From the NCBI RefSeq assembly GCF_019665765.1, contig NZ_CP081150.1:372001-436000 (forward strand): a DNA stretch of 64,000 nt, in the 5' to 3' direction. The translations under genes and the position numbers were made by a program. This document shows, one piece after another, positions 1 through 64,000 of this stretch. Under the pieces are notes generated by a model. The model ran no database searches and was not told where the DNA came from. It saw nothing but the letters and a program-made list of their open reading frames with translations. The DNA comes from Deefgea tanakiae. Its GTDB lineage: Bacteria; Pseudomonadota; Gammaproteobacteria; Burkholderiales; Chitinibacteraceae. The first letter of the stretch is position 1. Each line of letters starts with the position of its first letter.

Positions 1-468
1 AAGGGCTGGAATATGGAGGAGCCACGACCAAGGTTAAAACCAGCGGGTCAATATGATCCGGTGTCACGAGCGTTGGAGTTGGTTTTGTTTCGCCCTTCAC
101 TTTTGTTGGGGCAAGAGCCTGTCGAGTTGACGTGGCCGGTTGAGGGTTTGCACGGTTTAGCTCGTGCGGTATTTACTATTGCGCGCCAAGCGCCTGATTT
201 GCAAGGCGTGGAGTTGTTGGCGCGTTGTCGTGAGTTGCCTAATTATTCTCGTTTGAGTCGGTTTTTTAGTGAGCAGCGCGCTTTATTTGAAAAGTTTGAC
301 GAAGAGGATTTGCAGGTAGAAATCGCTAATTCATTGTTGGCCGCTACGCAAAATTTTTCGCTAGGGTCTACACTGAGTCGGAAAGAAGAGTTGGACATCC
401 TGTCTGCCAGTCGAGGTTTGACGGACGAGGAATCGCAAGAATATCTGGCGCTTTTATTGCGCCATTAG
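1..468 (+). CDS. dnaG: DNA primase DnaG, C-terminal part (5' end outside window)
   Basis: The frame is open from base 1, so this is the 3' end of a longer gene. The roughly 155 visible residues match the C-terminal helicase-binding part of DnaG: after a basic, proline-containing linker comes a helical segment with R-x-L-E-L-V-L-F-R-P, then a helical bundle ending E-S-Q-E-Y-L-A-L-L-L-R-H. In the family this domain contacts the DnaB helicase and tunes primer synthesis at the replication fork; the zinc finger and TOPRIM parts would lie upstream. rpoD follows after about 100 bp, the classical macromolecular synthesis arrangement. Identification rests on the C-terminal signature plus rpoD synteny. 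Confidence 0.85.
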   Translation, partial: KGWNMEEPRPRLKPAGQYDPVSRALELVLFRPSLLLGQEPVELTWPVEGLHGLARAVFTIARQAPDLQGVELLARCRELPNYSRLSRFFSEQRALFEKFDEEDLQVEIANSLLAATQNFSLGSTLSRKEELDILSASRGLTDEESQEYLALLLRH

Positions 469-509
469 CCAAGTGAGGTGGCCGTTAAGGTGCTTCACTT
501 CCGGCATTG

Positions 510-539
510 GGGACAAAACCCTTCAATGTCTGGTATAAT
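510..539 (+). promoter_or_regulatory. Probable sigma-70 promoter of rpoD
   Basis: An extended -10 element TGG-TATAAT (531-539) has a perfect TATAAT hexamer. A -35-like GGGACA lies at 510-515 with an 18-bp spacer. It is 31 bp upstream of the rpoD ATG and just after the dnaG stop, so rpoD can be transcribed independently of dnaG. Predicted from sequence only. Confidence 0.6.
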
Positions 540-570
540 TCTCGGTTTTGCTAGACACATAAGCAGAGTC

Positions 571-2508
571 ATGGCAGCAGATCAAAAACTAAACAAAGAA
601 AATCTTGACGCGAACGGCGGAAAATCAGGCGAGGTAAAGCTCGATCCTGAAGAGCGCAAAGCCAAATTCAAGACACTCATCGTCCTTGGTAAAGAACGTG
701 GTTACCTCACGTACGCCGAGATTAACGACCATCTTCCTGAAGATATGCTCGACGCCGAGCAAATCGAGGGCATCATCAGCATGATCTCCAATATGGGGAT
801 CCAAGTTTATGATGAAGCGCCTGACGCCGAAGATCTGTTGATGTCGGATGCGCCTGCACGGGTAGCAGACGAGGACGCAGCCGAAGAAGCTGAAGCCGCT
901 TTATCTTCAGTTGATGCTGACTTTGGTCGAACAACTGACCCTGTGCGTATGTATATGCGTGAAATGGGTACGGTTGAGCTCTTGACGCGTGAAGGCGAAA
1001 TTGAAATCGCCAAGCGAATCGAAGATGGCCTCCGTCACATGATCACTGCGATTTCAGCGTGCCCAACCACGATTGCCCAAATTATTGACTTGGTTGAGCG
1101 TGGCTTGAATGATGAAATCCGCATTGATGACGTGATTGACGGTTTTATCGATCCAAACGCCGTTGAAGCTGAAGAAGAAGTTGCATTGGATCTACCTGAT
1201 CCAGATGCGGTGCTCGAAGAAAACGCCGATGAAGACGAAGCTGAAGATGACGGCGGTGCCGCGGCTGCGAGTGCTAATCTTGAACTGCTAAAAACACAAG
1301 CTCGCGAACATTTCGAAATCATCAATGATTTGTACGGCCGGATGTTAGAAGCCTTGATTGATCATGGCACTTCTTCACCGACTTATATTTTGTTGCAGCA
1401 GTCAATTGCGATTGAATTTCAAAAAATTCGCTTTTCTGCGCGACAAGTTGAATCGTTATGTGACGTTTTGCGTGGCATGGTGGACGACATTCGCACGCAT
1501 GAACGTCAAATCATGGACTTGTGTACTCGTCGCGTTGGCATGCCGCGCGATTACTTCATTAAAACCTTCCCAGGTCGTGAAACGGACTTGACGTGGGTGC
1601 CAGAAGAAATCGCCGCCGAGAAAAACTATTCCGGCATCATGTTCCGCTACAAGCATGCGATCATGGAGCAGCAACAAAAGCTCAATGAGCTGCAAGAAGC
1701 TGCTCGCTTGAATATTCGTGAGTTGAAAGAAATCAGTCGTCATATGTCGACGGGTGAGGCAAAAGCGAAACGCGCTAAGCGCGAAATGATCGAGGCCAAC
1801 TTGCGCCTCGTGATCTCGATTGCGAAAAAATATACCAACCGTGGTTTGCAATTCTTGGATTTGATTCAAGAAGGTAATATCGGTTTGATGAAAGCGGTTG
1901 ATAAATTCGAATACCGTCGTGGATACAAATTCTCGACCTACGCAACCTGGTGGATCCGTCAGGCGATTACTCGCTCGATTGCTGATCAAGCGCGTACGAT
2001 TCGGATTCCGGTGCATATGATCGAAACGATCAACAAAATGAACCGTATCCAGCGTCAAATCCTGCAAGAAACGGGTGTTGAAGCGACGCCAGAAGAATTG
2101 GCAGAGCGCATGGAAATGCCGGAAGACAAAATCCGTAAGATTTTGAAAATCGCCAAAGAACCTATTTCAATGGAAACACCAATTGGTGATGATGATGATT
2201 CGCACCTCGGTGACTTCATTGAAGATGCCAATAATATGGCACCTGCCGATGCTGCTGTTTATGCTGGCCTACGCGAAGCGACCAAAGAAGTGCTGGATAC
2301 CTTAACACCACGCGAAGCAAAAGTATTGCGTATGCGTTTTGGTATTGATATGAGCACCGATCACACGCTCGAAGAGGTTGGTAAGCAATTTGACGTAACG
2401 CGTGAGCGTATTCGTCAGATTGAAGCCAAGGCACTACGTAAGCTGCGCCATCCAACTCGTTCAGAAAGATTGAAGAGTTTCATTGAAAATAATGCCAGCG
2501 AACAGTAG
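571..2508 (+). CDS. rpoD: RNA polymerase primary sigma factor RpoD (sigma-70)
   Basis: Housekeeping sigma factor that directs core RNA polymerase to -10/-35 promoters. I start it at the ATG at 571 (M-A-A-D-Q-K), because the longer frame upstream runs through the promoter. The 645 residues show region 1.1, an acidic stretch rich in E/D and A typical of the non-conserved insert, region 1.2/2.1 ([11 protein letters not shown]), region 2.4 ([14 protein letters not shown]), region 3 ([10 protein letters not shown]) and the region 4.2 helix-turn-helix ([15 protein letters not shown]). It ends about 15 bp before the tRNA gene. Length and motifs are normal for the family. Confidence 0.97.
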
Positions 2509-2523
2509 AATAGCAACCCTTTC

Positions 2524-2600
2524 GGGCCTGTAGCTCAGTTGGTTAGAGCAGAGGACTCATAATCCTTTGGTCCACGGTTCAAGTCCGTGCAGGCCCACCA
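2524..2600 (+). tRNA. tRNA with anticodon CAT (tRNA-Met or tRNA-Ile2)
   Basis: A complete 77-nt cloverleaf. The acceptor stem GGGCCTG pairs with CAGGCCC, the D arm is GCTC/GAGC, the anticodon stem GAGGA/TCCTT carries loop CTCATAA (anticodon CAT), the T stem is CACGG/CCGTG with loop TTCAAGT, and CCA is encoded. CAT can mean elongator Met or lysidine-modified Ile2. The G-A-C-T-C-A-T-A-A-T-C core resembles Ile2, but I cannot settle it by eye. Its 3' half is the attachment site of island 1. Confidence 0.93.
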
Positions 2601-2619
2601 ATAAAATCAAGGACTTAGC
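2555..2619. repeat. Left attachment repeat of island 1 (tRNA-side copy)
   Basis: A 65-bp segment running from the anticodon loop of the tRNA through its 3' end and 19 bp beyond. It recurs at 7888-7952 with two mismatches (2573 and the first base after CCA). Direct repeats of a tRNA 3' half flanking an integrase gene are the standard product of tyrosine-recombinase integration at a tRNA. Confidence 0.9.
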
Positions 2620-2642
2620 TTAATTGCTGAGTCCTTTTTTTT
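2611..2642 (+). terminator. Intrinsic terminator after the CAT tRNA
   Basis: GGACTTAGC (2611-2619) pairs with GCTGAGTCC (2626-2634) with one G-T wobble and a short loop, followed by eight T. It ends the rpoD/tRNA transcript. The left arm lies inside the attachment repeat, whereas the right arm differs between the two island ends. Confidence 0.8.
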
Positions 2643-2654
2643 GCCTGCCAGTTT

Positions 2655-2682
2655 TCATGTAACCGCTATGTAACCCGATTTC
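2655..2682. repeat. Inner end repeat of island 1 (left), probable integrase arm sites
   Basis: A 28-bp sequence identical to 7724-7751 near the other end. It contains two directly repeated ATGTAACC units (2657-2664 and 2668-2675). Paired short direct repeats inside both ends fit arm-type binding sites of a tyrosine integrase; that function is inferred. Confidence 0.65.
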
Positions 2683-2706
2683 ATAAAAAGACTTCTCTTT
2701 TAGGGG

Positions 2707-2892
2707 CTACAGAAACTCAGCCTTATTTCTCTCTAAATATTCAGCGAATGCTTTTTTTGGTTTGGCAAAGGCAAGATTTAGACAAGTTTGGGCGCGAATT
2801 AAAATCACCCTCTCTTTTTGCTTGTCCGATACAACTTTGCACAACTTTTTAGCTAGCGAAGTTACAAGCCTTTTTAAGTTACCCAAGGTCAC
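2707..2892 (-). CDS. Possible small hypothetical protein (61 aa)
   Basis: A 61-codon frame starting at GTG, with a GGGGAAAG stretch about 10 nt upstream that could serve as a ribosome binding site. The product is lysine- and leucine-rich with no recognisable motif, and is predicted helical at the C-terminus (K-A-F-A-E-Y-L-E-R-N-K). It sits between the inner end repeat and a terminator, in otherwise empty AT-rich DNA. It could equally be a chance frame. The rest of 2643-3052 holds nothing else I can support. Confidence 0.25.
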   Translation of the reverse strand: MTLGNLKRLVTSLAKKLCKVVSDKQKERVILIRAQTCLNLAFAKPKKAFAEYLERNKAEFL

Positions 2893-3053
2893 TTTGGTTA
2901 TCTTTCCCCGCCCATACCTTACAACCTCATCTAGCGCCGCCTAGTCAATTTGCCGTCATTTCTCCGTTATTTCTCACTTTCTGAATTAAATTGAAAGAAT
3001 AGATTCAAAACAAACAGAATAGTCAAAACCTATTTAAAAATAAAAACAAATAG

Positions 3054-3076
3054 AAAAACCCACCATCAAAGGTGGG
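3054..3076 (-). terminator. Terminator of the island 1 minus-strand operon
   Basis: On the minus strand CCCACC (3071-3076) and GGTGGG (3059-3064) form a stem with a 6-nt loop, followed by five T. It lies about 50 bp past the stop of the 175-residue gene and would end the operon before the tRNA. Confidence 0.7.
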
Positions 3077-3125
3077 CTCACTTTCTCAAAACAAACTCAA
3101 TGCCCCAAGGGGGGAAACCAGCACA

Positions 3126-3653
3126 CTAAGTCTTTTTTTGTAGCGCCTTTTTCTTAATGCGCGCCATTCGACCTTCAAAGCCAGACTCCGTACCATCATG
3201 CAATCCATAACTTAGCGCCAGTTCACAGACCTCAATCGCTTTTTCAAACTGACCAACCTCAGTTAATGCAGTCGCGAAGTATTGGAAAGTAGTTACACGC
3301 GGCAAATACCCCTTTACCTCACCAGCCAAGGCAACTTCACCTGCCAGAGGGATAGCTAAATCAGGGAATTCCCTCAAATGAAAATCTGCATATTTCAAGC
3401 AAATTTGCATAAACCTATCGTCTTTTCTTTGCTTATAGGCCAAAGCAACGATTGTCTGCAAAAGAAAGTGCCTATCCACCAAATTAGCCTTTAACTCAGT
3501 AGCTTTTAGCATGCGCTCCAAATCACCAGAAGACCAAGCCAAAAAAACCTCATCAGCCTCAACACTCTTCCCCTGCCTCATAACGTAAGCGGTAGAGAAT
3601 TCCTCCTCTTGAGGCTTTTCTTTTTTTCCAAATAGTGAAGCTAGCCAGCCCAT
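3126..3653 (-). CDS. Hypothetical protein with TPR-like helical repeats
   Basis: Encodes 175 residues starting M-G-W-L-A-S-L-F-G-K-K-E-K. The body is alpha-helical, with paired-helix spacing typical of tetratricopeptide repeats, best seen around A-T-A-L-T-E-V-G-Q-F-E-K-A-I-E-V-C-E-L-A. It ends in a basic tail (K-K-K-A-L-Q-K-K-T). There is no signal peptide. An AGGGATGAG ribosome site precedes the ATG. It lies 33 bp downstream of the 107-residue gene in the same orientation, so they are probably cotranscribed cargo. A TPR fold implies protein binding, but the partner is unknown. Confidence 0.6.
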   Translation of the reverse strand: MGWLASLFGKKEKPQEEEFSTAYVMRQGKSVEADEVFLAWSSGDLERMLKATELKANLVDRHFLLQTIVALAYKQRKDDRFMQICLKYADFHLREFPDLAIPLAGEVALAGEVKGYLPRVTTFQYFATALTEVGQFEKAIEVCELALSYGLHDGTESGFEGRMARIKKKALQKKT

Positions 3654-3686
3654 AACTCATCCCTTTACTAAATCCACATAAAGCAC

Positions 3687-4010
3687 TCAATAAATAACCT
3701 CTTCAATAAAATCGCCGTCTTCATCGTCATCGTCTGGTATCGGAGTCAAATGCTCTGCCAACCAGTCAGGCAAATCAAAAAACGTAAACAACGCGCCTGC
3801 CATGCCTTCTAGTGATTTATACGGCGGCGGGCAAGGTATCGACCAATCAGGATATACCTTAACAAGCCTTTTACCGCCAAAGTTCTTTAGGTAAAACTTT
3901 GCATGTTCGGCATCTTTGCCGCTAATTTCACCTGTCTCAATATCCCAATCAAAATCAAGCTCCAGATTCTTGTTTAATGCGTCACCTTTCACCTTAATAT
4001 TTACAGCCAT
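3687..4010 (-). CDS. Hypothetical acidic protein, island cargo
   Basis: Encodes 107 residues with a strong GGAGGTGAT ribosome binding site before the ATG, which supports translation. The N-terminal half alternates K/V/N strands, followed by an aromatic, proline-rich segment (D-W-S-I-P-C-P-P-P-Y) and a very acidic tail (D-D-D-D-E-D-G-D). I recognise no family. It precedes the TPR-like gene and probably forms a pair with it. Small acidic proteins next to TPR partners occur among immunity and regulator proteins, but nothing here proves that role. Confidence 0.6.
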   Translation of the reverse strand: MAVNIKVKGDALNKNLELDFDWDIETGEISGKDAEHAKFYLKNFGGKRLVKVYPDWSIPCPPPYKSLEGMAGALFTFFDLPDWLAEHLTPIPDDDDEDGDFIEEVIY

Positions 4011-4055
4011 TTCATCACCTCCAATCCACCACCCATAACAATAAGTGAAAAACTA

Positions 4056-4078
4056 GAACCCTACACAGGATAGGGTTC
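4056..4078. promoter_or_regulatory. Inverted repeat upstream of the two-gene cargo operon
   Basis: GAACCCTA (4056-4063) and TAGGGTTC (4071-4078) form a perfect 8-bp inverted repeat with a 7-nt centre, 46 bp upstream of the 107-residue gene. It could be an operator or the transcript end of the mob gene. No T-run follows on the minus strand, which favours an operator. Confidence 0.4.
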
Positions 4079-4195
4079 ACTTGTTCAGAGTACGCAAAAC
4101 AACCAAGGTAAAGCTTGCGCACTTTTGTTCACTATTGCGAATTTCTATACGTAACGCAGTTCGTAATTTCACAAAAAAAGTAAACCCTATAGGCT

Positions 4196-4948
4196 TTATG
4201 AGTCTGAAACTGGCCTTGTCATCAATGCAACGAGTGATTGAGGCTGCTTTGTTTCAAGCTCCAAGCCTAGTGCGTCGCATATTGGCGCTGGATTGCCCGC
4301 AATCAGGTCACACAAGGTCAAACGTACATTAGGCAAGCTAAGCGCCAAAGGGTCATCACACAACACTTGCAGCACACGCTTTGCCGCCGCTTCACGTAAC
4401 CGTTTAGATAGCTTTAACCCGCCGTTATGTTTTAAGCCGTATTTATCCCCGATTGCTTTGTGAAAATCAGTTTGCACTTGCCGCAGTTTGGCGCGATTAC
4501 CCACCAAGTCGCTGCCATTCATTTTCCCGTTTATTAAAGGCATGATGAGATAGTGACAATGGGGCGCGCCTTCATCTGCATGCACCACCGCACTCAGCAC
4601 AGGGCAATCGTAATACTCACGCAACCACTGCAAGCACTCCCGAAAAAATGGCTCTAGCTCGATAGCGGTACTCGCTGGCAAGCTTATAACGCACTCGACA
4701 GCCAGCACAGCGTCTTTTCTTAGCTTGCTTATCTCAATGGCTTGCAGCGTTTCACGGTGCATATCAACTACACCCCGCGCCGTTGCAGCACCAGCCAGCA
4801 CCAGATTATTCTGAATTTTGCCCGCATCAATATGACTACCAGCACCCAGCTCAGCAAGGTATTCCCGCAGGTTATGCTTTGCGGTTTGCATTAGCTGGGC
4901 AGGGTTAGTTAGCTTTTTCAAGGCGTAGTATTGGCAATCACCCGCCAT
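4196..4948 (-). CDS. MobV-family relaxase (Mob/Pre), minimal relaxase domain
   Basis: A 250-residue protein. I start it at the ATG at 4948 (M-A-G-D-C-Q-Y-Y-A), preceded by GAGGTG; the longer frame upstream overlaps the neighbouring gene. MobV motif I is visible as H-N-L-R near residue 25, the position of the DNA-attacking histidine in the pMV158 MobM family. The metal-binding motif III is H-A-D-E-x-A-P-H-C-H near residue 125. These enzymes nick oriT and lead plasmid DNA into a recipient. It is about half the length of MobM, lacking the C-terminal coiled-coil region. Its start overlaps the upstream gene by 11 bp, implying cotranscription. No coupling protein or secretion genes are present. Confidence 0.75.
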   Translation of the reverse strand: MAGDCQYYALKKLTNPAQLMQTAKHNLREYLAELGAGSHIDAGKIQNNLVLAGAATARGVVDMHRETLQAIEISKLRKDAVLAVECVISLPASTAIELEPFFRECLQWLREYYDCPVLSAVVHADEGAPHCHYLIMPLINGKMNGSDLVGNRAKLRQVQTDFHKAIGDKYGLKHNGGLKLSKRLREAAAKRVLQVLCDDPLALSLPNVRLTLCDLIAGNPAPICDALGLELETKQPQSLVALMTRPVSDS

Positions 4949-5306
4949 AATCACCTCGCCCTCTACTGGCACGCAAAACAGCAATATCAGCAGCAGAGAA
5001 AAAATACTCTGCAATACAACGCCCACCATTTGGATTTGCAACTGGCATGCTAACAATTGGAAAACCCATTTTTTTTAGGACGTTTATATGCGCGCCAAGC
5101 CGCCAAGAATCAAAACCCATTTGGGGTTGGGTTAGATGGTTACCAGCCAATAACAGACGGAGTACTTTTTCAGGCCACGTATCTGGATTAGGCCATGTAA
5201 CTTTTATTGGCAATTCATCATTAGAAAACAGGCGGGCTTGTTCTGGTATAAAATGGCCGTGTGTATGGGCGCTCTGGCTGGATGTATTGCTGGGGCGCTT
5301 TTTCAT
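4938..5306 (-). CDS. Putative winged-helix DNA-binding protein
   Basis: Encodes 122 residues with a polar N-terminus (M-K-K-R-P-S-N-T) and a core L-A-G-N-H-L-T-Q-P-Q-M-G-F-D-S-W-R-L-G-A-H-I, which looks like the recognition-helix region of a small winged-helix domain. It then continues K-K-M-G-F-P-I-V-S. Similar small proteins sit between the excisionase-like gene and mobilization genes in P4-like islands. It overlaps the upstream gene by 4 bp and the relaxase gene by 11 bp, so the three are translationally coupled. A regulator or mobilization accessory role is inferred. Confidence 0.55.
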   Translation of the reverse strand: MKKRPSNTSSQSAHTHGHFIPEQARLFSNDELPIKVTWPNPDTWPEKVLRLLLAGNHLTQPQMGFDSWRLGAHINVLKKMGFPIVSMPVANPNGGRCIAEYFFSAADIAVLRASRGRGDYGG

Positions 5307-5488
5307 TTTTCAGCCCCTACCAGTAACGCCTCAACTTCAGCGCGTGGCCAAAGCAAGCGACCATTCGGAAGCTTTAGTGGCCTAACTCCCAAATAGTGTC
5401 CATGAAGGCAATATCCTTTAAGAATTGTTTGCGGCTTATTCCCCAGCACACCCGCATATTCATTCGTTGAAAGTACAGTTTTTTCCAT
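5303..5488 (-). CDS. Excisionase/AlpA-like DNA-binding protein
   Basis: A 61-residue protein with a helix-turn-helix pattern: L-S-T-N-E-Y-A-G-V-L-G followed by P-Q-T-I-L-K, then L-P-N-G-R-L-L-W-P-R-A-E-V, the wing common in MerR/Xis-type excisionases. A GGAG ribosome site is 8 nt before the ATG. Small proteins of this type bend attachment-site DNA and push integrases toward excision, or activate the integrase promoter as AlpA does. It sits three genes downstream of the integrase start, a normal place for a directionality factor. Confidence 0.6.
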   Translation of the reverse strand: MEKTVLSTNEYAGVLGNKPQTILKGYCLHGHYLGVRPLKLPNGRLLWPRAEVEALLVGAEK

Positions 5489-5536
5489 TGCAATCGCTCC
5501 GTATCAATTGAAGTACGGGACGATTTTTTCATCTTA

Positions 5537-5568
5537 ATTTGGGTGAGAAAGAACGATTTCACCCAAAT
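5537..5568. repeat. Inverted repeat at the end of the 272-residue gene
   Basis: ATTTGGGTGA (5537-5546) and TCACCCAAAT (5559-5568) are a perfect 10-bp inverted repeat around a 12-nt loop, overlapping the stop codon of the gene at 5559. No T-run follows on the minus strand, so a classical terminator is doubtful. It may be an attenuator or an mRNA-stabilising stem before the excisionase-like gene. Confidence 0.5.
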
Positions 5569-6377
5569 ATTTTCACCTGCTCTTTTCTTTTTCTACGTTC
5601 ACTTGCAACCCAGCCCTTCAGCCAATCGCGTACCGTTTCCCATTTTCGTGGCTTATCTTCTTTAAACTTGGAATTTATTGCATCAGCCAAGGCTTGATAG
5701 GTTTTTTTGTCGTTCGACTTGAGTTGTCTAGTCACGAAAAATTTATCCCGTGCATACTTTTTCATCTTCGCAATCGCATGACTTCTCTCCTGCATGCCTT
5801 CAGTGGTCGCTATCGAGCGAGACTTCCCTGCATGCCATCGCGGCTCCATATCAGCCACCACGCAACAGTGCATGTCATCGACAACACCCAGCAAGTGCTT
5901 CATTGCAATTTCCATGTTCCCAGCTTCATAAGCTAATTTTGCACTTTGAAGGTTCAGCAGGGCTTTTGCTGCATTATCAGCTGTCTTATTTTCGGGCGCT
6001 ATTCTTTGCAATAGCCCACCAAGAGATAGAAAAATAGTCTTCCGATGACTTAAGAAAATTGCCTGTAAAGCTGAAAAATAGCGGGCGTTCACATTGTGTT
6101 TTTCAACAAACAAAGCAAACATTTCACAACACACTGCTGCGTCGTCGGGCTTATCTGCCAATGATAAACCTTCCAATGGCAGGCCTTGCTCAATTAACTT
6201 TTGTTTGAAAAACTGTTCAAACTTGGCAAATCGAAAGTCCAGTGCATTTTCAGCATTAAACTGCGCCACCATTTCTTTTGTTTCATCGGTGGATTCTGGC
6301 GTAAAGACATAGGACTTTAGCAAACTCTCATGCTGCCCCTTGCTGCCAACTCTGCGAGTAATTTTTTTAAGTCCCAT
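5559..6377 (-). CDS. Hypothetical island protein coupled to the integrase
   Basis: 272 residues starting M-G-L-K-K-I-T-R-R. The ATG at 6377 overlaps the integrase stop as TGATG, which implies translational coupling. The protein is mainly helical with no signal peptide or membrane segment. The C-terminal third (K-T-Y-Q-A-L-A-D-A-I-N-S-K-F followed by W-E-T-V-R-D-W-L-K-G-W) resembles a small helix-turn-helix that ends in a basic tail, so DNA binding is plausible. I do not recognise a family. Confidence 0.6.
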   Translation of the reverse strand: MGLKKITRRVGSKGQHESLLKSYVFTPESTDETKEMVAQFNAENALDFRFAKFEQFFKQKLIEQGLPLEGLSLADKPDDAAVCCEMFALFVEKHNVNARYFSALQAIFLSHRKTIFLSLGGLLQRIAPENKTADNAAKALLNLQSAKLAYEAGNMEIAMKHLLGVVDDMHCCVVADMEPRWHAGKSRSIATTEGMQERSHAIAKMKKYARDKFFVTRQLKSNDKKTYQALADAINSKFKEDKPRKWETVRDWLKGWVASERRKRKEQVKIFG

Positions 6378-7708
6378 CACGCCACCACCCTAAGCACCGC
6401 TGGTGCTGCATTAGCCTGAAAATTAATCCCTGCTTGCTCCAATATCCAAGCTTCGATTTTGACATGCCACATTCGCAGCAAATCAATTGGGCGGCGGCGG
6501 TAGTGTTTCTCGGCAATGGCAGTGGGTTTGCGGCCTTCAATTTGCGCCACAACGCCAACAGGTGCTTCTGTCCACTCGGCCAGTGTGCCAAAGCTACGGC
6601 GTAAGCCGTGCACGGTGAGATGGGGTAAGCCTGCCGTTTGGACTGCACAGGTTAATGCTGTGTTCGGGTCGGTCATTTTGCCTGTCGCTGATTTAGGACT
6701 GCTGAATACAAATTCATTGCGGCGTGGCAAGCCAATCAACAGGCTGGCAACGTAGGGAGTCAGTGGAATGGTGCGTGTCGCGTCTAGCTTCTCGGTCGCG
6801 CTTTTGCCGTGCTTTGCCACCTTGTCGCCAATGGTGAGAGTGAGCCATTGAAAGTCCACATCATCCCATTTCAGGTTGATTAGCTCTCCCGTTCTTGCGC
6901 CAGTGAGTAATAAGGTTTGCAGATAGGCCGACACGACAACGTTGCTCTGCATTTTGACCGCAGCAAACCACGCTGGCAGCATTTCTTTTTGCAGGCAGTC
7001 GCTCTTAGTGCCATTGCTCGGCACGGCTTCACGCACTCGTTTGGCGCTGTGCGCGTCGACAGGCGCAAGGCCAATGTAGGGGCTACCATCTTCACCGCAC
7101 CAATTCAGACAGCCACGCAGCAAGCGGAAACAACGGGCGGCGCTAGAAGGGCGTGTTGCGGTTTCGGCATCAAGCCACGTTTTGATTCTATCGGCGCTCA
7201 AATCAATCAGGCGGCAATCCAGCAGCGACACCAACGGCGCGGCCACGGTTTCGCCTTTGGTGCGTCGGTGTGGCTCTCCAGCCAATTGCACGGCGCGTAG
7301 ATGGTCACGCAATGACAAATCGCTCCAGCGATGTTTACGGGCGGCAATGTAGACGGGCCAAACATCGCCAAGGGTTACTTCGGCGCGTTCGCGACTGGCC
7401 TGCTGTTCAAGCTTGGCTTTGATACGCGACTCCTTGACTAGGCGCGGGTCTTTGCCGTTATCAATATCAATTTGCAACTCTCGCGCTTTCTTTTTGGCAT
7501 CATCCAAAGCCCATGCGCGGGTATCACCTATCGTAGTGCGTATCGACTTACCATCTAGCTTTGCTTGGTGAATATAGGACTTTGCGCCTGATGCAGTGAC
7601 ACGGACACCAAGCCCATCGGTATCTGCATCCCAAAAAAAGGATTGTGCCTTTCCTTCTTCGCACTCAAAGGCAAGTACACGCGGGGCGGTAAAGTTTTTC
7701 TTGCTCAT
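6377..7708 (-). CDS. Tyrosine-recombinase integrase, P4/DUF4102 type
   Basis: 443 residues with the architecture of P4-like integrases: an N-terminal arm-binding domain with G-L-G-V-R-V-T-A-S-G-A-K-S-Y and the T-I-G-D sequence of DUF4102, a SAM-like core-binding domain, and a C-terminal catalytic domain. Catalytic residues are visible: R in G-A-R-T-G-E-L-I-N-L-K-W, H-x-L-R-R in T-V-H-G-L-R-R-S-F, and Y in E-K-H-Y-R-R-R. It would catalyse integration and excision at the CAT tRNA. The gene starts about 180 bp from the right attachment repeat and reads inward. The first arm repeat is 15 bp upstream of its ATG, so integrase binding could repress its own promoter. Confidence 0.93.
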   Translation of the reverse strand: MSKKNFTAPRVLAFECEEGKAQSFFWDADTDGLGVRVTASGAKSYIHQAKLDGKSIRTTIGDTRAWALDDAKKKARELQIDIDNGKDPRLVKESRIKAKLEQQASRERAEVTLGDVWPVYIAARKHRWSDLSLRDHLRAVQLAGEPHRRTKGETVAAPLVSLLDCRLIDLSADRIKTWLDAETATRPSSAARCFRLLRGCLNWCGEDGSPYIGLAPVDAHSAKRVREAVPSNGTKSDCLQKEMLPAWFAAVKMQSNVVVSAYLQTLLLTGARTGELINLKWDDVDFQWLTLTIGDKVAKHGKSATEKLDATRTIPLTPYVASLLIGLPRRNEFVFSSPKSATGKMTDPNTALTCAVQTAGLPHLTVHGLRRSFGTLAEWTEAPVGVVAQIEGRKPTAIAEKHYRRRPIDLLRMWHVKIEAWILEQAGINFQANAAPAVLRVVA

Positions 7709-7723
7709 GGCATCCTTGGTTTC

Positions 7724-7751
7724 TCATGTAACCGCTATGTAACCCGATTTC
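7724..7751. repeat. Inner end repeat of island 1 (right), probable integrase arm sites
   Basis: Identical to 2655-2682, with two ATGTAACC units. A further ATGTAACCGA lies at 7793-7802. All are between the integrase start codon and the right attachment repeat. The interval 7709-8086 otherwise holds only the attachment repeat and its terminator. Confidence 0.65.
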
Positions 7752-7887
7752 GTCTATTTCAATCAATTAAAATCAAATTAGACCAAAGGATACATGTAAC
7801 CGAAAATGCCTGCAATCTATGTTTTATATGGGTTTAAGGCGATTTTTATATGTTGGAATCAATCTTGATAAAAGTGACTAGTAGGGT

Positions 7888-7952
7888 ACTCATAATCCTT
7901 TGGTCAACGGTTCAAGTCCGTGCAGGCCCACCAGTAAAATCAAGGACTTAGC
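7888..7952. repeat. Right attachment repeat of island 1 (tRNA 3' half remnant)
   Basis: Second copy of the tRNA anticodon-loop-to-3' end sequence plus 19 bp, with two mismatches to 2555-2619. No 5' half is present, so this is not a functional tRNA gene; it marks the distal island border. Confidence 0.9.
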
Positions 7953-7975
7953 AGAAATGCTAGGTCCTTTTTTTT
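7944..7975 (+). terminator. Terminator-like hairpin at the right island border
   Basis: GGACTTAGC (7944-7952) pairs with GCTAGGTCC (7959-7967), followed by eight T. It mirrors the tRNA terminator at 2611-2642 but has a different loop and a different wobble pair, so one of the two right arms came with the island. Confidence 0.7.
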
Positions 7976-8086
7976 ATCCTGATTTGCAAATGTAATAGCA
8001 AATGTAAGAGTTAGGATCGGCACTTGCACGCACTGTGGCCTTGGTAGCTCATACATTCTTAGTATGTATGGCGTAGTGCTGCAGTT

Positions 8087-8209
8087 TTATTGTACTTTCG
8101 GCGCAGCGTAGTCTTGCCAGGCTTCATCAGGCCAGTCGACTTTCGGTTCGCCAGCGGCAAAATGGCTGAGCACTAACCGTTTAGGAATTGGAATATAGTT
8201 TACCCACAT
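8087..8209 (-). CDS. Possible 40-residue protein divergent from umuDC
   Basis: A 41-codon minus-strand frame starting M-W-V-N-Y-I-P-I-P-K-R-L and ending Y-A-A-P-K-V-Q. Its composition (W, P, acidic residues, D-W-P-D-E-A-W-Q-D-Y) looks protein-like rather than random. The ATG is 6 bp from the GAAC-N4-GTTC operator of umuDC, so both could be controlled together. There is no convincing ribosome binding site, so it might be leaderless or not expressed. I recognise no family. Confidence 0.35.
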   Translation of the reverse strand: MWVNYIPIPKRLVLSHFAAGEPKVDWPDEAWQDYAAPKVQ

Positions 8210-8214
8210 AACAA

Positions 8215-8233
8215 AGAACGTTCGTTCTATAAT
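8215..8233 (+). promoter_or_regulatory. LexA-type operator and -10 of umuDC
   Basis: The palindrome AGAACGTTCGTTCT (8215-8228) contains GAAC-N4-GTTC, the form of the SOS box known from Gram-positive LexA rather than the CTGT-N8-ACAG box of enteric bacteria. It abuts a perfect TATAAT (8228-8233). The umuD ATG is 30 bp further on with AGGATAAGG as ribosome site. A repressor bound here would block polymerase. Confidence 0.6.
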
Positions 8234-8263
8234 GTTCTGATTCAGATGATTTCAGGATAAGGC

Positions 8264-8713
8264 ATGTCACTCCATTTGCATCCACCGATTCCCGCCGCAC
8301 TTGAACCCCAGTTACTGTTGTTACCTTTGATGGGCGTTTCCGTTTCAGCTGGGTTTCCCTCGCCAGCCGAAGACTGGGCAGAAGAGCGCGTCGATTTAAA
8401 CCTGCGCTATGTTCAGCATGCCGAAGCGACGTTCTATTTTACTGTCTCAGGCGACAGCATGGTCAGCCCAATTGCAGAACGCTCCATTCCCGATGGCGCA
8501 ACATTGATTGTTGACCGTGCCTTGAGCGCCAAGCATGACGATATTGTCGTGGCGGTGATTGACAGTGATTTTACTGTGAAGCGGTTGTATTGCAGGAACA
8601 AGCGTTTGGCACTGGTTGCGGAGAATTTGGCCTATCCACCCATCGTTATGGGCGATGAACAAGAGTTGTCGATTTGGGGCGTAGTGACCGCGTGGATAGT
8701 GAGGCCGCGATGA
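8264..8713 (+). CDS. umuD: UmuD, SOS-inducible subunit of DNA polymerase V
   Basis: 149 residues of the LexA/UmuD S24 peptidase family. After RecA*-stimulated self-cleavage, UmuD' joins UmuC to form the translesion polymerase V. The likely cleavage site is Ala29-Gly30 (S-V-S-A-G-F-P-S-P). The catalytic serine is in S-G-D-S-M near residue 65 and the general-base lysine in F-T-V-K-R-L near 106. Its stop codon overlaps the umuC ATG as ATGA, so the two are translationally coupled. Confidence 0.92.
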
Positions 8714-9975
8714 TTGCCTTGGTCGACGTGAATAATTTCTATGTATCGTGCCAACGGGTGTTTGAGCCCAATCTGATTGGCAAACCTGTGGTGGTGTTAT
8801 CGAACAATGATGGCTGCGTGATTTCACGTTCAGCAGAAGCAAAAGCAGTGGGCGTGAAAATGGGCGCGCCGTGGCATCAGTTACGCGATTTTGCAGAGCA
8901 GGAAGGCATCATCGCTCGCAGTAGCAATTACGCACTGTATGCCGATATGAGCCATCGGGTAATGACCATACTCAGCCGCTTTAGTCCGAATCAAGAGATT
9001 TATAGTATCGACGAATGCTTTTTGAGTTTTGACGGACTACCGCAAGACCATACTGAACTAGGGCAAGAAATCCGCAGCACTGTACTGCAATGGACAGGCT
9101 TACCCGTCTGCGTTGGAATTGCGCCGACCAAGACCCTCGCCAAACTCGCCAATCATATCGCTAAGAAACAAGCACGATTTAATAGCGTGTGCGAGTGGCA
9201 GAAACTCAGCCCCAGCCAGCAAGATGCACAAATGCAAGCTTTAGCGGCAAGTGAAGTTTGGGGTATTGGTCGCAGAATATCAGAAAGAATGGCTCAAGAA
9301 GGTATACATACCATTGCTGATTTGAGAACAGCGAACGCTGACCAGATACGGCAGCGCTACAGCATCGTCGTGCAGCGCACCGTACATGAACTACGTGGCA
9401 TACCCAGTATTGAACTCGAAGAATCAACACCCGACAAACAGCAAATCCTGTGTTCACGCAGCTTTGGCCAAGCTATCTATACCGAACAAGAATTGGGCGA
9501 AGCCATTAGCATCTACATTGCTCGCGCCGCTGAAAAACTACGGAAACAAGGCTCGGTAGCGGGGAGTTTAGCAGTGTTTATACGCAGCAATCCATTCCGC
9601 CCCAAAGACCCGCAATACAGTCAGCACATTCTCGTGCCACTCACTCAAGCCAGTGACGATACGCTACTGCTGACCCGCGCCGCGCTGTGGGTACTCAAGC
9701 GAATTTATCGAACTGGGTTTGCCTACGCCAAAGCTGGCGTGATGCTCTGTGACCTGCAACCCCGAACGGCGGTACAGGGGCATTTATTCCTACAAACCGC
9801 CGACCCCATCAAACGCGCCGCACTAAATAAAGTAATGGACGACATCAATCGCCAGTGGGGACGCGGCTCAATTCGGGTCGCTAGTGCAGGATTCAACCAT
9901 GGGTGGAAAATGCGGCAAAACAAGGTTTCGCCGTACTGGACGACACGGTGGGATGATTTGCCTAAGACGAGATAG
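8710..9975 (+). CDS. umuC: UmuC, Y-family catalytic subunit of DNA polymerase V
   Basis: 421 residues from the ATG at 8710, the normal UmuC length; I prefer this start because it gives [11 protein letters not shown], the canonical Y-family motif I with its metal-binding Asp. Other signatures are [14 protein letters not shown], the catalytic Y-S-I-D-E-C-F (Asp-Glu) motif, and the helix-hairpin-helix V-W-G-I-G-R-R. It copies damaged templates at the cost of mutations. The 202 bp after the stop hold no feature I can support. Confidence 0.95.
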
Positions 9976-10177
9976 GCAGATATTACTCACATTTTATTCA
10001 TTGACATTCATCGACTGAGTTGCGCAAGGTGTTGATGTCTTGGCGCTTGAGTCTGTTCTAGCAATAAGGACTAAGCACGGGTTGCTCGGCCTTTGGCTTG
10101 CGCTATGTGGAGTCAAGATTCAATATGCACAGAAAATCAGAATTCGCTTTAAGCAACTGATACTGGTCTAGGTGAAC

Positions 10178-10675
10178 TCAGCTAAGAATTGCTGGATTTA
10201 GCCGCCATAACGAGAAATTGAGCGCGGCGGCAAAACTCACCCAAGTCAGGTATGGCAGCAGTAAGAGTGCTGCAATCCGATTGAGCCGCCAGAACGAGAC
10301 GATGGTTGCGGCAATCAGTAGCCAGAGTACACCAATTTCTAGCAGTGCCAGCGCGCCAAGTTGCCAAGCGAAAAACAGCCAAGTCCAGAGTGCGTTGGCT
10401 AGCAATTGTATGGCATAGAGTTTTAGGGCTGTGGAGGCACCGCGAAAACCATATTCGCGCCAGACTAGCCAAGCAGAGATACCCATCAAAACAAACAACA
10501 AAGACCAGACTGGGCCAAAAAGCCATGCTGGTGGTGCCCATGAGGGCTGCACAAGTTGACCATAGAAGCCTGCGGCATTCATAGAGGCTAGACCTCCTAA
10601 GGCGCCCGTAACAAAACTAGCGAAGAGCCAAGCAGCAAGCCCAAGGCCTTGCTCTAGTTTAGATTTCTGCGCCAT
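10178..10675 (-). CDS. tspO: TspO/MBR family membrane protein
   Basis: 165 residues with five hydrophobic segments and the tryptophan-rich pattern of the tryptophan-rich sensory protein/translocator family: P-S-W-A-P-P-A-W-L-F-G-P-V-W in the first loop, N-A-L-W-T-W-L-F-F in TM3-4 and L-P-Y-L-T-W-V-S-F-A-A-A-L-N in TM5. Family members bind porphyrins and cholesterol-like ligands and act in tetrapyrrole or stress responses. An AGGAG sequence lies 9 nt before the ATG. It is a single-gene unit between umuC and pyc. Confidence 0.9.
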   Translation of the reverse strand: MAQKSKLEQGLGLAAWLFASFVTGALGGLASMNAAGFYGQLVQPSWAPPAWLFGPVWSLLFVLMGISAWLVWREYGFRGASTALKLYAIQLLANALWTWLFFAWQLGALALLEIGVLWLLIAATIVSFWRLNRIAALLLLPYLTWVSFAAALNFSLWRLNPAILS

Positions 10676-10770
10676 GGTGTGTGGCTCCTAAAGAGAAGGC
10701 CAAGATTGCTTTACAACCTTGGCCCTTATGCCCGCGATGAGAAGAGGTGGCTTGTCGTGCTTTGCGCTGA

Positions 10771-13700
10771 CTAGACGGCTTCTAACACGATCAATAAATC
10801 GTGTGCTTTGACTGAACTACCACGTTTAATCAACACTTCTTTGACCTTGGCGGCAAATTCGGCGCGGATGGCGGTTTCCATTTTCATCGCTTCAATCGCT
10901 AGCAAAGTATCGCCTTTTTCGACTCGTTGCCCTGCCTTGACCGCCACATTAACGACCATGCCGGGCATCGGTGCGCCGATTTGTAGTGGGTTGCCCACTT
11001 CGGCGCGTTGATGGCTGGCGCGCGCTGTTTCGCCTTTGCCTTCAACGGCGGCTTTGGCAATTCGCACTGTACGCGGTTGGCCATTGAGTTCGAAGAAGAT
11101 CTTGATCTCGCCATCGCTTGGCACTTCGGTTTGACCTTGCAAGGTCATGATTAGCGACTTGCCCGGTTCCAAATCGACCGTTGCTTCTTCATGCTCAGCC
11201 AATCCATAGAAAAAGACGGGCGTTGGCAATTTAGATACATCACCGTAATGGCTTTGATGTTCGGCAAAATCACGGAAGACTTTCGGATACATCAAGTAAG
11301 ACGCTAAATCGGCATCGCTGATTTTTCGTCCAGTGGCTTTTTCCGCTTCTGCGCGAACGGCCTCAAGATCGGCAGGGGGCAAGCTGGCGCCCGGCCGTTC
11401 GGTGAGCGGTGCTGCGCCTTTGAGGATCTTATTTTGTAGGGCGAGCGGGAAACCATCGGGTGGCAGGCCCAATTCGCCTTTAAAGAGCGAAATCACCGAT
11501 TCAGGGAAGTCAAAATCGCGCTCGGCAGTTTCAACATCGTGCATGGTCAAATCATTGAGCACCAGCCACAGCGCCATATCGCCAACGACTTTAGATGTTG
11601 GCGTGACTTTAACAATGTCACCAAACGCGCGATTGACATCGGCATACGCACGAGAGACTTCAGGCCAGCGCGCTTCCAAGCCCGTCGCAATCGCTTGCTC
11701 GCGCAGATTGGTGTACTGGCCACCTGGCATTTCGTGTTGGTACACATCCGAAGTCCCTGCGCGCATATCGGCTTCGAACGGCGAATAGAAACGACGCACG
11801 CCTTCCCAGTAGGTCGACAGAGATTTCATGTGGTTCAGGTCGACGTTAGGCGCGCGCTCAGTGCCTTCTAGCGCAGCAACAATCGCCCCCAAATTCGGTT
11901 GTGAGGTGAGGCCACTCATTGCATCGAGCGCACCGTCTACTGCGTCAACCCCAGCTTCAATCGCAGCGAGCACACTGGCGGCCGAAATGCCGCTGGTGTC
12001 GTGCGTGTGGAAGTGAATCGGCAAGCCGACTTCTTCTTTGAGCGCTTTGACCAAGGCCGATGCGGCGCGAGGGCGGCAAATGCCAGCCATGTCTTTAATA
12101 CCGAGTACATGCGCGCCAGCTTTTTCAAGCTCTTTCGCCATTTTGACGTAGTAGGCGAGGTTGTATTTGCTACGAGTAGGATCAAATAAATCGCCGGTAT
12201 AGCAAATCGTACCTTCACAAACGCCACCGGCTTCAACCACCGCATCCATCGCGACGCGCATATTTTCCACCCAGTTGAGCGAATCAAACACGCGGAAAAT
12301 ATCGACGCCGTTTTGCGCTGCTTGCTGCACAAAGTAGCGCACAACGTTATCGGGATAATTGGTGTAGCCAACGGCGTTTGACGCCCGCAGCAGCATTTGG
12401 AATGGAATATTTGGCACTGCAGCACGCAATTCACGCAAGCGCGCGAACGGGTCTTCTTTCAAAAAGCGCATGGCGACGTCAAATGTCGCGCCGCCCCAGC
12501 ACTCCATCGATAATAAATTAGGCAGCATCTGCGCATAATGCGGCGCAATTTTAACCATATCGTGCGTGCGCATGCGGGTCGCAAATAGCGATTGGTGCGC
12601 GTCACGCATCGTGGTGTCGGTTAGCAAAACTTGCGGTTGCGCTTTCATCCAGTCAGCAAAACCTTGTGCGCCGCGTTCGAGCAGAATATCGCGTGTGCCG
12701 CTTGGGATTTTCGTGTCGAGAATGATTTTGGGTACGATCGGCTCAGCCAAAGGCAGGGCGGGTTTGGAGCGGCCTTTCATTTCTGGATTGCCGTTGACGA
12801 CCACATTGCCAATAAAGCGCAGCAAGCGCGAGGCGCGATCGCGGCGGTGCGTGAACTTGAATAGCTCTGGCGTGGTATCAATAAAGCGTGTGATGGCTTC
12901 ACCTGACAAAAATTGCGGGTGGCTAATCACATTTTCTAAGAACATCAAATTGGTCGACAAGCCACGAATACGGAATTCACGTAGCGCTCTATCCATCCGT
13001 TGTGATGCTTCATACGAGGTCGATGCCCATGCGGTTACTTTGACGAGCAGCGAGTCGTAGTAGGGCGTAATCACTGCGCCAGGGTAGGCTGTACCTGCGT
13101 CTAGGCGAATGCCAAAGCCGGCTGGGCTGCGATACGCCGTCAAGCGGCCGTAATCAGGTACGAACAGATTTTCTGGGTCTTCGGTAGTGACACGGCATTG
13201 AATCGCGTGGCCGCTTAAGCGCAGATCGGCTTGGGCTGGCACGCCCGTTTCTGGATCGGTGATCTTGGCACCCGCAGTCACGCGGATTTGCGCTTTGACG
13301 ATATCAACACCTGTCACTTGTTCGGTGACAGTGTGTTCAACTTGAATGCGTGGATTGACTTCAATAAAGTAAAACTTGCCAGTATCTGCATCCATCAGAA
13401 ATTCTACAGTGCCTGCATGGCTATACCCTACAGCGTTGCCAAGGCGCAAAGCGGCGCTACAGAGCTCTTCGCGTGTTTCGTCGGTCAAGTAAGGTGCTGG
13501 CGCACGTTCAACGACTTTTTGGTTGCGGCGCTGAATCGTACAGTCGCGCTCAAATAAATGAACCAGATTTCCGTGCGTATCACCAAGTAATTGCACTTCA
13601 ACGTGGCGCGCGCGGCGAACTAGTTTTTCTAAATACACTTCGTCATTGCCAAAGGCCGCTAGTGCTTCGCTACGCGCAGTTGCAATGCTGCCGGGCAAAT

Positions 13701-14235
13701 CATCAGCGCTTTCAATGACACGCATGCCACGACCACCGCCACCCCAGCTGGCTTTGAGCATCAATGGATAACCCACTGCGGCGGCCATTGCCAAGCATTC
13801 ATTCATATCGCTAGGCAGTGGCAGCGTTGCGGGCATGACCGGCACACCTGCGGCAATAGCGGCATTACGAGCTGCGACTTTATTGCCTAGCGTGCGCATC
13901 ACTTCTGGGCTTGGGCCAATGAAAAGAATCCCTTCGCGGGCACAGGCCTCGGCAAAGTCTGGGTTTTCTGACAAAAATCCGTAGCCAGGGTGAATCGCAT
14001 CGACGCCCGCTGTTTTCGCAACTTGCAAAATACTCTCAATATCCAAATACGCCGCAATCGGTTTTTGGCCATCGCCGACCATATAGCTTTCATCGGCTTT
14101 AAAACGATGCAAGGCAAAGCGGTCTTCACGAGCATAAATGGCGACGGTGGTAATGCCCATTTCGGAGGCGGCGCGCATCACGCGGATGGCGATTTCAGAG
14201 CGGTTGGCGATCAGGATTTTGCGGATTTTTTTCAT
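10771..14235 (-). CDS. pyc: Pyruvate carboxylase
   Basis: 1154 residues with the full single-chain architecture. The N-terminal biotin carboxylase (residues 1-450) shows the ATP-grasp G-G-G-G-R-G-M-R and E-V-N-P-R-I-Q-V-E-H-T-V-T-E. The central carboxyltransferase (about 530-830) has T-T-M-R-D-A-H-Q-S-L and F-H-T-H-D-T-S-G. The C-terminal biotinyl domain carries E-A-M-K-M-E-T with the biotinylated lysine. It makes oxaloacetate from pyruvate and bicarbonate with ATP, replenishing the TCA cycle. It is transcribed alone; the 286 bp upstream carry only the tRNA-Leu terminator. Confidence 0.96.
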   Translation of the reverse strand: MKKIRKILIANRSEIAIRVMRAASEMGITTVAIYAREDRFALHRFKADESYMVGDGQKPIAAYLDIESILQVAKTAGVDAIHPGYGFLSENPDFAEACAREGILFIGPSPEVMRTLGNKVAARNAAIAAGVPVMPATLPLPSDMNECLAMAAAVGYPLMLKASWGGGGRGMRVIESADDLPGSIATARSEALAAFGNDEVYLEKLVRRARHVEVQLLGDTHGNLVHLFERDCTIQRRNQKVVERAPAPYLTDETREELCSAALRLGNAVGYSHAGTVEFLMDADTGKFYFIEVNPRIQVEHTVTEQVTGVDIVKAQIRVTAGAKITDPETGVPAQADLRLSGHAIQCRVTTEDPENLFVPDYGRLTAYRSPAGFGIRLDAGTAYPGAVITPYYDSLLVKVTAWASTSYEASQRMDRALREFRIRGLSTNLMFLENVISHPQFLSGEAITRFIDTTPELFKFTHRRDRASRLLRFIGNVVVNGNPEMKGRSKPALPLAEPIVPKIILDTKIPSGTRDILLERGAQGFADWMKAQPQVLLTDTTMRDAHQSLFATRMRTHDMVKIAPHYAQMLPNLLSMECWGGATFDVAMRFLKEDPFARLRELRAAVPNIPFQMLLRASNAVGYTNYPDNVVRYFVQQAAQNGVDIFRVFDSLNWVENMRVAMDAVVEAGGVCEGTICYTGDLFDPTRSKYNLAYYVKMAKELEKAGAHVLGIKDMAGICRPRAASALVKALKEEVGLPIHFHTHDTSGISAASVLAAIEAGVDAVDGALDAMSGLTSQPNLGAIVAALEGTERAPNVDLNHMKSLSTYWEGVRRFYSPFEADMRAGTSDVYQHEMPGGQYTNLREQAIATGLEARWPEVSRAYADVNRAFGDIVKVTPTSKVVGDMALWLVLNDLTMHDVETAERDFDFPESVISLFKGELGLPPDGFPLALQNKILKGAAPLTERPGASLPPADLEAVRAEAEKATGRKISDADLASYLMYPKVFRDFAEHQSHYGDVSKLPTPVFFYGLAEHEEATVDLEPGKSLIMTLQGQTEVPSDGEIKIFFELNGQPRTVRIAKAAVEGKGETARASHQRAEVGNPLQIGAPMPGMVVNVAVKAGQRVEKGDTLLAIEAMKMETAIRAEFAAKVKEVLIKRGSSVKAHDLLIVLEAV

Positions 14236-14455
14236 GACTCACTCGGCAAGCTTCAGGATTTTTCCTATTTTGCCGTAAAAAACGTGGTCAAAGGCTGCAA
14301 AGTGTAACTTTTGCTGGATTTTGGGCTGAGATCCCTGCTTGGTGTTGTTCAAATGCACGTTGTTGAAAGTGGCAAAGGTTTGCGGTGTGAAATTGCTGCG
14401 CGATTGCGAGCGATTTGAGTGTAAGTGGTGAGTTTTTTAGTTTTAAACAGGCAAC

Positions 14456-14484
14456 AAAAAACCCACTTCATTTCTGAAGTGGGT
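14456..14484 (-). terminator. Terminator of tRNA-Leu
   Basis: ACCCACTTCA (14461-14470) and TGAAGTGGGT (14475-14484) form a perfect 10-bp stem with a 4-nt loop. On the minus strand it is followed by five or more T, 38 bp after the tRNA-Leu 3' end. Confidence 0.85.
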
Positions 14485-14521
14485 CTTGTCAGAGTAATAA
14501 ATCCGAAGAGTTATTTTATTC

Positions 14522-14606
14522 TGGTGCCCGGGGCCGGACTCGAACCGGCACACCTTGCGGCGGCGGATTTTGAGTCCGCTGCGTCTACCAATTCCGCCAC
14601 CCGGGC
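14522..14606 (-). tRNA. tRNA-Leu (anticodon CAA)
   Basis: An 85-nt class II tRNA on the minus strand. The acceptor stem GCCCGGG pairs with CCCGGGC and CCA is encoded. The D region is GGTGGCGGAATTGGTAGACGC, characteristic of tRNA-Leu (split here only in naming: GGTGGCGG then AATTGGTAGACGC). The anticodon loop CTCAAAA gives CAA, reading UUG. It has a long variable arm and a GGTTCGAGTCC T loop. Confidence 0.95.
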
Positions 14607-14673
14607 AGGTGTCTGGTAAAGAGCCGCCATATTAGCGAAGCGATTTAAACTTGGCAAGTGTTTTGTTAAATTT

Positions 14674-15543
14674 TTATGATTGAACGGCTTTTTTTAACTC
14701 GAGCGCGCGCTCATACAACGCATTACGTGGTGCGCCGGTTATTGCTTGTGCGAGTGCAACCGCTTGTTTGACGGGCAGCTCTGCTACCAGCGGAACCAGC
14801 ACTTGGTCGTGCGCATTCGACTCGTCTTTTTCAGCAGGAGGGGCTGCATTGACGACGACCACAGACTCACCCTTTTGTTGGTTCGGGTCGTTCTTAATCC
14901 ATTCCGCGAGTTCTGCTAAAGTGCCGCGGCGGATGGTCTCAAAAGTCTTAGTGAGTTCACGACACAGTACGGCTTCACGCTCCTCGCCAAATACTTCGGC
15001 CATATCGGCGACGCAATCGGCAATGCGATGTGGCGCTTCGTAAAATACGGTGATGTATGTTGAATTTTTGAGTAATGTGAGTTCATCACAGCGTTGCTTC
15101 GTTTTTGGTGGTAAAAAGCCATAGAACAAACTGTGGGCACAAGTGAAGCCACTCGCTGACAGCGCGGTCGTCAAAGCTGATGCGCCAGGAATAGGGATGA
15201 CTTTAAATCCCGCAGCATGAACGGCTGCCGCCAATACTGCGCCAGGGTCAGAAACCGCCGGCGTGCCAGCATCGGAAACTTGGGCTACAGTTTCACCAGC
15301 GGCGAGACGCGCTATGAGTTTTTCGGCCATTGCGCGTTCATTGTGTTCTCGAACCGAGATCATCGGCGTACTGATGCCATATTGCTTTAATAGTTGCCCA
15401 GTGACGCGCGTGTCTTCAGCGGCAATCACATCGGCGGCATGCAAAACAGCAATCGCGCGCGCGGTCATATCACCCCAATTACCGATTGGCGTGGCAACAA
15501 CATATAATGAAGACTTACTGACATGGATATCAGGGTTATGCAC
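14674..15543 (-). CDS. rsmI: 16S rRNA 2'-O-ribose C1402 methyltransferase RsmI
   Basis: A SAM-dependent tetrapyrrole-methylase-fold enzyme that methylates C1402 in the ribosomal decoding centre. I choose the GTG at 15543 because AAGGAG lies 9 nt upstream, giving 289 residues. Motifs include V-V-A-T-P-I-G-N near the N-terminus, A-E-D-T-R-V-T, V-S-D-A-G-T-P-A-V-S-D-P-G, I-P-G-A-S-A-L-T-T-A-L and F-Y-E-A-P-H-R-I. It is divergent from the lpoA homologue, with the two start regions overlapping by a few bases; the gene order is that of E. coli rsmI-lpoA-yraN-diaA-dolP. Confidence 0.94.
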   Translation of the reverse strand: MHNPDIHVSKSSLYVVATPIGNWGDMTARAIAVLHAADVIAAEDTRVTGQLLKQYGISTPMISVREHNERAMAEKLIARLAAGETVAQVSDAGTPAVSDPGAVLAAAVHAAGFKVIPIPGASALTTALSASGFTCAHSLFYGFLPPKTKQRCDELTLLKNSTYITVFYEAPHRIADCVADMAEVFGEEREAVLCRELTKTFETIRRGTLAELAEWIKNDPNQQKGESVVVVNAAPPAEKDESNAHDQVLVPLVAELPVKQAVALAQAITGAPRNALYERALELKKAVQS

Positions 15544-16641
15544 GCCAAATTTCTCCTTACCCAATTTTGGGCTGTTGTGTCGTGGTTTCGCGTTTTTGCG
15601 ATCGTGAGCGCCGTACTATACGGTGCGTTGGCTCTTACGACCACTACCGCACGTGCGACAGATGCGAGTGCGGTGGCAGAAGCTGCTAAGCCAAGCCCAT
15701 TAATGGCACTTATTTTACCTTCAAAGTCGAAGTCATTTAAGGCCGCGAGCGATGCGATTCGGGCTGGTGTTTTAGCGGGCGAGCGTGTGCATGGTGGTGC
15801 TGGACTGCCTGTGGTGCGTGTTTATCCAACAGATGATAAAGAAGAAAATGTCGTCACCGCCTACCATCAAGCTGTTTTAGACGGTGCAGTGGTGGTGATT
15901 GGCCCATTAACAAAATCGGCGATGAATTATCTATCGGATAGCACTCCATTGACCGTGCCTGTCTTGGCGCTTAATAGTTTTGATGAAACGACTTTGCAAC
16001 AAGCCAATTTATATAGTTTTAGCTTGTCGGTTGAAGCAGAGGCGGCCCAAGTGGCGCAACTGATGTTGCAAAATCAATCGGCTCGCCCAATGGTGCTGCA
16101 GGTGAATGATGCTTTGAGCCAAAGAATGTCGCAGGGCTTTGTGCAGGAATGGCGCAAATTAAATCAAATCGAACCGCTGGTGCTCACGGTCGCGGATGCC
16201 CGTAGGGATGCCGCCCAATTGCGTGAACAAATGAAAGAGGGCAATGTAGATGTCATCTTCCTTGCGATGGATGGCAAAACTGCGCGCATGGTTCGCCCTT
16301 ATGTGGGGAGTGGTTTAGCCATTTACGGTACGAGCCAGATTGATTCGAGCCGCTTAGGCCGTACGGCCTTGGTGGATTTAACCGGCATTAAATTTGTCGA
16401 TATGCCGTGGATTGGCATGCCAGATACCGATGGCTTTGATTTATATAATCGCACCCGCAGCCAGTCTAATGATGTTGAGCGTTTATTTGCGATGGGGATT
16501 GATGCTTGGCGCATTGGTGCTCAATTGCAGATGGGAACACAGAATACGATGGCGATTGAAGGGGTAACTGGGGTATTGACTGTGGGTGATGATCGCATCA
16601 TCAAGCGCAATATGATTACCCGCACCCTGAGTTTAAATTAA
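15538..16641 (+). CDS. Penicillin-binding protein activator, LpoA/LppC-like
   Basis: A 367-residue protein with an N-terminal hydrophobic signal or anchor (F-A-I-V-S-A-V-L-Y-G-A-L-A-L) followed by a periplasmic-binding-protein fold (L-M-A-L-I-L-P-S; V-V-V-I-G-P-L-T-K-S-A; P-V-L-A-L-N-S). In the family the LpoA C-terminal domain activates PBP1a. This protein is shorter than E. coli LpoA, having only the LppC-like domain, as in Neisseria-type homologues. No lipobox cysteine is evident. Alternative starts are at 15523 or at an internal GTG; none has a strong ribosome site. Assignment is supported by synteny with rsmI and yraN. Confidence 0.75.
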   Translation: MHAKFLLTQFWAVVSWFRVFAIVSAVLYGALALTTTTARATDASAVAEAAKPSPLMALILPSKSKSFKAASDAIRAGVLAGERVHGGAGLPVVRVYPTDDKEENVVTAYHQAVLDGAVVVIGPLTKSAMNYLSDSTPLTVPVLALNSFDETTLQQANLYSFSLSVEAEAAQVAQLMLQNQSARPMVLQVNDALSQRMSQGFVQEWRKLNQIEPLVLTVADARRDAAQLREQMKEGNVDVIFLAMDGKTARMVRPYVGSGLAIYGTSQIDSSRLGRTALVDLTGIKFVDMPWIGMPDTDGFDLYNRTRSQSNDVERLFAMGIDAWRIGAQLQMGTQNTMAIEGVTGVLTVGDDRIIKRNMITRTLSLN

Positions 16642-16643
16642 TC

Positions 16644-16982
16644 ATGAATGGGCTTGGTGCGGCAGCAGAGCAGCGTGCCGCCGACTTCATTGTGGCACAA
16701 GGCTTAAAGCTGATTACACGCAACTGGCGCTGTCGTTTTGGCGAAATTGATTTAATCGCTAAAGACGGTAAAACATTGATCTTTATCGAGGTTCGCTCTC
16801 GTAGCAGTCCCAATTTTGGCGGTGCTGCCAGTAGTATTCAGCGTAGTAAACAAGAAAAGTTAATCCGAACTGCGCAGCTGTATTTGCAAACACTTTCGCC
16901 ACTACCACCGTGTAGGTTTGATGCAATTTGTATTGATGGTGATGATTTGGTCTGGCTAAAAGATTGTATCCAAGCCAATTAG
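16644..16982 (+). CDS. yraN: YraN/UPF0102 family endonuclease-fold protein
   Basis: 112 residues. The family has a restriction-endonuclease-like core, seen here as G-x-x-A-E-Q-R-A-A-D-F near the N-terminus, R-N-W-R-C-R-F-G-E-I-D-L-I-A (catalytic Glu and Asp positions) and F-I-E-V-R-S-R. The exact substrate is not established in general. It starts 2 bp after the lpoA homologue and continues the conserved block. Confidence 0.92.
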   Translation: MNGLGAAAEQRAADFIVAQGLKLITRNWRCRFGEIDLIAKDGKTLIFIEVRSRSSPNFGGAASSIQRSKQEKLIRTAQLYLQTLSPLPPCRFDAICIDGDDLVWLKDCIQAN

Positions 16983-17046
16983 CCCCATATCAAGCTCACT
17001 TAGGCAATTAAATAGTACGTTTAACGCTCTCGAAAAAAAGGAATAA

Positions 17047-17639
<593 letters not shown>

Positions 17640-17640
<1 letters not shown>

Positions 17641-18221
17641 TGAAACGGACGCTGGTTTTGTCTGCACTCATGTTGAGCCTAGGTCTTTCGGCTTGCGTGC
17701 CTTTGGTGGTGGTTGGTGGTGTTGCGATTGGCGCTTGGATTGGTTCTGATCCACGTAAGACCGCGATGATTAAAGAGGACACCTCACTGGGTGCAAATAT
17801 CAGTGCCAAAATTATTGATGAGTGGAAGGAACTCGCCCATGTGAACGTGAATACGTTTAATGGCGTAGTGTTGCTGACGGGTGAATTGCCGAATGTCGAG
17901 GCGCAAAACAAAGCGGTCGTAATGGCCAAGAGTTTTCCACAAACTCGAAAAGTGTATAACGAGACGGTGGTCGCACCACCATCAAGTGCTGTTGATCGCA
18001 TGAATGACTCGCAAATTACGACGCGAGTGAAAAGTGCGGTGATGCTGCAAGTGAAAGACGGTGCCAGTGTCCATGTGCAAGTCATCACGGAACGGGGTGT
18101 TGTTTATCTATTGGGCGTCGCAACACCTGAAATCGCCAATCAAATCGCCACAGTGGCCGCTTCGACCTCAGGAGTGCTGCAAGTGGTGAAGTTGGTGGAT
18201 AGTAGCTTGGTTGGTCAGTAG
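17640..18221 (+). CDS. dolP: BON-domain outer-membrane lipoprotein DolP
   Basis: 193 residues with a lipoprotein signal (L-S-L-G-L-S-A-C-V-P, lipobox L-S-A-C) and two BON domains, each with the pattern K-I-I-D-E-W...V-N-V-N-T-F-N-G-V-V-L-L-T-G and S-A-V-M-L-Q...V-I-T-E-R-G-V-V-Y-L-L-G. DolP (YraP) binds anionic phospholipid and supports outer-membrane integrity and BAM function. The neighbours are those found in E. coli. It is the last gene of the block; the 86 bp before tesA hold no clear terminator. Confidence 0.9.
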
Positions 18222-18307
18222 GTCTTATTCAATTTTTAAAATTCCAAACCCTTGACGTGTGGGTATGTTAATGCGGGCTTAATTAAATAATGTCCACGTT
18301 AATATAC

Positions 18308-18958
18308 CTACTTAAATATCCATTTCTGTTGTTTTTGTAGATCGTTCAAAATGCCTTGCATAATCAGTGGCTGCGCCTTGGCTGTCGGGTGCAACTGATC
18401 GGCTTGGAACATCGTATTATTTTGAATCACCGGCGCCAATAAAAACGGCGTGAAACTTGTTTTGAATTGCTGAGTCAATGCAGGGTAGGTGGCGGCAAAG
18501 GCTTGGGTGAATTGCGGCCCGTAGTTGGGTGGCATTTGAATGCCGACTAAATGCACTTTGCTCCCCGCTGCTTGTGCAGTGCTGATGATGTTGGCCAGAT
18601 TGTCTTGCATCATTTTTGGTGGCAGGCCGCGCAAGCCATCGTTGGCACCCAAGGCGACAATGACCAGTTGCGCCGGATATTTTTGGCTAATAGCGGGAAA
18701 GCGTGAGCGACCACCCGCTGTGGTTTCACCGGATAGGCTGGCATTGACCACGCTGAATGCCTTGCCTTGGCGTTTCAGTTCGGCTTCAAGTAAAGCAGGC
18801 CATGCTTGCTCTGATTTGATACCGTAACCGGCTGACAAACTATCGCCAAAGACTAAAATAGTTTGTGGTTTAGCCGCAAGTACGCTGCCGCTTAGTACAC
18901 AGGCCGCGATCCCAAAGATCAATCTCATTAATTCTTGCCTGCGGATAACAGCTTTCAT
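18308..18958 (-). CDS. tesA: Arylesterase / acyl-CoA thioesterase I TesA (GDSL hydrolase)
   Basis: 216 residues of the SGNH/GDSL hydrolase family: block I I-L-V-F-G-D-S-L-S-A-G-Y (nucleophile Ser), block II G-E-T-T-A-G-G, block III A-L-G-A-N-D-G-L-R-G, and the catalytic D-Q-L-H-P-T-A near the end. It hydrolyses acyl thioesters and esters in the periplasm after export via the N-terminal signal. The ATG at 18958 has AGGAG 5 nt upstream, so I keep it although M at residue 11 would give a shorter signal peptide. It is divergent from ybbAP, as in E. coli. Confidence 0.92.
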   Translation of the reverse strand: MKAVIRRQELMRLIFGIAACVLSGSVLAAKPQTILVFGDSLSAGYGIKSEQAWPALLEAELKRQGKAFSVVNASLSGETTAGGRSRFPAISQKYPAQLVIVALGANDGLRGLPPKMMQDNLANIISTAQAAGSKVHLVGIQMPPNYGPQFTQAFAATYPALTQQFKTSFTPFLLAPVIQNNTMFQADQLHPTAKAQPLIMQGILNDLQKQQKWIFK

Positions 18959-19697
18959 GACGACTCCTGATTCAAATTACATTCAAAACACAAAGCCGAC
19001 TGAAAATAATATTCCGGCGATGATACGCGTGCAGCAGTTGCGAAAAACAGTGCAAACCAGTGATGCGGATCTGACCATTTTGCACGACATTAGTTTTAGT
19101 GTCGCCCAAGGTGCTAGTTTAGCGATTGTTGGCAGCTCTGGCTCGGGTAAATCCACGTTGCTGGCTTTGCTGGCTGGTTTGGATGTTGCGACTGCTGGCG
19201 AGGTTGAATTGGCGGGAACTCCGTTGGGTGCATTGACGGAGGACGGACGGGCGCTATTGCGCGGTAAAACGGCGGGCTTTGTTTTTCAATCGTTTCAATT
19301 ACTACCCGATTTAACAGCCTTAGAAAATGTGATGCTGCCGCTGGAATTGGCTGGGCACAAAAATCCAGAGCAAATTGCAAAACCGTGGCTAGAAAAAGTC
19401 GGGTTGGCCGCTCGTCTCAATCACACGCCGCGGCAGTTGTCGGGTGGCGAGCAGCAACGCGTGGCGCTGGCGCGCGCTTTTGCGCCGGGGCCGAAAATCT
19501 TGTTTGCCGATGAGCCAACGGGCAGTTTGGACTCGGCGACTGGCGAAATCATCGCTGATTTACTCTTTAAACTGAATCAAGAGGCCGGCACGACGCTGGT
19601 GCTGGTGACGCACGATGAAACTTTGGCGGCACGCTGCCAATGCCGTTTGCGCCTCGCAGCGGGCGCGATGATTGAATCTCAGGGCTTAGGTCTATGA
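18957..19697 (+). CDS. ybbA: ABC transporter ATP-binding protein YbbA
   Basis: A 246-residue LolD/MacB-type ATPase with Walker A G-S-S-G-S-G-K-S-T, Q-loop F-V-F-Q-S-F-Q-L, signature L-S-G-G-E-Q-Q-R-V-A and Walker B I-L-F-A-D-E-P-T. It partners the adjacent FtsX-like permease in a lipid- or membrane-handling ABC complex of unproven substrate. The ATG used overlaps the tesA ATG on the other strand. An internal ATG at 19020 (M-I-R-V-Q-Q-L) is an equally possible start. Its end overlaps ybbP by 4 bp. Confidence 0.9.
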   Translation: MTTPDSNYIQNTKPTENNIPAMIRVQQLRKTVQTSDADLTILHDISFSVAQGASLAIVGSSGSGKSTLLALLAGLDVATAGEVELAGTPLGALTEDGRALLRGKTAGFVFQSFQLLPDLTALENVMLPLELAGHKNPEQIAKPWLEKVGLAARLNHTPRQLSGGEQQRVALARAFAPGPKILFADEPTGSLDSATGEIIADLLFKLNQEAGTTLVLVTHDETLAARCQCRLRLAAGAMIESQGLGL

Positions 19698-22186
19698 ATC
19701 AGTCGTTTATGAATCAGTCATCTATGAATCAAGGCTTATGGCGCATCACGAATACGCTGTTTCGCCGCAGCCTCGCCGCGGGTGAATTTCGAACTTTGCT
19801 GCTGGCATTGACGATCGCAATTGCTGCGCTGGCCAGCGTTGGCTCGATTAGTGAACGCGTGCAGGGCTTGTTGCTGGGGCAAGCTAATCAATTATTGGCC
19901 GCTGATGTGGTATTGGTGTCTGATCACGCCATTCAACCCGAGTTAAAACAACTCGCGCAGCAACAAGGTTTGCAAGTGGCGACCACATCAACGTTCCCCT
20001 CAATGGCGAGTTTTGGTGAGCAAACGACACTGGCCTCAGTAAAAGCCATTAGCGATTTGCATCCACTGCGCGGTGATTTGTTACTGCAGGGCGATCAGCG
20101 CACCGCAGCGCCGAAGGCGGGGCAAGTATTTATCGATTCACGCCTGCAAGCGATGTTGGGTATTGCTGTGAACGATAGGCTGAATATTGGTCAGCTGCAA
20201 TTACAGGTGGTGGGTATCTTGCAACGAGAACCCGATGCCGGGTTTGATTTTTCGAGCTTGCAGCCACGGTTGATGATGAATCAAAGTGATTTGGCGGCCA
20301 GTGGTTTATTGGGTTTTGGCAGTCGGGTGAAATATCGATTGCTGTTGGCGGGCGAAGAAGAAAAACTCAATGCGTGGCGTGAACAAGTAACGCCACTACT
20401 GGAGCGCGGTCAGCAATTAGAAAATGTGCGCGAAGCGCGACCCGAGCTGAAAGACGCACTGGATCGTGCGAGTAGTTTCTTGCAAATGGCCGCTTTGCTC
20501 GCAGGCTGCTTGGCTGCGATTGCGATGATTTTGGCTGCCCGCCGCTTTGCGCTGCGTCATTATGACACGGTGGCTTTGCTGCGTACCTTTGGCGCATCGC
20601 GAGCCCAAGTGCGAACGATTTTGTTGGCGCAGTTGGTTTTAGTCGCATTGCTGGCTGCTTTGCTGGGTGGGGCGCTGGGTTGGGCGGCAGAAAGTGCTTT
20701 GCTCGCCGCAATCAAAAGCAGCTTGCCGCAGGCTTTACCCGCAGCAAGCATTTGGCCTTGGGCTTTGGCGTCGACCTTGGGTTTGCTGCTATTACTGGGT
20801 AGTGCAGGGCCGATCTTATTGTCTTTGGCCGATACGCCACCGCTGCGCGTGCTGCGCCGTGAAATTGAGCCGAGTGTCAAAGTCAGCGTCCAATGGGCGG
20901 TGACGGGCGGCCTGATGTTGGGCTTGTTGTATGTCATTGCGGGTGATTTGAAATTGGCTGCGATGGTTGGTGCTGGCGTATTGCTGGCTTTGCTACTGTC
21001 GGGCGGCTTGGGTTTGTTGATTTTACGTGGCCTGCAATCGGTATTACCTAGCGCGACCGCCAAAATCGCTTTGCGCCAATTGCAGCGACAGCGCGGTTTA
21101 GTGGTGGCGCAATTGGGCGCGTTGGCGCTGGGTTTGATGGGGATTGCGCTGCTCACCGTGGTGCAAAGTGATTTACTCAGTGCTTGGCAGCGGCAAGTGC
21201 CGGCCGATGCGCCGAATCATTTTGCGGTAAATATTCAGCCAGAACAAAAAGTATCGGTTGCCGAGCAATTTACTGAGCAAGGTTTGGCTGCGCCCAAACT
21301 ATTGCCGATGATTCGTGGTCGCTGGTTGTCGCTCAATGGTGTGGCGGTCAATCCAGAAAAATATACAGAGCCACGCGCGCAACGTTTGGCCGAGCGTGAG
21401 TTTAATTTGAGTATCGCCGATGAATCGAGCCAGCAAGCGGAATTGATTGCTGGGATTCCGATGCAAAGTGATCAGCCGGGTTGGTCGGTAGAAGTTGGTT
21501 TAGCTGAAACCTTGGGTATTAACTTGGGTGATCGACTGACATTCGATGTGGCGGGTATGCCCGTTACCGCGCCGGTAGTGAATTTGCGCAAAGTAGCGTG
21601 GGAGTCGTTCCGCGTGAACTTCTTCGTGATTGGCAGTGCGGCGATGATGAACGAGCAGCCTACGAGCTGGGTGAGTAGTTTTTATTTGCCAAACGATGCC
21701 GCCAAGGCGCAGTTTCTGGCGACATGGGTGAAAGCCATGCCCAATATCACCATCATCGATGTGGGCCAAGTGTTGGCTGAAGTACAACGAGTGATTACGC
21801 TGGCTAGTTCGGCGCTGCGTTTGGTGCTGGTGCTGTGCGTGTTAGCCGGCTTGACGGTATTGATTGCAGCACTTGACACCACCGAAGCGGAGCGGCGGCG
21901 CGAGGCGGCGATCATGCGAGCGCTCGGCGCAACGTCGCGGCGTTTGGCTTCGGTGTGGTGGGTAGAAAGCTTGCTAGTCGGTGCTGTGGCGGGGCTGATT
22001 GCAGGCCTGTGCGCGATGGCAACCGGCTGGTGGTTGGCTACGTATCTGCTCAAATTACCGATGGCGGTAAACTGGTTCTTGCCGCTGTATGCGTTGATTG
22101 CAGGCATGCTCTTGGCGGCGCTTACCGTGTGGCGGCGCTTGCGGGTTTTAGCCGCAACGACACCCTTAGTGTTGCTGAAGGATTAA
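19694..22186 (+). CDS. ybbP: FtsX-like ABC permease YbbP
   Basis: 830 residues with the long MacB/YbbP layout: TM1 after the N-terminus, a large periplasmic domain, TMs at about 258-430, a second TM after residue 460, another periplasmic domain and a final FtsX domain at about 700-825 (R-R-E-A-A-I-M-R-A-L-G-A-T). It forms the transporter with YbbA and is adjacent to tesA. The start region has three tandem near-identical M-N-Q-S units (ATGs at 19694, 19709 and 19724), so the exact start is ambiguous by up to ten residues. Confidence 0.9.
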   Translation: MNQSFMNQSSMNQGLWRITNTLFRRSLAAGEFRTLLLALTIAIAALASVGSISERVQGLLLGQANQLLAADVVLVSDHAIQPELKQLAQQQGLQVATTSTFPSMASFGEQTTLASVKAISDLHPLRGDLLLQGDQRTAAPKAGQVFIDSRLQAMLGIAVNDRLNIGQLQLQVVGILQREPDAGFDFSSLQPRLMMNQSDLAASGLLGFGSRVKYRLLLAGEEEKLNAWREQVTPLLERGQQLENVREARPELKDALDRASSFLQMAALLAGCLAAIAMILAARRFALRHYDTVALLRTFGASRAQVRTILLAQLVLVALLAALLGGALGWAAESALLAAIKSSLPQALPAASIWPWALASTLGLLLLLGSAGPILLSLADTPPLRVLRREIEPSVKVSVQWAVTGGLMLGLLYVIAGDLKLAAMVGAGVLLALLLSGGLGLLILRGLQSVLPSATAKIALRQLQRQRGLVVAQLGALALGLMGIALLTVVQSDLLSAWQRQVPADAPNHFAVNIQPEQKVSVAEQFTEQGLAAPKLLPMIRGRWLSLNGVAVNPEKYTEPRAQRLAEREFNLSIADESSQQAELIAGIPMQSDQPGWSVEVGLAETLGINLGDRLTFDVAGMPVTAPVVNLRKVAWESFRVNFFVIGSAAMMNEQPTSWVSSFYLPNDAAKAQFLATWVKAMPNITIIDVGQVLAEVQRVITLASSALRLVLVLCVLAGLTVLIAALDTTEAERRREAAIMRALGATSRRLASVWWVESLLVGAVAGLIAGLCAMATGWWLATYLLKLPMAVNWFLPLYALIAGMLLAALTVWRRLRVLAATTPLVLLKD

Positions 22187-22274
22187 ACCCATCGATAGTT
22201 TGCGCCAGCGCAAAACTGGCCGACTTTGACTGGTGCATGCTCCACTCTGACCCGTGTGCAGTGGAGTATGGCTA

Positions 22275-23192
22275 ATGTTAATCGTCGATCAAGGGCCAGT
22301 GGCTCGCTTGTGCCATCAGTATTTGGGTGGCACACCACAAGAAATAGAGAAAATCACCGGCTTTTATGCGGATGTATTTTTGGTAAGAGTCGGCAAACTC
22401 CGAGCTGTACTAAAATGCTATCGCATGCCAGGGCAAGCCCAGCTTGAGGCGGATGGGCTTAATTTCTTGCGGCAGTATAGTCACGGGGTTGTTGTTCCTG
22501 AAGTCATTGCGATGCATACCCCTGGTGATTTGGGTGAGGCTTTGATTTTGACGTATGTGGATGGTATTCCAGCCAGTCATGCGCTGGAGTCACCGGTATC
22601 GATTGATCGCTTTGCCGATGATTGCACTGATCTATTGCTCAATTGGCATTCAATTACTCGCCCGATGGGATTTAGTGATTTGGATGGTCGTGAATACAAT
22701 GACTTTGCGAGTAGTTATCGCACCTTTTTGGCCAACCGCGTTACATGGCTGCAAAGTAGTCTGGCCGCGCAGCGCTTAGGCTTACAGTTGCGGGAGCGAA
22801 TTATTGCTTTGGCGACACGATTTGATAGCCTGCCATTTGGCGCAGAAGCGCTTCCTACTTTAATTCACGACGATTGCCATGCGGCGAACTTCTTGGTTGA
22901 TCCCGATTCACATCGTTTGTGCGGCGTCATTGATCCGTGCCATGCGCGTTTTTCACACCGTGATCTGGATTTATTTCACCTGTCTGATGTGCGGCCTGAT
23001 TTTAAATTGCTGCAAACCTACCTAGCTAAAGCGCCGCAAGATGAAGGCTTGTCGACTCGTTTGGCTTTTTTCAGTTTGTTTGACGACATCAAGCACGCTG
23101 CTGCAACGCACTGGGATGATGAAGAGTGGCTGTGGCGGAAAATTGAAAAATTAGAAACCAAACTCGCACAAGCGCCCAAGGTGATTGCTTAA
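22275..23192 (+). CDS. APH-fold phosphotransferase family kinase
   Basis: 305 residues from the ATG at 22275, which has GGAG upstream; the longer frame reads through the intergenic region. Kinase features are A-V-L-K-C-Y (ATP-binding Lys), catalytic loop L-I-H-D-D-C-H-A-A-N-F-L-V-D and the D of V-I-D-P-C-H. This is the aminoglycoside phosphotransferase/choline kinase fold, often phosphorylating small metabolites. The substrate cannot be told from sequence. It is followed by a terminator and is probably a single gene. Confidence 0.75.
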   Translation: MLIVDQGPVARLCHQYLGGTPQEIEKITGFYADVFLVRVGKLRAVLKCYRMPGQAQLEADGLNFLRQYSHGVVVPEVIAMHTPGDLGEALILTYVDGIPASHALESPVSIDRFADDCTDLLLNWHSITRPMGFSDLDGREYNDFASSYRTFLANRVTWLQSSLAAQRLGLQLRERIIALATRFDSLPFGAEALPTLIHDDCHAANFLVDPDSHRLCGVIDPCHARFSHRDLDLFHLSDVRPDFKLLQTYLAKAPQDEGLSTRLAFFSLFDDIKHAAATHWDDEEWLWRKIEKLETKLAQAPKVIA

Positions 23193-23221
23193 TTCATAAT
23201 TGGGTTGCATAAGTCGCTTTG

Positions 23222-23255
23222 AAAAAAATCCCTCGCAATGCTGAGGGATTTTTTT
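23222..23255 (+). terminator. Intrinsic terminator after the APH-fold kinase
   Basis: AATCCCTC (23227-23234) pairs with GAGGGATT (23243-23250) around an 8-nt loop, followed by T to 23255. The A-run upstream makes it potentially bidirectional for recQ on the other strand. Confidence 0.85.
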
Positions 23256-23323
23256 GCCTTATGTTTTCATGTTTGAATGTGCTCAGGCTTAAACTTGGGG
23301 TGCAGTTTCACGCCTTGTTTGGC

Positions 23324-25108
23324 TTAGTTTTCATTGAGTACTTTTAAAAATGCATCGCCATATTTGTCCAGTTTGCGATCACCTACGCCGGATATTTTCG
23401 ATAATTCATAATGATCGCGCGGATGGTGGCGAATCATTTCTTTCAGCGTCGCATCACCAAATACCACGTAGGCTGGCACGTCTTGTTCGTCGGCTAATTC
23501 TTTGCGTAGTCGACGCAGTGCGTGCCACAGTGCCGCTTCTTGCGGATTACTAAAATCGCTGTCTTTATCTTTGTAATTGAATTTTTCAGTGCGTTCCCGC
23601 AAATAGAGCGGTGTTTCACCTTTCAGGTAGGGACGTGCCGCATCGGTGAGCTGCAATCCCCCATGGCCTTCTGGCGCGAGCTGCAAAGCACCGCGTACTA
23701 AGAGTTGGCGATAAATCGCCCGCCAACTTGATTCATCCACATCCTTGCCAATACCAAATGTCGTAATTTTATCGTGTAGATGTTCTTTGACTTTGGGCGT
23801 GAGCTTGCCGCGCAATACATCGACCAATTGCCCTACGCCAAAACGATTGCCGGTGCGAAATACACAAGACAGTGCCTTTTGCGCTGCTGCACTCATTTCA
23901 ACCAGTTTGGGTGGATTAAGGCAATTATCGCAATTGCCGCAGGGTGTGGTGGTTTCGCCAAAATAGGCCAGCAAGGTTTGTCGACGGCAATCTGTCGCTT
24001 CAACTAGGCCGAGCATTGCATCGAGTTTTTGTCGTTCAACGCGTTTTTGTTCGTCGCTGCTGCCGCCTTGCTCAATCATTTGCGCCAGCAACATCACATC
24101 GTTCAGGCCATAGGCCAGCCAAGTATTGGCAGGTAGACCATCACGGCCAGCGCGGCCAGTTTCTTGGTAGTAATTTTCAATGCTTTTTGGCATGTCTAAA
24201 TGCGCGACAAATCGCACGTCGGGCTTATTGATGCCCATGCCAAAGGCAATCGTTGCGACCATTACCACGCCTTCTTCACGGATAAAGGTCTGCTGGTTCT
24301 TGGCACGAACCTCGGCATCGAGTCCTGCGTGATAGGGCAGGGCGCGGATTTCTTTGGTACGCAGCCACGCGGCGGTGTCTTCGACTTTTTTGCGTGATAA
24401 GCAATACACAATGCCTGAGTCGCGTTCATGTTCGCGGCGGATAAAGGTCAGAAGTTGATCGCGGGCGGTTTTCTTTTCAACAATGCTGTAGCGTAAATTG
24501 GGGCGGTCAAAGCTGGAAATATATTTTTTTGCGCCGTCTAGCCGCAAACGCAAGATCATTTCTTCGCGCGTTGCGTGATCGGCGGTGGCGGTCAGTGCAA
24601 TACGCGGGACTTGTGGGAAATCATCCGCTAGCACCGACAAGGCGAGATATTCAGGGCGGAAATCATGACCCCATTGCGATACACAGTGCGCTTCATCGAT
24701 TGCAAATAATGCAATGTGCGCTTGGCGCAGTAGTGATTGAAAGCGAATCGTCGTTAGTCGTTCGGGGGCGACATAGAGTAATTTGAGTTCACCTGCGACA
24801 AAGGCGCGTTCAACTTCCCGCGCTTCACTGGCATCGAGCGTGGAATTCAAAAAAGCGGCGGCAATACCGAGCTCAAGCAATGCTTCGACTTGATCTTGCA
24901 TTAGCGCAATCAAAGGCGAGACAACGACACCGCAACCAGCCCGAACTAACGCAGGGATTTGGTAACACAGAGATTTACCGCCACCGGTTGGCATTAAAAC
25001 CAGCGCATCGCCGCCAGCGCAAAGATGGTCGACCACATCCCCTTGTTGCCCACGAAACGCGTGGTAACCAAAAGTGTGTTCAAGGATATGGAGTGGGGTA
25101 TTGGGCAT
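23324..25108 (-). CDS. recQ: ATP-dependent DNA helicase RecQ
   Basis: 594 residues with the complete RecQ set: Walker [36 protein letters not shown], zinc-binding cysteines in the RQC region (C-R-R-Q-T-L and C-G-N-C-D-N-C) and a C-terminal HRDC domain ([21 protein letters not shown]). It unwinds DNA 3'-5' in recombination and fork repair. Length is typical. It is the last backbone gene before island 2. Confidence 0.96.
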
Positions 25109-25190
25109 CAGGGAAGTAATTGTACTCTGTTAAGAGAAAAAATCCCGCGCATCGTTGTTCTGCTTTGCCGTGTGATATGGACAGACGTAA

Positions 25191-25218
25191 AAAAGCCCTG
25201 ACGCATCAGGGCTTTTTT
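25191..25218. terminator. Bidirectional terminator between tRNA-Ser and recQ
   Basis: GCCCTGA (25195-25201) and TCAGGGC (25206-25212) form a 7-bp stem with a 4-nt loop, with A-run before and T-run after. It punctuates the left tRNA-Ser copy on the minus strand. Confidence 0.85.
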
Positions 25219-25227
25219 ACTTAATCT

Positions 25228-25317
25228 TGGCGGAAGCGCAGAGATTCGAACTCTGGGAGGACTCACATCCTCGACGGTTTTCAAGACCGCTGCCTTAAAC
25301 CACTCAGCCACGCTTCC
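25228..25317 (-). tRNA. tRNA-Ser (anticodon TGA), left copy
   Basis: A 90-nt class II tRNA: acceptor GGAAGCG pairs with CGCTTCC, anticodon loop CTTGAAA (TGA), long variable arm, encoded CCA. It is identical to 41150-41239. The upstream region on the minus strand has only a weak TATTTT -10-like element, so it may depend on island sequence for expression. Confidence 0.95.
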
Positions 25318-25436
25318 GTACTTGATAAAATACCGCAACCAATGCTGAAATTGTGATTCAATTCAAGGGTTTAGGTTTTTTTACTTTTCTTAATTCCTGC
25401 AAGTTCTAAAAGTTGTTTTTAAATAACTCTCAGCGC

Positions 25437-25479
25437 TGTGTAGCAATCGAGGTGCGTATTGTGTAGCAGTTGTGTAGCA
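25437..25479. repeat. Left-end TGTGTAGCA repeats, probable integrase arm sites
   Basis: Three exact TGTGTAGCA copies at 25437-25445, 25460-25468 and 25471-25479. Related copies occur at 41044-41076 near the other end. The rest of 25318-25566 holds nothing else I can identify. Confidence 0.65.
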
Positions 25480-25566
25480 CTGTCAACAGAAAAGTTAATG
25501 TAGGTTGTTAGTCACGATTGCGGCCTCCGCTTCTAAGCAAAAGACCGTAGCTGAAAAGCAGCCATT

Positions 25567-26313
25567 TTACGATTGGTTAAGGTAGGCAGAAATAGCCTTA
25601 TTTACATTATGTGGTTTGACTAATTCCGTAGCTAACCGCCGAGCTGCGGTGAGTTGTTTGGGGGAAAGTTTTTGTGCAATAGCATTTTTGTTTTCGTCAT
25701 TTGTGAGCTCAATGTCATTTCCTTTGCTTTTGAATATCATGTCACTTGCACTTAGAAGCGCATAGGAAATTTCAAAATTCTTTGGTACGCCGTCACCAGT
25801 ATCATAGAGGCTTGATAGCGATAATAGGCACCACGGATCCCCTAGTTCCGCACCTTTGAGATTCCAGCTGGCTGCTTTAGAGTAATTGATTGGAACTCCA
25901 GAACCCATTATGTAAAGCTTACCGAGGCTGTTCATTGCATTGGTATTACCCTGCTCAGCTGCTTTAATATACAAACGTCGAGCTTCGCTAACATTCTTTC
26001 GAACGCCATTACCATATTCATATAATTGGCCAAGTTCATATGTTGCTTCGACAAGCCCTTTACTTGCTGCTTTGCTTAACCATTTAAGCGCAAGACTGTA
26101 GTCTGTTTGTACTGCCTTATAATTATACCCAGCGTACATCTTTCCAAGTTCTAGTTGGGCCTTTGGATTGCCTTGATCAGCCGCCGTAGAAAATTCACTA
26201 AAGGCTGCACGATAATTTTTGGCATTATATGCCGCGATACCTTCATCGTATCCTGCGCTAGCTGGCGTTGAGATTAGGCCTGAAAGGAGTAGAGTAAATA
26301 GTTTGCGTTTCAT
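25567..26313 (-). CDS. Secreted Sel1-like repeat protein
   Basis: 248 residues: a signal peptide (M-K-R-K-L-F-T-L-L-L-S-G, cleavage after P-A-S-A) and then about five Sel1-like repeats with the A-x-x-x-L-G-x-x-Y-x-x-G-x-G-V spacing, for example Y-E-L-G-Q-L-Y-E-Y-G-N-G-V. Sel1 repeats form alpha solenoids that bind other proteins, here in the periplasm. The C-terminal 60 residues match the end of the second Sel1 protein at 27614 (L-S-P-K-Q-L-T-A-A-R-R-L), so the two are paralogues. Confidence 0.75.
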   Translation of the reverse strand: MKRKLFTLLLSGLISTPASAGYDEGIAAYNAKNYRAAFSEFSTAADQGNPKAQLELGKMYAGYNYKAVQTDYSLALKWLSKAASKGLVEATYELGQLYEYGNGVRKNVSEARRLYIKAAEQGNTNAMNSLGKLYIMGSGVPINYSKAASWNLKGAELGDPWCLLSLSSLYDTGDGVPKNFEISYALLSASDMIFKSKGNDIELTNDENKNAIAQKLSPKQLTAARRLATELVKPHNVNKAISAYLNQS

Positions 26314-26393
26314 TTTTATCCGTTCTATTTTAACTTATTAATTGGCTTTTTAAATTGTTAGGTTTTTTGGTAGTAACTGTTTTACCTTGGTGT

Positions 26394-27521
26394 TTATTTT
26401 TTAACTCTTATTGCGCAAAGAAAGTGTTCGCGTAACTTAATGTTGTATTTGATTTCTATTAAAGCGGACTCAGTGCAGTAGATTAGGGTTTCGTTGTGTC
26501 TGTCGATCAATTTCCAAGTAAATTCTTCGTTTTTGTCGTGGTCTATTTTTCTTTTTATTGTGTAGAATTTCTTTATTTCTTTTTCCTTTTCAATTTTTCT
26601 TGCTTCTTCCATTTTTTCGTCGTTTTTTGCGGAGTTGCTAAGTTCTTTTAATGCCGCTAGGTGCTTCTTTTTGTTTTCTTCTGTTTGGATAGAGTCAGTT
26701 GATTGTTGTTTTTTTGCTTGGTCTATTTGGCTTTTACTCGTAATTATTGAAATTGAGATTACTTTTGGATTTAAGAAGATATCAGTAGGGCTTGATATAC
26801 TGGTTGAGCGTGAAGCTCCATCTAGTGTTCTTACGGAAACATTCCATTTTACTGGGTATACGCATTTTTTCTTTTCGAGACTATCACAGATACCTAAAAA
26901 CTCAAGTCGGTAAGTTGGGTCAGAAACATAGAAACCACTTGGTGAATTTGGTGTTCTGCTTATTAGTGTTGAGTCTAGATTTGCTAGTGTTGAAATGAGT
27001 GGGTATTTTTTCGGATCGCCCATAAATGGCAGGTCTAACTTATACGCTGGTGATTTATATACATGGCCAGTAGCACTTCCTAATCTGAATCCAATATTAG
27101 TAGCGCCATCACCCTCATAGCTTAGATCAGGTCTAAAAGTGTAAATTTCAGTAATGATTGCATCATAGCCTGATACGAGGTCATAGCCTGATGCGCGGTT
27201 TCTAGATTTTCTATCCTCTTCTATTTGGTTAACGGCTGCTTTAAGAGTATCGTCTGGAGTTGGTGCTGCTAATCTTGGGAAGTTGCTGTTTATATCGGTT
27301 ATAGCTATTTCTTTGTTAGCTTTAATTGTTCTAGGTTCCAAGCGACGAACTAATATCTGCACCTCATTTTCGTTTGCAAAAGTGCGCAATGATGTCTTTG
27401 TGATGTTGGATTGAGTTTTTAGATAATCTTTTGGGTATAGAGCTGGGCCTGAGCATGCAGATAAAGTAATTACCAAAGTAGGTAGAGTTAATTTTAATCC
27501 AATGGTTTTGATATATGTCAC
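26394..27521 (-). CDS. Putative lipoprotein, uncharacterised
   Basis: 375 residues. The N-terminus has a lipoprotein signal (T-L-V-I-T-L-S-A-C-S-G, lipobox L-S-A-C). The middle is beta-rich, and a charged helical stretch rich in K/E (residues 265-320, probable coiled coil) precedes the C-terminus. Start is GTG with a weak ribosome site. A near-tandem 18-bp duplication encodes R-A-S-G-Y-D-L-V-S-G-Y-D. No family recognised. The gene is AT-rich and lies between the two Sel1 paralogues in the same orientation. Confidence 0.6.
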   Translation of the reverse strand: MTYIKTIGLKLTLPTLVITLSACSGPALYPKDYLKTQSNITKTSLRTFANENEVQILVRRLEPRTIKANKEIAITDINSNFPRLAAPTPDDTLKAAVNQIEEDRKSRNRASGYDLVSGYDAIITEIYTFRPDLSYEGDGATNIGFRLGSATGHVYKSPAYKLDLPFMGDPKKYPLISTLANLDSTLISRTPNSPSGFYVSDPTYRLEFLGICDSLEKKKCVYPVKWNVSVRTLDGASRSTSISSPTDIFLNPKVISISIITSKSQIDQAKKQQSTDSIQTEENKKKHLAALKELSNSAKNDEKMEEARKIEKEKEIKKFYTIKRKIDHDKNEEFTWKLIDRHNETLIYCTESALIEIKYNIKLREHFLCAIRVKK

Positions 27522-27613
27522 TTGATGTTCTCTTTTAAAAAGTAAAGGGCTGTTGAGTGGAGCTAATGCTATGAGTAGCTTTATTGAAATATTTGCACAA
27601 AAGATGAGTCGAT

Positions 27614-28450
27614 TTAGATTAAGTTCCTGAGATAGGTATCAATTGCGCGTTTTAAATTATTGGGTCTGGCGATTTCTTGGCTGAGCTGCTTTGCTTCTGC
27701 AAGCTCTTGCGGGCTTAATTGCTCGGCTGCGAGTGATTTGCTTTTGGCTGTATTTGTGGTTGAGTCTTTGGCGGCCAGACTAAATAGTGCATAAGCCACT
27801 TCCCCGCTTTGCGGTACACCTTGCCCATCCATATACAGCTGGCCGAGATGGGCTTGCGCGATTGCCATACCCTGTTCGGCTGCTTTGCTGTACCAGTGAG
27901 CGGCAAGGGAATTATCCTGTTGCACGCCTTGGCCTTTGGAGTACATCAATCCAAGGCTAAATTGTGCTTTGGGCACTCCTTGTTCGGCGGCTTTGCGACA
28001 CCAGCTTGCTGCTTGAGTAAAATCTTGCGGTACACCCTGACCCTTTGCATACATCACTGCGATATTGTATTGCGCTGTGTTTTCGCCTTGCTCAGCGGCT
28101 TTTCGAAACCAATTAAAAGATTGGGCATCATCTTGCGGCACTCCTTGCCCATTCATATACAACACACCAAGGTTGTATTGAGCAGTGCTGTGGCCTTGTT
28201 CAGCAGCTTTGCGATACCAATGGGTGGCTTGGGTAAAATTTTGTGGTACGCCACGGCCAGTCGCGTGCATTACGCCAAGGCTGAACTGCGCTTTGGGATT
28301 GCCTTGCTCGGCGGCTTTGCGAAATTCGCTAGCCGCCAAGACAAAATTGCTCGCATTATGTGCAGCCATCGCTTCATCAAAGCCAGCATTCGCTATATTG
28401 AACAGCAAATAAGCAAGTAAGACTGGCAGTAATGAGTGTTTTAAGTGCAT
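27614..28450 (-). CDS. Secreted Sel1-like repeat protein with six repeats
   Basis: 278 residues with a signal peptide (L-L-P-V-L-L-A-Y-L-L-F-N-I-A-N-A) and six nearly perfect 36-residue Sel1 repeats of the form W-Y-R-K-A-A-E-Q-G-x-x-x-A-Q-Y-N-L-G-V-L-Y, each ending G-Q-G-V-P-Q-D. The high repeat identity suggests recent internal duplication. Probably a periplasmic scaffold. Paralogous to the protein at 25567. Confidence 0.8.
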   Translation of the reverse strand: MHLKHSLLPVLLAYLLFNIANAGFDEAMAAHNASNFVLAASEFRKAAEQGNPKAQFSLGVMHATGRGVPQNFTQATHWYRKAAEQGHSTAQYNLGVLYMNGQGVPQDDAQSFNWFRKAAEQGENTAQYNIAVMYAKGQGVPQDFTQAASWCRKAAEQGVPKAQFSLGLMYSKGQGVQQDNSLAAHWYSKAAEQGMAIAQAHLGQLYMDGQGVPQSGEVAYALFSLAAKDSTTNTAKSKSLAAEQLSPQELAEAKQLSQEIARPNNLKRAIDTYLRNLI

Positions 28451-28565
28451 TGCTTACTTTTAATAAATTAATGTGTTGAGGTTTTTAAGTGGTTGCTCAT
28501 TTATTTTATTGCAGATGGCTTTTATTTAGCTCATGTATTCAATTCGCTTTGATGATATTAAATAA

Positions 28566-28964
28566 TTACTTTCCCGTTAAAGATTTTAAATCTTTTTGAA
28601 ATTGCTTCTCTTGCCATATCCATGCGTTTGGCGTGTTGCTGCCACCTTTGTCGTATGTTCTTAGCTGCATTGCTGTTGGGCTTCTATCCAAGGTTTGTTG
28701 CCAGTTTGCATCTTCTGCACATTGTTTTTGGCAAATAACCAGCGCGCCTTCTCGCCTTACTGCCATCACCTTACCGTTATTGCACATGTAATCATTGGCT
28801 TTTAGTTTGACATTACATTGTTGTGGATAAGTTAGGGAGGTTGGTTCAGGTGCATTAGGGTCTTTGACTGAAGATCCTAATCCTGAACATCCTCCTAGGT
28901 GAAATGCTACGATACAAGCAAATAAATTAAGGAGGCTGCTTTTTTTCACGTTATGTGTTCTCAA
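28566..28964 (-). CDS. Small putative lipoprotein
   Basis: 132 residues with a hydrophobic leader and a lipobox-like H-L-G-G-C-S-G. Four further cysteines (Q-C-N-V-K, Y-M-C-N, I-C-Q-K-Q-C) suggest disulfides in an oxidising compartment. No family recognised. It is 15 bp downstream of the membrane-protein gene at 28980, so probably cotranscribed with it. Confidence 0.55.
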   Translation of the reverse strand: MRTHNVKKSSLLNLFACIVAFHLGGCSGLGSSVKDPNAPEPTSLTYPQQCNVKLKANDYMCNNGKVMAVRREGALVICQKQCAEDANWQQTLDRSPTAMQLRTYDKGGSNTPNAWIWQEKQFQKDLKSLTGK

Positions 28965-28979
28965 TAAGATTAGTAGGTC

Positions 28980-29870
28980 TTATGAATTTTGGGCTGTTAT
29001 TGGATGTGATTTTTGTTCTTGCTTCCATTTTATCCAGATAAAAAGCATTAATATCGTAGCAAAGATAGGAATTGAGAAATAAGCAATACCATACTCAATG
29101 GTCATACCATTGTTTAACGCGTCAGGATCTCTTAGAAATTTAGTGTGTTCAGTTATGGGGTAGATGATGGTAATTGCAATTAGTGTGGTAAGAAAAGATG
29201 CTGCTGATTTGTAAAAAATGTGCGTTAGTTTTGGTAGGGTTGGAGCAACGATTAAGGCTAGTAATGCAAGTAATGCTAAAAGGCGAATAATTACAGAGTA
29301 GTCGAAGAAGTTGAAATTCATTGTAACTGTTTTTCCTAGTACAGTTACATTAAAAATGCTGCCTTCTAGAATTAAGACATACAACAACGAAGTGCATAAA
29401 ATAAACGCGATGTCTTTTCGTGTGTAAGGGCTTAAGCTTGATAAATTATTAATGCTTTCATTTTTTTCATGAAATAGGACTATTCCGAGAATTAAAAAAG
29501 ATATATATGCAAATAGTTGTAAGTATATGCTCCAGCCAGCTGTAGACCCTAAAGATCCAGAGTAACCATTGAGTAAACTTATTGCTTGCTCTTGGACTAT
29601 AAAATTTAATACGATGCCAACACTTGCAATTAAAACTGTCCACCAGCCTAAGTCGCTAATTTGCTCTCGTTTAAAGACCCGTAAAAATCCAGTCGCGATT
29701 GCCAAGAACGCTAAAATCGGCATTAGCCAAGAAATTCCGCCGACATGACTGATGTTGTTATATACGTACTCAACTTGTCCGTATGGTGTTGCTTGATAAG
29801 CTAGATTGCCAGAGCAAGCAATCAAAGCAATAAACCCTAAAGCTACAAAAATATAATTGATACGATTCAT
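28980..29870 (-). CDS. Multi-pass membrane protein, uncharacterised
   Basis: 296 residues with about seven hydrophobic segments, the first starting M-N-R-I-N-Y-I-F-V-A-L-G-F-I-A-L-I-A-C-S-G. It ends in a short basic cytoplasmic tail. I recognise no transporter or enzyme motif. Its position between lipoproteins suggests an inner-membrane partner of the cargo block. The 158 bp upstream to the next gene contain no clear terminator. Confidence 0.55.
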   Translation of the reverse strand: MNRINYIFVALGFIALIACSGNLAYQATPYGQVEYVYNNISHVGGISWLMPILAFLAIATGFLRVFKREQISDLGWWTVLIASVGIVLNFIVQEQAISLLNGYSGSLGSTAGWSIYLQLFAYISFLILGIVLFHEKNESINNLSSLSPYTRKDIAFILCTSLLYVLILEGSIFNVTVLGKTVTMNFNFFDYSVIIRLLALLALLALIVAPTLPKLTHIFYKSAASFLTTLIAITIIYPITEHTKFLRDPDALNNGMTIEYGIAYFSIPIFATILMLFIWIKWKQEQKSHPITAQNS

Positions 29871-30028
29871 TGTGTTTATTCCAGTAAAGTCATGAAGGCG
29901 TGTTGCAAAGCAAATTGAAACTTTTCAGTTTCGCCATTCCGACGTAAATTTTTTATTAAACTTATCCCATAATCCGAAGAAAATACTATCTAGCTTCAAC
30001 GGACTACTCGGATAAATAAATTACATGA

Positions 30029-30952
30029 CTAGCTAGCCCCAGCACCTTTCAAAATGGCAATCACTTCTTCATCGGTAGCATAGCGGGATAAGGTTTTGCC
30101 GCTGGCATCTGCTGATTTCAGATCAACGCCGCGTGCTTTGACAAACAGATCGACGGTAATGACATCTCCCCGTTTGATCGCATCCACAAATTGATCTCGG
30201 CTTGAGTAGGTCAGCCCGATGCCTGTCAGCTCTTTACGAGCAGCCAGTGTTGCTTGGGTATTGCTGGCAGATTGCTTGTTTTTTTGCAGTTGTGCAGCTA
30301 TAGGGTCTGCACTGACTATTTTGCCTTCCATCGCGGGTTGCAACTGGATCAAGGTTGCTTGCAAGCCCATTTTCTTCAAATCAGCGTCGATTTGATCCAT
30401 TGTTGAAGCAACGAATTTGCTGCTGTCGCCTAGACCAATCGCCTTAGTCAACATTTTTCCTAGAAATGCTCCTGAGATTAATGAACTGGTGCCGACTTGC
30501 TCAGAAAAGCGTGCGTAATAGTTGATACGCATTCCAGTCTGATATGGGAATACGCAGGCCATCATCATGGTGCTGTCGCCAAATTGCGCCATGCTGTTGT
30601 CCATGGTGGTGATTTGGAAGTTATGACCATTGCAACTTGGCATTGGGATGGTGATGCCCATTACAGTGATACCTTTGAATTCCATTTTGCTCGGAAATTC
30701 TGGAGGTTCAGCGGCTTGTATTGGGCGAGTAGCGTGGGCTGAGGTGGCCTGTACGCGGATTGAGTCTTTTAACTGGTCGTAAAGGGCATCAGGATTGGTG
30801 ACATTCGGAATGTCCCAAATCGCAAAGTATTCTTTGCTGTTGTTGGTTTCTTTGGTCACATCATCAAGTAGGCCAGCGTTTGCGCTAGATGCCAGTGCAA
30901 GTAAAGCTGCGGTGCGCAGGATGTTATTGTATTTAGTTGTGATCTTTCCCAC
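30029..30952 (-). CDS. Secreted protein with a C-terminal ankyrin-like segment
   Basis: 307 residues from the GTG at 30952, which has GGAG upstream and places a proper signal peptide at the N-terminus (N-N-I-L-R-T-A-A-L-L-A-L-A-S-S-A-N-A); the longer frame to 31006 would bury it. The last 60 residues (D-Q-F-V-D-A-I-K-R-G-D then V-D-L-K-S-A-D-A-S-G-K-T) resemble one or two degenerate ankyrin repeats. The rest is unknown. It is divergent from the XRE regulator at 31093 and likely controlled by it through the palindromes between them. Confidence 0.6.
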   Translation of the reverse strand: MGKITTKYNNILRTAALLALASSANAGLLDDVTKETNNSKEYFAIWDIPNVTNPDALYDQLKDSIRVQATSAHATRPIQAAEPPEFPSKMEFKGITVMGITIPMPSCNGHNFQITTMDNSMAQFGDSTMMMACVFPYQTGMRINYYARFSEQVGTSSLISGAFLGKMLTKAIGLGDSSKFVASTMDQIDADLKKMGLQATLIQLQPAMEGKIVSADPIAAQLQKNKQSASNTQATLAARKELTGIGLTYSSRDQFVDAIKRGDVITVDLFVKARGVDLKSADASGKTLSRYATDEEVIAILKGAGAS

Positions 30953-30991
30953 TGTCCCATCTCCGAAAATTATAATTTTTGAAAACTTAGT

Positions 30992-31005
30992 TGTTGAATT
31001 CAACA
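30992..31005. promoter_or_regulatory. Palindromic operator candidate (first)
   Basis: TGTTGAATTCAACA is a perfect 14-bp palindrome in the divergent region between the ankyrin-like gene and the XRE regulator. It shares the CAACA half-site with 31059-31073. Confidence 0.5.
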
Positions 31006-31058
31006 TCTTATGCTTTGTTTCTACAGTGCGTGAGCTTACATCCGAGAAAGAAGAAACT

Positions 31059-31073
31059 CAACATATGATGTTG
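31059..31073. promoter_or_regulatory. Palindromic operator candidate (second)
   Basis: CAACATATGATGTTG is a 15-bp palindrome of CAACAT half-sites ending 19 bp before the XRE regulator start. Two palindromes with a common half-site in a divergent promoter region are typical for autoregulation by an HTH dimer. Confidence 0.5.
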
Positions 31074-31092
31074 AAATAATCGGATTGGCAAC

Positions 31093-31419
31093 ATGGCGGA
31101 TTTAGCAAAAATTCTGGGTGAAAATATCAAGAAAGCTCGACAGGCTGCCAAGTTGACGCAAGAAGTACTGGCTGAAGCCATCAGCCTCGATTCTCGATCT
31201 ATTAGTCGGATTGAGCGTGGCAATGCTTTGCCTAGCCTGAGTACGCTTGAGGCAATTTCGATTACGTTAAATGTAGGCTTGGGCGAGCTGTTCGAAGGCA
31301 TGACGAAATCAAAAAGTGAAATTGCACAGGAAATTGAGTCCTTGCTAGCCACGCTACCCGCACAAAAACAGCAAGGCTTGCTTGAGCTGGTGCGTTCTAT
31401 GGTTCGCATTGCAAAATAA
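31093..31419 (+). CDS. XRE-family transcriptional regulator
   Basis: 108 residues with an N-terminal Cro/CI-type helix-turn-helix (I-K-K-A-R-Q-A-A-K-L-T-Q-E-V-L-A-E-A and S-R-S-I-S-R-I-E-R-G) and a short helical C-terminus for dimerisation. It is the only plus-strand gene in the left half of island 2. Likely regulates itself and the divergent cargo genes. Confidence 0.8.
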   Translation: MADLAKILGENIKKARQAAKLTQEVLAEAISLDSRSISRIERGNALPSLSTLEAISITLNVGLGELFEGMTKSKSEIAQEIESLLATLPAQKQQGLLELVRSMVRIAK

Positions 31420-31473
31420 AGTAGTAAATTCGGTTTTAAGCTCTGTGTATGCCCCTTGCGGGGCATTGCAGGT

Positions 31474-31983
31474 TTAGATACATGAAGCATTTGTTACGGT
31501 GTATGTGTCGCTACCAAAACGAAACTCGGCCAGATCGCCGTTGAGCTCACAATCGCGTGCCAAACTGTCATAGTCGATGTAGTTGCGTACAGCATCAGGA
31601 ATGCTTGTTAGATAACATTCATCAAACAATTCAGCTGCGGCATCTTTAAGGCTGCATGTGGTAATGCAAACCTCGTCTATTTTTGCGATTGCGTCGTTAA
31701 GACAATAGTTCGCTTCGTGCACTAGATAGAACAGCGCCACTTTTTCGCTGGCGCTCATATCTTCGATTTCGTCAAAATATTGCGCAACGCTCGATTGATC
31801 TAGTTGCAGGGCGTTGATTAGTTCGGCATCGTCCGCTTCATTTAATTGAATTTCGTATTCTTCAACGGTATTTCCGTAGCAATCAATGTGCGACGCTGAT
31901 TTAGCGGCAAATTCAGCAGTAGACGAAAAGTAAAAACCAACAGCTGATGTATTGTAAGGTTGAGCGAAAAAAGTAGTAGTCAT
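31474..31983 (-). CDS. ardA: Antirestriction protein ArdA
   Basis: 169 residues from the ATG at 31983 (M-T-T-T-F-F-A-Q-P-Y-N-T-S-A-V-G-F-Y-F), which matches the family start and usual length of about 166; the longer frame upstream is non-coding. The protein is strongly acidic along its length, as expected for a DNA mimic, and ends with I-P-D-A-V-R-N-Y-I-D-Y-D. ArdA proteins inhibit type I restriction enzymes and are typical of conjugative plasmids and integrative elements, protecting DNA on entry. Confidence 0.8.
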   Translation of the reverse strand: MTTTFFAQPYNTSAVGFYFSSTAEFAAKSASHIDCYGNTVEEYEIQLNEADDAELINALQLDQSSVAQYFDEIEDMSASEKVALFYLVHEANYCLNDAIAKIDEVCITTCSLKDAAAELFDECYLTSIPDAVRNYIDYDSLARDCELNGDLAEFRFGSDTYTVTNASCI

Positions 31984-32130
31984 GTCTGAAGCCCTTTGCG
32001 ATATTGAAAATTGTTGCTCTCGCTTCGTTCTTCTCGCTCCCATGTGGGGGACGGGAGGGGCTAGTTTTGTTGGTGAGAAATAAGTAATGGCCGACGATAT
32101 GCCAGCCATTTTGTTTAGTTTGCCCACGAA

Positions 32131-32923
32131 AGCCCCTCTCATCTATGAGTCGAGGGGCATTTTGCTGGGCAGATAAATGGTTGGCCGTTGGCTTGCTTCG
32201 ATGATTTTGGCTGAGCTTCGAGTGTCGAGAGGTGTGCCACAAAGCAAAGCGGCTGGCGCAGCTGTTGACTTGAAGCGAAGTGCTATTGCAGTTTTAAAGC
32301 CCGAAGGGGCGAATTCCGCAGCAAAAATAGCCCGCTTTATGGCTATTTGCAGCGTCGTGGAAGGCGATGCTCGACGCCTACGACGAGTACGTGCACGGAG
32401 GAGCTAATGAATTCATTAGGTTGAGCAATAATTGAGCTTGCGAAATTTTGCGACTCCTGATGGAAAGCCATCCCAATGGCTGGTCATTAGCTATGGTCAG
32501 CATGACAGGGGGGCTCCGCCAGACCGAGACAATGTTACGGAACCCAGTTTCCCCGGGGAAAATGAAGGTGAGCGTTAATTGATGATGGGCTTTGAGTGGA
32601 ATTTCTCAAAGCCCATCGTCATATGTGACGAGGTCTGGCCGCCCCCCTTGGCAAAAAACTAGGTCGCTGAGGCCCCAGCCGAATTCGAGATGCCGCGTCC
32701 AGCGGAGAACATCGCGATTGCCCGACGTTTTGCGCAGCAGGTTTGTTTAGCTATGCCCGTATATCAGCTCGACAGGGCTGTTTATATTGAGGGGGAATTC
32801 GGGATTTTGATTTTGACGTGTTTTCCCTGCGTTTTTTCAGCTCATTTCATGTGATTTGCTTAGAAGCGGCAAGGCTCCGATGTTTGTTGCTATACGTAGT
32901 TTCAACAAGATTAGGAGATTCAT
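32131..32923. other. Structured non-coding region, candidate replication or transfer origin
   Basis: Nearly 800 bp without a credible gene, dense in dyad symmetry: GCCCCTC/GAGGGGC (32131-32157), the palindrome CTAATGAATTCATTAG (32404-32419), a small stem AGCCAT/ATGGCT (32466-32481), the palindrome TTTCCCCGGGGAAA (32548-32561), a 17-bp stem with 8-nt loop (32580-32621) and an enclosing pair of GC-rich arms (32508-32525 with 32632-32647). It directly precedes two replication-type genes. Function as an origin is inferred. Confidence 0.5.
32580..32621. repeat. Long hairpin inside the structured region
   Basis: Arms 32580-32596 and 32605-32621 pair over 17 bp with one G-T wobble and an 8-nt loop. 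The outer arms at 32508-32525 and 32632-32647 (left GGGGGG...GCCAGACC, right its complement with a 2-nt difference) enclose it. Confidence 0.8.
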
Positions 32924-33865
32924 ATGCAATACATGCAACTTACCCCTGCCGATAGAAAGGTAAACCTGCTAGCGGGGTTTGCTAAGTTTGGTTTTTTAAG
33001 TTTTGATGAGGCATGTGCCATTCAGTGCGGCAATATCAAAACGACAAGAAGTGATTTGGCATACCTTTTTCGGCAAGGATTATTGGCAAAAAGAAAAATC
33101 ACTGGCTTTAGGCCAGACATCATTTTCATTACGAAGAAGGGCGCAAGTTTCGTATCTACGCATTTTGAAACTGGTGTGCAGCATTATGCTGATTATGCCA
33201 AGACAAGCATGGGGCGAGCGATTCATAGGGTTTACACCGCAAATATTATGTTGGCAAGGCGATTGCAAATCACTGCCCGTCGGCTAGAAAAGACAGTGAA
33301 TACCTCGGTAAGCGGAGTGGATGCACTCAGCAAGGTTAATCGACTGCTGACAAGAATATCGCTGGTGTCTGAATTGGATTTTTATGCGGATAAGAATCGG
33401 TACATCTGCAAGGGTAAGCTTGCAGATGGCCTCATCGTGACGCAGTCTGCTAATCCGAGTGAACCTGCCGCAGTGACTTGGATCGAGAACGAAAAAACAC
33501 CAAAAGGCCAGAAACAATTTCGTCATCTGGTTACTTTTTTGACCGGTATTCGACTGGATAAGTGTCAAGCTATCCAAGGCAATCGTGCATCACAACTGCA
33601 GGCTAGTATTCCGCTGCTGCATGGTGCAGCGCAACTCAAGAGTGTGGCGTTTTACGTGAATTCATCACCTCTAGGTGCAGGGGATTTTGCTGCTAGGTTA
33701 CAAAGCAGGATGGATGACGAATCCTATGCCTATCTTACAAAAAATCAATTTATCAAGTTTGTACCATATCGATTAACAGATTATTTGCATCATGCTAGTC
33801 CAACGGCTGCAGTGATCGCAGCAAGTCCATTGCTTGATAAGAATTATTCTTTGGTCTTTGATTAA
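32924..33865 (+). CDS. Replication-relaxation-like DNA-binding protein
   Basis: 313 residues. The N-terminal 90 look like a winged helix (F-L-S-F-D-E-A-C-A-I-Q, then D-L-A-Y-L-F-R-Q-G-L-L-A-K-R-K), as in replication-relaxation proteins of plasmids and integrative elements. The middle contains A-D-G-L-I-V and, after a gap, V-T-W-I-E-N-E-K-T, the D...E-x-E/K spacing seen in PD-(D/E)XK nuclease folds; that reading is tentative. AGGAG precedes the ATG. It lies between the structured region and the HUH-helicase gene, and ends at a strong terminator. Confidence 0.5.
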   Translation: MQYMQLTPADRKVNLLAGFAKFGFLSFDEACAIQCGNIKTTRSDLAYLFRQGLLAKRKITGFRPDIIFITKKGASFVSTHFETGVQHYADYAKTSMGRAIHRVYTANIMLARRLQITARRLEKTVNTSVSGVDALSKVNRLLTRISLVSELDFYADKNRYICKGKLADGLIVTQSANPSEPAAVTWIENEKTPKGQKQFRHLVTFLTGIRLDKCQAIQGNRASQLQASIPLLHGAAQLKSVAFYVNSSPLGAGDFAARLQSRMDDESYAYLTKNQFIKFVPYRLTDYLHHASPTAAVIAASPLLDKNYSLVFD

Positions 33866-33958
33866 AAAATAATTCTTTCCCTATACTCAATAGGCCATAC
33901 ACTGCAATGCAGCTTAATTTGATTGTACGCAGATATTTGATTTCGACTTCGTGTCGGT

Positions 33959-33995
33959 AATAGCCCCGCCAAAATTGGCGGGGCTATTATTTTTG
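33959..33995 (+). terminator. Strong intrinsic terminator
   Basis: AATAGCCCCGCCAA (33959-33972) and TTGGCGGGGCTATT (33975-33988) form a perfect 14-bp stem around a 2-base centre, followed by A then T-run to 33995. It separates the replication-relaxation-like gene from the HUH-helicase gene. The remainder of 33866-34214 holds a possible leader frame and a small hairpin. Confidence 0.9.
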
Positions 33996-34066
33996 GCTAA
34001 CTTCATCATGAACAAAACTTCTGGCATATACTTTCAATTGCAGCAATCAAATCTAGAGAGATTTTA

Positions 34067-34129
34067 ATGAACGCGCAAAAAAACACCAACCACCTGTCAG
34101 TGGTTGGATCGAGGGAGGGGCGGAAGTGA
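34067..34129 (+). CDS. Possible 20-residue leader peptide
   Basis: ATG at 34067 with GAGAG 6 nt upstream, 20 codons (M-N-A-Q-K-N-T-N-H-L) ending in TGA 85 bp before the replication gene. The hairpin CCAACCAC/GTGGTTGG (34086-34107) lies within it. A translated leader overlapping a stem can control the downstream gene, but this could be chance. Confidence 0.25.
   Translation: MNAQKNTNHLSVVGSREGRK
34086..34107. repeat. Small perfect hairpin upstream of the HUH-helicase gene
   Basis: CCAACCAC and GTGGTTGG form an 8-bp stem with a 6-nt loop. No T-run follows, so it is not a terminator. Candidate nick-site or regulatory stem. Confidence 0.5.
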
Positions 34130-34214
34130 GGGGAATCACGTCTATGTAGTGTAGCGATTACTTGGCGTTTTCAGCGTTCCACCCCCAATTAAATAATCCA
34201 AATGGAGGGGAACT

Positions 34215-37200
34215 ATGACTAACGATTCAAAATACAAATACATAAACCAAAGCATTGTTGAGCGAACTAACTGGGGTAGGCCTGAGATCCGAGCTGCCGC
34301 GATTGAAAAAGCCAATCAGTCTCTTGAGTATATTCAAACCCATTTCAGCCATCGTGAACTGGAAAACGTAAATTTCCTTATTCCAGAGCATCACATCTTG
34401 CGTCTAAAGGACGAGATTTTTGACTTATTCCCGTCATTTGCGAGTCTGTACCAGCAGAAAATTTTTATCCCGCCAACATTAAAATGGTTGCTCGACAAAA
34501 CGACAAATCCGAAGAGCTGGCGAAGGCTGTACAGGGCGAATGTGCTGCAAGCAGTTGAACTTGCCGCGCAAAAAGCAAAGCAGGTCGGTGGTGATTCAGG
34601 TCAGTCTTACGCCTCTAAGGCGGCAATTGCCCATAAGAAATTGCAAATCGATGCTCGTCGTCAGTTTGCTAAAAATCGAGTCCTATTCGACCCAAAAAAA
34701 GCGGCAAAATGTGTAATTACACAGCAAAAGCCGGATAAAAAATTTGCTGAATGGTATTGCCAATTGCTGGCAATGAAATTACTCGCCGAGCATCAAGGTT
34801 TGACTTGCGGGGGTATGATCACGATCAGCCTCCCTCCGGAGTATCACTCAAATCCCCAAAATGCCAAAGATGACTCTAGTCCCGTGAGATGGACTTCCGA
34901 GTATACGATCAAGCAGGGCGCAAAACTGATTACGGACTATTTCAATGCGGTCAAAGCTGCGTTATTGAAGCGAAAAATCAAATTGCTTGCCGTCAAAGTG
35001 GAGGAACCACAAGAGGATGGTACTCCACATTACCATATTGTCATTTGGTATAAGCCTGAATGGTTTGATGACATTAAGTACCAATTGGTGATGAATTTAC
35101 CAAGGCTATATGGCGATAGGTGCAAAATTACAGGGAAAGGTTTCAGCTTTAAAAACAATATAGGATTGGTTATTGCTACGCGTTCTGCTGATATTGTCCA
35201 GCGTAATGATAGCAAGTTGAAATATCAAATCAACAATAGGCAGGGGACTGTGTACGGCATTCACAATGACATGCCATCACAAGGCTATGCTTTTGATTTG
35301 AACAAAGGTGGCGGCGGGGTAAGGTTTGATTTGGGAGCAACCCCAAGCGGAATAATCCCACCTGAACAGCTTTCGCCAATATCTGGAATACAGTCTTTGA
35401 TTAGCTATTTGATTAAGTACATATCGAAAGGGCTTCCGAAGTCTGGAGAACTTACGGAAGATGTTCTGGCGGTGATGGCACATAGAAGTGCTCACGGACT
35501 GAAGGCGATGCAAGCATCGGGGATTCCTGATGGTTCGCTAGGTATTTGGGATGTGGCGTTGCATACGCCTGATCATATTTTAAAAACTTTGGAAGATAGG
35601 CAGACGAAAAATAAGCAAACTGAAATCTTGATCAATGTGATCAGGCATTGCAAAAAGCTTCCTTCGGCATGGTCGAACCCGAATGATGAAGTGCAGTTTC
35701 ATACTAGGCTCTTCGAGCTTTGGGTTTGGATGCTCGATAATGCGGATACGTACAAAATTGAAGTATTGAAAGATATTCAGATTGATAAATCACGTAGCAA
35801 GACCATTGGCCTAATGGTTTACAACGCGAAAACACTTGATCAGTTGATGCATAGTAGTTCTGCAAAAATTAAAGTCAGTCAGCTACAGAGGGAGATGAAA
35901 AGCTTACATAAAAAAGTGCTTGACTGGACGGAAGCTAAAAAGGACATCTCCTCTTTGCAGCAAGAGCTGTCAAAGAAAAGACTACAGCTTAATCAGCGTA
36001 AGCACAGGCTTCTTGTTCGAAAGAATAAGCAGAAATTAGCTATTGCAACTACGGTTAAGACCAAATTTGGCGATTATCAAATTACTACGAATAACCATCG
36101 TGATGGCTATATGACGTATTTAGAACAGCTACGTACATTGGCAACGGAATCTGATAATCAAAATAAGGGCGGTAATGTCGTGTCCGTTTTAAATGAGCCA
36201 AATTATACAAGTGTGGGGCAAGACTCAGTTTTAACAATCAATCATACACAATCGTTGATTGCACATGCAGTTCTCGGTACGTGCGCTGATTCAGATTTAG
36301 CTCAGCAGGTTGCTATTCATGCGCCTATTGGTAAAAACCATGCAATTATGGCTGCAGCGGGTTCGGGAAAGACTTATGTGCTAATCCAAAGAGTGCAAAT
36401 CATGATGAAAGCTGGGGTATCTGCTTCATCAATACTTGTCACGACGTACACAAATGAAGCGGCTGACGAATTAAAGAAAAGATTGGCTCGATTTGGAATA
36501 ACAAGAGTGAGAGTTGGGACTTTGCATTCTATAGCCGGATCGTTGCTTACAGAGCATGGTAGCTCTAAAAGTGTTATTGGGTATGATCAACTTATTGAAC
36601 AAGCAGCCAAAATTGCGGTGCCAAGATTTCATATCCTCGCTGATGAAGCTCAAGACTTAGACGCCAATCAATGGCAGTTGCTGCAAGCGATGGGAATGTC
36701 GATCTACGCAGTTGGCGATACAAGGCAATCTATCTATGGATGGAGAGGGGCGAACTCTGCCCAGTTCACTGATTTCCTTCATTCCTGCGGGAGTGACTTT
36801 TTCGGTACATCTGGTCGTATTGTGATGGCGCACAGCAGAAGGTCATGCGCCGCTATTATTGGGCTTGCCAACAGGCTTTCGGAGCAATATACGCCTTCTG
36901 TTGCGATAAAGCAGGGAGGCTCAGTAATTACCAAGCAGTGTAAAAATGAGGCCTCTGAGCATGAGCAGATATTTGCCTTCGTTAAGGATAGTCAGGGTAA
37001 ATCATTGGTGGTAACGAGAAGCAATACTGAGCGATTGCATATCAAAAAACGTCTGTGGTCAAAAGGCTTACTGGACAAAGCTGACGTTATGACTATTCAT
37101 GCGGCAAAAGGAGCGGAAGCCGACAATGTTGTTCTGCGTTGTGGACAAAGGAAACGTGCAGAAGTCGATGGTCTTGAAACAACGAACGAATGGTACGTGC

Positions 37201-37277
37201 GTATCACAAGAGCAAAGACGAATTTGTTGATTACTGCGGTGGGGGGCTTACCGGTAGCGATTTCGAAGGCTTTATAA
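34215..37277 (+). CDS. Fusion of a phage gpA-type HUH replication endonuclease with a UvrD-type SF1A helicase
   Basis: 1020 residues, strong ribosome site GGAGGGG. Residues 180-420 carry the HUH nickase of the Phage_GPA type: E-P-Q-E-D-G-T-P-H-Y-H (metal-binding H272 and H274), like E-P-H-H-D-x-T-P-H-W-H in P2 gpA, and a double tyrosine Y-L-I-K-Y (Y398, Y402) as in gpA and phiX174 A. Residues about 555-612 are a K/E/Q-rich coiled coil. Residues 690-1020 are a compact UvrD/Rep helicase: A-A-A-G-S-G-K-T (K719), T-T-Y-T-N-E-A-A, Walker B A-D-E-A-Q-D (809-814), V-G-D-T-R-Q-S-I-Y-G-W-R-G (from 833), M-T-I-H-A-A-K-G (from 959) and R-I-T-R-A-K-T. No 2B-sized insertion is evident. It would nick, stay covalently bound and unwind 3'-5' for rolling-circle replication. 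No frameshift or internal stop is seen. Confidence 0.85.
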   Translation: MTNDSKYKYINQSIVERTNWGRPEIRAAAIEKANQSLEYIQTHFSHRELENVNFLIPEHHILRLKDEIFDLFPSFASLYQQKIFIPPTLKWLLDKTTNPKSWRRLYRANVLQAVELAAQKAKQVGGDSGQSYASKAAIAHKKLQIDARRQFAKNRVLFDPKKAAKCVITQQKPDKKFAEWYCQLLAMKLLAEHQGLTCGGMITISLPPEYHSNPQNAKDDSSPVRWTSEYTIKQGAKLITDYFNAVKAALLKRKIKLLAVKVEEPQEDGTPHYHIVIWYKPEWFDDIKYQLVMNLPRLYGDRCKITGKGFSFKNNIGLVIATRSADIVQRNDSKLKYQINNRQGTVYGIHNDMPSQGYAFDLNKGGGGVRFDLGATPSGIIPPEQLSPISGIQSLISYLIKYISKGLPKSGELTEDVLAVMAHRSAHGLKAMQASGIPDGSLGIWDVALHTPDHILKTLEDRQTKNKQTEILINVIRHCKKLPSAWSNPNDEVQFHTRLFELWVWMLDNADTYKIEVLKDIQIDKSRSKTIGLMVYNAKTLDQLMHSSSAKIKVSQLQREMKSLHKKVLDWTEAKKDISSLQQELSKKRLQLNQRKHRLLVRKNKQKLAIATTVKTKFGDYQITTNNHRDGYMTYLEQLRTLATESDNQNKGGNVVSVLNEPNYTSVGQDSVLTINHTQSLIAHAVLGTCADSDLAQQVAIHAPIGKNHAIMAAAGSGKTYVLIQRVQIMMKAGVSASSILVTTYTNEAADELKKRLARFGITRVRVGTLHSIAGSLLTEHGSSKSVIGYDQLIEQAAKIAVPRFHILADEAQDLDANQWQLLQAMGMSIYAVGDTRQSIYGWRGANSAQFTDFLHSCGSDFFGTSGRIVMAHSRRSCAAIIGLANRLSEQYTPSVAIKQGGSVITKQCKNEASEHEQIFAFVKDSQGKSLVVTRSNTERLHIKKRLWSKGLLDKADVMTIHAAKGAEADNVVLRCGQRKRAEVDGLETTNEWYVRITRAKTNLLITAVGGLPVAISKAL

Positions 37278-37463
37278 AAAGTAATTTGGGTGCTTTTTTG
37301 TAAAAAGAGCCCATGCTTACGTACTCTTGGCCAGTTAGCTATCCGTTCTTATCGGATATCGGCGCTAGCAACTGATGCATTTATTCAGTGCTTGAGAGGC
37401 AACACCCGACCCACTGCTGATGCTAATGCATCGAGACCACGAGTGGCTAGTTGGGAAGTAAAG

Positions 37464-37494
37464 CTGCCGCTCAGAGTGCAACTCTCAGCGGCAG
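37464..37494. repeat. Long hairpin downstream of the HUH-helicase gene
   Basis: Arms 37464-37477 and 37481-37494 pair over 14 bp with one C-C mismatch and a 3-nt loop. No T-run follows, unlike terminators elsewhere in the window. It sits in the 274-bp gap between the convergent helicase-fusion and ImmA/IrrE genes. Confidence 0.65.
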
Positions 37495-37551
37495 TGCCTC
37501 GGCCTTAGCAGAAATTTTCGCGAGGCTCGACATTGTCTAGTCGTCAAAAAA

Positions 37552-38667
37552 CTACATTTTATCCCGCGAGGAGCGAACTGCAGTCAAGGAAATCACGTTA
37601 TTTATTTTCGGTGTCTGGAATGCAGAGTCACCAACAAATTCAGCTAGAATCTCTGGAGTTACTCCCAAGACAAAAGCCAAATCACTTATAGAAACGCCAA
37701 GCTTTTCATTTAGTGCAGCAATTGCCTTGTGAATTAATTGAGGTTGCTCAACCAGAATAAGGTCATCTCCTTCCTCTTTAGTAGCTTCTCCTTTTCTTTT
37801 TAATCTTATCACTCCCGTCTTGTACTGTTCTTCAGTTAGAAGTCCAAGTTGTTTCGCTCGATATAGAATCGCAGCCTTGCTAACCTTCCAAGTCTGCTTG
37901 AACTCTGAAATACCAGCCCAGTCAATTCGACCACTTTTGGGTCGAGGAAATAAACTCGCCATCGAGATGCGTGGAAGCAGGAGAGCAGAGGCAAAACGAT
38001 TTGCCTCTGACTCTGTAACACGATCTCCAGTAACAACTCCCTCGTGCATGACCAAGTGCCCCACTTCGTGCGCAATGTCAAAACGAAGGCGGCATGGAGA
38101 CTCTTTGGCCAAACTACGAACAATTATTGGTCGTTTAAGAGGAATAGAAAGAGCATCTATTTCTGTTGATATCGAGTCAAAAGAAGTAACAAATGCACCC
38201 ATGCGTTCAGCCAGTCGAGTCATATTGGCAATAGGGCCGAAACCCAGTCCCCATTCTGTTCTGCATCGTTCTGCTGCTCGTTCGATATCTTCTGTGCTTG
38301 CAACTCTTATCGAAGGAAATGCAACGGGTGGCAAAGTTAGTTCTGAATCAAGAAAATCTACCAATCTCCTAAACACCTCAGCTTTAGCAAGAGCAGCAAG
38401 CTTTGTTGAAACTTTGGTGGAGGATAATTTACGAAAATGTACTTTCTCTTCGCCAATCAGCGGGATCGACTTAGGAATAAAAAAAGATGGCAAAACCCCT
38501 AGAGATTTTGCCAAAGCTTCATTCAATTCATCGGTTGGCTCAGTACTACCCATTTCTAGCTTATGAATATATTGTCGAGTTTTTCCTGTTTGCTCGGCAA
38601 CATAGTCAAGAGAGAAACCATGAAACAGTCTGGCCAATCTCAAATTTGACCCATCAAAGGATTTCAT
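37552..38667 (-). CDS. XRE regulator fused to an ImmA/IrrE metallopeptidase
   Basis: 371 residues. An N-terminal Cro/CI HTH (R-L-A-R-L-F-H-G-F-S-L-D-Y-V-A-E-Q-T and Q-Y-I-H-K-L-E-M-G) is joined to an ImmA/IrrE zinc peptidase with H-E-V-G-H (H200-H204) and a downstream E-S-E-A-N-R-F-A. ImmA/IrrE enzymes cleave repressors or partners to switch on element or stress genes, and XRE-COG2856 proteins recur in toxin-antitoxin-like pairs. The gene lies 12 bp downstream of the 198-residue partner. The HTH probably binds the ACTGGTTGACAA repeats upstream of the operon. Confidence 0.85.
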   Translation of the reverse strand: MKSFDGSNLRLARLFHGFSLDYVAEQTGKTRQYIHKLEMGSTEPTDELNEALAKSLGVLPSFFIPKSIPLIGEEKVHFRKLSSTKVSTKLAALAKAEVFRRLVDFLDSELTLPPVAFPSIRVASTEDIERAAERCRTEWGLGFGPIANMTRLAERMGAFVTSFDSISTEIDALSIPLKRPIIVRSLAKESPCRLRFDIAHEVGHLVMHEGVVTGDRVTESEANRFASALLLPRISMASLFPRPKSGRIDWAGISEFKQTWKVSKAAILYRAKQLGLLTEEQYKTGVIRLKRKGEATKEEGDDLILVEQPQLIHKAIAALNEKLGVSISDLAFVLGVTPEILAEFVGDSAFQTPKINNVISLTAVRSSRDKM

Positions 38668-38679
38668 AGCATCACTTCA

Positions 38680-39276
38680 TTACTCTGAACCGGTATTTTT
38701 TTCTTCTTTCCGGTATTGTTTCCCTACTTCAATCTCATCAAGCATAATTTCAACTGACTCTGGTGCAGTTGAATCGACAGATTGAAGAACTGTTACCCTG
38801 TCACCATAAACCCAGTGACTAACTGGTTCTTCAAAATCATTGTATCCAATGAAATGAACACGAGCCTCTTCCTCATCATTTTCTGGTTTCTCTATTACAA
38901 AACGATGGAGACTTGGAATGTCCGAACTAGGCGCAAAAAGACAATCAACTGCATTGTGTCTGAAAAAGCCTCGTTTCTTTGGGCTATCAGGATTGTCTGA
39001 GAAAAATCGAACAGGTATACCATTAATCTCAAACGTTAGATCCATGTTTGGATTAGTTAGCTTCAGCCAAGAATAACGACCCGAAACGCACATCTCAGTG
39101 AGACGATTCTTTTGACGAGCAAAGGTAGTAGTGCCTCTTGAATAGTTATCATCTAGTGGTGTGCTGAGCTGCTTTTCTGTGTCATAAAGAACATTCAAGA
39201 GTTCAGTTGCAACCACGCGAAGGCAGTTTTCTTCAAGGCTGGGAAGAAGCTCCCAAGGAAGTCGAGTATCTGCCAT
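38680..39276 (-). CDS. Uncharacterised partner of the XRE-ImmA/IrrE protein
   Basis: 198 residues from the ATG at 39276 (M-A-D-T-R-L-P-W-E-L-L), with GGAG 8-9 nt upstream. Composition is mixed alpha/beta, acidic at the C-terminus (E-K-P-E-N-D-E-E-E-A), without signal peptide. A central segment (D-L-T-F-E-I-N-G-I-P-V-R-F-F-S-D-N-P) resembles a beta-sandwich edge. No family recognised. It is the first gene of the two-gene operon; as in other XRE-ImmA pairs, it could be a toxin or the peptidase substrate. Confidence 0.65.
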   Translation of the reverse strand: MADTRLPWELLPSLEENCLRVVATELLNVLYDTEKQLSTPLDDNYSRGTTTFARQKNRLTEMCVSGRYSWLKLTNPNMDLTFEINGIPVRFFSDNPDSPKKRGFFRHNAVDCLFAPSSDIPSLHRFVIEKPENDEEEARVHFIGYNDFEEPVSHWVYGDRVTVLQSVDSTAPESVEIMLDEIEVGKQYRKEEKNTGSE

Positions 39277-39310
39277 GCGCAACATCTCCAATTGGTGCAG
39301 GTTTTAGTGT

Positions 39311-39356
39311 TTGTCAACCAGTATAATGGTGCAACTTCAATAGATTGTCAACCAGT
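39311..39356 (-). promoter_or_regulatory. Promoter with paired operators for the ImmA/IrrE operon
   Basis: Two exact 12-bp copies of ACTGGTTGACAA (minus strand) at 39345-39356 and 39311-39322. The first contains a perfect TTGACA -35 (39346-39351), with CATTAT as a -10 candidate 17 bp downstream. The second copy begins within a few bases after the -10. A repressor bound to both would occlude the promoter, fitting autoregulation by the XRE domain. Confidence 0.6.
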
Positions 39357-39493
39357 TATATAGTAAACCTGTAGTGGCACACTGATTTCGGCCAGAGAAA
39401 AGAAATGCATAGGTTCTGACTGGCCGCTTTGGCCGAGGTGTGGTGAATAAAATTTCGCACATGCTGATTGAGTTGCCAGCTTCCAATATGGAT

Positions 39494-41029
39494 CTAAATG
39501 ACACCATCCAAGCAAGGGTAGCATACAGCTTCAATCGCATCTTTAAGCATGGGGAGCGATGTTTGATTCGCGTAAATGCCTGAATTGACCCCTGTCGGAG
39601 CATGGCCTGAGGCGGCTTCTCGAATTTCCTCGACTACACCATTATCTTTCATTGATTGATTAAAGTTTTTGCGTAGGCTGTGAAAAACCTTGTCGGGGTC
39701 ATCGATGCCGTACCGTAATTTGTATCTGCCAAACCATGTAGATGTTGCGCCACCCCACTTGTTTTTCTCTGTCCACGTCAATTCTGGAAATAGTCGCTCT
39801 GTTTTGGGTTGTGAGCTGACATAGTCAAGTAAACCCAGCTGGATTAATTTTGAGTGAAGCGGAGTAAGTCGCTCGCTGTGCTCAGTTTTAATGCTTTGAT
39901 CATCATCGGCTTCTTCTTGTACGCTGAAGCACCAAATGCCTTCATGTTGCGCAATATCTGCGACAAGTAACTGACAAGCTTCATTAAGCCTCAGACCCGC
40001 ATAGAGTCCGAGCAGCGGAACCCAATACTGTGCTGGGTGCTTGATGTCGAATTTAAGATGATTTGGCGTGAACAGGGTCACAAGTTCAGTGTCACTGAAG
40101 GGTTTATATATTTTCCTCTGCTTGTTTCGCTTGTCGTTTTTCTTGAAGCGAACACCTTCAAACGGTGATCGTTTGAAGTAGGTCAGGGCAGAGTTTGAGC
40201 TGAAGATATCCAGCACGGTCAGCCATTTACGTTTTATCGTGGTGAATGAAAGTGTACCTGCCTGCTCTCTGGCTTGGTCAATTTCAGTTTTCCAGTCTGG
40301 GGTCAGTGTGAATTTTTGAGGTAATTGCTGGATTAAGGTAAATAGCTCATGGACACGCTCGTCTGTTACGTCCGAGCACACTGCTTCCGCTCCAAAGAAC
40401 CCAGTCAAGATGCCATAAATGACTTCCTTCAATGAGGTGATTTGTGCAACACCAACGCCAGACAGCGTTTTTTCTTCAATGTACATCTCGTAAATTTTGC
40501 TGAGCTTGCCGTCTTGTTTAATGTTCATCTCTACACTTTTCAGTGTTTTGACCAAATCACTGACTAACTGATTCGAAGTGGGTTGAGCCGCCGCTCGTCT
40601 TTGCTCTTCCTCATGCTTAGCAGCCATAAATGCCATGCCATCACGGCGAGCTTCTAACTGTTCGTAATGACGAGTAAATGTAGCGTGTTCGGCATCAATT
40701 GCTGTCATTTCTTCTTGGCTTGGCTCTGTGTCTGCTTCTGGTGCAGGAGCAGTCCAACCTTCCCAGAAGGTACCATTTTGCATCGCTGCAACATTAGCAT
40801 CCTGCATTTCTTGTGCAAGCATTTCTTCAACGGTTGGAATTGATTTTGCCATATTGAGTATCAGCCTTTGGAAGTCTAGCTGAATTTTCGCACATCTAAT
40901 GATTGCAGTCCTGCGGTCGGATGTCCGTAGTGACTTCCATATCTCAGTTTTTTTGAAGCGGCTGATTAATGTACTGGGGATACGGCAACGGAAATAATAA
41001 ATCCCATTGCGTTTCGTGAGATAGCTCAT
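39494..41029 (-). CDS. Tyrosine recombinase, island 2 integrase
   Basis: 511 residues from the ATG at 41029 (M-S-Y-L-T-K-R-N-G-I-Y-Y-F-R-C-R-I-P), the usual DUF6538-type N-terminus; the upstream extension crosses the arm repeats. Catalytic residues: R in Y-A-G-L-R-L-N-E-A-C-Q-L, H-S-L-R-K, a downstream S-G-H-A-P-T-G and Y in S-G-I-Y-A-N-Q. A Q/E-rich middle segment separates the N-terminal and core-binding domains. It lies about 120 bp from the right tRNA-Ser and reads inward, so it should integrate the island at tRNA-Ser. Confidence 0.9.
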   Translation of the reverse strand: MSYLTKRNGIYYFRCRIPSTLISRFKKTEIWKSLRTSDRRTAIIRCAKIQLDFQRLILNMAKSIPTVEEMLAQEMQDANVAAMQNGTFWEGWTAPAPEADTEPSQEEMTAIDAEHATFTRHYEQLEARRDGMAFMAAKHEEEQRRAAAQPTSNQLVSDLVKTLKSVEMNIKQDGKLSKIYEMYIEEKTLSGVGVAQITSLKEVIYGILTGFFGAEAVCSDVTDERVHELFTLIQQLPQKFTLTPDWKTEIDQAREQAGTLSFTTIKRKWLTVLDIFSSNSALTYFKRSPFEGVRFKKNDKRNKQRKIYKPFSDTELVTLFTPNHLKFDIKHPAQYWVPLLGLYAGLRLNEACQLLVADIAQHEGIWCFSVQEEADDDQSIKTEHSERLTPLHSKLIQLGLLDYVSSQPKTERLFPELTWTEKNKWGGATSTWFGRYKLRYGIDDPDKVFHSLRKNFNQSMKDNGVVEEIREAASGHAPTGVNSGIYANQTSLPMLKDAIEAVCYPCLDGVI

Positions 41030-41043
41030 GTTTCGCGATCCTT

Positions 41044-41076
41044 TGTGTAGCACGTTGCGTAGCACCGTGTGTAACA
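41044..41076. repeat. Right-end arm-site candidates
   Basis: TGTGTAGCA (41044-41052), TGCGTAGCA (41056-41064) and TGTGTAACA (41068-41076), spaced 12 bp apart and immediately upstream of the integrase start. They match the left-end repeats at 25437-25479. Confidence 0.65.
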
Positions 41077-41105
41077 AATTCAGCGAGAGAAATTTTAGGC
41101 AATAA

Positions 41106-41130
41106 AAAAGCCCTGATTCCTCAAGGCCTT
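41106..41130 (-). terminator. Terminator-like hairpin after the right tRNA-Ser
   Basis: On the minus strand GCCTTGA pairs with TCAGGGC through one G-T pair around a 4-nt loop, followed by six T. It resembles but is not identical to the left terminator at 25191-25218. Confidence 0.7.
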
Positions 41131-41149
41131 AGTATTTTATTCAAGTATT

Positions 41150-41239
41150 TGGCGGAAGCGCAGAGATTCGAACTCTGGGAGGACTCACATCCTCGACGGT
41201 TTTCAAGACCGCTGCCTTAAACCACTCAGCCACGCTTCC
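41150..41239 (-). tRNA. tRNA-Ser (anticodon TGA), right copy
   Basis: Identical to 25228-25317 over all 90 nt. Upstream on the minus strand is a credible promoter, GAGACA then 17 bp then TATTAT, so this copy probably keeps the ancestral chromosomal promoter. Confidence 0.95.
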
Positions 41240-41305
41240 GTTTCTTGAACAGGTGCGCATAATAGCAAGCTTTCGCGCCCTTGTCTCGTTTTTTTGTAAT
41301 AAATC

Positions 41306-42820
41306 TTATAATTTTTCTAAAACAGCAAAATTAGCCAGTGATGCGTTAGCCGTATGTTCGATTGCAGGCGAAAGACGAATGCGATAACTCTTGCCTTGCG
41401 CGGCTAGGCGGAACTCACGATTGTCGGCAAAAAAAGCCTGTGGCAGGACTAGGAAGCGGCTTTGATTAATTGATGTATTTTCTGGTGAATACACACCAAA
41501 AAAGCTGCGGTTGCCAAGTAGCGGTGTGAGCTCAACGATAATTGGCGTTTGTGAAATAGTTTCGATCCCCACATTCACTTGGCCATCGCGTTTTTTAGTG
41601 ATACGGCGAACAATACCGACCGACACTGGATTCATTCCCACGCCGTCTAGACCAATAATTTCTCCGACTTGTAGTTCATCATCTCGGGTGGTTTGATAAT
41701 TCACACCAATACCGGTGGTGCTTTCGTTATCGATGCTCCAGCGTGAATGAGTGTCGGTAGCTGTATCTCCACGAAGATGTCCAATCACATCATCTAAGCC
41801 GCAGGTGACTTTTATGGTTTTTTGCGTTGAGTGGCGCTCTGCTTTACGAACTGGGGCTGGCGTGTCGCGCGACCAAAGGTTAATGAGGTGTTGCATTAAA
41901 TCGATATTGGCGGCTTGATTTGATTCTGCTGGTAAACCAAGTTCAACGGGGTCTTCGCCTTGTTGCAGTTTTTCTATGGTTTCTTTGATGTGTAGCGTTA
42001 AGGTTTCAGTAAACCAATAGCGCCAATTTTCACCAACCATGTCACGACGCAGGCGCTTTGGTGGCGTAGAGCCTGCAATATTGATTGCAAACAGCTGGCG
42101 ATTGGGTTTTATTTGGCTTTCTAGATCGACACGACTGGCCCAGCGTTTTAGCCATTGGGTGACTAGATCGATTTGTGCGGGTTGTAGTTTTTCTGGAATA
42201 GCCAACGACAGCATTAGCAATTGCATGAATTCACGTCGAATGTCGGTGATTTCGGCATTCGGGTAGGGCTGCAGCGGTTGTGTGGCAAAGCCTTTTTGTT
42301 CGGCAAATAAGTAGAGGCGATTCAAATTGCGCCAAGTGCGGCTGTCCATTTCCATGTAACGCAGGTAGGCCCAGCGCGCTTGTTCGGAAAAGTACATTAA
42401 TCCACGTAGCGTAAAGAGTTGTAGTTCTTTGTCGAGTCCGCGTGGCGCATTTTGCGTGGCTTGTTTAATACAAAGGCGGTAGCCATCGCCCATATCATTC
42501 CAGAACGCTAATAGAGTAGGGAGCACTTGCTTGGGAGTTGCGCCGTCGTCCAGTGCATTTCCTTGATAGATGGCGACTAAGTGATCTTGCAGGCTACGCG
42601 CTTTCTCATCGAGATAGGGAATGGTTTTAAAGCGTTCTTTGATATTGGTACGCGGATTGCTGTTGATTTGCTGCAATGCTTTGATGATTTCGATCTGCGC
42701 TTGCAAAATATCGCTCTCTGGCAGCTCTTTCATCATCACTGTGGCTGATTTTAAATCGTAGACACCCTCGTTCTTGCTATTGCCGAGGATGGCGCTGATG
42801 AGACTTTTGAAATCAAACAT
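41306..42820 (-). CDS. Uncharacterised 504-residue cytoplasmic protein
   Basis: No signal peptide. The first 380 residues are mostly helical (D-I-L-Q-A-Q-I-E-I-I-K-A-L-Q-Q-I). The C-terminal 120 are beta-rich, with Q-V-G-E-I-I-G-L-D-G and G-I-V-R-R-I-T-K-K-R-D-G-Q-V-N-V-G-I-E, which resembles a PilZ-like barrel, but the canonical RxxxR c-di-GMP motif is not obvious. It lies outside the island, between tRNA-Ser and ybiT, and looks like a backbone gene. Function unknown. Confidence 0.65.
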   Translation of the reverse strand: MFDFKSLISAILGNSKNEGVYDLKSATVMMKELPESDILQAQIEIIKALQQINSNPRTNIKERFKTIPYLDEKARSLQDHLVAIYQGNALDDGATPKQVLPTLLAFWNDMGDGYRLCIKQATQNAPRGLDKELQLFTLRGLMYFSEQARWAYLRYMEMDSRTWRNLNRLYLFAEQKGFATQPLQPYPNAEITDIRREFMQLLMLSLAIPEKLQPAQIDLVTQWLKRWASRVDLESQIKPNRQLFAINIAGSTPPKRLRRDMVGENWRYWFTETLTLHIKETIEKLQQGEDPVELGLPAESNQAANIDLMQHLINLWSRDTPAPVRKAERHSTQKTIKVTCGLDDVIGHLRGDTATDTHSRWSIDNESTTGIGVNYQTTRDDELQVGEIIGLDGVGMNPVSVGIVRRITKKRDGQVNVGIETISQTPIIVELTPLLGNRSFFGVYSPENTSINQSRFLVLPQAFFADNREFRLAAQGKSYRIRLSPAIEHTANASLANFAVLEKL

Positions 42821-43121
42821 TGTGGTGGTTTTCCTGGCTACGTCGTATGCTATTTAATATTTTATACTGTAAAGATAAACGGTTGCCCTGCTATCGAGCA
42901 AGGAATAAGCATTAAATCGTTGTATTCGTTGTATTTTTTGTGAAGATGGCCGCATTTTTTACTGGAGTAGGGGTGGCACTTTTACTCAGGTGATTTTTGT
43001 GTGGGGGCAATGTGTTAAAATACGCGATGAAGAGTTCCATGCTCGATTCTGAGTGGTGAACTAACCCTAACATCTTACACCTTGCTGGCATTAACATGTA
43101 GGCGAGAAGGCCCAAAAGACA
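42821..43121 (+). promoter_or_regulatory. Divergent intergenic region with an extended -10 for ybiT
   Basis: The 301 bp between the unknown gene and ybiT contain TG-T-TAAAAT (43013-43021), an extended -10 with five of six consensus bases, 100 bp before the ybiT ATG. The -35 region is weak (GATTTT). Nothing else is evident. Confidence 0.35.
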
Positions 43122-44729
43122 ATGATTAGTTCGAATGGCATTACGATGCAGTTTGGCGCTAAGCCGCTATTTGAGAAGGTATCTGTTAAGTTTGGCGATG
43201 GTAATCGCTATGGTTTGATTGGCGCAAATGGCTGCGGCAAATCAACCTTCATGAAAATCCTGGGCGGTGATTTAGAGCCGACTGCTGGTAATGTGGCGCT
43301 TGATCCAGGTATTCGCTTGGGTAAGTTAAAGCAAGATCAATTTGCCTTTGAAGATCTGCGTGTCATTGACGTGGTCATGATGGGGCATGGTGAATTGTGG
43401 GCGGCGATTCATGAGCGTGATGCGATTTACGCTAACTTAGAAGCGACCGAAGACGATTATATGCACGCTGCTGAGCTTGAAGGTAAAGTGGCTGAGTATG
43501 ACGGCTACACTGCCGAAGCCCGTGCAGGTGCTCTGCTGATGGGGGCTGGCATTCCGATTGAATTGCACAACGGCCCGATGTCGGATGTTGCGCCAGGTTG
43601 GAAGTTGCGTGTTTTGCTCGCGCAGGCCTTGTTCTCGAATCCCGATGTATTGTTGCTCGACGAGCCGACCAATAACTTGGATATTCACACGATTCAATGG
43701 TTGGAAGATACGCTGAATCAACGTGATTCAACGATGATTATCATTTCCCATGACCGTCACTTCTTGAACCAAGTGTGCACGCATATTGCTGACGTGGATT
43801 ACGGCGAAATTCGTATTTATCCAGGCACCTACGACGATTACATGCTGGCTTCGACGCAAGCGCGTGAACGCACTTTGACGGATAACAGCAAGGCTAAAGA
43901 GCGCGTTGCTGAGTTGCAAGCCTTTGCGCAGCGTTTTGCCGCGAATAAATCGAAAAGCCGTCAAGCTACAAGCCGTTTGAAGCTGGCTGATAAGATTAAA
44001 GATGGCATGGTCGAAGTAAAACCGTCGAGCCGTCAAAATCCATATATTCGTTTTGATGTAGAAGATAAGCAAAAACTGCATCGCCAAGCGTTTGAATTGA
44101 CGAATTTGTCAAAATCATTCGACAAGCCGCTGATTCAAAGTCTGAACTTTATCTTTGAAGCGGGTAATAAACTCGCCATCATCGGTGGTAACGGTGTGGG
44201 TAAGTCAACATTGATGAAAATGTTGGTGGGTGTGCTGAAGCCGGATGCAGGTACGGTGAAGTGGGCGGAAAAAGCCGATGTAGGTTATTTTGCTCAGGAT
44301 CATGAAGAAGATTTCGCTGAAGACATGACTTTGTTTGATTGGATGCGTCAATGGTCTGAGCCTGGTGTTGAAGAGCAAGTGATTCGCGGTATTCTTGGTC
44401 GTCTTTTGTTCTCTGGCGATGATGTAAAAAAATCAGTCAAAGTTTTGTCTGGTGGTGAGAAAGGCCGTATGTTGTACGGTAAACTGATTTTGCAAACGCC
44501 GAATGTGCTGTTGATGGACGAACCTACCAATCACATGGATATGGAGTCAATCGAGTCGCTCAATATGGCTTTGGACTTGTACAAAGGCACTTTGATTTTT
44601 GTGTCGCATGACCGTGTGTTTGTATCGTCATTGGCAACGCAAATTCTAGAGCTCAATGGTGATGGCACTTTCCATCACTTCTTGGGTGGCTACGAGGAAT
44701 ACTTAGAGTCACGTGGCTTGGCGACTTAA
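43122..44729 (+). CDS. ybiT: ABC-F family ATPase YbiT
   Basis: 535 residues with two ABC domains and no membrane segments, the soluble ABC-F translation-factor layout. Domain 1: G-A-N-G-C-G-K-S-T and [11 protein letters not shown]. Domain 2: [17 protein letters not shown] and [10 protein letters not shown]. The N-terminus [18 protein letters not shown] is that of YbiT, and the linker between domains is the P-site tRNA interaction motif. Family members rescue or modulate stalled ribosomes. Confidence 0.93.
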
Positions 44730-44740
44730 GCAAGCCCTCA

Positions 44741-44770
44741 AAAAACCCGATCTGTTGATCGGGTTTTTTT
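44741..44770 (+). terminator. Terminator of ybiT
   Basis: CCCGATC (44746-44752) and GATCGGG (44757-44763) with a 4-nt loop, then seven T. Confidence 0.88.
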
Positions 44771-44805
44771 ATGTCTGTGGTTTATGCTTGCTAAAGTTTT
44801 GCGCA

Positions 44806-44831
44806 TAAAAAAACGAGCCTTGAAGGCTCGT
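44806..44831 (-). terminator. Terminator of infA
   Basis: ACGAGCCTT...AAGGCTCGT, a self-complementary stem at 44813-44831, followed on the minus strand by seven T. It lies 62 bp beyond the infA stop. Confidence 0.85.
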
Positions 44832-44892
44832 TATTGATGTATTGCTCGCTAGCCATTGTTAAGTAATGGCTATGGCAATATACCCATAGGTA

Positions 44893-45156
44893 TTAACGAC
44901 GACGGAATTGGTTATTCCGTGCTGGCGCAGGGCGGTCGTCTTTGTGGCGGAAGCTCACACGGCCTTTGGTTAAGTCGTACGGTGACATTTCAACAGTCAC
45001 TCGGTCACCCGCAATAATGCGGATGTGGTTTTTACGGATTTTACCTGAGGCATAAGCCGTGATTTCGATACCGTTTGTGAGGGTCACACGAAAGCGAGTA
45101 TCCGGATAAACCTCGGCTACTACACCTTCCATTTCTACAACGTCTTCTTTTGACAT
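44893..45156 (-). CDS. infA: Translation initiation factor IF-1
   Basis: 87 residues of the S1/OB-fold IF-1 family: [29 protein letters not shown] and T-K-G-R-V-S-F-R. It binds the ribosomal A site during initiation. It is about 15 residues longer than the usual 72, with a basic tail ([12 protein letters not shown]); such long forms are common as a second IF-1 in betaproteobacteria. It is monocistronic, not in a ribosomal protein operon. The 268 bp upstream, to the end of rbsR, contain only a short CTCCCG/CGGGAG stem. Confidence 0.93.
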
Positions 45157-45424
45157 TTACTTTTCCAGTTCTTGCACATAAGCAATTAATACGGTGCCTG
45201 CCGCTGCAAATTCCCAATGGGGCGCGGTCGGCAGTCTCCCGAAATGCGGGAGTATGATCTATGCGGGAATAGCCGAACTTGCGAACGATCAGATGCCGGA
45301 CATAGGCTAATTTGCTGTAAACAAGGCGCGGAGCAACTTATTTACCTACGTATAACGGCCCATACAAGGAAGGGCGGTTCACGAACAGCCCTACACTATA
45401 CAGGTATTTTGTCCTTAGCAACAG

Positions 45425-46435
45425 TCATCGCGGTTTTTGTCGCCAATTTATGCGTGCGGGTATCCATGCCGACTCAATGGATTCGCTGGCTAGCAGCGCC
45501 ATGATACGACTTAAGCTGTGCTGGGCCAGCTGGGCGCTGTCTTGCACAATGGAATTTATTGGATGCGGCATGTAATCGAGCAGGCGGTGATCATCAAAAC
45601 ACAATAAATGCTGCGGAACGACTTTGAACTGATCGTGTTCGTTAATGAAGGCGAGCGCGCCCTCTAGCAATGAAATTGAGGCGGCAAAGACCGCTTCGGG
45701 GTAGCGCCCTAATTGTTTGAAGCAATCTGCCATCATGGCATAACCACTTTGCTGCTGATAATCGCGGTGAAAAATGAGATTTGCATCGGGCGTTTTGCCA
45801 ACACTCTGCCATGCTCGTTGATAGCCGCTTAAACGATCGACACTCGGTGATAAAGCCACTTGACCACCAAAATAGGCGATTTCATTGACGCCTTGCGCCA
45901 AGGTTTGTGCGATCAGCGTGAAGACTTGTTCTTCTGCATTGGTGACCACAAACGGTAGATTGCTATCGATAACACGCCGATCGACTAGTACCAAGGGCAG
46001 TCGTTTGCTCCATTTGGCATAGAGTTTGGCGTTATTACTGCAAGGCACCAGCATTAAGCCATCGACTTGGCGGGCCAGTAATTGCTCAACCGCTTTGGTT
46101 TCCAATTCAGCTTGATCGTTGCTGCACATAATAAAGAGTTGAAACCCCGCTTCGCGGCACAGTGCTTCTAGTGTTTGCGCGAGTAGGGCGTGGGCCAAAT
46201 TGCTCAGCTCTGGGATTACCAAGCCTAGGGTTTCGCTGCGCCGTGAGCGCAATAAACGTGCCGATGTGGACGGCTGAAAGTGATGCTCGGCAGCAACTTG
46301 CCGCACGCGCTCGACCGTACTGGCGGCAATACGATATTGTTCGGCGCGACCATTGAGTACCATGCTGGCGGTGGTTTTTGAGACGCCAGCCAGTTTGGCA
46401 ATATCTGCGATGGTGAGGCGTTGGTAAAGACTCAT
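45425..46435 (-). CDS. rbsR: LacI-family regulator of the ribose operon (FruR/Cra-like sequence)
   Basis: 336 residues from the ATG at 46435, just after the rbsB terminator. An N-terminal LacI HTH (I-A-D-I-A-K-L-A-G-V-S-K-T-T-A-S-M-V-L-N-G) precedes a sugar-binding domain (L-G-L-V-I-P-E-L-S-N). The HTH with A-E-Q-Y-R-I, and the F-D-D-H-R-L-L-D-Y-M region, resemble FruR/Cra more than E. coli RbsR. Its place at the end of rbsKDACB argues that it senses ribose or a derivative. I treat the symbol as positional. Confidence 0.75.
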   Translation of the reverse strand: MSLYQRLTIADIAKLAGVSKTTASMVLNGRAEQYRIAASTVERVRQVAAEHHFQPSTSARLLRSRRSETLGLVIPELSNLAHALLAQTLEALCREAGFQLFIMCSNDQAELETKAVEQLLARQVDGLMLVPCSNNAKLYAKWSKRLPLVLVDRRVIDSNLPFVVTNAEEQVFTLIAQTLAQGVNEIAYFGGQVALSPSVDRLSGYQRAWQSVGKTPDANLIFHRDYQQQSGYAMMADCFKQLGRYPEAVFAASISLLEGALAFINEHDQFKVVPQHLLCFDDHRLLDYMPHPINSIVQDSAQLAQHSLSRIMALLASESIESAWIPARINWRQKPR

Positions 46436-46444
46436 TTTTATCCC

Positions 46445-46473
46445 ATAAAAAAGCCGATGCTCGCACATCGGCT
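46445..46473 (-). terminator. Terminator between rbsB and rbsR
   Basis: AGCCGATG and CATCGGCT (46452-46459 with 46466-46473) form an 8-bp stem with a 6-nt loop, and on the minus strand a run of six or more T follows. It may reduce, but need not abolish, rbsR transcription from the operon. Confidence 0.85.
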
Positions 46474-46496
46474 GTTTCTGTTGCTTGACTTCAATA

Positions 46497-47432
46497 TTAC
46501 TGTTTTACAAGATCAAGTGGAACTGGAATGAACTTGTCCACTGCTTCGCCTTTGCTGAGTTTAATGGCGGTATCAACGCCCATTTTACCGATTAACTCAG
46601 GTTTTTGTTGCACTGTCGCCGCTAATTGACCGGCTTTTACGGCTTTAACTGCATCCGGTGTTGCATCAAAACCAACGACAACGACGTTTTTCAGCCCTGC
46701 CGCTTCAATCGCTTTGAACGCGCCGAGAGCCATTTCGTCGTTATGTGCAAACACGCCTTTCACGTCTTTATTGCCTTGCAGAATGTTTTCCATCACGGTG
46801 AGGCCTTTCGCACGGTCAAAATCCGCCGCTTGTTTAGCGACTAATTTCACGTCCGCTTTACCATCAACGACAGCGTGAAAACCTTGACCGCGTTCACGCG
46901 CTGCCGATGAGCCAGGAATGCCTTCTAGCTCAACAATATTGCCTTTGCCGCCGATTTTCTCGAGCAAGAATTCACCAGCCATTTTGCCACCAGCGATATT
47001 GTCTGATGCAATGTGCGCGTTGACTTCAGCGCCATTCACGCTGCGATCGAGAGAAACAACTTTGATGCCCGCTTTCAGTGCTTCTTTGACGACGCCAGCA
47101 ACGGCATCTGAATCGGCAGGATTAATCAAAATGACTTGGACTTTTTTCTGAATCAAATCTTCGATATTCGAGATTTGCTTGGCCGAATCGTCTTGCGCAT
47201 CGACGGTGATGAGTTTAACGCCTTGGGCTTTCGCTTCGGCATCTGCGCCATCACGCAGAGCAACAAAGAACGGATTATTTTGTGTGGAAATCGCCAAGCC
47301 AATACTGAGTGGCGCGCCCGCTGCGGCGGCTGCCGGTTCGCTGGCGGCTTGGGTATCTGGGCCTTGTTTTGAGCAGGCGATCAGGCCTGTTGCGAGTAGA
47401 CCGACTAAAAGTGGTGAAAGAATGCGTTTCAT
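46497..47432 (-). CDS. rbsB: Ribose ABC transporter substrate-binding protein
   Basis: 311 residues from the ATG at 47432 with GGAG 6 nt upstream. The signal peptide ends L-I-A-C-S-K-Q, a lipobox, so it may be membrane-anchored. A type I periplasmic-binding fold follows (S-I-G-L-A-I-S-T-Q-N-N-P-F-F-V-A-L; V-I-L-I-N-P-A-D-S-D-A; G-V-F-A-H-N-D-E-M-A-L-G-A), typical of RbsB. It delivers ribose to RbsAC. Confidence 0.93.
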   Translation of the reverse strand: MKRILSPLLVGLLATGLIACSKQGPDTQAASEPAAAAAGAPLSIGLAISTQNNPFFVALRDGADAEAKAQGVKLITVDAQDDSAKQISNIEDLIQKKVQVILINPADSDAVAGVVKEALKAGIKVVSLDRSVNGAEVNAHIASDNIAGGKMAGEFLLEKIGGKGNIVELEGIPGSSAARERGQGFHAVVDGKADVKLVAKQAADFDRAKGLTVMENILQGNKDVKGVFAHNDEMALGAFKAIEAAGLKNVVVVGFDATPDAVKAVKAGQLAATVQQKPELIGKMGVDTAIKLSKGEAVDKFIPVPLDLVKQ

Positions 47433-47519
47433 GATTGACTCCAAATAATTTTAACGAAAAGTAAAACTAAGGGGTATTGCTACTTATGCACTGCTAATTA
47501 TTCTTTACAAGGCGATACA

Positions 47520-48461
47520 TCACTTATTTTTATTGGCGCGATCCAGTAATACGGCCAGCAAAATCACAACGCCTTTGATGACTTGTTGGTAAAACGAAGA
47601 CACACCGAGCAAGTTCAAGCCGTTATTCAAAATCCCGATCAACAGCGCGCCGACCAAGGTGCCGAAAATCCAGCCACGGCCACCTGTTAAGCTCGTTCCG
47701 CCGAGCACGACTGCGGCAATTGCATCCAGTTCATAGCCAGTGCCCGCTGTGGGTTGAGCGGAATTTAAACGTGAGGTCAAAATCATCCCTGCGGTAGCAG
47801 CCATGGCGCCCGACAAGGTGTACACCCAGATTTTAATACTGTCGGTGTTGATGCCAGAAAGACGAGATGCTTCTTCGTTGCCACCAACGGCGTAGACGTG
47901 GCGACCAAAAACGGTGTTCTTCAATACAAACCAGAAAATACCAAACATCACCAACATAATGATCACAGGAACGGGAATGATGCCTGCGACATAACCACCG
48001 CCAAGCATGGCAAAGAAGTCACTGTTTAAGCCGGTAATCGGGCGGCCTTCAGAAAACACCAAAGACAGGCCACGCAAAATCGTCATCATGCCGAGCGTGG
48101 CAATAAATGGAGCGACTTTACCCTTGCTAATGACCAGCCCGTTCAGCATACCCATGCCGGCACCGGCCAAAATACCAACGCTAGTGGCGACAATCGGATC
48201 AATACCGTGACTGAGCATCAGCGCCGTCAAGACCGACGACAGCGCCAAGATTGAACCCACTGACAAATCAATCCCGCCGAGCAAAATGACTAATGTCATA
48301 CCAAAGGCAATCAGCGCATTGATCGAAACTTGACGGAATACATTGAGTAAATTGCCCATGGTTAAAAAGTCAGGGCTGGTAATCGCGAGGCCGGTCGCCA
48401 ATACCAAGAGTGCCAAGAAGGGGCCGAGTTTTTGTAATGTGGCCTTGTGTTGTACGTTCAT
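47520..48461 (-). CDS. rbsC: Ribose ABC transporter permease
   Basis: 313 residues with about eight to ten hydrophobic segments and the family signature (F-G-M-T-L-V-I-L-L-G-G-I-D-L-S-V-G-S-I; A-A-V-V-L-G-G-T-S-L-T-G-G-R-G). Forms the membrane channel of the ribose importer with RbsA. Its ATG overlaps the rbsA stop by 4 bp. Confidence 0.95.
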   Translation of the reverse strand: MNVQHKATLQKLGPFLALLVLATGLAITSPDFLTMGNLLNVFRQVSINALIAFGMTLVILLGGIDLSVGSILALSSVLTALMLSHGIDPIVATSVGILAGAGMGMLNGLVISKGKVAPFIATLGMMTILRGLSLVFSEGRPITGLNSDFFAMLGGGYVAGIIPVPVIIMLVMFGIFWFVLKNTVFGRHVYAVGGNEEASRLSGINTDSIKIWVYTLSGAMAATAGMILTSRLNSAQPTAGTGYELDAIAAVVLGGTSLTGGRGWIFGTLVGALLIGILNNGLNLLGVSSFYQQVIKGVVILLAVLLDRANKNK

Positions 48462-49933
48462 TTCAAACCTCCAGTTGCTGCAGTCATGATGGTTTCGGCG
48501 CTGGCTTGGGCAAAAATCCCTGCCTGTTGGCCTTGATGCATAACGAGAATACGATCGCTCATTGCTAAAACTTCGGGCAGTTCAGACGACACCATCACAA
48601 TGGCGACGCCCGACTGAGCTAGTTCGTTGATAATTTGGTAAATTTCAGCCTTGCCGCCCACATCGACACCGCGTGTCGGTTCATCTAAAAACAGCACTTT
48701 TGGTGCAATGCCAAGCCATTTGGCAAACACCACTTTTTGCTGATTACCACCGGAAAGCGATTTCACTTCCAGCTCGGCGTCGCGAGTACGGATGTGCATT
48801 CGATCAATTTCGTTTTGCACCACACTCATTTGCTGTGTTTGATTGATGACCCCAAAACGGGCGTAACGAGATAAATTGGCTAGGGTCGCGTTTTCTCTGA
48901 CCGACAAGCCCAGTACCAAGCCTTGGCTTTTACGATCTTCAGTGACAAAACCAATGCCAGCAGCAATCGCATCGCTTGGTTTTTTAACGTGTAGAGCAAC
49001 ACCATCTAGTTCAATATCGCCCGAGACTTTGTGGTTGATACCAAAAATGGTTTTCAGAATTTCGCTGCGACCTGCACCCATCAAACCTGCGATGCCAAGT
49101 ACCTCACCAGCGCGCACTTCAAAATTGATATTGCTAATGCTGGCATCGGCTAAACCGCTGACCTTGAGACGAATGTCACCCAAGGTGGCATTTCGAGTCG
49201 GGAAGCGTTCGCCAATTTCACGGCCCACCATCATGCGGACGATTTCATCAAAGCTGGTTTTAACGATTTCTCGCTCGCCAACAAATTGCCCGTCGCGTAG
49301 TACTGATATCTTGTCGCAGACTTTGAAGATTTCTTCCATGCGGTGCGACACATACACAATCGCCACGCCACGGGATTTCAAGTCGGCAATAATCTCAAAC
49401 AGCTTTTCGGTTTCGCGTTCTGACAGGGCGGCAGTGGGCTCATCCATAATCAGGGTTTGCGCATTGAGCGAGAGCGCCTTAGCGATTTCGACCATTTGCT
49501 GTTGGCCGATGGATAAGCTGCCCGCTTCGACATCAGGATCGAGATTTTCAATGCCGAGTAATTTGAGGTATTCCAGACAATCAGCGCGCATTTTGATCGT
49601 ATTAATAACGCCAAACCGTTGCGGCTCACGTCCTAAAAACATATTCTCCATCACCGATAACTGGGGAATCAGGTTGAGTTCTTGGTGAATGATGGCGATA
49701 CCGAGCTTTTCGGCATCGACTGTATTTTTTATTTGGGTATCTTTCCCATCGACAGCAATACTGCCGCTATCAGCTTGATACACCCCACAAAGGATCTTCA
49801 TTAGTGTGGATTTTCCCGCGCCATTTTCACCCATTAGCGCGTGTACCTCACCGCGATCAACCGAAAACTCGACGCCTTCGAGTACTTTGACGGGGCCAAA
49901 AGCCTTGCTGATGCCACTCATTTTGATCAACAT
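48458..49933 (-). CDS. rbsA: Ribose ABC transporter ATP-binding protein
   Basis: 491 residues with tandem ABC domains, normal for RbsA. The N-terminal domain is canonical (G-E-N-G-A-G-K-S-T, L-S-I-G-Q-Q-Q, L-I-M-D-E-P-T). The second has a degenerate Walker A (G-L-M-G-A-G-R-S-E) and an intact L-S-G-G-N-Q-Q and L-F-L-D-E-P-T, as in other sugar ABC ATPases. Energises ribose uptake. The 87 bp upstream contain a second, imperfect copy of its start region. Confidence 0.95.
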   Translation of the reverse strand: MLIKMSGISKAFGPVKVLEGVEFSVDRGEVHALMGENGAGKSTLMKILCGVYQADSGSIAVDGKDTQIKNTVDAEKLGIAIIHQELNLIPQLSVMENMFLGREPQRFGVINTIKMRADCLEYLKLLGIENLDPDVEAGSLSIGQQQMVEIAKALSLNAQTLIMDEPTAALSERETEKLFEIIADLKSRGVAIVYVSHRMEEIFKVCDKISVLRDGQFVGEREIVKTSFDEIVRMMVGREIGERFPTRNATLGDIRLKVSGLADASISNINFEVRAGEVLGIAGLMGAGRSEILKTIFGINHKVSGDIELDGVALHVKKPSDAIAAGIGFVTEDRKSQGLVLGLSVRENATLANLSRYARFGVINQTQQMSVVQNEIDRMHIRTRDAELEVKSLSGGNQQKVVFAKWLGIAPKVLFLDEPTRGVDVGGKAEIYQIINELAQSGVAIVMVSSELPEVLAMSDRILVMHQGQQAGIFAQASAETIMTAATGGLK

Positions 49934-50020
49934 CGCCGTCTCCTAACTAATTACGTGCGGTAACTGAATCGGGGTAAGTACATTCTCGATGCAATTGGTT
50001 TTAATCAACATCGTCATCCC

Positions 50021-50413
50021 CTAAAAAATCACGCCGGAATACAGCACGATATTGGCGTAAGGGCTGGCTTCGCCGGTGCGGATAATTGCTCGTGCTTGCT
50101 GGGTGAGCTGCTTGAATTCGCTGTGTGGCACAAATTCAACGGTAACGCCTGACAGGGTTTGCGCTTGCGCAGCCACGGCTGGATTTTGGCTTTGGCATTC
50201 GCTCGCCAATACCGCGCGCTCGACTTGGAAATCTTCCAAGATGCTGTTGAGTACCGCAAAATACGATGGCGTACCACGACCAAGAGATAGGTCAATGCAC
50301 TCCACATGCGGTGGAATCGGTAGCCCGCAATCGGCAATGACGATGCAATCGGTATGCCCCATGCTGGCAAGAATGCGACTGATGTCGCGATTAAGATGAC
50401 CGAGCTTTTTCAT
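50021..50413 (-). CDS. rbsD: D-ribose pyranase RbsD
   Basis: 130 residues. RbsD interconverts beta-pyranose and beta-furanose ribose, supplying the form RbsK phosphorylates. Signatures: M-K-K-L-G-H-L-N-R-D-I-S near the N-terminus, D-C-G-L-P-I-P and R-T-G-E-A-S-P-Y-A-N at the end (catalytic region). Its start overlaps the rbsK stop as ATGA. Confidence 0.95.
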   Translation of the reverse strand: MKKLGHLNRDISRILASMGHTDCIVIADCGLPIPPHVECIDLSLGRGTPSYFAVLNSILEDFQVERAVLASECQSQNPAVAAQAQTLSGVTVEFVPHSEFKQLTQQARAIIRTGEASPYANIVLYSGVIF

Positions 50414-51306
50414 TTTGTGTCTCCAGCTAAAAACGAATTGAGTTCAGCTAAAGTTGGCATCCCGCCTTGTGCTCCTGCACGCGTTACCGACAAAGCGCCG
50501 GCAGCGCAGGCTATGCGGCTGGCTTCGCTTAATCCCAAATGCCAAAATGCAGCCAATGCACCATTAAACGTATCGCCAGCACCGGTAGTGTCGACCGCGT
50601 TCACGTTGAAGCTTGTTTGTTGACGCAATTCACCGCTTTCAGTGGTGTACCAAACGCCGTCTTTACCTGCGGTCATGAGGATTTGGCCAGGATATTGTTG
50701 TAGCGCTGCTTGCCATTCGTTCTCTGGCGTACCGAGTGCGATGCTGAGTTCAAATTCATTCGGTGTTAGTAGCGCCACTTGAGCCAGTAATGCTGGAGAG
50801 AGTGGCATCGCTGGAGCAGGGTTCAGAATGAACGGCTTGCCGTGGCTTTGTGCCAATTGCGCGGCCATCTCGATGGTGGCGAGTGGCGATTCAAACTGGG
50901 CAATCACCACATCACAGTCTCGGAATGCATTTTCGGCTGCAAGTAGATCTTCAACTGATAAATCAGCATTAGCACCTGGCACGACAATAATCGCGTTATC
51001 GCTGCCTGCGAGCGTAATCATCGCAATGCCGCTGGTGGTATTGGCGCTACGCTGGATCCATTCGGTATTGACGCCTTCGGCGATGAGTGATGCTGTCAAT
51101 TCTTGTCCAAACGCATCGTCACCCACACGGCCTATCATCGTGACTTCAGCACCCAAACGCGAAGCAGCGACCGCTTGATTCGCGCCTTTGCCACCGTGGT
51201 AGGTTTTAAAAGACCGACCAAACAAGGTCTCGCCCAAACGAGGGAATTGGTCGACTTGAGCGACTAAATCCATATTGATACTGCCTACTACTAAAACCTT
51301 ACTCAT
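50410..51306 (-). CDS. rbsK: Ribokinase
   Basis: 298 residues of the PfkB family: G-S-I-N-M-D-L-V near the N-terminus, G-G-K-G-A-N-Q-A-V-A-A (substrate and lid region) and the catalytic D-T-T-G-A-G-D-T-F-N-G-A. Converts ribose to ribose-5-phosphate. It is the first gene of the rbs operon, 85 bp from a probable FNR box. Confidence 0.95.
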   Translation of the reverse strand: MSKVLVVGSINMDLVAQVDQFPRLGETLFGRSFKTYHGGKGANQAVAASRLGAEVTMIGRVGDDAFGQELTASLIAEGVNTEWIQRSANTTSGIAMITLAGSDNAIIVVPGANADLSVEDLLAAENAFRDCDVVIAQFESPLATIEMAAQLAQSHGKPFILNPAPAMPLSPALLAQVALLTPNEFELSIALGTPENEWQAALQQYPGQILMTAGKDGVWYTTESGELRQQTSFNVNAVDTTGAGDTFNGALAAFWHLGLSEASRIACAAGALSVTRAGAQGGMPTLAELNSFLAGDTK

Positions 51307-51643
51307 AGCGCCTCCGCAATCCTTGCGTATCAGATCGGTGATGAATAAATCATCAATACGGCCATGCTAAACCGTAATCAGCACAAGGAATTTGATTTAT
51401 ATCAAATTTGTGTAGTGAAAATAAATACACTACATCCCTAGTGCTAGAAATCGCGATAGTGAAACTACTGATGATTTGAATGGTGATGTTTGATGACATT
51501 AAGTCATTGATTTAGTTGAAAATTCAACTTAAATCGAGCGGAGACTGAACTTTCCCATGCTGTGAGGTAACGGTTTGTATTATTGCTTGCTGTTCGTGGG
51601 AAGTTTTTTTAAGCTACGCGATTAAGCAAAAAAGGTTTAGCTC
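51307..51643. promoter_or_regulatory. Divergent rbs promoter region with FNR-type box and operator candidate
   Basis: TTGAT-TTAT-ATCAA (51392-51405) matches the FNR/ANR consensus exactly. On the minus strand a -10-like TAGCAT lies at 51364-51369, so the box would be centred near -41.5 of rbsK, the class II activator position. GCTAAACCGTAATCAGC (51366-51382) is a partial palindrome overlapping the -10 and could be the rbsR operator. The other half of the region, toward the DUF1615 gene, shows no clear promoter. Function inferred. Confidence 0.55.
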
Positions 51644-52867
51644 ATGTCTTTACGTAGTCTGGCAGCAATCAGTTTCGGTGGTGTTTTAGTCGGGTGTGCT
51701 ACGCCCAGTACAAGCCCCGTGCCGACTCCGCAGGTGACAGCTACGCCTGTTGTTGCGGTTACGCCAATACCACTAACCAGTCCAATACCGCAGGTTCGTG
51801 TAGAGCCAAGTCCAACACCTACGCCAGTAGCAACGCCTAGCCCAAAGTCTTCGCTGACTACTAATGAAGCGCGAGCCTTATTGAATCAACTGCTGCCACC
51901 AAAAATGCCAGACCGAGCGGGTTGGAATGCGGATATTTTGGATGCGTTTACTGCGCTGAAATTACCCTACACTGCTGAATATTTCTGCGCTGCTGCAGCA
52001 ACGATAGAGCAAGAGTCGAGCTGGCAAGGTGACCCAACGGTGCCCGGTCTACCAAAGATCGTCTGGAGTGCGATTGGTGAACGAGCCGAGAAATATCATA
52101 TTCCCTTGATTGCTGTGCAGACGGCGCTGTTAAAAACATCGCCAACCGGCCGAAGTTACAAAGAGCGTATTGATACGCTACGTACAGAGCGCGAGATGAA
52201 TAATTTATTCGAGGATTTAGCGGATGAAGCTGAAAAACTAAAGTTACCACTGAATATGAAAAACCCAATTCGCACCGGGGGCCCGATGCAAGTTAGTGTT
52301 GAATTTGCGCAAGGGCACGTGAAAGCGTGGCCTTATCCCTATGCGATGAAAGGCAGTGTGCGCAATGAAGTCTTTACCCGTAGAGGGGGGACGTATTTCG
52401 GTGTAGCCATTCTGCTGCAATACCCCGCGCCATATACCGATATGGTGTACCGCTTTGCTGATTTTAATGCTGGGCGTTATGCCAGCCGCAATGTGGCTTA
52501 CCAACAAGTGGTAAGCAAATTGACAGGGCAAGAGCTGGTGCTTGATGGTGATTTGCTTCGATATAGCGGCGGCGTACCCACCGGGGTCAGTGGCACGCAG
52601 ACAGCGGTATATGGCTTAAGTGGCAAGCTAGGCATGAGCCAAGACGCCATCTTGCGAGATTTGAAGCAAGAAAAGCTCGCTGCTTTTGCTCAGAGCGAGC
52701 TATACAAGAAAACCTTTGCGCTCATCGAAAAAAATGGCCAAACCCACGCTCGTGCTGCGATGCCACAGATTGATCTAAAAAGCCCAAAAATCAGCCGCAA
52801 GTTGACAACGGAATGGTTTGCGAATCGAGTGAAGTGGCGGTTTGATACGTGCATGGCGCGTCGTTAA
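51644..52867 (+). CDS. DUF1615-family lipoprotein
   Basis: 407 residues with a lipoprotein signal (S-F-G-G-V-L-V-G-C-A-T), a 50-residue linker of P/T/V repeats (residues 20-70) that probably spans the periplasm or peptidoglycan, and the DUF1615 domain: A-A-T-I-E-Q-E-S-S-W-Q, R-T-G-G-P-M-Q-V-S-V, F-A-D-F-N-A-G-R-Y-A-S-R-N. The E-S-S-W and G-P-M-Q-V-S patterns recall the lysozyme-like lytic transglycosylase fold, so a cell-wall role is possible but unproven. Confidence 0.8.
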   Translation: MSLRSLAAISFGGVLVGCATPSTSPVPTPQVTATPVVAVTPIPLTSPIPQVRVEPSPTPTPVATPSPKSSLTTNEARALLNQLLPPKMPDRAGWNADILDAFTALKLPYTAEYFCAAAATIEQESSWQGDPTVPGLPKIVWSAIGERAEKYHIPLIAVQTALLKTSPTGRSYKERIDTLRTEREMNNLFEDLADEAEKLKLPLNMKNPIRTGGPMQVSVEFAQGHVKAWPYPYAMKGSVRNEVFTRRGGTYFGVAILLQYPAPYTDMVYRFADFNAGRYASRNVAYQQVVSKLTGQELVLDGDLLRYSGGVPTGVSGTQTAVYGLSGKLGMSQDAILRDLKQEKLAAFAQSELYKKTFALIEKNGQTHARAAMPQIDLKSPKISRKLTTEWFANRVKWRFDTCMARR

Positions 52868-52884
52868 TTTAAGCTTTAAAAAAA

Positions 52885-52916
52885 CAAAAACCCAAAGAAT
52901 TAATCTTTGGGTTTTT
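52885..52916. terminator. Bidirectional terminator between convergent genes
   Basis: AACCCAAAGA (52888-52897) and TCTTTGGGTT (52903-52912), a 10-bp stem with a 5-nt loop, with A before and T after. It serves both the DUF1615 gene and the PEP-CTERM gene. Confidence 0.88.
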
Positions 52917-52922
52917 TATTGC

Positions 52923-53372
52923 CTACTCGGTGCGTGATTGGTTTTTCTGTGCGTGATACGCGCGCTTGCGGCGTGCGAGAAGCAAACCAGTTAGCCCAAT
53001 TGCCATTAGTGCATAGGTTTCTGGCTCAGGTACGGCAGGTATTATTGGAGGAGGAATCGTAGCAGTAGGGGGCGCAATAGGTTTCGGTGGTGTGGTCAGT
53101 GTATCAGGAAAACTGAATGCAGATGGTGTCCCTCCTTGCTTTGAACCACCGAACAAAGTGGAGCTACTCAATGGTGTGCTGCTAGCTAAAATATCCTGTG
53201 CCTGAGTTGTATTTGCAGTAAACAGTTGCTCAATCGCGACATTGCCATTGTCCTGCTTGCCTGCAAGTACGGAGATGGCGGGCGCATCAACGACAACCTG
53301 TTGCTGAAGAATCGATGCGTGAGATTGCAAGCATAAAAGAACTAAAAATACAGAAGAAATAAGTTGCAACAT
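52923..53372 (-). CDS. PEP-CTERM sorting-signal protein
   Basis: 149 residues: an N-terminal signal peptide (L-I-S-S-V-F-L-V-L-L-C-L), a low-complexity body rich in P, T and S, and a C-terminal V-P-E-P-E-T-Y-A-L followed by a hydrophobic helix and a basic end (A-R-R-K-R). This tripartite tail is the PEP-CTERM signal recognised by exosortases. The xrtB gene and its eps operon start about 500 bp away on the other strand, so this is a probable substrate. The mature body has no identifiable enzymatic domain. Confidence 0.85.
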   Translation of the reverse strand: MLQLISSVFLVLLCLQSHASILQQQVVVDAPAISVLAGKQDNGNVAIEQLFTANTTQAQDILASSTPLSSSTLFGGSKQGGTPSAFSFPDTLTTPPKPIAPPTATIPPPIIPAVPEPETYALMAIGLTGLLLARRKRAYHAQKNQSRTE

Positions 53373-53868
53373 TGGACAGCACTCATTACGAATTGAAAAT
53401 AATAGATGTTAAAAAAGAAGCGATAATTCATATCTTACTGCATGAACATCCGTGAGCAGATTTAGTATGAGTTTTAATCTAGGTATATTAGTATTTTATT
53501 TTAAAGTGATTTTCAATTTTATAAGTAATTTTAAAAAATATAAAATGAGTAATAAGTATATGATATATCATATGCAATGTGGTGAAAAATCAAAAGACTG
53601 TTGCTAGCTTCTTTGCCGTTTTTTGAGTGATTGTAAGTTTATTTTAGCAGATGGTAACGAAGTGGCTTAGTTGCATAAATTCGAGTTAGCAATGCTGCTG
53701 GTAGAATCATCGGTATGACCAAATCAGCACCTTTTCCAAGTATTAGCAAATAGTTAATTATTAAATCATTATTTGCTGATGGTTGGGTTGTAAAATGAAA
53801 CTAAATTGAAATAAAATTGTAGTAGAATTAAGATCGACTATTGTTCACAATCTCAGCAACTGGATTTG
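53373..53868. promoter_or_regulatory. Divergent region between the PEP-CTERM gene and the eps operon
   Basis: Very AT-rich. It contains the perfect palindrome ATATGATATATCATAT (53558-53573), an inverted repeat AGCAAATA/TATTTGCT (53745-53752 with 53770-53777) and a sigma-70-like promoter for epsL, TTGTAA (53788-53793) with TAAAAT (53812-53817) at 18-bp spacing. I looked for sigma-54 GG-N10-GC elements and found none. Confidence 0.45.
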
Positions 53869-55047
53869 ATGTTAATGTTTAAAAACAAACTTATTTTTTT
53901 GAGCGTACTTACGATTGGCAACTCGCAAGCCGCGTACGATCAGGAAGATACGGTTAAATTATTCGCTGATCTTGCCTATGTATACGATTCAAACGTATTC
54001 CGGTTGTCGGATCAGCAAGAAAATAACTCAACCCGCAGACACCAACAAAAAAGTGATTCGAGCATCACAACGGGCCTTGGTGGTCGCATCGATTTACCGC
54101 TAAGTCGGCAAAATGTGTATGCCACCGCACAAGTTTCATATAGCAATTACTTAGTTTTTGATGAGCTCAATGGCCCCGCTTGGGATTTGGGCTTGGGCTG
54201 GAATTGGGTGGTGGGTAATCAGTGGAGCGGTAATTTAGCAGCCTCTACGAGTAATGCCCTGTCTTCTTTTGACGATGTGCGTACCTCAGTCGTTGATACC
54301 GTACAAACAAACCGTGTGAGCTGGAGTGCGAATTATCAACTGCTCAGTAATTGGGCGTTGATTGCCAATGCGGCATACGTGCAAGAAGACCATGATGTAC
54401 GCAAATACCAAAATGCGAATAATCGCAACTTGGGTGCTGGCGTGCGATACACCTCAGATCGAGGATTTGCACTGACCTTGCTGCACAATTGGTTAGAACA
54501 CAAATACGATGAGAATTTCATTATTCCTGCTGATTTGCGGGGATATACCGAACAAAATACCAGTTTGGGTCTCAATTGGCCCGTGACAGCAAAATTTAAT
54601 GCCAATGTAACGGCGGGCTACACCCAATGGAAATCGGACTTCAACGGGCAAAAGAGCACAAAGCCAACCGGAGCCATTGATTTAGTCTGGAAAGCCACCG
54701 CAAAAACAACGCTTAGCACCGGCGCAGGGCAAAACTTTGATTCATTCGGTAGTAATTTTGTGGGGCGTGATTTAGAGCGTAACGCTTATATTGCTGCGGA
54801 TTGGCAGTTTTCTGATAAATCCAAGTTTGGGGCGCGCTACAACTATCGCCAAGTAGAGACAGAAACATCGAATGGTTTGCGTACTCAAGATTCAATCTAC
54901 GACACATATCAATTGTCGTATGACTACAAAATACTGCGCAGTATGTTGATCAGATCGTATGTGCAGTTTGAAAATAGGGATGAAAAAATAAACCAATTTG
55001 ATTACAGCGATGAACAAATTGGCGTCTCTCTTAAATATAATTTTTAA
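53869..55047 (+). CDS. epsL: EpsL-like outer-membrane beta-barrel protein of the exosortase-B locus
   Basis: About 392 residues with a short signal peptide ending N-S-Q-A and then alternating strands rich in aromatic and polar residues (Y-V-Y-D-S-N-V-F-R-L-S-D-Q, L-G-W-N-W-V-V-G, L-S-Y-D-Y-K-I-L), ending in K-Y-N-F, a normal outer-membrane terminal signal. XrtB-associated EpsL proteins have this character and are presumed to take polysaccharide through the outer membrane. ATG at 53875 is an alternative start. The following gene begins 27 bp later. Confidence 0.75.
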   Translation: MLMFKNKLIFLSVLTIGNSQAAYDQEDTVKLFADLAYVYDSNVFRLSDQQENNSTRRHQQKSDSSITTGLGGRIDLPLSRQNVYATAQVSYSNYLVFDELNGPAWDLGLGWNWVVGNQWSGNLAASTSNALSSFDDVRTSVVDTVQTNRVSWSANYQLLSNWALIANAAYVQEDHDVRKYQNANNRNLGAGVRYTSDRGFALTLLHNWLEHKYDENFIIPADLRGYTEQNTSLGLNWPVTAKFNANVTAGYTQWKSDFNGQKSTKPTGAIDLVWKATAKTTLSTGAGQNFDSFGSNFVGRDLERNAYIAADWQFSDKSKFGARYNYRQVETETSNGLRTQDSIYDTYQLSYDYKILRSMLIRSYVQFENRDEKINQFDYSDEQIGVSLKYNF

Positions 55048-55074
55048 ACTTTAAACCAATAGGAAAAGCCCGTT

Positions 55075-56547
55075 TTGCACCAAGATGTCCCTGAACGACT
55101 CAGTTTGAAAGCAAGCACAGAACAAGATCAAGCTTTGCGCCAGCCCAGCTTGCTGGGTGACCGTTTTCGTGAGTTTAGTAATTCATCTCCGGTCATTGGA
55201 TTCTTTAAGCTATTTTTAGACCCGTTTCTTGCGGTAGCTACGCTCTATGCTTTAACCATACCCTTTGCAATTGCGCATGATGGTGTATTGGTGTTGATGG
55301 CCGTGCTGACGTTTTTGCTCACGGCAGTTATGCTTGATGGCGTATTTTTGTTTGTGCCAGGGTACTCTAGGCCTTTACTGGGCTTGGGGCGTTTTGCAAT
55401 CGAATGGTTTGCTGTTCTAGTCACCCTGTATTTAATTGGCATGGTCTCTGGGTTTAACGCTTATATACACCCTCCTTATTTTGTCGCATGGGCGATCAGC
55501 GCACCGCTGGTGCTGGTCTCTACGCATTTGTTATTTCGCTTGTTTGTGCTGCACCCTGGTAAGCAAGATATCAAAAACGTCGTCATTATCGGTGCGAACA
55601 CACCAGGCCAAGCGTTGGCAAAAAACATCCAAACGTATTCATATTTAAAAATGAACTTTTTGGGGTTTTTTGAGGATCGTGAATCCTCGCGCTTGGGCGA
55701 TATCAATAAAAAAGAAATTATTGGTGATCTCACCGCCTTTCCTGAGTTCGTTAGCAGACATAATGTGCAGCAGATTTATATCACACTACCAATGACTGCT
55801 CAGCCGCGCGTGATGGCGATTTTGGATTGCCTGAAAGACAGCACGGCATCAGTTTATTTTGTACCGGACTTGTTTGTTTTTGATTTAATTAATGCCCGTT
55901 TTGATCATGTTGCCGGTTTGCCCGTGGTCGCGATTTGTGAAAGTCCATTTTTGGGGCTAAGCGGTGTAGTGAAGCGTATCAGCGATATCGTATTATCGCT
56001 GATGATTTTGGCTTTGATTTGGCCGGTACTTCTGGCCGTTTCAATCGCTGTTAAGTTGACTTCACCTGGGCCGATTTTCTTTAAGCAAAAACGCTATGGT
56101 GAAGATGGTCAGAGTGTCTTGGTGTATAAATTTCGCTCGATGACGGTGATGGAAAACGGCGATAAAGTCATTCAAGCCACCAAGAATGATGTTCGATTAA
56201 CACCGATTGGTGGCTTTATTCGTAAAACTTCACTGGATGAATTGCCGCAATTTATCAATGTATTGGAAGGCAAAATGAGTATTGTCGGCCCACGGCCGCA
56301 TGCTAATGCTCACAATGAGCAATATAGAAAACTCATTAAAGGTTACATGATTCGCCATATGGTCAAGCCTGGAATCACGGGCTGGGCGCAAGTCAATGGT
56401 TTCCGCGGTGAAACCGATACGCTAGACAAGATGGAAGGGCGTATTGCCTACGATTTAGATTATTTAAGGAACTGGTCGGTCTGGCTAGATATAAAAATTA
56501 TCTGGATGACCGCCACTAGCATGTTTAGAGATAAAAACGCATTTTAG
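55075..56547 (+). CDS. Undecaprenyl-phosphate glycosyl-1-phosphate transferase (WcaJ/EpsB-like)
   Basis: 490 residues, TTG start with AGGAAAAG upstream (no nearby ATG). Five hydrophobic segments and a CoA-binding-like domain (V-V-I-I-G-A-N-T-P-G-Q-A) precede the catalytic sugar-transferase domain: K-R-I-S-D-I-V-L-S, G-P-I-F-F-K-Q-K-R-Y-G, R-K-T-S-L-D-E-L-P-Q-F and S-I-V-G-P-R-P-H. It loads the first sugar phosphate onto the lipid carrier, the committing step of exopolysaccharide assembly. Confidence 0.93.
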   Translation: MHQDVPERLSLKASTEQDQALRQPSLLGDRFREFSNSSPVIGFFKLFLDPFLAVATLYALTIPFAIAHDGVLVLMAVLTFLLTAVMLDGVFLFVPGYSRPLLGLGRFAIEWFAVLVTLYLIGMVSGFNAYIHPPYFVAWAISAPLVLVSTHLLFRLFVLHPGKQDIKNVVIIGANTPGQALAKNIQTYSYLKMNFLGFFEDRESSRLGDINKKEIIGDLTAFPEFVSRHNVQQIYITLPMTAQPRVMAILDCLKDSTASVYFVPDLFVFDLINARFDHVAGLPVVAICESPFLGLSGVVKRISDIVLSLMILALIWPVLLAVSIAVKLTSPGPIFFKQKRYGEDGQSVLVYKFRSMTVMENGDKVIQATKNDVRLTPIGGFIRKTSLDELPQFINVLEGKMSIVGPRPHANAHNEQYRKLIKGYMIRHMVKPGITGWAQVNGFRGETDTLDKMEGRIAYDLDYLRNWSVWLDIKIIWMTATSMFRDKNAF

Positions 56548-56582
56548 AAATTTTTTTTGAACAGTAATTTAAGGATTCAAAA

Positions 56583-57482
56583 ATGAATAAATTAAGCCCT
56601 ATCGTACTCGCAATTTCAGCCGTACTCGTTTTGACTGCTTGTGGTGGCAAAGAAGAGAAAAAGTCCCCTAGCCAAGTATTGGCTAAAGTGAATGATGCCG
56701 AAATTACCGTGCATCAGCTTAATTTTGTATTAGCGCAAGCACCAAGCGCCAGCCCAGAACAAAAGCAGCAAATTTTAGATCAGCTGATTGATCAAGAATT
56801 ATTAGTCGAAAAAGCAACCGAACTGAAATTAGATCGTGATCCCAAAATTGTTCAAGCTATTGAAGCATCTAAGCGCCAAATCTTAGCGCAAGCGGCTGCT
56901 GAGCGAGTGATTGGCAAGCCTGCTGAGCCAACAAAAGCAGCTGTGGATGAGTTTTATGCCAAAAATCCAGGCTTGTTTGCCGACCGAAAAACTTACGAAT
57001 TCGTCATGTTTGCTTTTGCTAAAGACAAATATAGCGACGTCATCGCAAAACAATTAGATACCGCCACGACCCCGATGCAAGTGAAGTCGGTACTAGATGC
57101 CGCCGGTATTCAATTTGAAAGCAATGAGAGCAACCGTTCTGCAGAGCAATTGCCGATGCCAATGTTGCCCAAGTTTGCCGCTATGAATCAAGGCGATATT
57201 TTGGCAATGAATGAAGGCGACAAAATGGTGCTGTTGCAACTGAAAGCTAGTACTCCTGGGCCAGTTAGCCCAACGGAAGCAGAGCCGATGATCAAGCGCT
57301 ATCTAAGCACGAACAACGCACAAGAAAACGCAAAAGCTAAATTAAAAGCATTGCAAGCGGCAGCCAAGATTGAATATCTACAAAAATTTGCCTCCGCTCC
57401 AGCTCAAGCACCCGTTGCCGGAGCGAGTAATGCATCGGCAACCGATGACAGCCTTAAGGCCGGATTGAAGGGGCTTAAATAA
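56583..57482 (+). CDS. epsD: EpsD-family peptidyl-prolyl isomerase lipoprotein
   Basis: 299 residues with a lipobox signal (L-V-L-T-A-C-G-G-K). The SurA-like N-terminal region has L-A-K-V-N-D-A-E-I-T and L-D-Q-L-I-D-Q-E-L-L-V-E-K-A, typical of EpsD. Presumably folds the secretion components of the locus in the periplasm. Its TAA overlaps the next ATG (TAATG), so translation is coupled. The C-terminus is A/P/S-rich. Confidence 0.85.
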   Translation: MNKLSPIVLAISAVLVLTACGGKEEKKSPSQVLAKVNDAEITVHQLNFVLAQAPSASPEQKQQILDQLIDQELLVEKATELKLDRDPKIVQAIEASKRQILAQAAAERVIGKPAEPTKAAVDEFYAKNPGLFADRKTYEFVMFAFAKDKYSDVIAKQLDTATTPMQVKSVLDAAGIQFESNESNRSAEQLPMPMLPKFAAMNQGDILAMNEGDKMVLLQLKASTPGPVSPTEAEPMIKRYLSTNNAQENAKAKLKALQAAAKIEYLQKFASAPAQAPVAGASNASATDDSLKAGLKGLK

Positions 57483-58273
57483 TGATGAAAAAAATAGGCT
57501 TACTGCTGTGCTTTAGCTTGCTCAGCCTGCTGGCTTCTGCCTCATGGGCAAAGCCACAGGGTGAGTATGTCTTGGGGGCGGGTGACGTGGTGAAAATCCA
57601 AGTTTACGACCATCCAGATTTAACGACAGAAGTTCAGCTCAATAATGAAGGTGGTTTGGCATTTCCATTGATTGGTGAGGTCAAACTGTACGGTTTGGAT
57701 TACACCCAAGCAGAGGCACTCATAGCCAAAAAATTAACGGAAGGCAATTTCATTAAAAAGCCCAATGTGAATGTATTGATCGTGCAATACCGCAGCCAAC
57801 GCGTTGCAGTATTGGGCGAAGTGAACAAGCCCGGCCGTTATGCGCTCGATAGTGCCACCAATATCATCGATTTGCTTGCCATCGCGGGCGGTATCAGCCC
57901 TGCTGGCGGCGACACCATTGTGATTTTGCGTGGTGAAGAACGTATTGAATATCGCTTAAGTATATTGACTCAATTATCAAATCCAGAAAAACGTCTAATT
58001 CAAATCAAAAATGGCGACACGGTATACATTCCAAGAGCGCAGCAATTTTATGTGTACGGTGAAGTGGCTCGTCCCGGTGTTTTTCGCTTAGAGCCAAAAA
58101 TGACCATGATGCAAGCGCTATCTGTAGCGGGTGGATTTAATCAACGCGCCTCCCACCGTAACCTCCAAATTCACCGTGTTGCAGCAGATGGTCAAGTAGA
58201 AAAAATTGCAGCAAAACTCACCGACTTAATTCAGGAAAATGACACCGTTTTCGTGCAGGAAAGTTTGTTTTAA
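57482..58273 (+). CDS. epsE: Polysaccharide export protein EpsE (Wza-like OPX)
   Basis: 263 residues with a signal peptide, then the export motif Y-V-L-G-A-G-D-V-V-K-I-Q-V-Y and two SLBB domains (V-A-V-L-G-E-V-N-K-P-G-R-Y and F-Y-V-Y-G-E-V-A-R-P-G-V-F). No lipobox cysteine at the signal end (A-S-A-S-W-A-K). It forms the outer-membrane or periplasmic part of the export complex. Confidence 0.92.
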   Translation: MMKKIGLLLCFSLLSLLASASWAKPQGEYVLGAGDVVKIQVYDHPDLTTEVQLNNEGGLAFPLIGEVKLYGLDYTQAEALIAKKLTEGNFIKKPNVNVLIVQYRSQRVAVLGEVNKPGRYALDSATNIIDLLAIAGGISPAGGDTIVILRGEERIEYRLSILTQLSNPEKRLIQIKNGDTVYIPRAQQFYVYGEVARPGVFRLEPKMTMMQALSVAGGFNQRASHRNLQIHRVAADGQVEKIAAKLTDLIQENDTVFVQESLF

Positions 58274-58301
58274 CCGCACCCTACATTGCTGAGTAAATTC
58301 G

Positions 58302-59678
58302 ATGACTTTAGAACAATTTTTAAATATATTGCGAGCAAGAAAATGGATCGCGATATCTGTATTTTTTACGGTTATGCTCGTAACGCTGCTTGTTAGCTTA
58401 TCGCTACCGAAGCAATACACCGCAGAAGCTGCATTAGCTATTGATGTGAAAGCCGCTGACCCCGTCACAGGTCAGCCTATAGCTGGGTATATGGCGCCAA
58501 GCTTTATGGCCACACAGGTGGATATGATTACCAGCCAAAATACTGCTCTCAAAGTGGTAGATACTTTGGGATTTGCTAAATTGCCAGAAGCGCAAGCGCA
58601 ATTTATGGCTGCAACCCAAGGCAAGGGTGAAATTCGTAGCTGGTTTGCTGAGTCTTTACTTCGAGGCTTAAATGTAATTCCTAGTAGTGAAAGTAATGTT
58701 ATTACACTAAATTACACGGCCGCAGACCCTAAGTTTGCTGCAACGCTCGCCAATAACTTTGCTCAAGCTTATATCCGTACCACGATAGATAATAAAATTG
58801 CCGCAGCCCAACAAAATAATGTTTTTTTTCAAGAGCAATTGAAAACATTACAGCGAAATTTAGAGCTGGCGCAAAATAAACTTTCTGAGTATCAGCAAAC
58901 ACATGGCATCGTCGGTTCCGATGAGCGCTTAGATGTAGAAACTCAACGGCTTAATGAATTATCGAGTCAAGTCGTAGGTGCACAAACACAAACCTTTGAT
59001 GCTCAGTCCCGCACACGCGGTGGCACAATAGCGCCCGATGTATTAAATCATCCACTTATTCAACAGCTGAAAGGGCAACTAGCCGCTCAAGAAGCAAAAT
59101 ATCAGCAGCTTTCTGAAAAAAATGGTCCAAACCATCCACATAATCAGCAGGCAATGGCTGAACTTAATGCAACACGCAGTCAATTAAACGAATTCATGGG
59201 GCAATATGCTGGTGGTCTGAGCAGCGCAGCAGGTAACTCAGCCTCACGTCAAGCAGCACTGAATTCAGCATTACTGGCACAAAAAGAGAAAGTTCTCGAT
59301 TTGAAATCGCAGCGCGCAGCCATCGATGTATTGCTTCGTAATGTAGATAATGCACAGCGTAGCTACGATCAAGCTTTGCAGCGCTTCAGTCAAACTATGC
59401 TCGAAAGCCGATTAGATCAAAGTAATATTTCAATTATCAAATCAGCGTCAGAGCCGATCAATCACTCAAAGCCAAATACACCACTCAATATGGTGTTGGC
59501 TGTATTTGTAGGGGCATTATTAGCAATAGGTTTTGCTATGTTAGCTGAATTATTAGATCGTCGAGTGCGAACCAAACATGATATTGAAAATGTGCTGGAT
59601 TTAGTTGTATTGGCCGATTTGATCCAACCTAAGGCTAAAAAATATAGATTGGCTCGCCTATACGGAGTGAAAGCATGA
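58302..59678 (+). CDS. epsF: Chain length determinant protein EpsF (Wzz/PCP)
   Basis: 458 residues: N-terminal transmembrane segment (W-I-A-I-S-V-F-F-T-V-M-L-V), a long periplasmic coiled coil (Q-A-E-A-K-Y-Q-Q-L-S-E-K near 270, L-N-A-T-R-S-Q-L-N near 290) and a C-terminal transmembrane helix (M-V-L-A-V-F-V-G-A-L-L-A-I-G). Controls polymer length with EpsG. Its stop overlaps epsG by 4 bp (ATGA). Confidence 0.92.
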   Translation: MTLEQFLNILRARKWIAISVFFTVMLVTLLVSLSLPKQYTAEAALAIDVKAADPVTGQPIAGYMAPSFMATQVDMITSQNTALKVVDTLGFAKLPEAQAQFMAATQGKGEIRSWFAESLLRGLNVIPSSESNVITLNYTAADPKFAATLANNFAQAYIRTTIDNKIAAAQQNNVFFQEQLKTLQRNLELAQNKLSEYQQTHGIVGSDERLDVETQRLNELSSQVVGAQTQTFDAQSRTRGGTIAPDVLNHPLIQQLKGQLAAQEAKYQQLSEKNGPNHPHNQQAMAELNATRSQLNEFMGQYAGGLSSAAGNSASRQAALNSALLAQKEKVLDLKSQRAAIDVLLRNVDNAQRSYDQALQRFSQTMLESRLDQSNISIIKSASEPINHSKPNTPLNMVLAVFVGALLAIGFAMLAELLDRRVRTKHDIENVLDLVVLADLIQPKAKKYRLARLYGVKA

Positions 59679-60544
59679 GTAATAATGAAATTCAAGTTTT
59701 GCCAAGTTTGGCAAAAGGAAATATCGGCCAGCAATTACTTGACAGTGGAAAAATTAATACAAGCCAAGCAGAAAAAATCTTGCAATTGCAAAAAGAGAGT
59801 GGGTTGCGCTTTGGTGAGGCAGCAATAAAATTAGGATTAATTACGGAAAGCGATATACAAGATGTTTTATCACAACAATTTGAATATCCATATCTCTTAT
59901 CCGGCCAAAGTACAGTAGATGAAAGTCTGGTTGCTGCATATTCACCATTTGATTCGAGGGTAGAGACTTTACGCAGCTTGCGAAGCCAAATCATTTTAAG
60001 ATGGATGGAGAATGGTCATAAATCAATTGCCATTTCTTCTTATGATTCCGATAGTGCGAGTGATTTATTAGCTGCAAATTTAGCCGTCGTATTTTCTCAA
60101 TTAGGCGAACGAACCTTATTCGTTGATGCGAATTTGCGATCAAATAGTAAATCCAATCTATTTGGCCTAAAAAATAATTCAGGACTAAGTGATTTACTTG
60201 CAGGCCGCACTGACCTTTCGTGCATTCAAAAGATCGCAGACCTTCGCGATTTATCAGTATTAAATTCAGGCACAGCGGCACCAAATCCTCAAGAATTATT
60301 ATCAAGAGACGCATTTGGTCAATTATTTCAACAATTAGAGTCTCAATTTGATGTCGTAATATATGCGACATCAAAGCTAGAGACGGCGATGGATGCGCAA
60401 TTTATCGCCTCCAGAACCAAAGGCGTATTACTTGTTGTTCAAAAAGATAAAACGCCTGTAAAAGGGCTCGCCTCTTTAAAAGAACAATTCAACGCCAATA
60501 AGATCGAGATTATTGGTTGCGTCCTAACTGAGAGTGATAGTTAG
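59675..60544 (+). CDS. epsG: EpsG-like tyrosine-kinase homologue with degenerate Walker motifs
   Basis: 289 residues with the EpsG-type N-terminal domain (I-G-Q-Q-L-L-D-S-G-K-I and L-R-F-G-E-A-A-I-K-L-G-L-I) and a BY-kinase fold with N-L-A-V-V-F-S-Q-L-G-E-R-T-L-F-V-D-A-N. The P-loop position reads I-S-S-Y-D-S-D-S-A-S-D, without the G...G-K/R-S/T of Walker A. The A-prime motif has D-A-N in place of D-A-D, and the Walker B position is V-V-I-Y-A-T-S rather than V-x-x-D-T-P. There is no C-terminal tyrosine cluster. The frame is intact, so this looks like a pseudokinase that kept a structural role with EpsF. Confidence 0.8.
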   Translation: MSNNEIQVLPSLAKGNIGQQLLDSGKINTSQAEKILQLQKESGLRFGEAAIKLGLITESDIQDVLSQQFEYPYLLSGQSTVDESLVAAYSPFDSRVETLRSLRSQIILRWMENGHKSIAISSYDSDSASDLLAANLAVVFSQLGERTLFVDANLRSNSKSNLFGLKNNSGLSDLLAGRTDLSCIQKIADLRDLSVLNSGTAAPNPQELLSRDAFGQLFQQLESQFDVVIYATSKLETAMDAQFIASRTKGVLLVVQKDKTPVKGLASLKEQFNANKIEIIGCVLTESDS

Positions 60545-60545
60545 A

Positions 60546-61439
60546 ATGAATTTATCGTTAAACAAAGATCAATTTGCTGCGGTGAATAAAGTTTGGCCAA
60601 TTTTGATTGGTCTACTGATCATGTTTGTTCCTGCATTTTGGTGGCTTTCTCAGAATAGCTGGAGCCAAGAAAACCAAGGTCATGCACCAATTGTATTTGC
60701 GATTGCTTTATGGCTGATCTATCGATCCAATAATGCTATTTGCCGTTTGATTATTGAAGCAAAAACTAATCCATTCACAGGTTGGTTAGTGTTATTGTTT
60801 GGTTGCTTGTGCTACATCCTAGGAAAAGCACTAACGATAGATTTAATCATAGCGTCATCATTTATTATTGTATTGATTGGGGTTTTACTACTTATTGGGG
60901 GATGGGCTGCCGTACGCGCATTATGGTTTCCACTGTTTTTCATGTTCTTCATGCTGCCGTTACCAAATGCCTTGGTGACGGCATTGACTCTGCCAATGAA
61001 AACGGTAGTGTCTTATTTTTCTGAAATTATTCTCTATCAACTTGGATATCCTGTTTCACGTTCAGGCGTGATTATTCAAATTGGCCAATATCAAATGTTG
61101 GTTGCAGATGCTTGTGCTGGCTTGCATACATTATTTACATTAGAAGCAATTGGTTTGCTCTACTTGAATTTAATGGGCTACAAGAATGCACTGCGTAATA
61201 TCATTGTTGCATTAATGGTTATACCAATATCGCTGGCAGCAAATACAGTGCGAGTCATTGTATTAATATTAATAACATACCATTTTGGTGATGAAGCTGG
61301 CCAAGGATTCTTACATGGTTTTGCAGGTATTGTGCTGTTCGGTGTAGCCTTATTCTTATTAATGTCTTTTGACGGATTGCTTGGTGTTATTTTGAAAAAA
61401 ATGGGAATTCACGATGCTGGACTTAAAAAAAGCAAATAA
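60546..61439 (+). CDS. xrtB: Exosortase B
   Basis: 297 residues from the ATG at 60546, directly after the epsG stop. About eight transmembrane helices and the exosortase residues: Cys in V-A-D-A-C-A-G-L-H-T, Arg in A-N-T-V-R-V and His in F-L-H-G-F-A-G. Type B is indicated by the neighbours epsD-E-F-G and epsI. It cleaves PEP-CTERM proteins at the membrane. A substrate lies at 52923-53372. Confidence 0.93.
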   Translation: MNLSLNKDQFAAVNKVWPILIGLLIMFVPAFWWLSQNSWSQENQGHAPIVFAIALWLIYRSNNAICRLIIEAKTNPFTGWLVLLFGCLCYILGKALTIDLIIASSFIIVLIGVLLLIGGWAAVRALWFPLFFMFFMLPLPNALVTALTLPMKTVVSYFSEIILYQLGYPVSRSGVIIQIGQYQMLVADACAGLHTLFTLEAIGLLYLNLMGYKNALRNIIVALMVIPISLAANTVRVIVLILITYHFGDEAGQGFLHGFAGIVLFGVALFLLMSFDGLLGVILKKMGIHDAGLKKSK

Positions 61440-62118
61440 TTTAAACGTGATTTCCATTGCGATGGTAATGGTTTTATCAGCGTTTCTTAGCATTTATTTT
61501 TCACCTAAGCCAGCAAAAGGTAATAGCAAGCCTGCGATAGAACTAGAAAAAAATATTCCTCAACAGTTTGGTGATTGGAAGGTAGATCAGTATGTTTCAC
61601 CCATCACGGTGCCAGCAGATTTGCAAAGCAAATTAGATGAGTTGTATAGCGAAGTTTTATCACGAACCTACATCAATAGCCAAGGTCAGCGTGTGATGTT
61701 GTCTATAGCTTATGGTCGAAATCAAGGCGGGGAAAGTACTCAAGTACATCGACCTGAAATTTGTTATCGAGCACAAGGCTTCACGGTTGGGAAACAATAC
61801 GCTGATATATTAAAAACCCAATCAGTTGATATTCCAGTACAGAGACTGATGTCATCAATGGGTGAACGGCTAGAGCCCATTACTTATTGGATTTTGCTCG
61901 GTGAGCATTTAGTTAAATCAGGTTTAGATCGTAAAATTTGGCAAGTAAAGTACGGCTTCCAACGCAAAATGCCAGATGGCTTACTGTTACGAGTGTCCAC
62001 TATTGGTGCTGATAGAGAGGCTGCATATCAAATACAGGATCAATTTGTAAATGAGATGTTGAATAGTCTCTCGCCAGACTATAAGAAAGTTATTATTGGG
62101 AGTCGTTCTGACGAATGA
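61414..62118 (+). CDS. epsI: EpsI, exosortase-associated protein
   Basis: 234 residues with one N-terminal membrane anchor and the EpsI domain: Q-Q-F-G-D-W-K-V, Y-G-R-N-Q-G-G-E-S-T-Q-V-H-R-P-E-I-C-Y, Y-W-I-L-L-G. It overlaps xrtB by 26 bp and the next gene by 4 bp. In the family it accompanies every B-type exosortase; its activity is not established. Confidence 0.92.
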   Translation: MLDLKKANNLNVISIAMVMVLSAFLSIYFSPKPAKGNSKPAIELEKNIPQQFGDWKVDQYVSPITVPADLQSKLDELYSEVLSRTYINSQGQRVMLSIAYGRNQGGESTQVHRPEICYRAQGFTVGKQYADILKTQSVDIPVQRLMSSMGERLEPITYWILLGEHLVKSGLDRKIWQVKYGFQRKMPDGLLLRVSTIGADREAAYQIQDQFVNEMLNSLSPDYKKVIIGSRSDE

Positions 62119-63356
62119 AAATACCAAAATTAGCCGAAAATGAATTGGTATTGACAGTAGATCAACGCGCAAACAAATTCGCCTTATGGATTGTTGGTTT
62201 TGCAACAGTCTACCAATTCATCCTTTGCCTTGCGATGTCATTTAGAGCGCCAATGGGCTCTAGCGTGTTAATGCTCGCTGAGCTTATTGTTTACCTTTTA
62301 TGTTTTTATGTATTTTATGAGCGAAGATGGTCAGTTAATCAGCTTGCTGTATTTTGGTTTGCGATAACAAATTTATTTTTATTATTTTTATTTCGATCAT
62401 CACTAGACTTAAAATCAATTCGGGATGTACTAATCCCGATTTTGTTTTTTATACTAGGATTGCGATTTGCTCAGTATGAAAAAACAGATCGATTCGTATT
62501 TGGTTTGACAATAGTATTGATTGTAATCGCTATTTTTGAAATGTCTTTTCCTACGCTCTATGGGAAATTTTTACCGACATTGCAATTTCAAGCCAGTACA
62601 GGCGCGGTAAATCCAGCTGGAGCAATGCACAAAGGGCAGATGCTTACCTTGAATTCATTCCGACCTGAAGGTATTGGGCGGACTTGGTTCCCCGGTTTAC
62701 TTAGTAATCAGCGAGCGGCTTCAATGTTTATCGAGCCAGTCTCTTTTGGTAATTTTGCAGTAATTCTATCTGCTTGGGGTTTGGCAAGACCACTAGGCAA
62801 AAGAATGTGGCAATACTTAGGCTTGGTATTGGTCATTTTGATTTTAACGGATTCCCGTTTTGCTACTTTGTTAGTTGCATTATTAATGGTAATTCGATTT
62901 ACCCCTTTGGGATTGATTAAGCCGATTGTTATCGCAAAGCCAGCATTTATTATAATTTTATTATTATTGATCGCTAACTTGGGTGAGTATGCTGGTGATA
63001 ATTTAATTGGGCGTTTATTTATTGCAGGAAATGGATTGAAAAACACACCACTATTAGAACTGCTAGGGGCCACACGATATGCAAGTGGCTATGGTGATTT
63101 AGGATATTCATATGTGATCTCACGGTTTGGTTTGATTTTTATAACGATTGCCTGGCTTACTTTATTTTTCGCTTTTAAAGGGAATACCCGAGCCGAGTAT
63201 TTCAGAATCATGCTAGGCACCTACTTTGCTTGTATTTTGGCGGTAAGTGGTACATCGCTATTTGCGCTTAAAACTGCGGCACTCGCTTGGTTTATGCTCG
63301 GTGTTGTTTTTGCATTTAAAAAAGAAATTAAGTTCAATAGGTCTAATCCAGCATGA
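62115..63356 (+). CDS. O-antigen polymerase/ligase-like membrane protein
   Basis: 413 residues with about ten hydrophobic segments and a large loop (residues 150-220, containing S-T-G-A-V-N-P-A-G and R-P-E-G-I-G-R-T-W-F-P-G). That layout fits Wzy-type polymerases or O-antigen ligases. It probably polymerises the eps repeat units. Start overlaps epsI and stop overlaps the glycosyltransferase gene (ATGA), so the operon continues. Confidence 0.75.
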   Translation: MKIPKLAENELVLTVDQRANKFALWIVGFATVYQFILCLAMSFRAPMGSSVLMLAELIVYLLCFYVFYERRWSVNQLAVFWFAITNLFLLFLFRSSLDLKSIRDVLIPILFFILGLRFAQYEKTDRFVFGLTIVLIVIAIFEMSFPTLYGKFLPTLQFQASTGAVNPAGAMHKGQMLTLNSFRPEGIGRTWFPGLLSNQRAASMFIEPVSFGNFAVILSAWGLARPLGKRMWQYLGLVLVILILTDSRFATLLVALLMVIRFTPLGLIKPIVIAKPAFIIILLLLIANLGEYAGDNLIGRLFIAGNGLKNTPLLELLGATRYASGYGDLGYSYVISRFGLIFITIAWLTLFFAFKGNTRAEYFRIMLGTYFACILAVSGTSLFALKTAALAWFMLGVVFAFKKEIKFNRSNPA

Positions 63357-64000
63357 AAATAGCCCACGTTGTACGCCAATATCATCCTTCTGTTGGTGGT
63401 ATGGAGGACGTTGTTGCAAATTTAGTCAAATACCAAAATGAGCAGACTCAATATCAACCGACTGTCATTACGCTAGATCGACTATTTCGTAACTCGGCAG
63501 ATAAATTGCCAAAAAATGAAGTCGTTGAAGGGATTCCCGTCATCCGTTTGCCTTATTCTGGTTCGTCTCGCTACCCCATTTGCTTGTCTGTTTTTAGTCT
63601 GATGAAAGATTTTGACGTTATTCATGTGCATGGCGTTGATTTTTTCTATGATTTTTTGGCCTTGACTAAGTTTATCCATAAGAAAAAAATTATTGCCTCT
63701 ACGCACGGTGGGTTCTTTCATACGCCTTATGCTGCTGGTTTGAAAAAAGTCTTTTTTAATACCGTAACGGGTATTACATCTGCGCTATACGATAAGGTGG
63801 TTGCTTGTAGTGATAATGATTTCGCCATTTTTTCACAAATTGCAGCCGCGCCACGATTAGTGTTAGTTGAAAATGGCGTTAATGTAGAAAAGTTTGAAAA
63901 TGTGGCTTTAGGTCATGCTCAGTCACAAATCGTTTATTTTGGCCGCTGGTCGGTGAATAAGGGCTTACCAGAGCTGATTGAGCTGATTGCGCAATTACAA
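63353..64000 (+). CDS. GT4-family glycosyltransferase, 3' end outside window
   Basis: Open from the ATG at 63353 to the window edge, giving 216 residues without a stop. N-terminus K-I-A-H-V-V-R-Q-Y-H-P-S-V-G-G-M-E, a GT4 donor-binding start, then V-I-H-V-H-G-V-D, A-S-T-H-G-G-F-F, V-E-N-G-V-N-V-E-K-F and Y-F-G-R-W-S-V-N-K-G-L at the beginning of the second Rossmann domain. It adds a sugar to the exopolysaccharide repeat unit; donor and linkage are not readable. Confidence 0.88.
   Translation, partial: MKIAHVVRQYHPSVGGMEDVVANLVKYQNEQTQYQPTVITLDRLFRNSADKLPKNEVVEGIPVIRLPYSGSSRYPICLSVFSLMKDFDVIHVHGVDFFYDFLALTKFIHKKKIIASTHGGFFHTPYAAGLKKVFFNTVTGITSALYDKVVACSDNDFAIFSQIAAAPRLVLVENGVNVEKFENVALGHAQSQIVYFGRWSVNKGLPELIELIAQLQ

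Follow-up and report, generated by a model that had tools for sequence, protein, structure and literature searches.

The analyzed window, a stretch of 64,000 nucleotides (positions 372001–436000 of the 3.56-Mb single-contig genome of Deefgea tanakiae), contains a gene whose product combines a gpA-type HUH nuclease and a UvrD-like SF1A motor in a single chain. This fusion protein is likely an initiator of rolling-circle replication with a built-in motor for unwinding. A prior reading made from the DNA letters alone (referred to as the sequence-only reading) had claimed the same combination of domains, and Pfam matches to both halves of the protein agree with it. The gene and the features of the surrounding integrative element are listed in Table 1.

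Table 1. Features of the fusion gene and its element (window positions; residue numbers refer to the fusion protein).
Feature	Position	Strand	Remarks
tRNA-Ser(UGA) copy, left flank	25227..25319 (gene 25228-25317)	-	93-bp perfect direct repeat
Xre-type HTH regulator	31093..31419	+
ArdA-like antirestriction protein	31474..32142	-	PF07275 E 9.6e-10
Conserved 313-aa gene, directly upstream of fusion	32924..33865	+	no family match
Candidate origin or terminator	33947..33989	+	CTTCGTGTCGG then perfect 15-bp inverted repeat
HUH-helicase fusion gene (Rep-Hel)	34215..37277	+	1020 aa, ATG to stop
gpA-type HUH nuclease domain, residues 90-460	34482..35594	+	PF05840; H272-Y-H274, Y398-x3-Y402
Linker, residues 461-662	35595..36200	+	predicted helical 554-614 (low-confidence model)
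UvrD-like SF1A motor core, residues 663-1020	36201..37274	+	without 1B or 2B insertion
Motif positions (residues) of motor core			I 713-720, Ia 744, Ic 768, II 810, III 834, IV 874, V 960, VI 994
RmrA-like HTH + IrrE-like (Peptidase_M78) protein, probable cargo	37552..38667	-	PADLOC E 1.7e-168
RmrT-like protein, probable cargo	38680..39291	-	PADLOC E 9.7e-75
Tyrosine recombinase, 527 aa	39494..41077	-	DUF6538 + Phage_integrase; adjoins tRNA
tRNA-Ser(UGA) copy and edges, right flank	41149..41241 (gene 41150-41239)	-	repeat of left copy

Integrity of the fusion gene and its two halves

The frame extends over 1020 codons from an ATG at 34215 to the stop at 37277 and has zero internal stops. In two full-length relatives, a single frame likewise encodes both Phage_GPA (73.5 and 60.4 bits) and UvrD domains. 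One of them, with 75% identity, is encoded on a contig (genome G012) that matches Chitinilyticum piscinae, which NCBI places in the Chitinibacteraceae, and the other, a frame of 1213 codons with 33–34% identity, stems from a second species of Deefgea (genome G018). The occurrence of the same fusion as one open frame in both organisms excludes a local frameshift or assembly join. Thus, the gene is intact as the sequence-only reading had stated, and the artificial joining of two genes that it had named as a risk was not borne out. Both the HUH and the helicase half are clearly under strong purifying selection, with dN/dS values between the window and C. piscinae of 0.079 for the HUH half, 0.121 for the helicase and 0.197 for the linker, the least conserved part of the protein; these values are rough, as synonymous sites are near saturation. 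Together with the full-length relatives, they also rule out a decaying pseudogene.

The profile of Phage_GPA (PF05840) matched residues 93–287 at 60 bits (curated cut-off 31.4), and phrog_91 (“nicking at origin of replication”) matched the fusion protein at 60 bits. In an hhalign comparison, the new HUH domain aligned with stand-alone gpA proteins at a probability of 98.2 (E 3.9e-14). The residues assigned to the two active sites, H272, H274, Y398, Y402 and the Walker lysine K719, were as claimed before and are all invariant among the three full-length fusion proteins. The two histidines and two tyrosines are also invariant across a 23-row alignment including 21 diverse stand-alone viral gpA proteins, as are E264, D268, K401 and K405. 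The spacing from the HUH motif to the first tyrosine is ~124 residues in the window protein vs about 54–64 in stand-alone gpA proteins, and the extra ~60–70 residues were modelled with low confidence. A structural model of the HUH domain based on 23 sequences reached a pTM of 0.67 with pLDDT values of about 75–90 in the core blocks, and placed Y398 and Y402 on a confidently predicted helix. A replication protein of Vibrio cholerae phage V86 was its best viral structure match (E 1.2e-14), and the viral proteins ranking next include some with an annotation as microvirus replication initiators. The top PDB matches, though weak, were HUH proteins as well: the Helitron transposase (7lcc, E 4.9e-3) and nuclease domains of AAV Rep. 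By these sequence and model comparisons, the HUH half is a Phage_GPA nuclease of the P2/phiX gpA type with two tyrosines, and nicking and joining are its predicted activities. The same genome encodes a second, ordinary stand-alone gpA protein elsewhere (616-codon frame; G000:C1:720145-720918, L043).

The linker had been described as a coiled coil joining both domains. Residues ~557–596, among the few parts with pLDDT >50 in a full-length model built from two sequences, whose mean pLDDT of 35 denotes low confidence, were helical there, and this weakly suggests a coiled coil.

In the C-terminal half, UvrD-helicase (PF00580) matched in two stretches with 101.8 bits (best at residues 697–786), UvrD_C matched residues 954–1008, and phrog_1967 (“DNA helicase”) matched at 163 bits. 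Among the Pfam, NCBIfam and PHROG matches of the fusion protein, UvrD-type families were found and no Pif1 family. The sequence motifs include the Walker K719, DEAQ, GDTRQSIYGWRG and YVRITRA, and motif IV, with HSRRS in place of NYRS, is diverged. The sequence-only reading had called this half a complete SF1A helicase. This holds for the motifs, which are all there from I to VI, but not for the subdomains, since the 1B and 2B regions are absent. The distance between motifs Ic and II is 42 amino acids, vs 131 in the host’s own UvrD, and that between motifs IV and V is 86, vs 265 in the host UvrD and 275 in the host Rep. As these are the sites of 1B and 2B in UvrD, the motor lacks the four-subdomain build (1A, 1B, 2A, 2B) of UvrD/Rep/PcrA helicases and, judged from its spacings, is a minimal UvrD-like SF1A core of two bare domains instead of a complete SF1A helicase. 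The lack of 1B and 2B makes its processivity and polarity uncertain; 3′–5′ unwinding and independence from the host PcrA, Rep or UvrD are what we infer.

Two other functions of the helicase half were considered. It could be an ATPase that is degenerate or does not unwind DNA and serves only to open the origin or to remodel the initiator, with unwinding left to a host helicase, as the missing 1B and 2B subdomains and the diverged motif IV might suggest. We consider this improbable, because the catalytic motifs are all intact and purifying selection acts on them, all SF1A motifs are retained even in the 33–34%-identical relative from the second Deefgea species, and removal of 2B from Rep activates its helicase and does not kill it. 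That the protein serves in defence and is related to GajB-type helicases is far less probable still. The helicase half did score 117.6 bits against the PADLOC GajB model, yet the phage-helicase family phrog_1967 scored higher (163 bits), no GajA-like neighbour is present, the N-terminal half belongs to the gpA replication nucleases, and all three copies reside in the same integrase-bearing element. An identity as GajB of a Gabija system was rejected on the PADLOC result and the context.

The integrative element and the occurrence of the fusion

The setting in an integrative element, which had also been claimed, was confirmed by a tyrosine recombinase gene at tRNA-Ser(UGA) and by flanking direct repeats: two identical tRNA-Ser(UGA) genes, 15.9 kb apart, lie within a 93-bp perfect repeat. 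The elements of both relatives are likewise bracketed by two tRNA-Ser genes, and the three fusion genes belong to a single family of elements at tRNA-Ser(UGA). Within the taxonomic family, the 313-aa gene directly upstream of the fusion was found only in the three genomes that hold the fusion. At its left end, the element encodes two Sel1-repeat proteins (window 25567–28450), and the left ends in the relatives also hold Sel1-type genes. The RmrA/RmrT-like pair (37552–39291) beside the Rep gene is missing from the elements of both relatives and is probably anti-phage cargo, as judged from its PADLOC matches; RmrAT had no relevant match in the literature searched. The tRNA-Ser repeats as borders, the conserved 313-aa gene and this RmrAT-like pair go beyond what the sequence-only reading had named.

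The element of the second Deefgea species (L011 10532-14170 and 9228-10169) closely resembles that of the window in its core and recombinase region, yet its fusion gene is only 33–34% identical. The flanks of the exchanged stretch are nearly the same (93% identity upstream and 91% downstream), and the breakpoint is located inside the 313-aa upstream gene. This pattern identifies the difference as a clean replication-module exchange. Since the Rep gene was swapped for a diverged one of the same build between flanks of >90% identity, the build appears to be kept when the module changes.

The tRNA-Ser region is an integration hotspot. Different insertions occupy this site in three relatives (G020, G021 and G008), each with a stand-alone gpA gene of ~600 amino acids (L079, L080, L081). 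As a Zot domain was found in the insertion of G021 (L080) and a Secretin domain in that of G020 (L079), these insertions are probably filamentous prophages. Relatives without the element carry either one copy of tRNA-Ser(UGA) or two tandem identical copies ~155 bp apart (L077, L078, L082, L083, L088); this tandem pair may be native or the scar of a past integration.

The fusion was detected in 3 of the 43 genomes of the family, namely those of D. tanakiae, C. piscinae and the second Deefgea species, and no further full-length relatives were found in 369 genomes of the class and 399 of the order. Across 300 genomes of the order and 398 of the phylum (Pseudomonadota), ~85 other PF05840 matches lay in frames of ≤901 amino acids, none of them a fusion of this kind. 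A profile built from the new type of HUH domain matched 8 other genomes among 350 in the class; their frames measured 531–778 amino acids, and none had a P-loop in the six of these eight genomes whose frames were checked. The GxGK[ST] P-loop was also absent from 137 gpA frames of viral contigs (longest 970 aa). When viral contigs were searched with the helicase alone or the new HUH type alone, no relative was found, and the full-length profile retrieved only stand-alone phage helicases from them. That the fusion originated from a plasmid or phage was rejected, because no record in the plasmid and phage collections covered most of the protein; the matches listed cover the helicase part alone. 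The rarity refers to roughly 1,100 sampled genomes, and the fusion may occur more widely.

Proposed replication mechanism

If the fusion protein initiates rolling-circle replication, the recombinase would excise the element at tRNA-Ser, and the HUH domain would introduce a nick into one strand, at an origin close to the gene, with the 5′ end staying bound via Y398 or Y402. Extension of the 3′ end would fall to the host DNA polymerase, preceded on the template strand by the tethered UvrD-like core moving 3′–5′. Once a round is complete, the displaced strand would be cleaved by the second tyrosine and rejoined into a circle. In this scheme we infer the nicking, the polarity and the cis unwinding, as well as the origin and a circular form of the element. 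Among filamentous phages, the rolling-circle replicators CTXphi, VGJphi and Pf depend on the host UvrD, and those of Escherichia coli on Rep (PMC4863604). A fused UvrD-like motor would thus supply a function that this mode of replication requires, and the element may need less help from its host for its own replication.

A candidate for the origin lies just upstream of the fusion gene, where CTTCGTGTCGG is located at 33947–33957. The CTTNGTGTCGG motif has a single occurrence in the window, against 0.03 expected, and its location is shared by the three elements; this chance figure is optimistic, since the motif was picked after viewing the three sequences. It may represent the nick site or belong to a terminator of the upstream gene, and we regard it as a lead only.

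The protein could also act chiefly as a mobilization relaxase, which nicks an oriT-like site and whose helicase unwinds the strand for export via the conjugation channel of another element, as in TraI but with a different nuclease and motor. The ArdA-like antirestriction gene of the element, a type of gene common on transferable DNA, would fit such a role. Moreover, genome G068 (L182 3598-10765) has a distant, distinct gpA-type HUH gene (770 aa) in one region with genes for a TrwB-like coupling protein and an integrase, and this region may be a mobilizable element that perhaps uses the gpA-type protein as a relaxase. However, no coupling protein or transfer gene was recognized in the element of the window, and the closest relatives of the nuclease are phage replication proteins. 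The direction of movement also argues against a relaxase, because an SF1A core is expected to move 3′–5′ and TraI helicases move 5′–3′ on the bound strand. We therefore consider mobilization as the main role unlikely, although it is less so than either of the two alternative functions of the helicase half.

Returning to the preferred replication initiator, a more far-reaching version would have initiation, unwinding and closure carried out by one protein, a two-tyrosine (Y2) initiator with a 2B-less UvrD-like motor in cis and no host accessory helicase. Such a protein would be an independent bacterial equivalent of the Helitron RepHel, expected to act on the opposite strand. For this version, we see the arguments as evenly balanced.

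Comparison with known systems

The nuclease domain, with its HxH and Y-x3-Y motifs, is common to the window protein and the phage gpA-type Y2 initiators (PF05840) of P2, phiX174 and inoviruses. These initiators are stand-alone proteins (most full frames 530–900 aa) that recruit the host Rep or UvrD, whereas the window protein is fused to its motor. The latter shares the SF1A motifs with UvrD/Rep/PcrA and phage helicases (phrog_1967), from which it differs in its fusion to a nuclease and the lack of 1B and 2B. The stand-alone phage helicase L013, for example, has long spacings (Ic–II 123 aa, IV–V 192 aa), unlike the fusion.

TraI and TrwC conjugative relaxases resemble the window protein in combining an HUH nuclease and an SF1 helicase in a single bacterial chain, but they have a MOB_F relaxase and a RecD-like 5′–3′ motor. 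Neither MOB_F relaxase nor RecD-like families were found in family searches of the fusion protein. In Helitrons and TraI, the 5′–3′ motor runs on the bound strand, whereas a 3′–5′ motor would use the template strand. The Helitron RepHel likewise joins a Y2 HUH nuclease with an SF1 helicase. It is eukaryotic with a Pif1-type (SF1B) helicase, whereas the element of the window encodes a UvrD-type motor and integrates by a tyrosine recombinase at a tRNA gene. Hence, the fusion is best read as a bacterial counterpart of the RepHel build and not as a relative. An HUH nuclease and a helicase in one chain also occur in bacterial pCRESS and CRESS-virus Reps, including those of integrated bacterial plasmids (PMC6668415); these have an SF3 helicase and another HUH family, in contrast to the SF1A motifs and Phage_GPA domain of the window protein.

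No characterized equivalent of the fusion is described in the literature searched, in line with the sequence-only reading, and no paper on Phage_GPA and UvrD in one protein was found in this literature, which included only a minority of subscription journals. According to a published survey, all known prokaryotic Y2 proteins are without a helicase, and Helitrons were proposed to have gained theirs after entering eukaryotes (PMC6213432). The Reps of isolated prokaryotic ssDNA viruses are not fused to a helicase, and one from the cell is recruited (PMC6668415). The conserved bacterial fusion of a Y2-HUH and an SF1 domain is a counterexample to the statement that prokaryotic Y2 proteins have no helicase (PMC6213432), and shows that the nuclease-helicase build can arise in bacteria. 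It also offers a compact protein in which the coupling of nicking and unwinding is directly testable. In related bacterial phages, these two functions are divided between separate phage and host proteins, whereas here they would reside in one.
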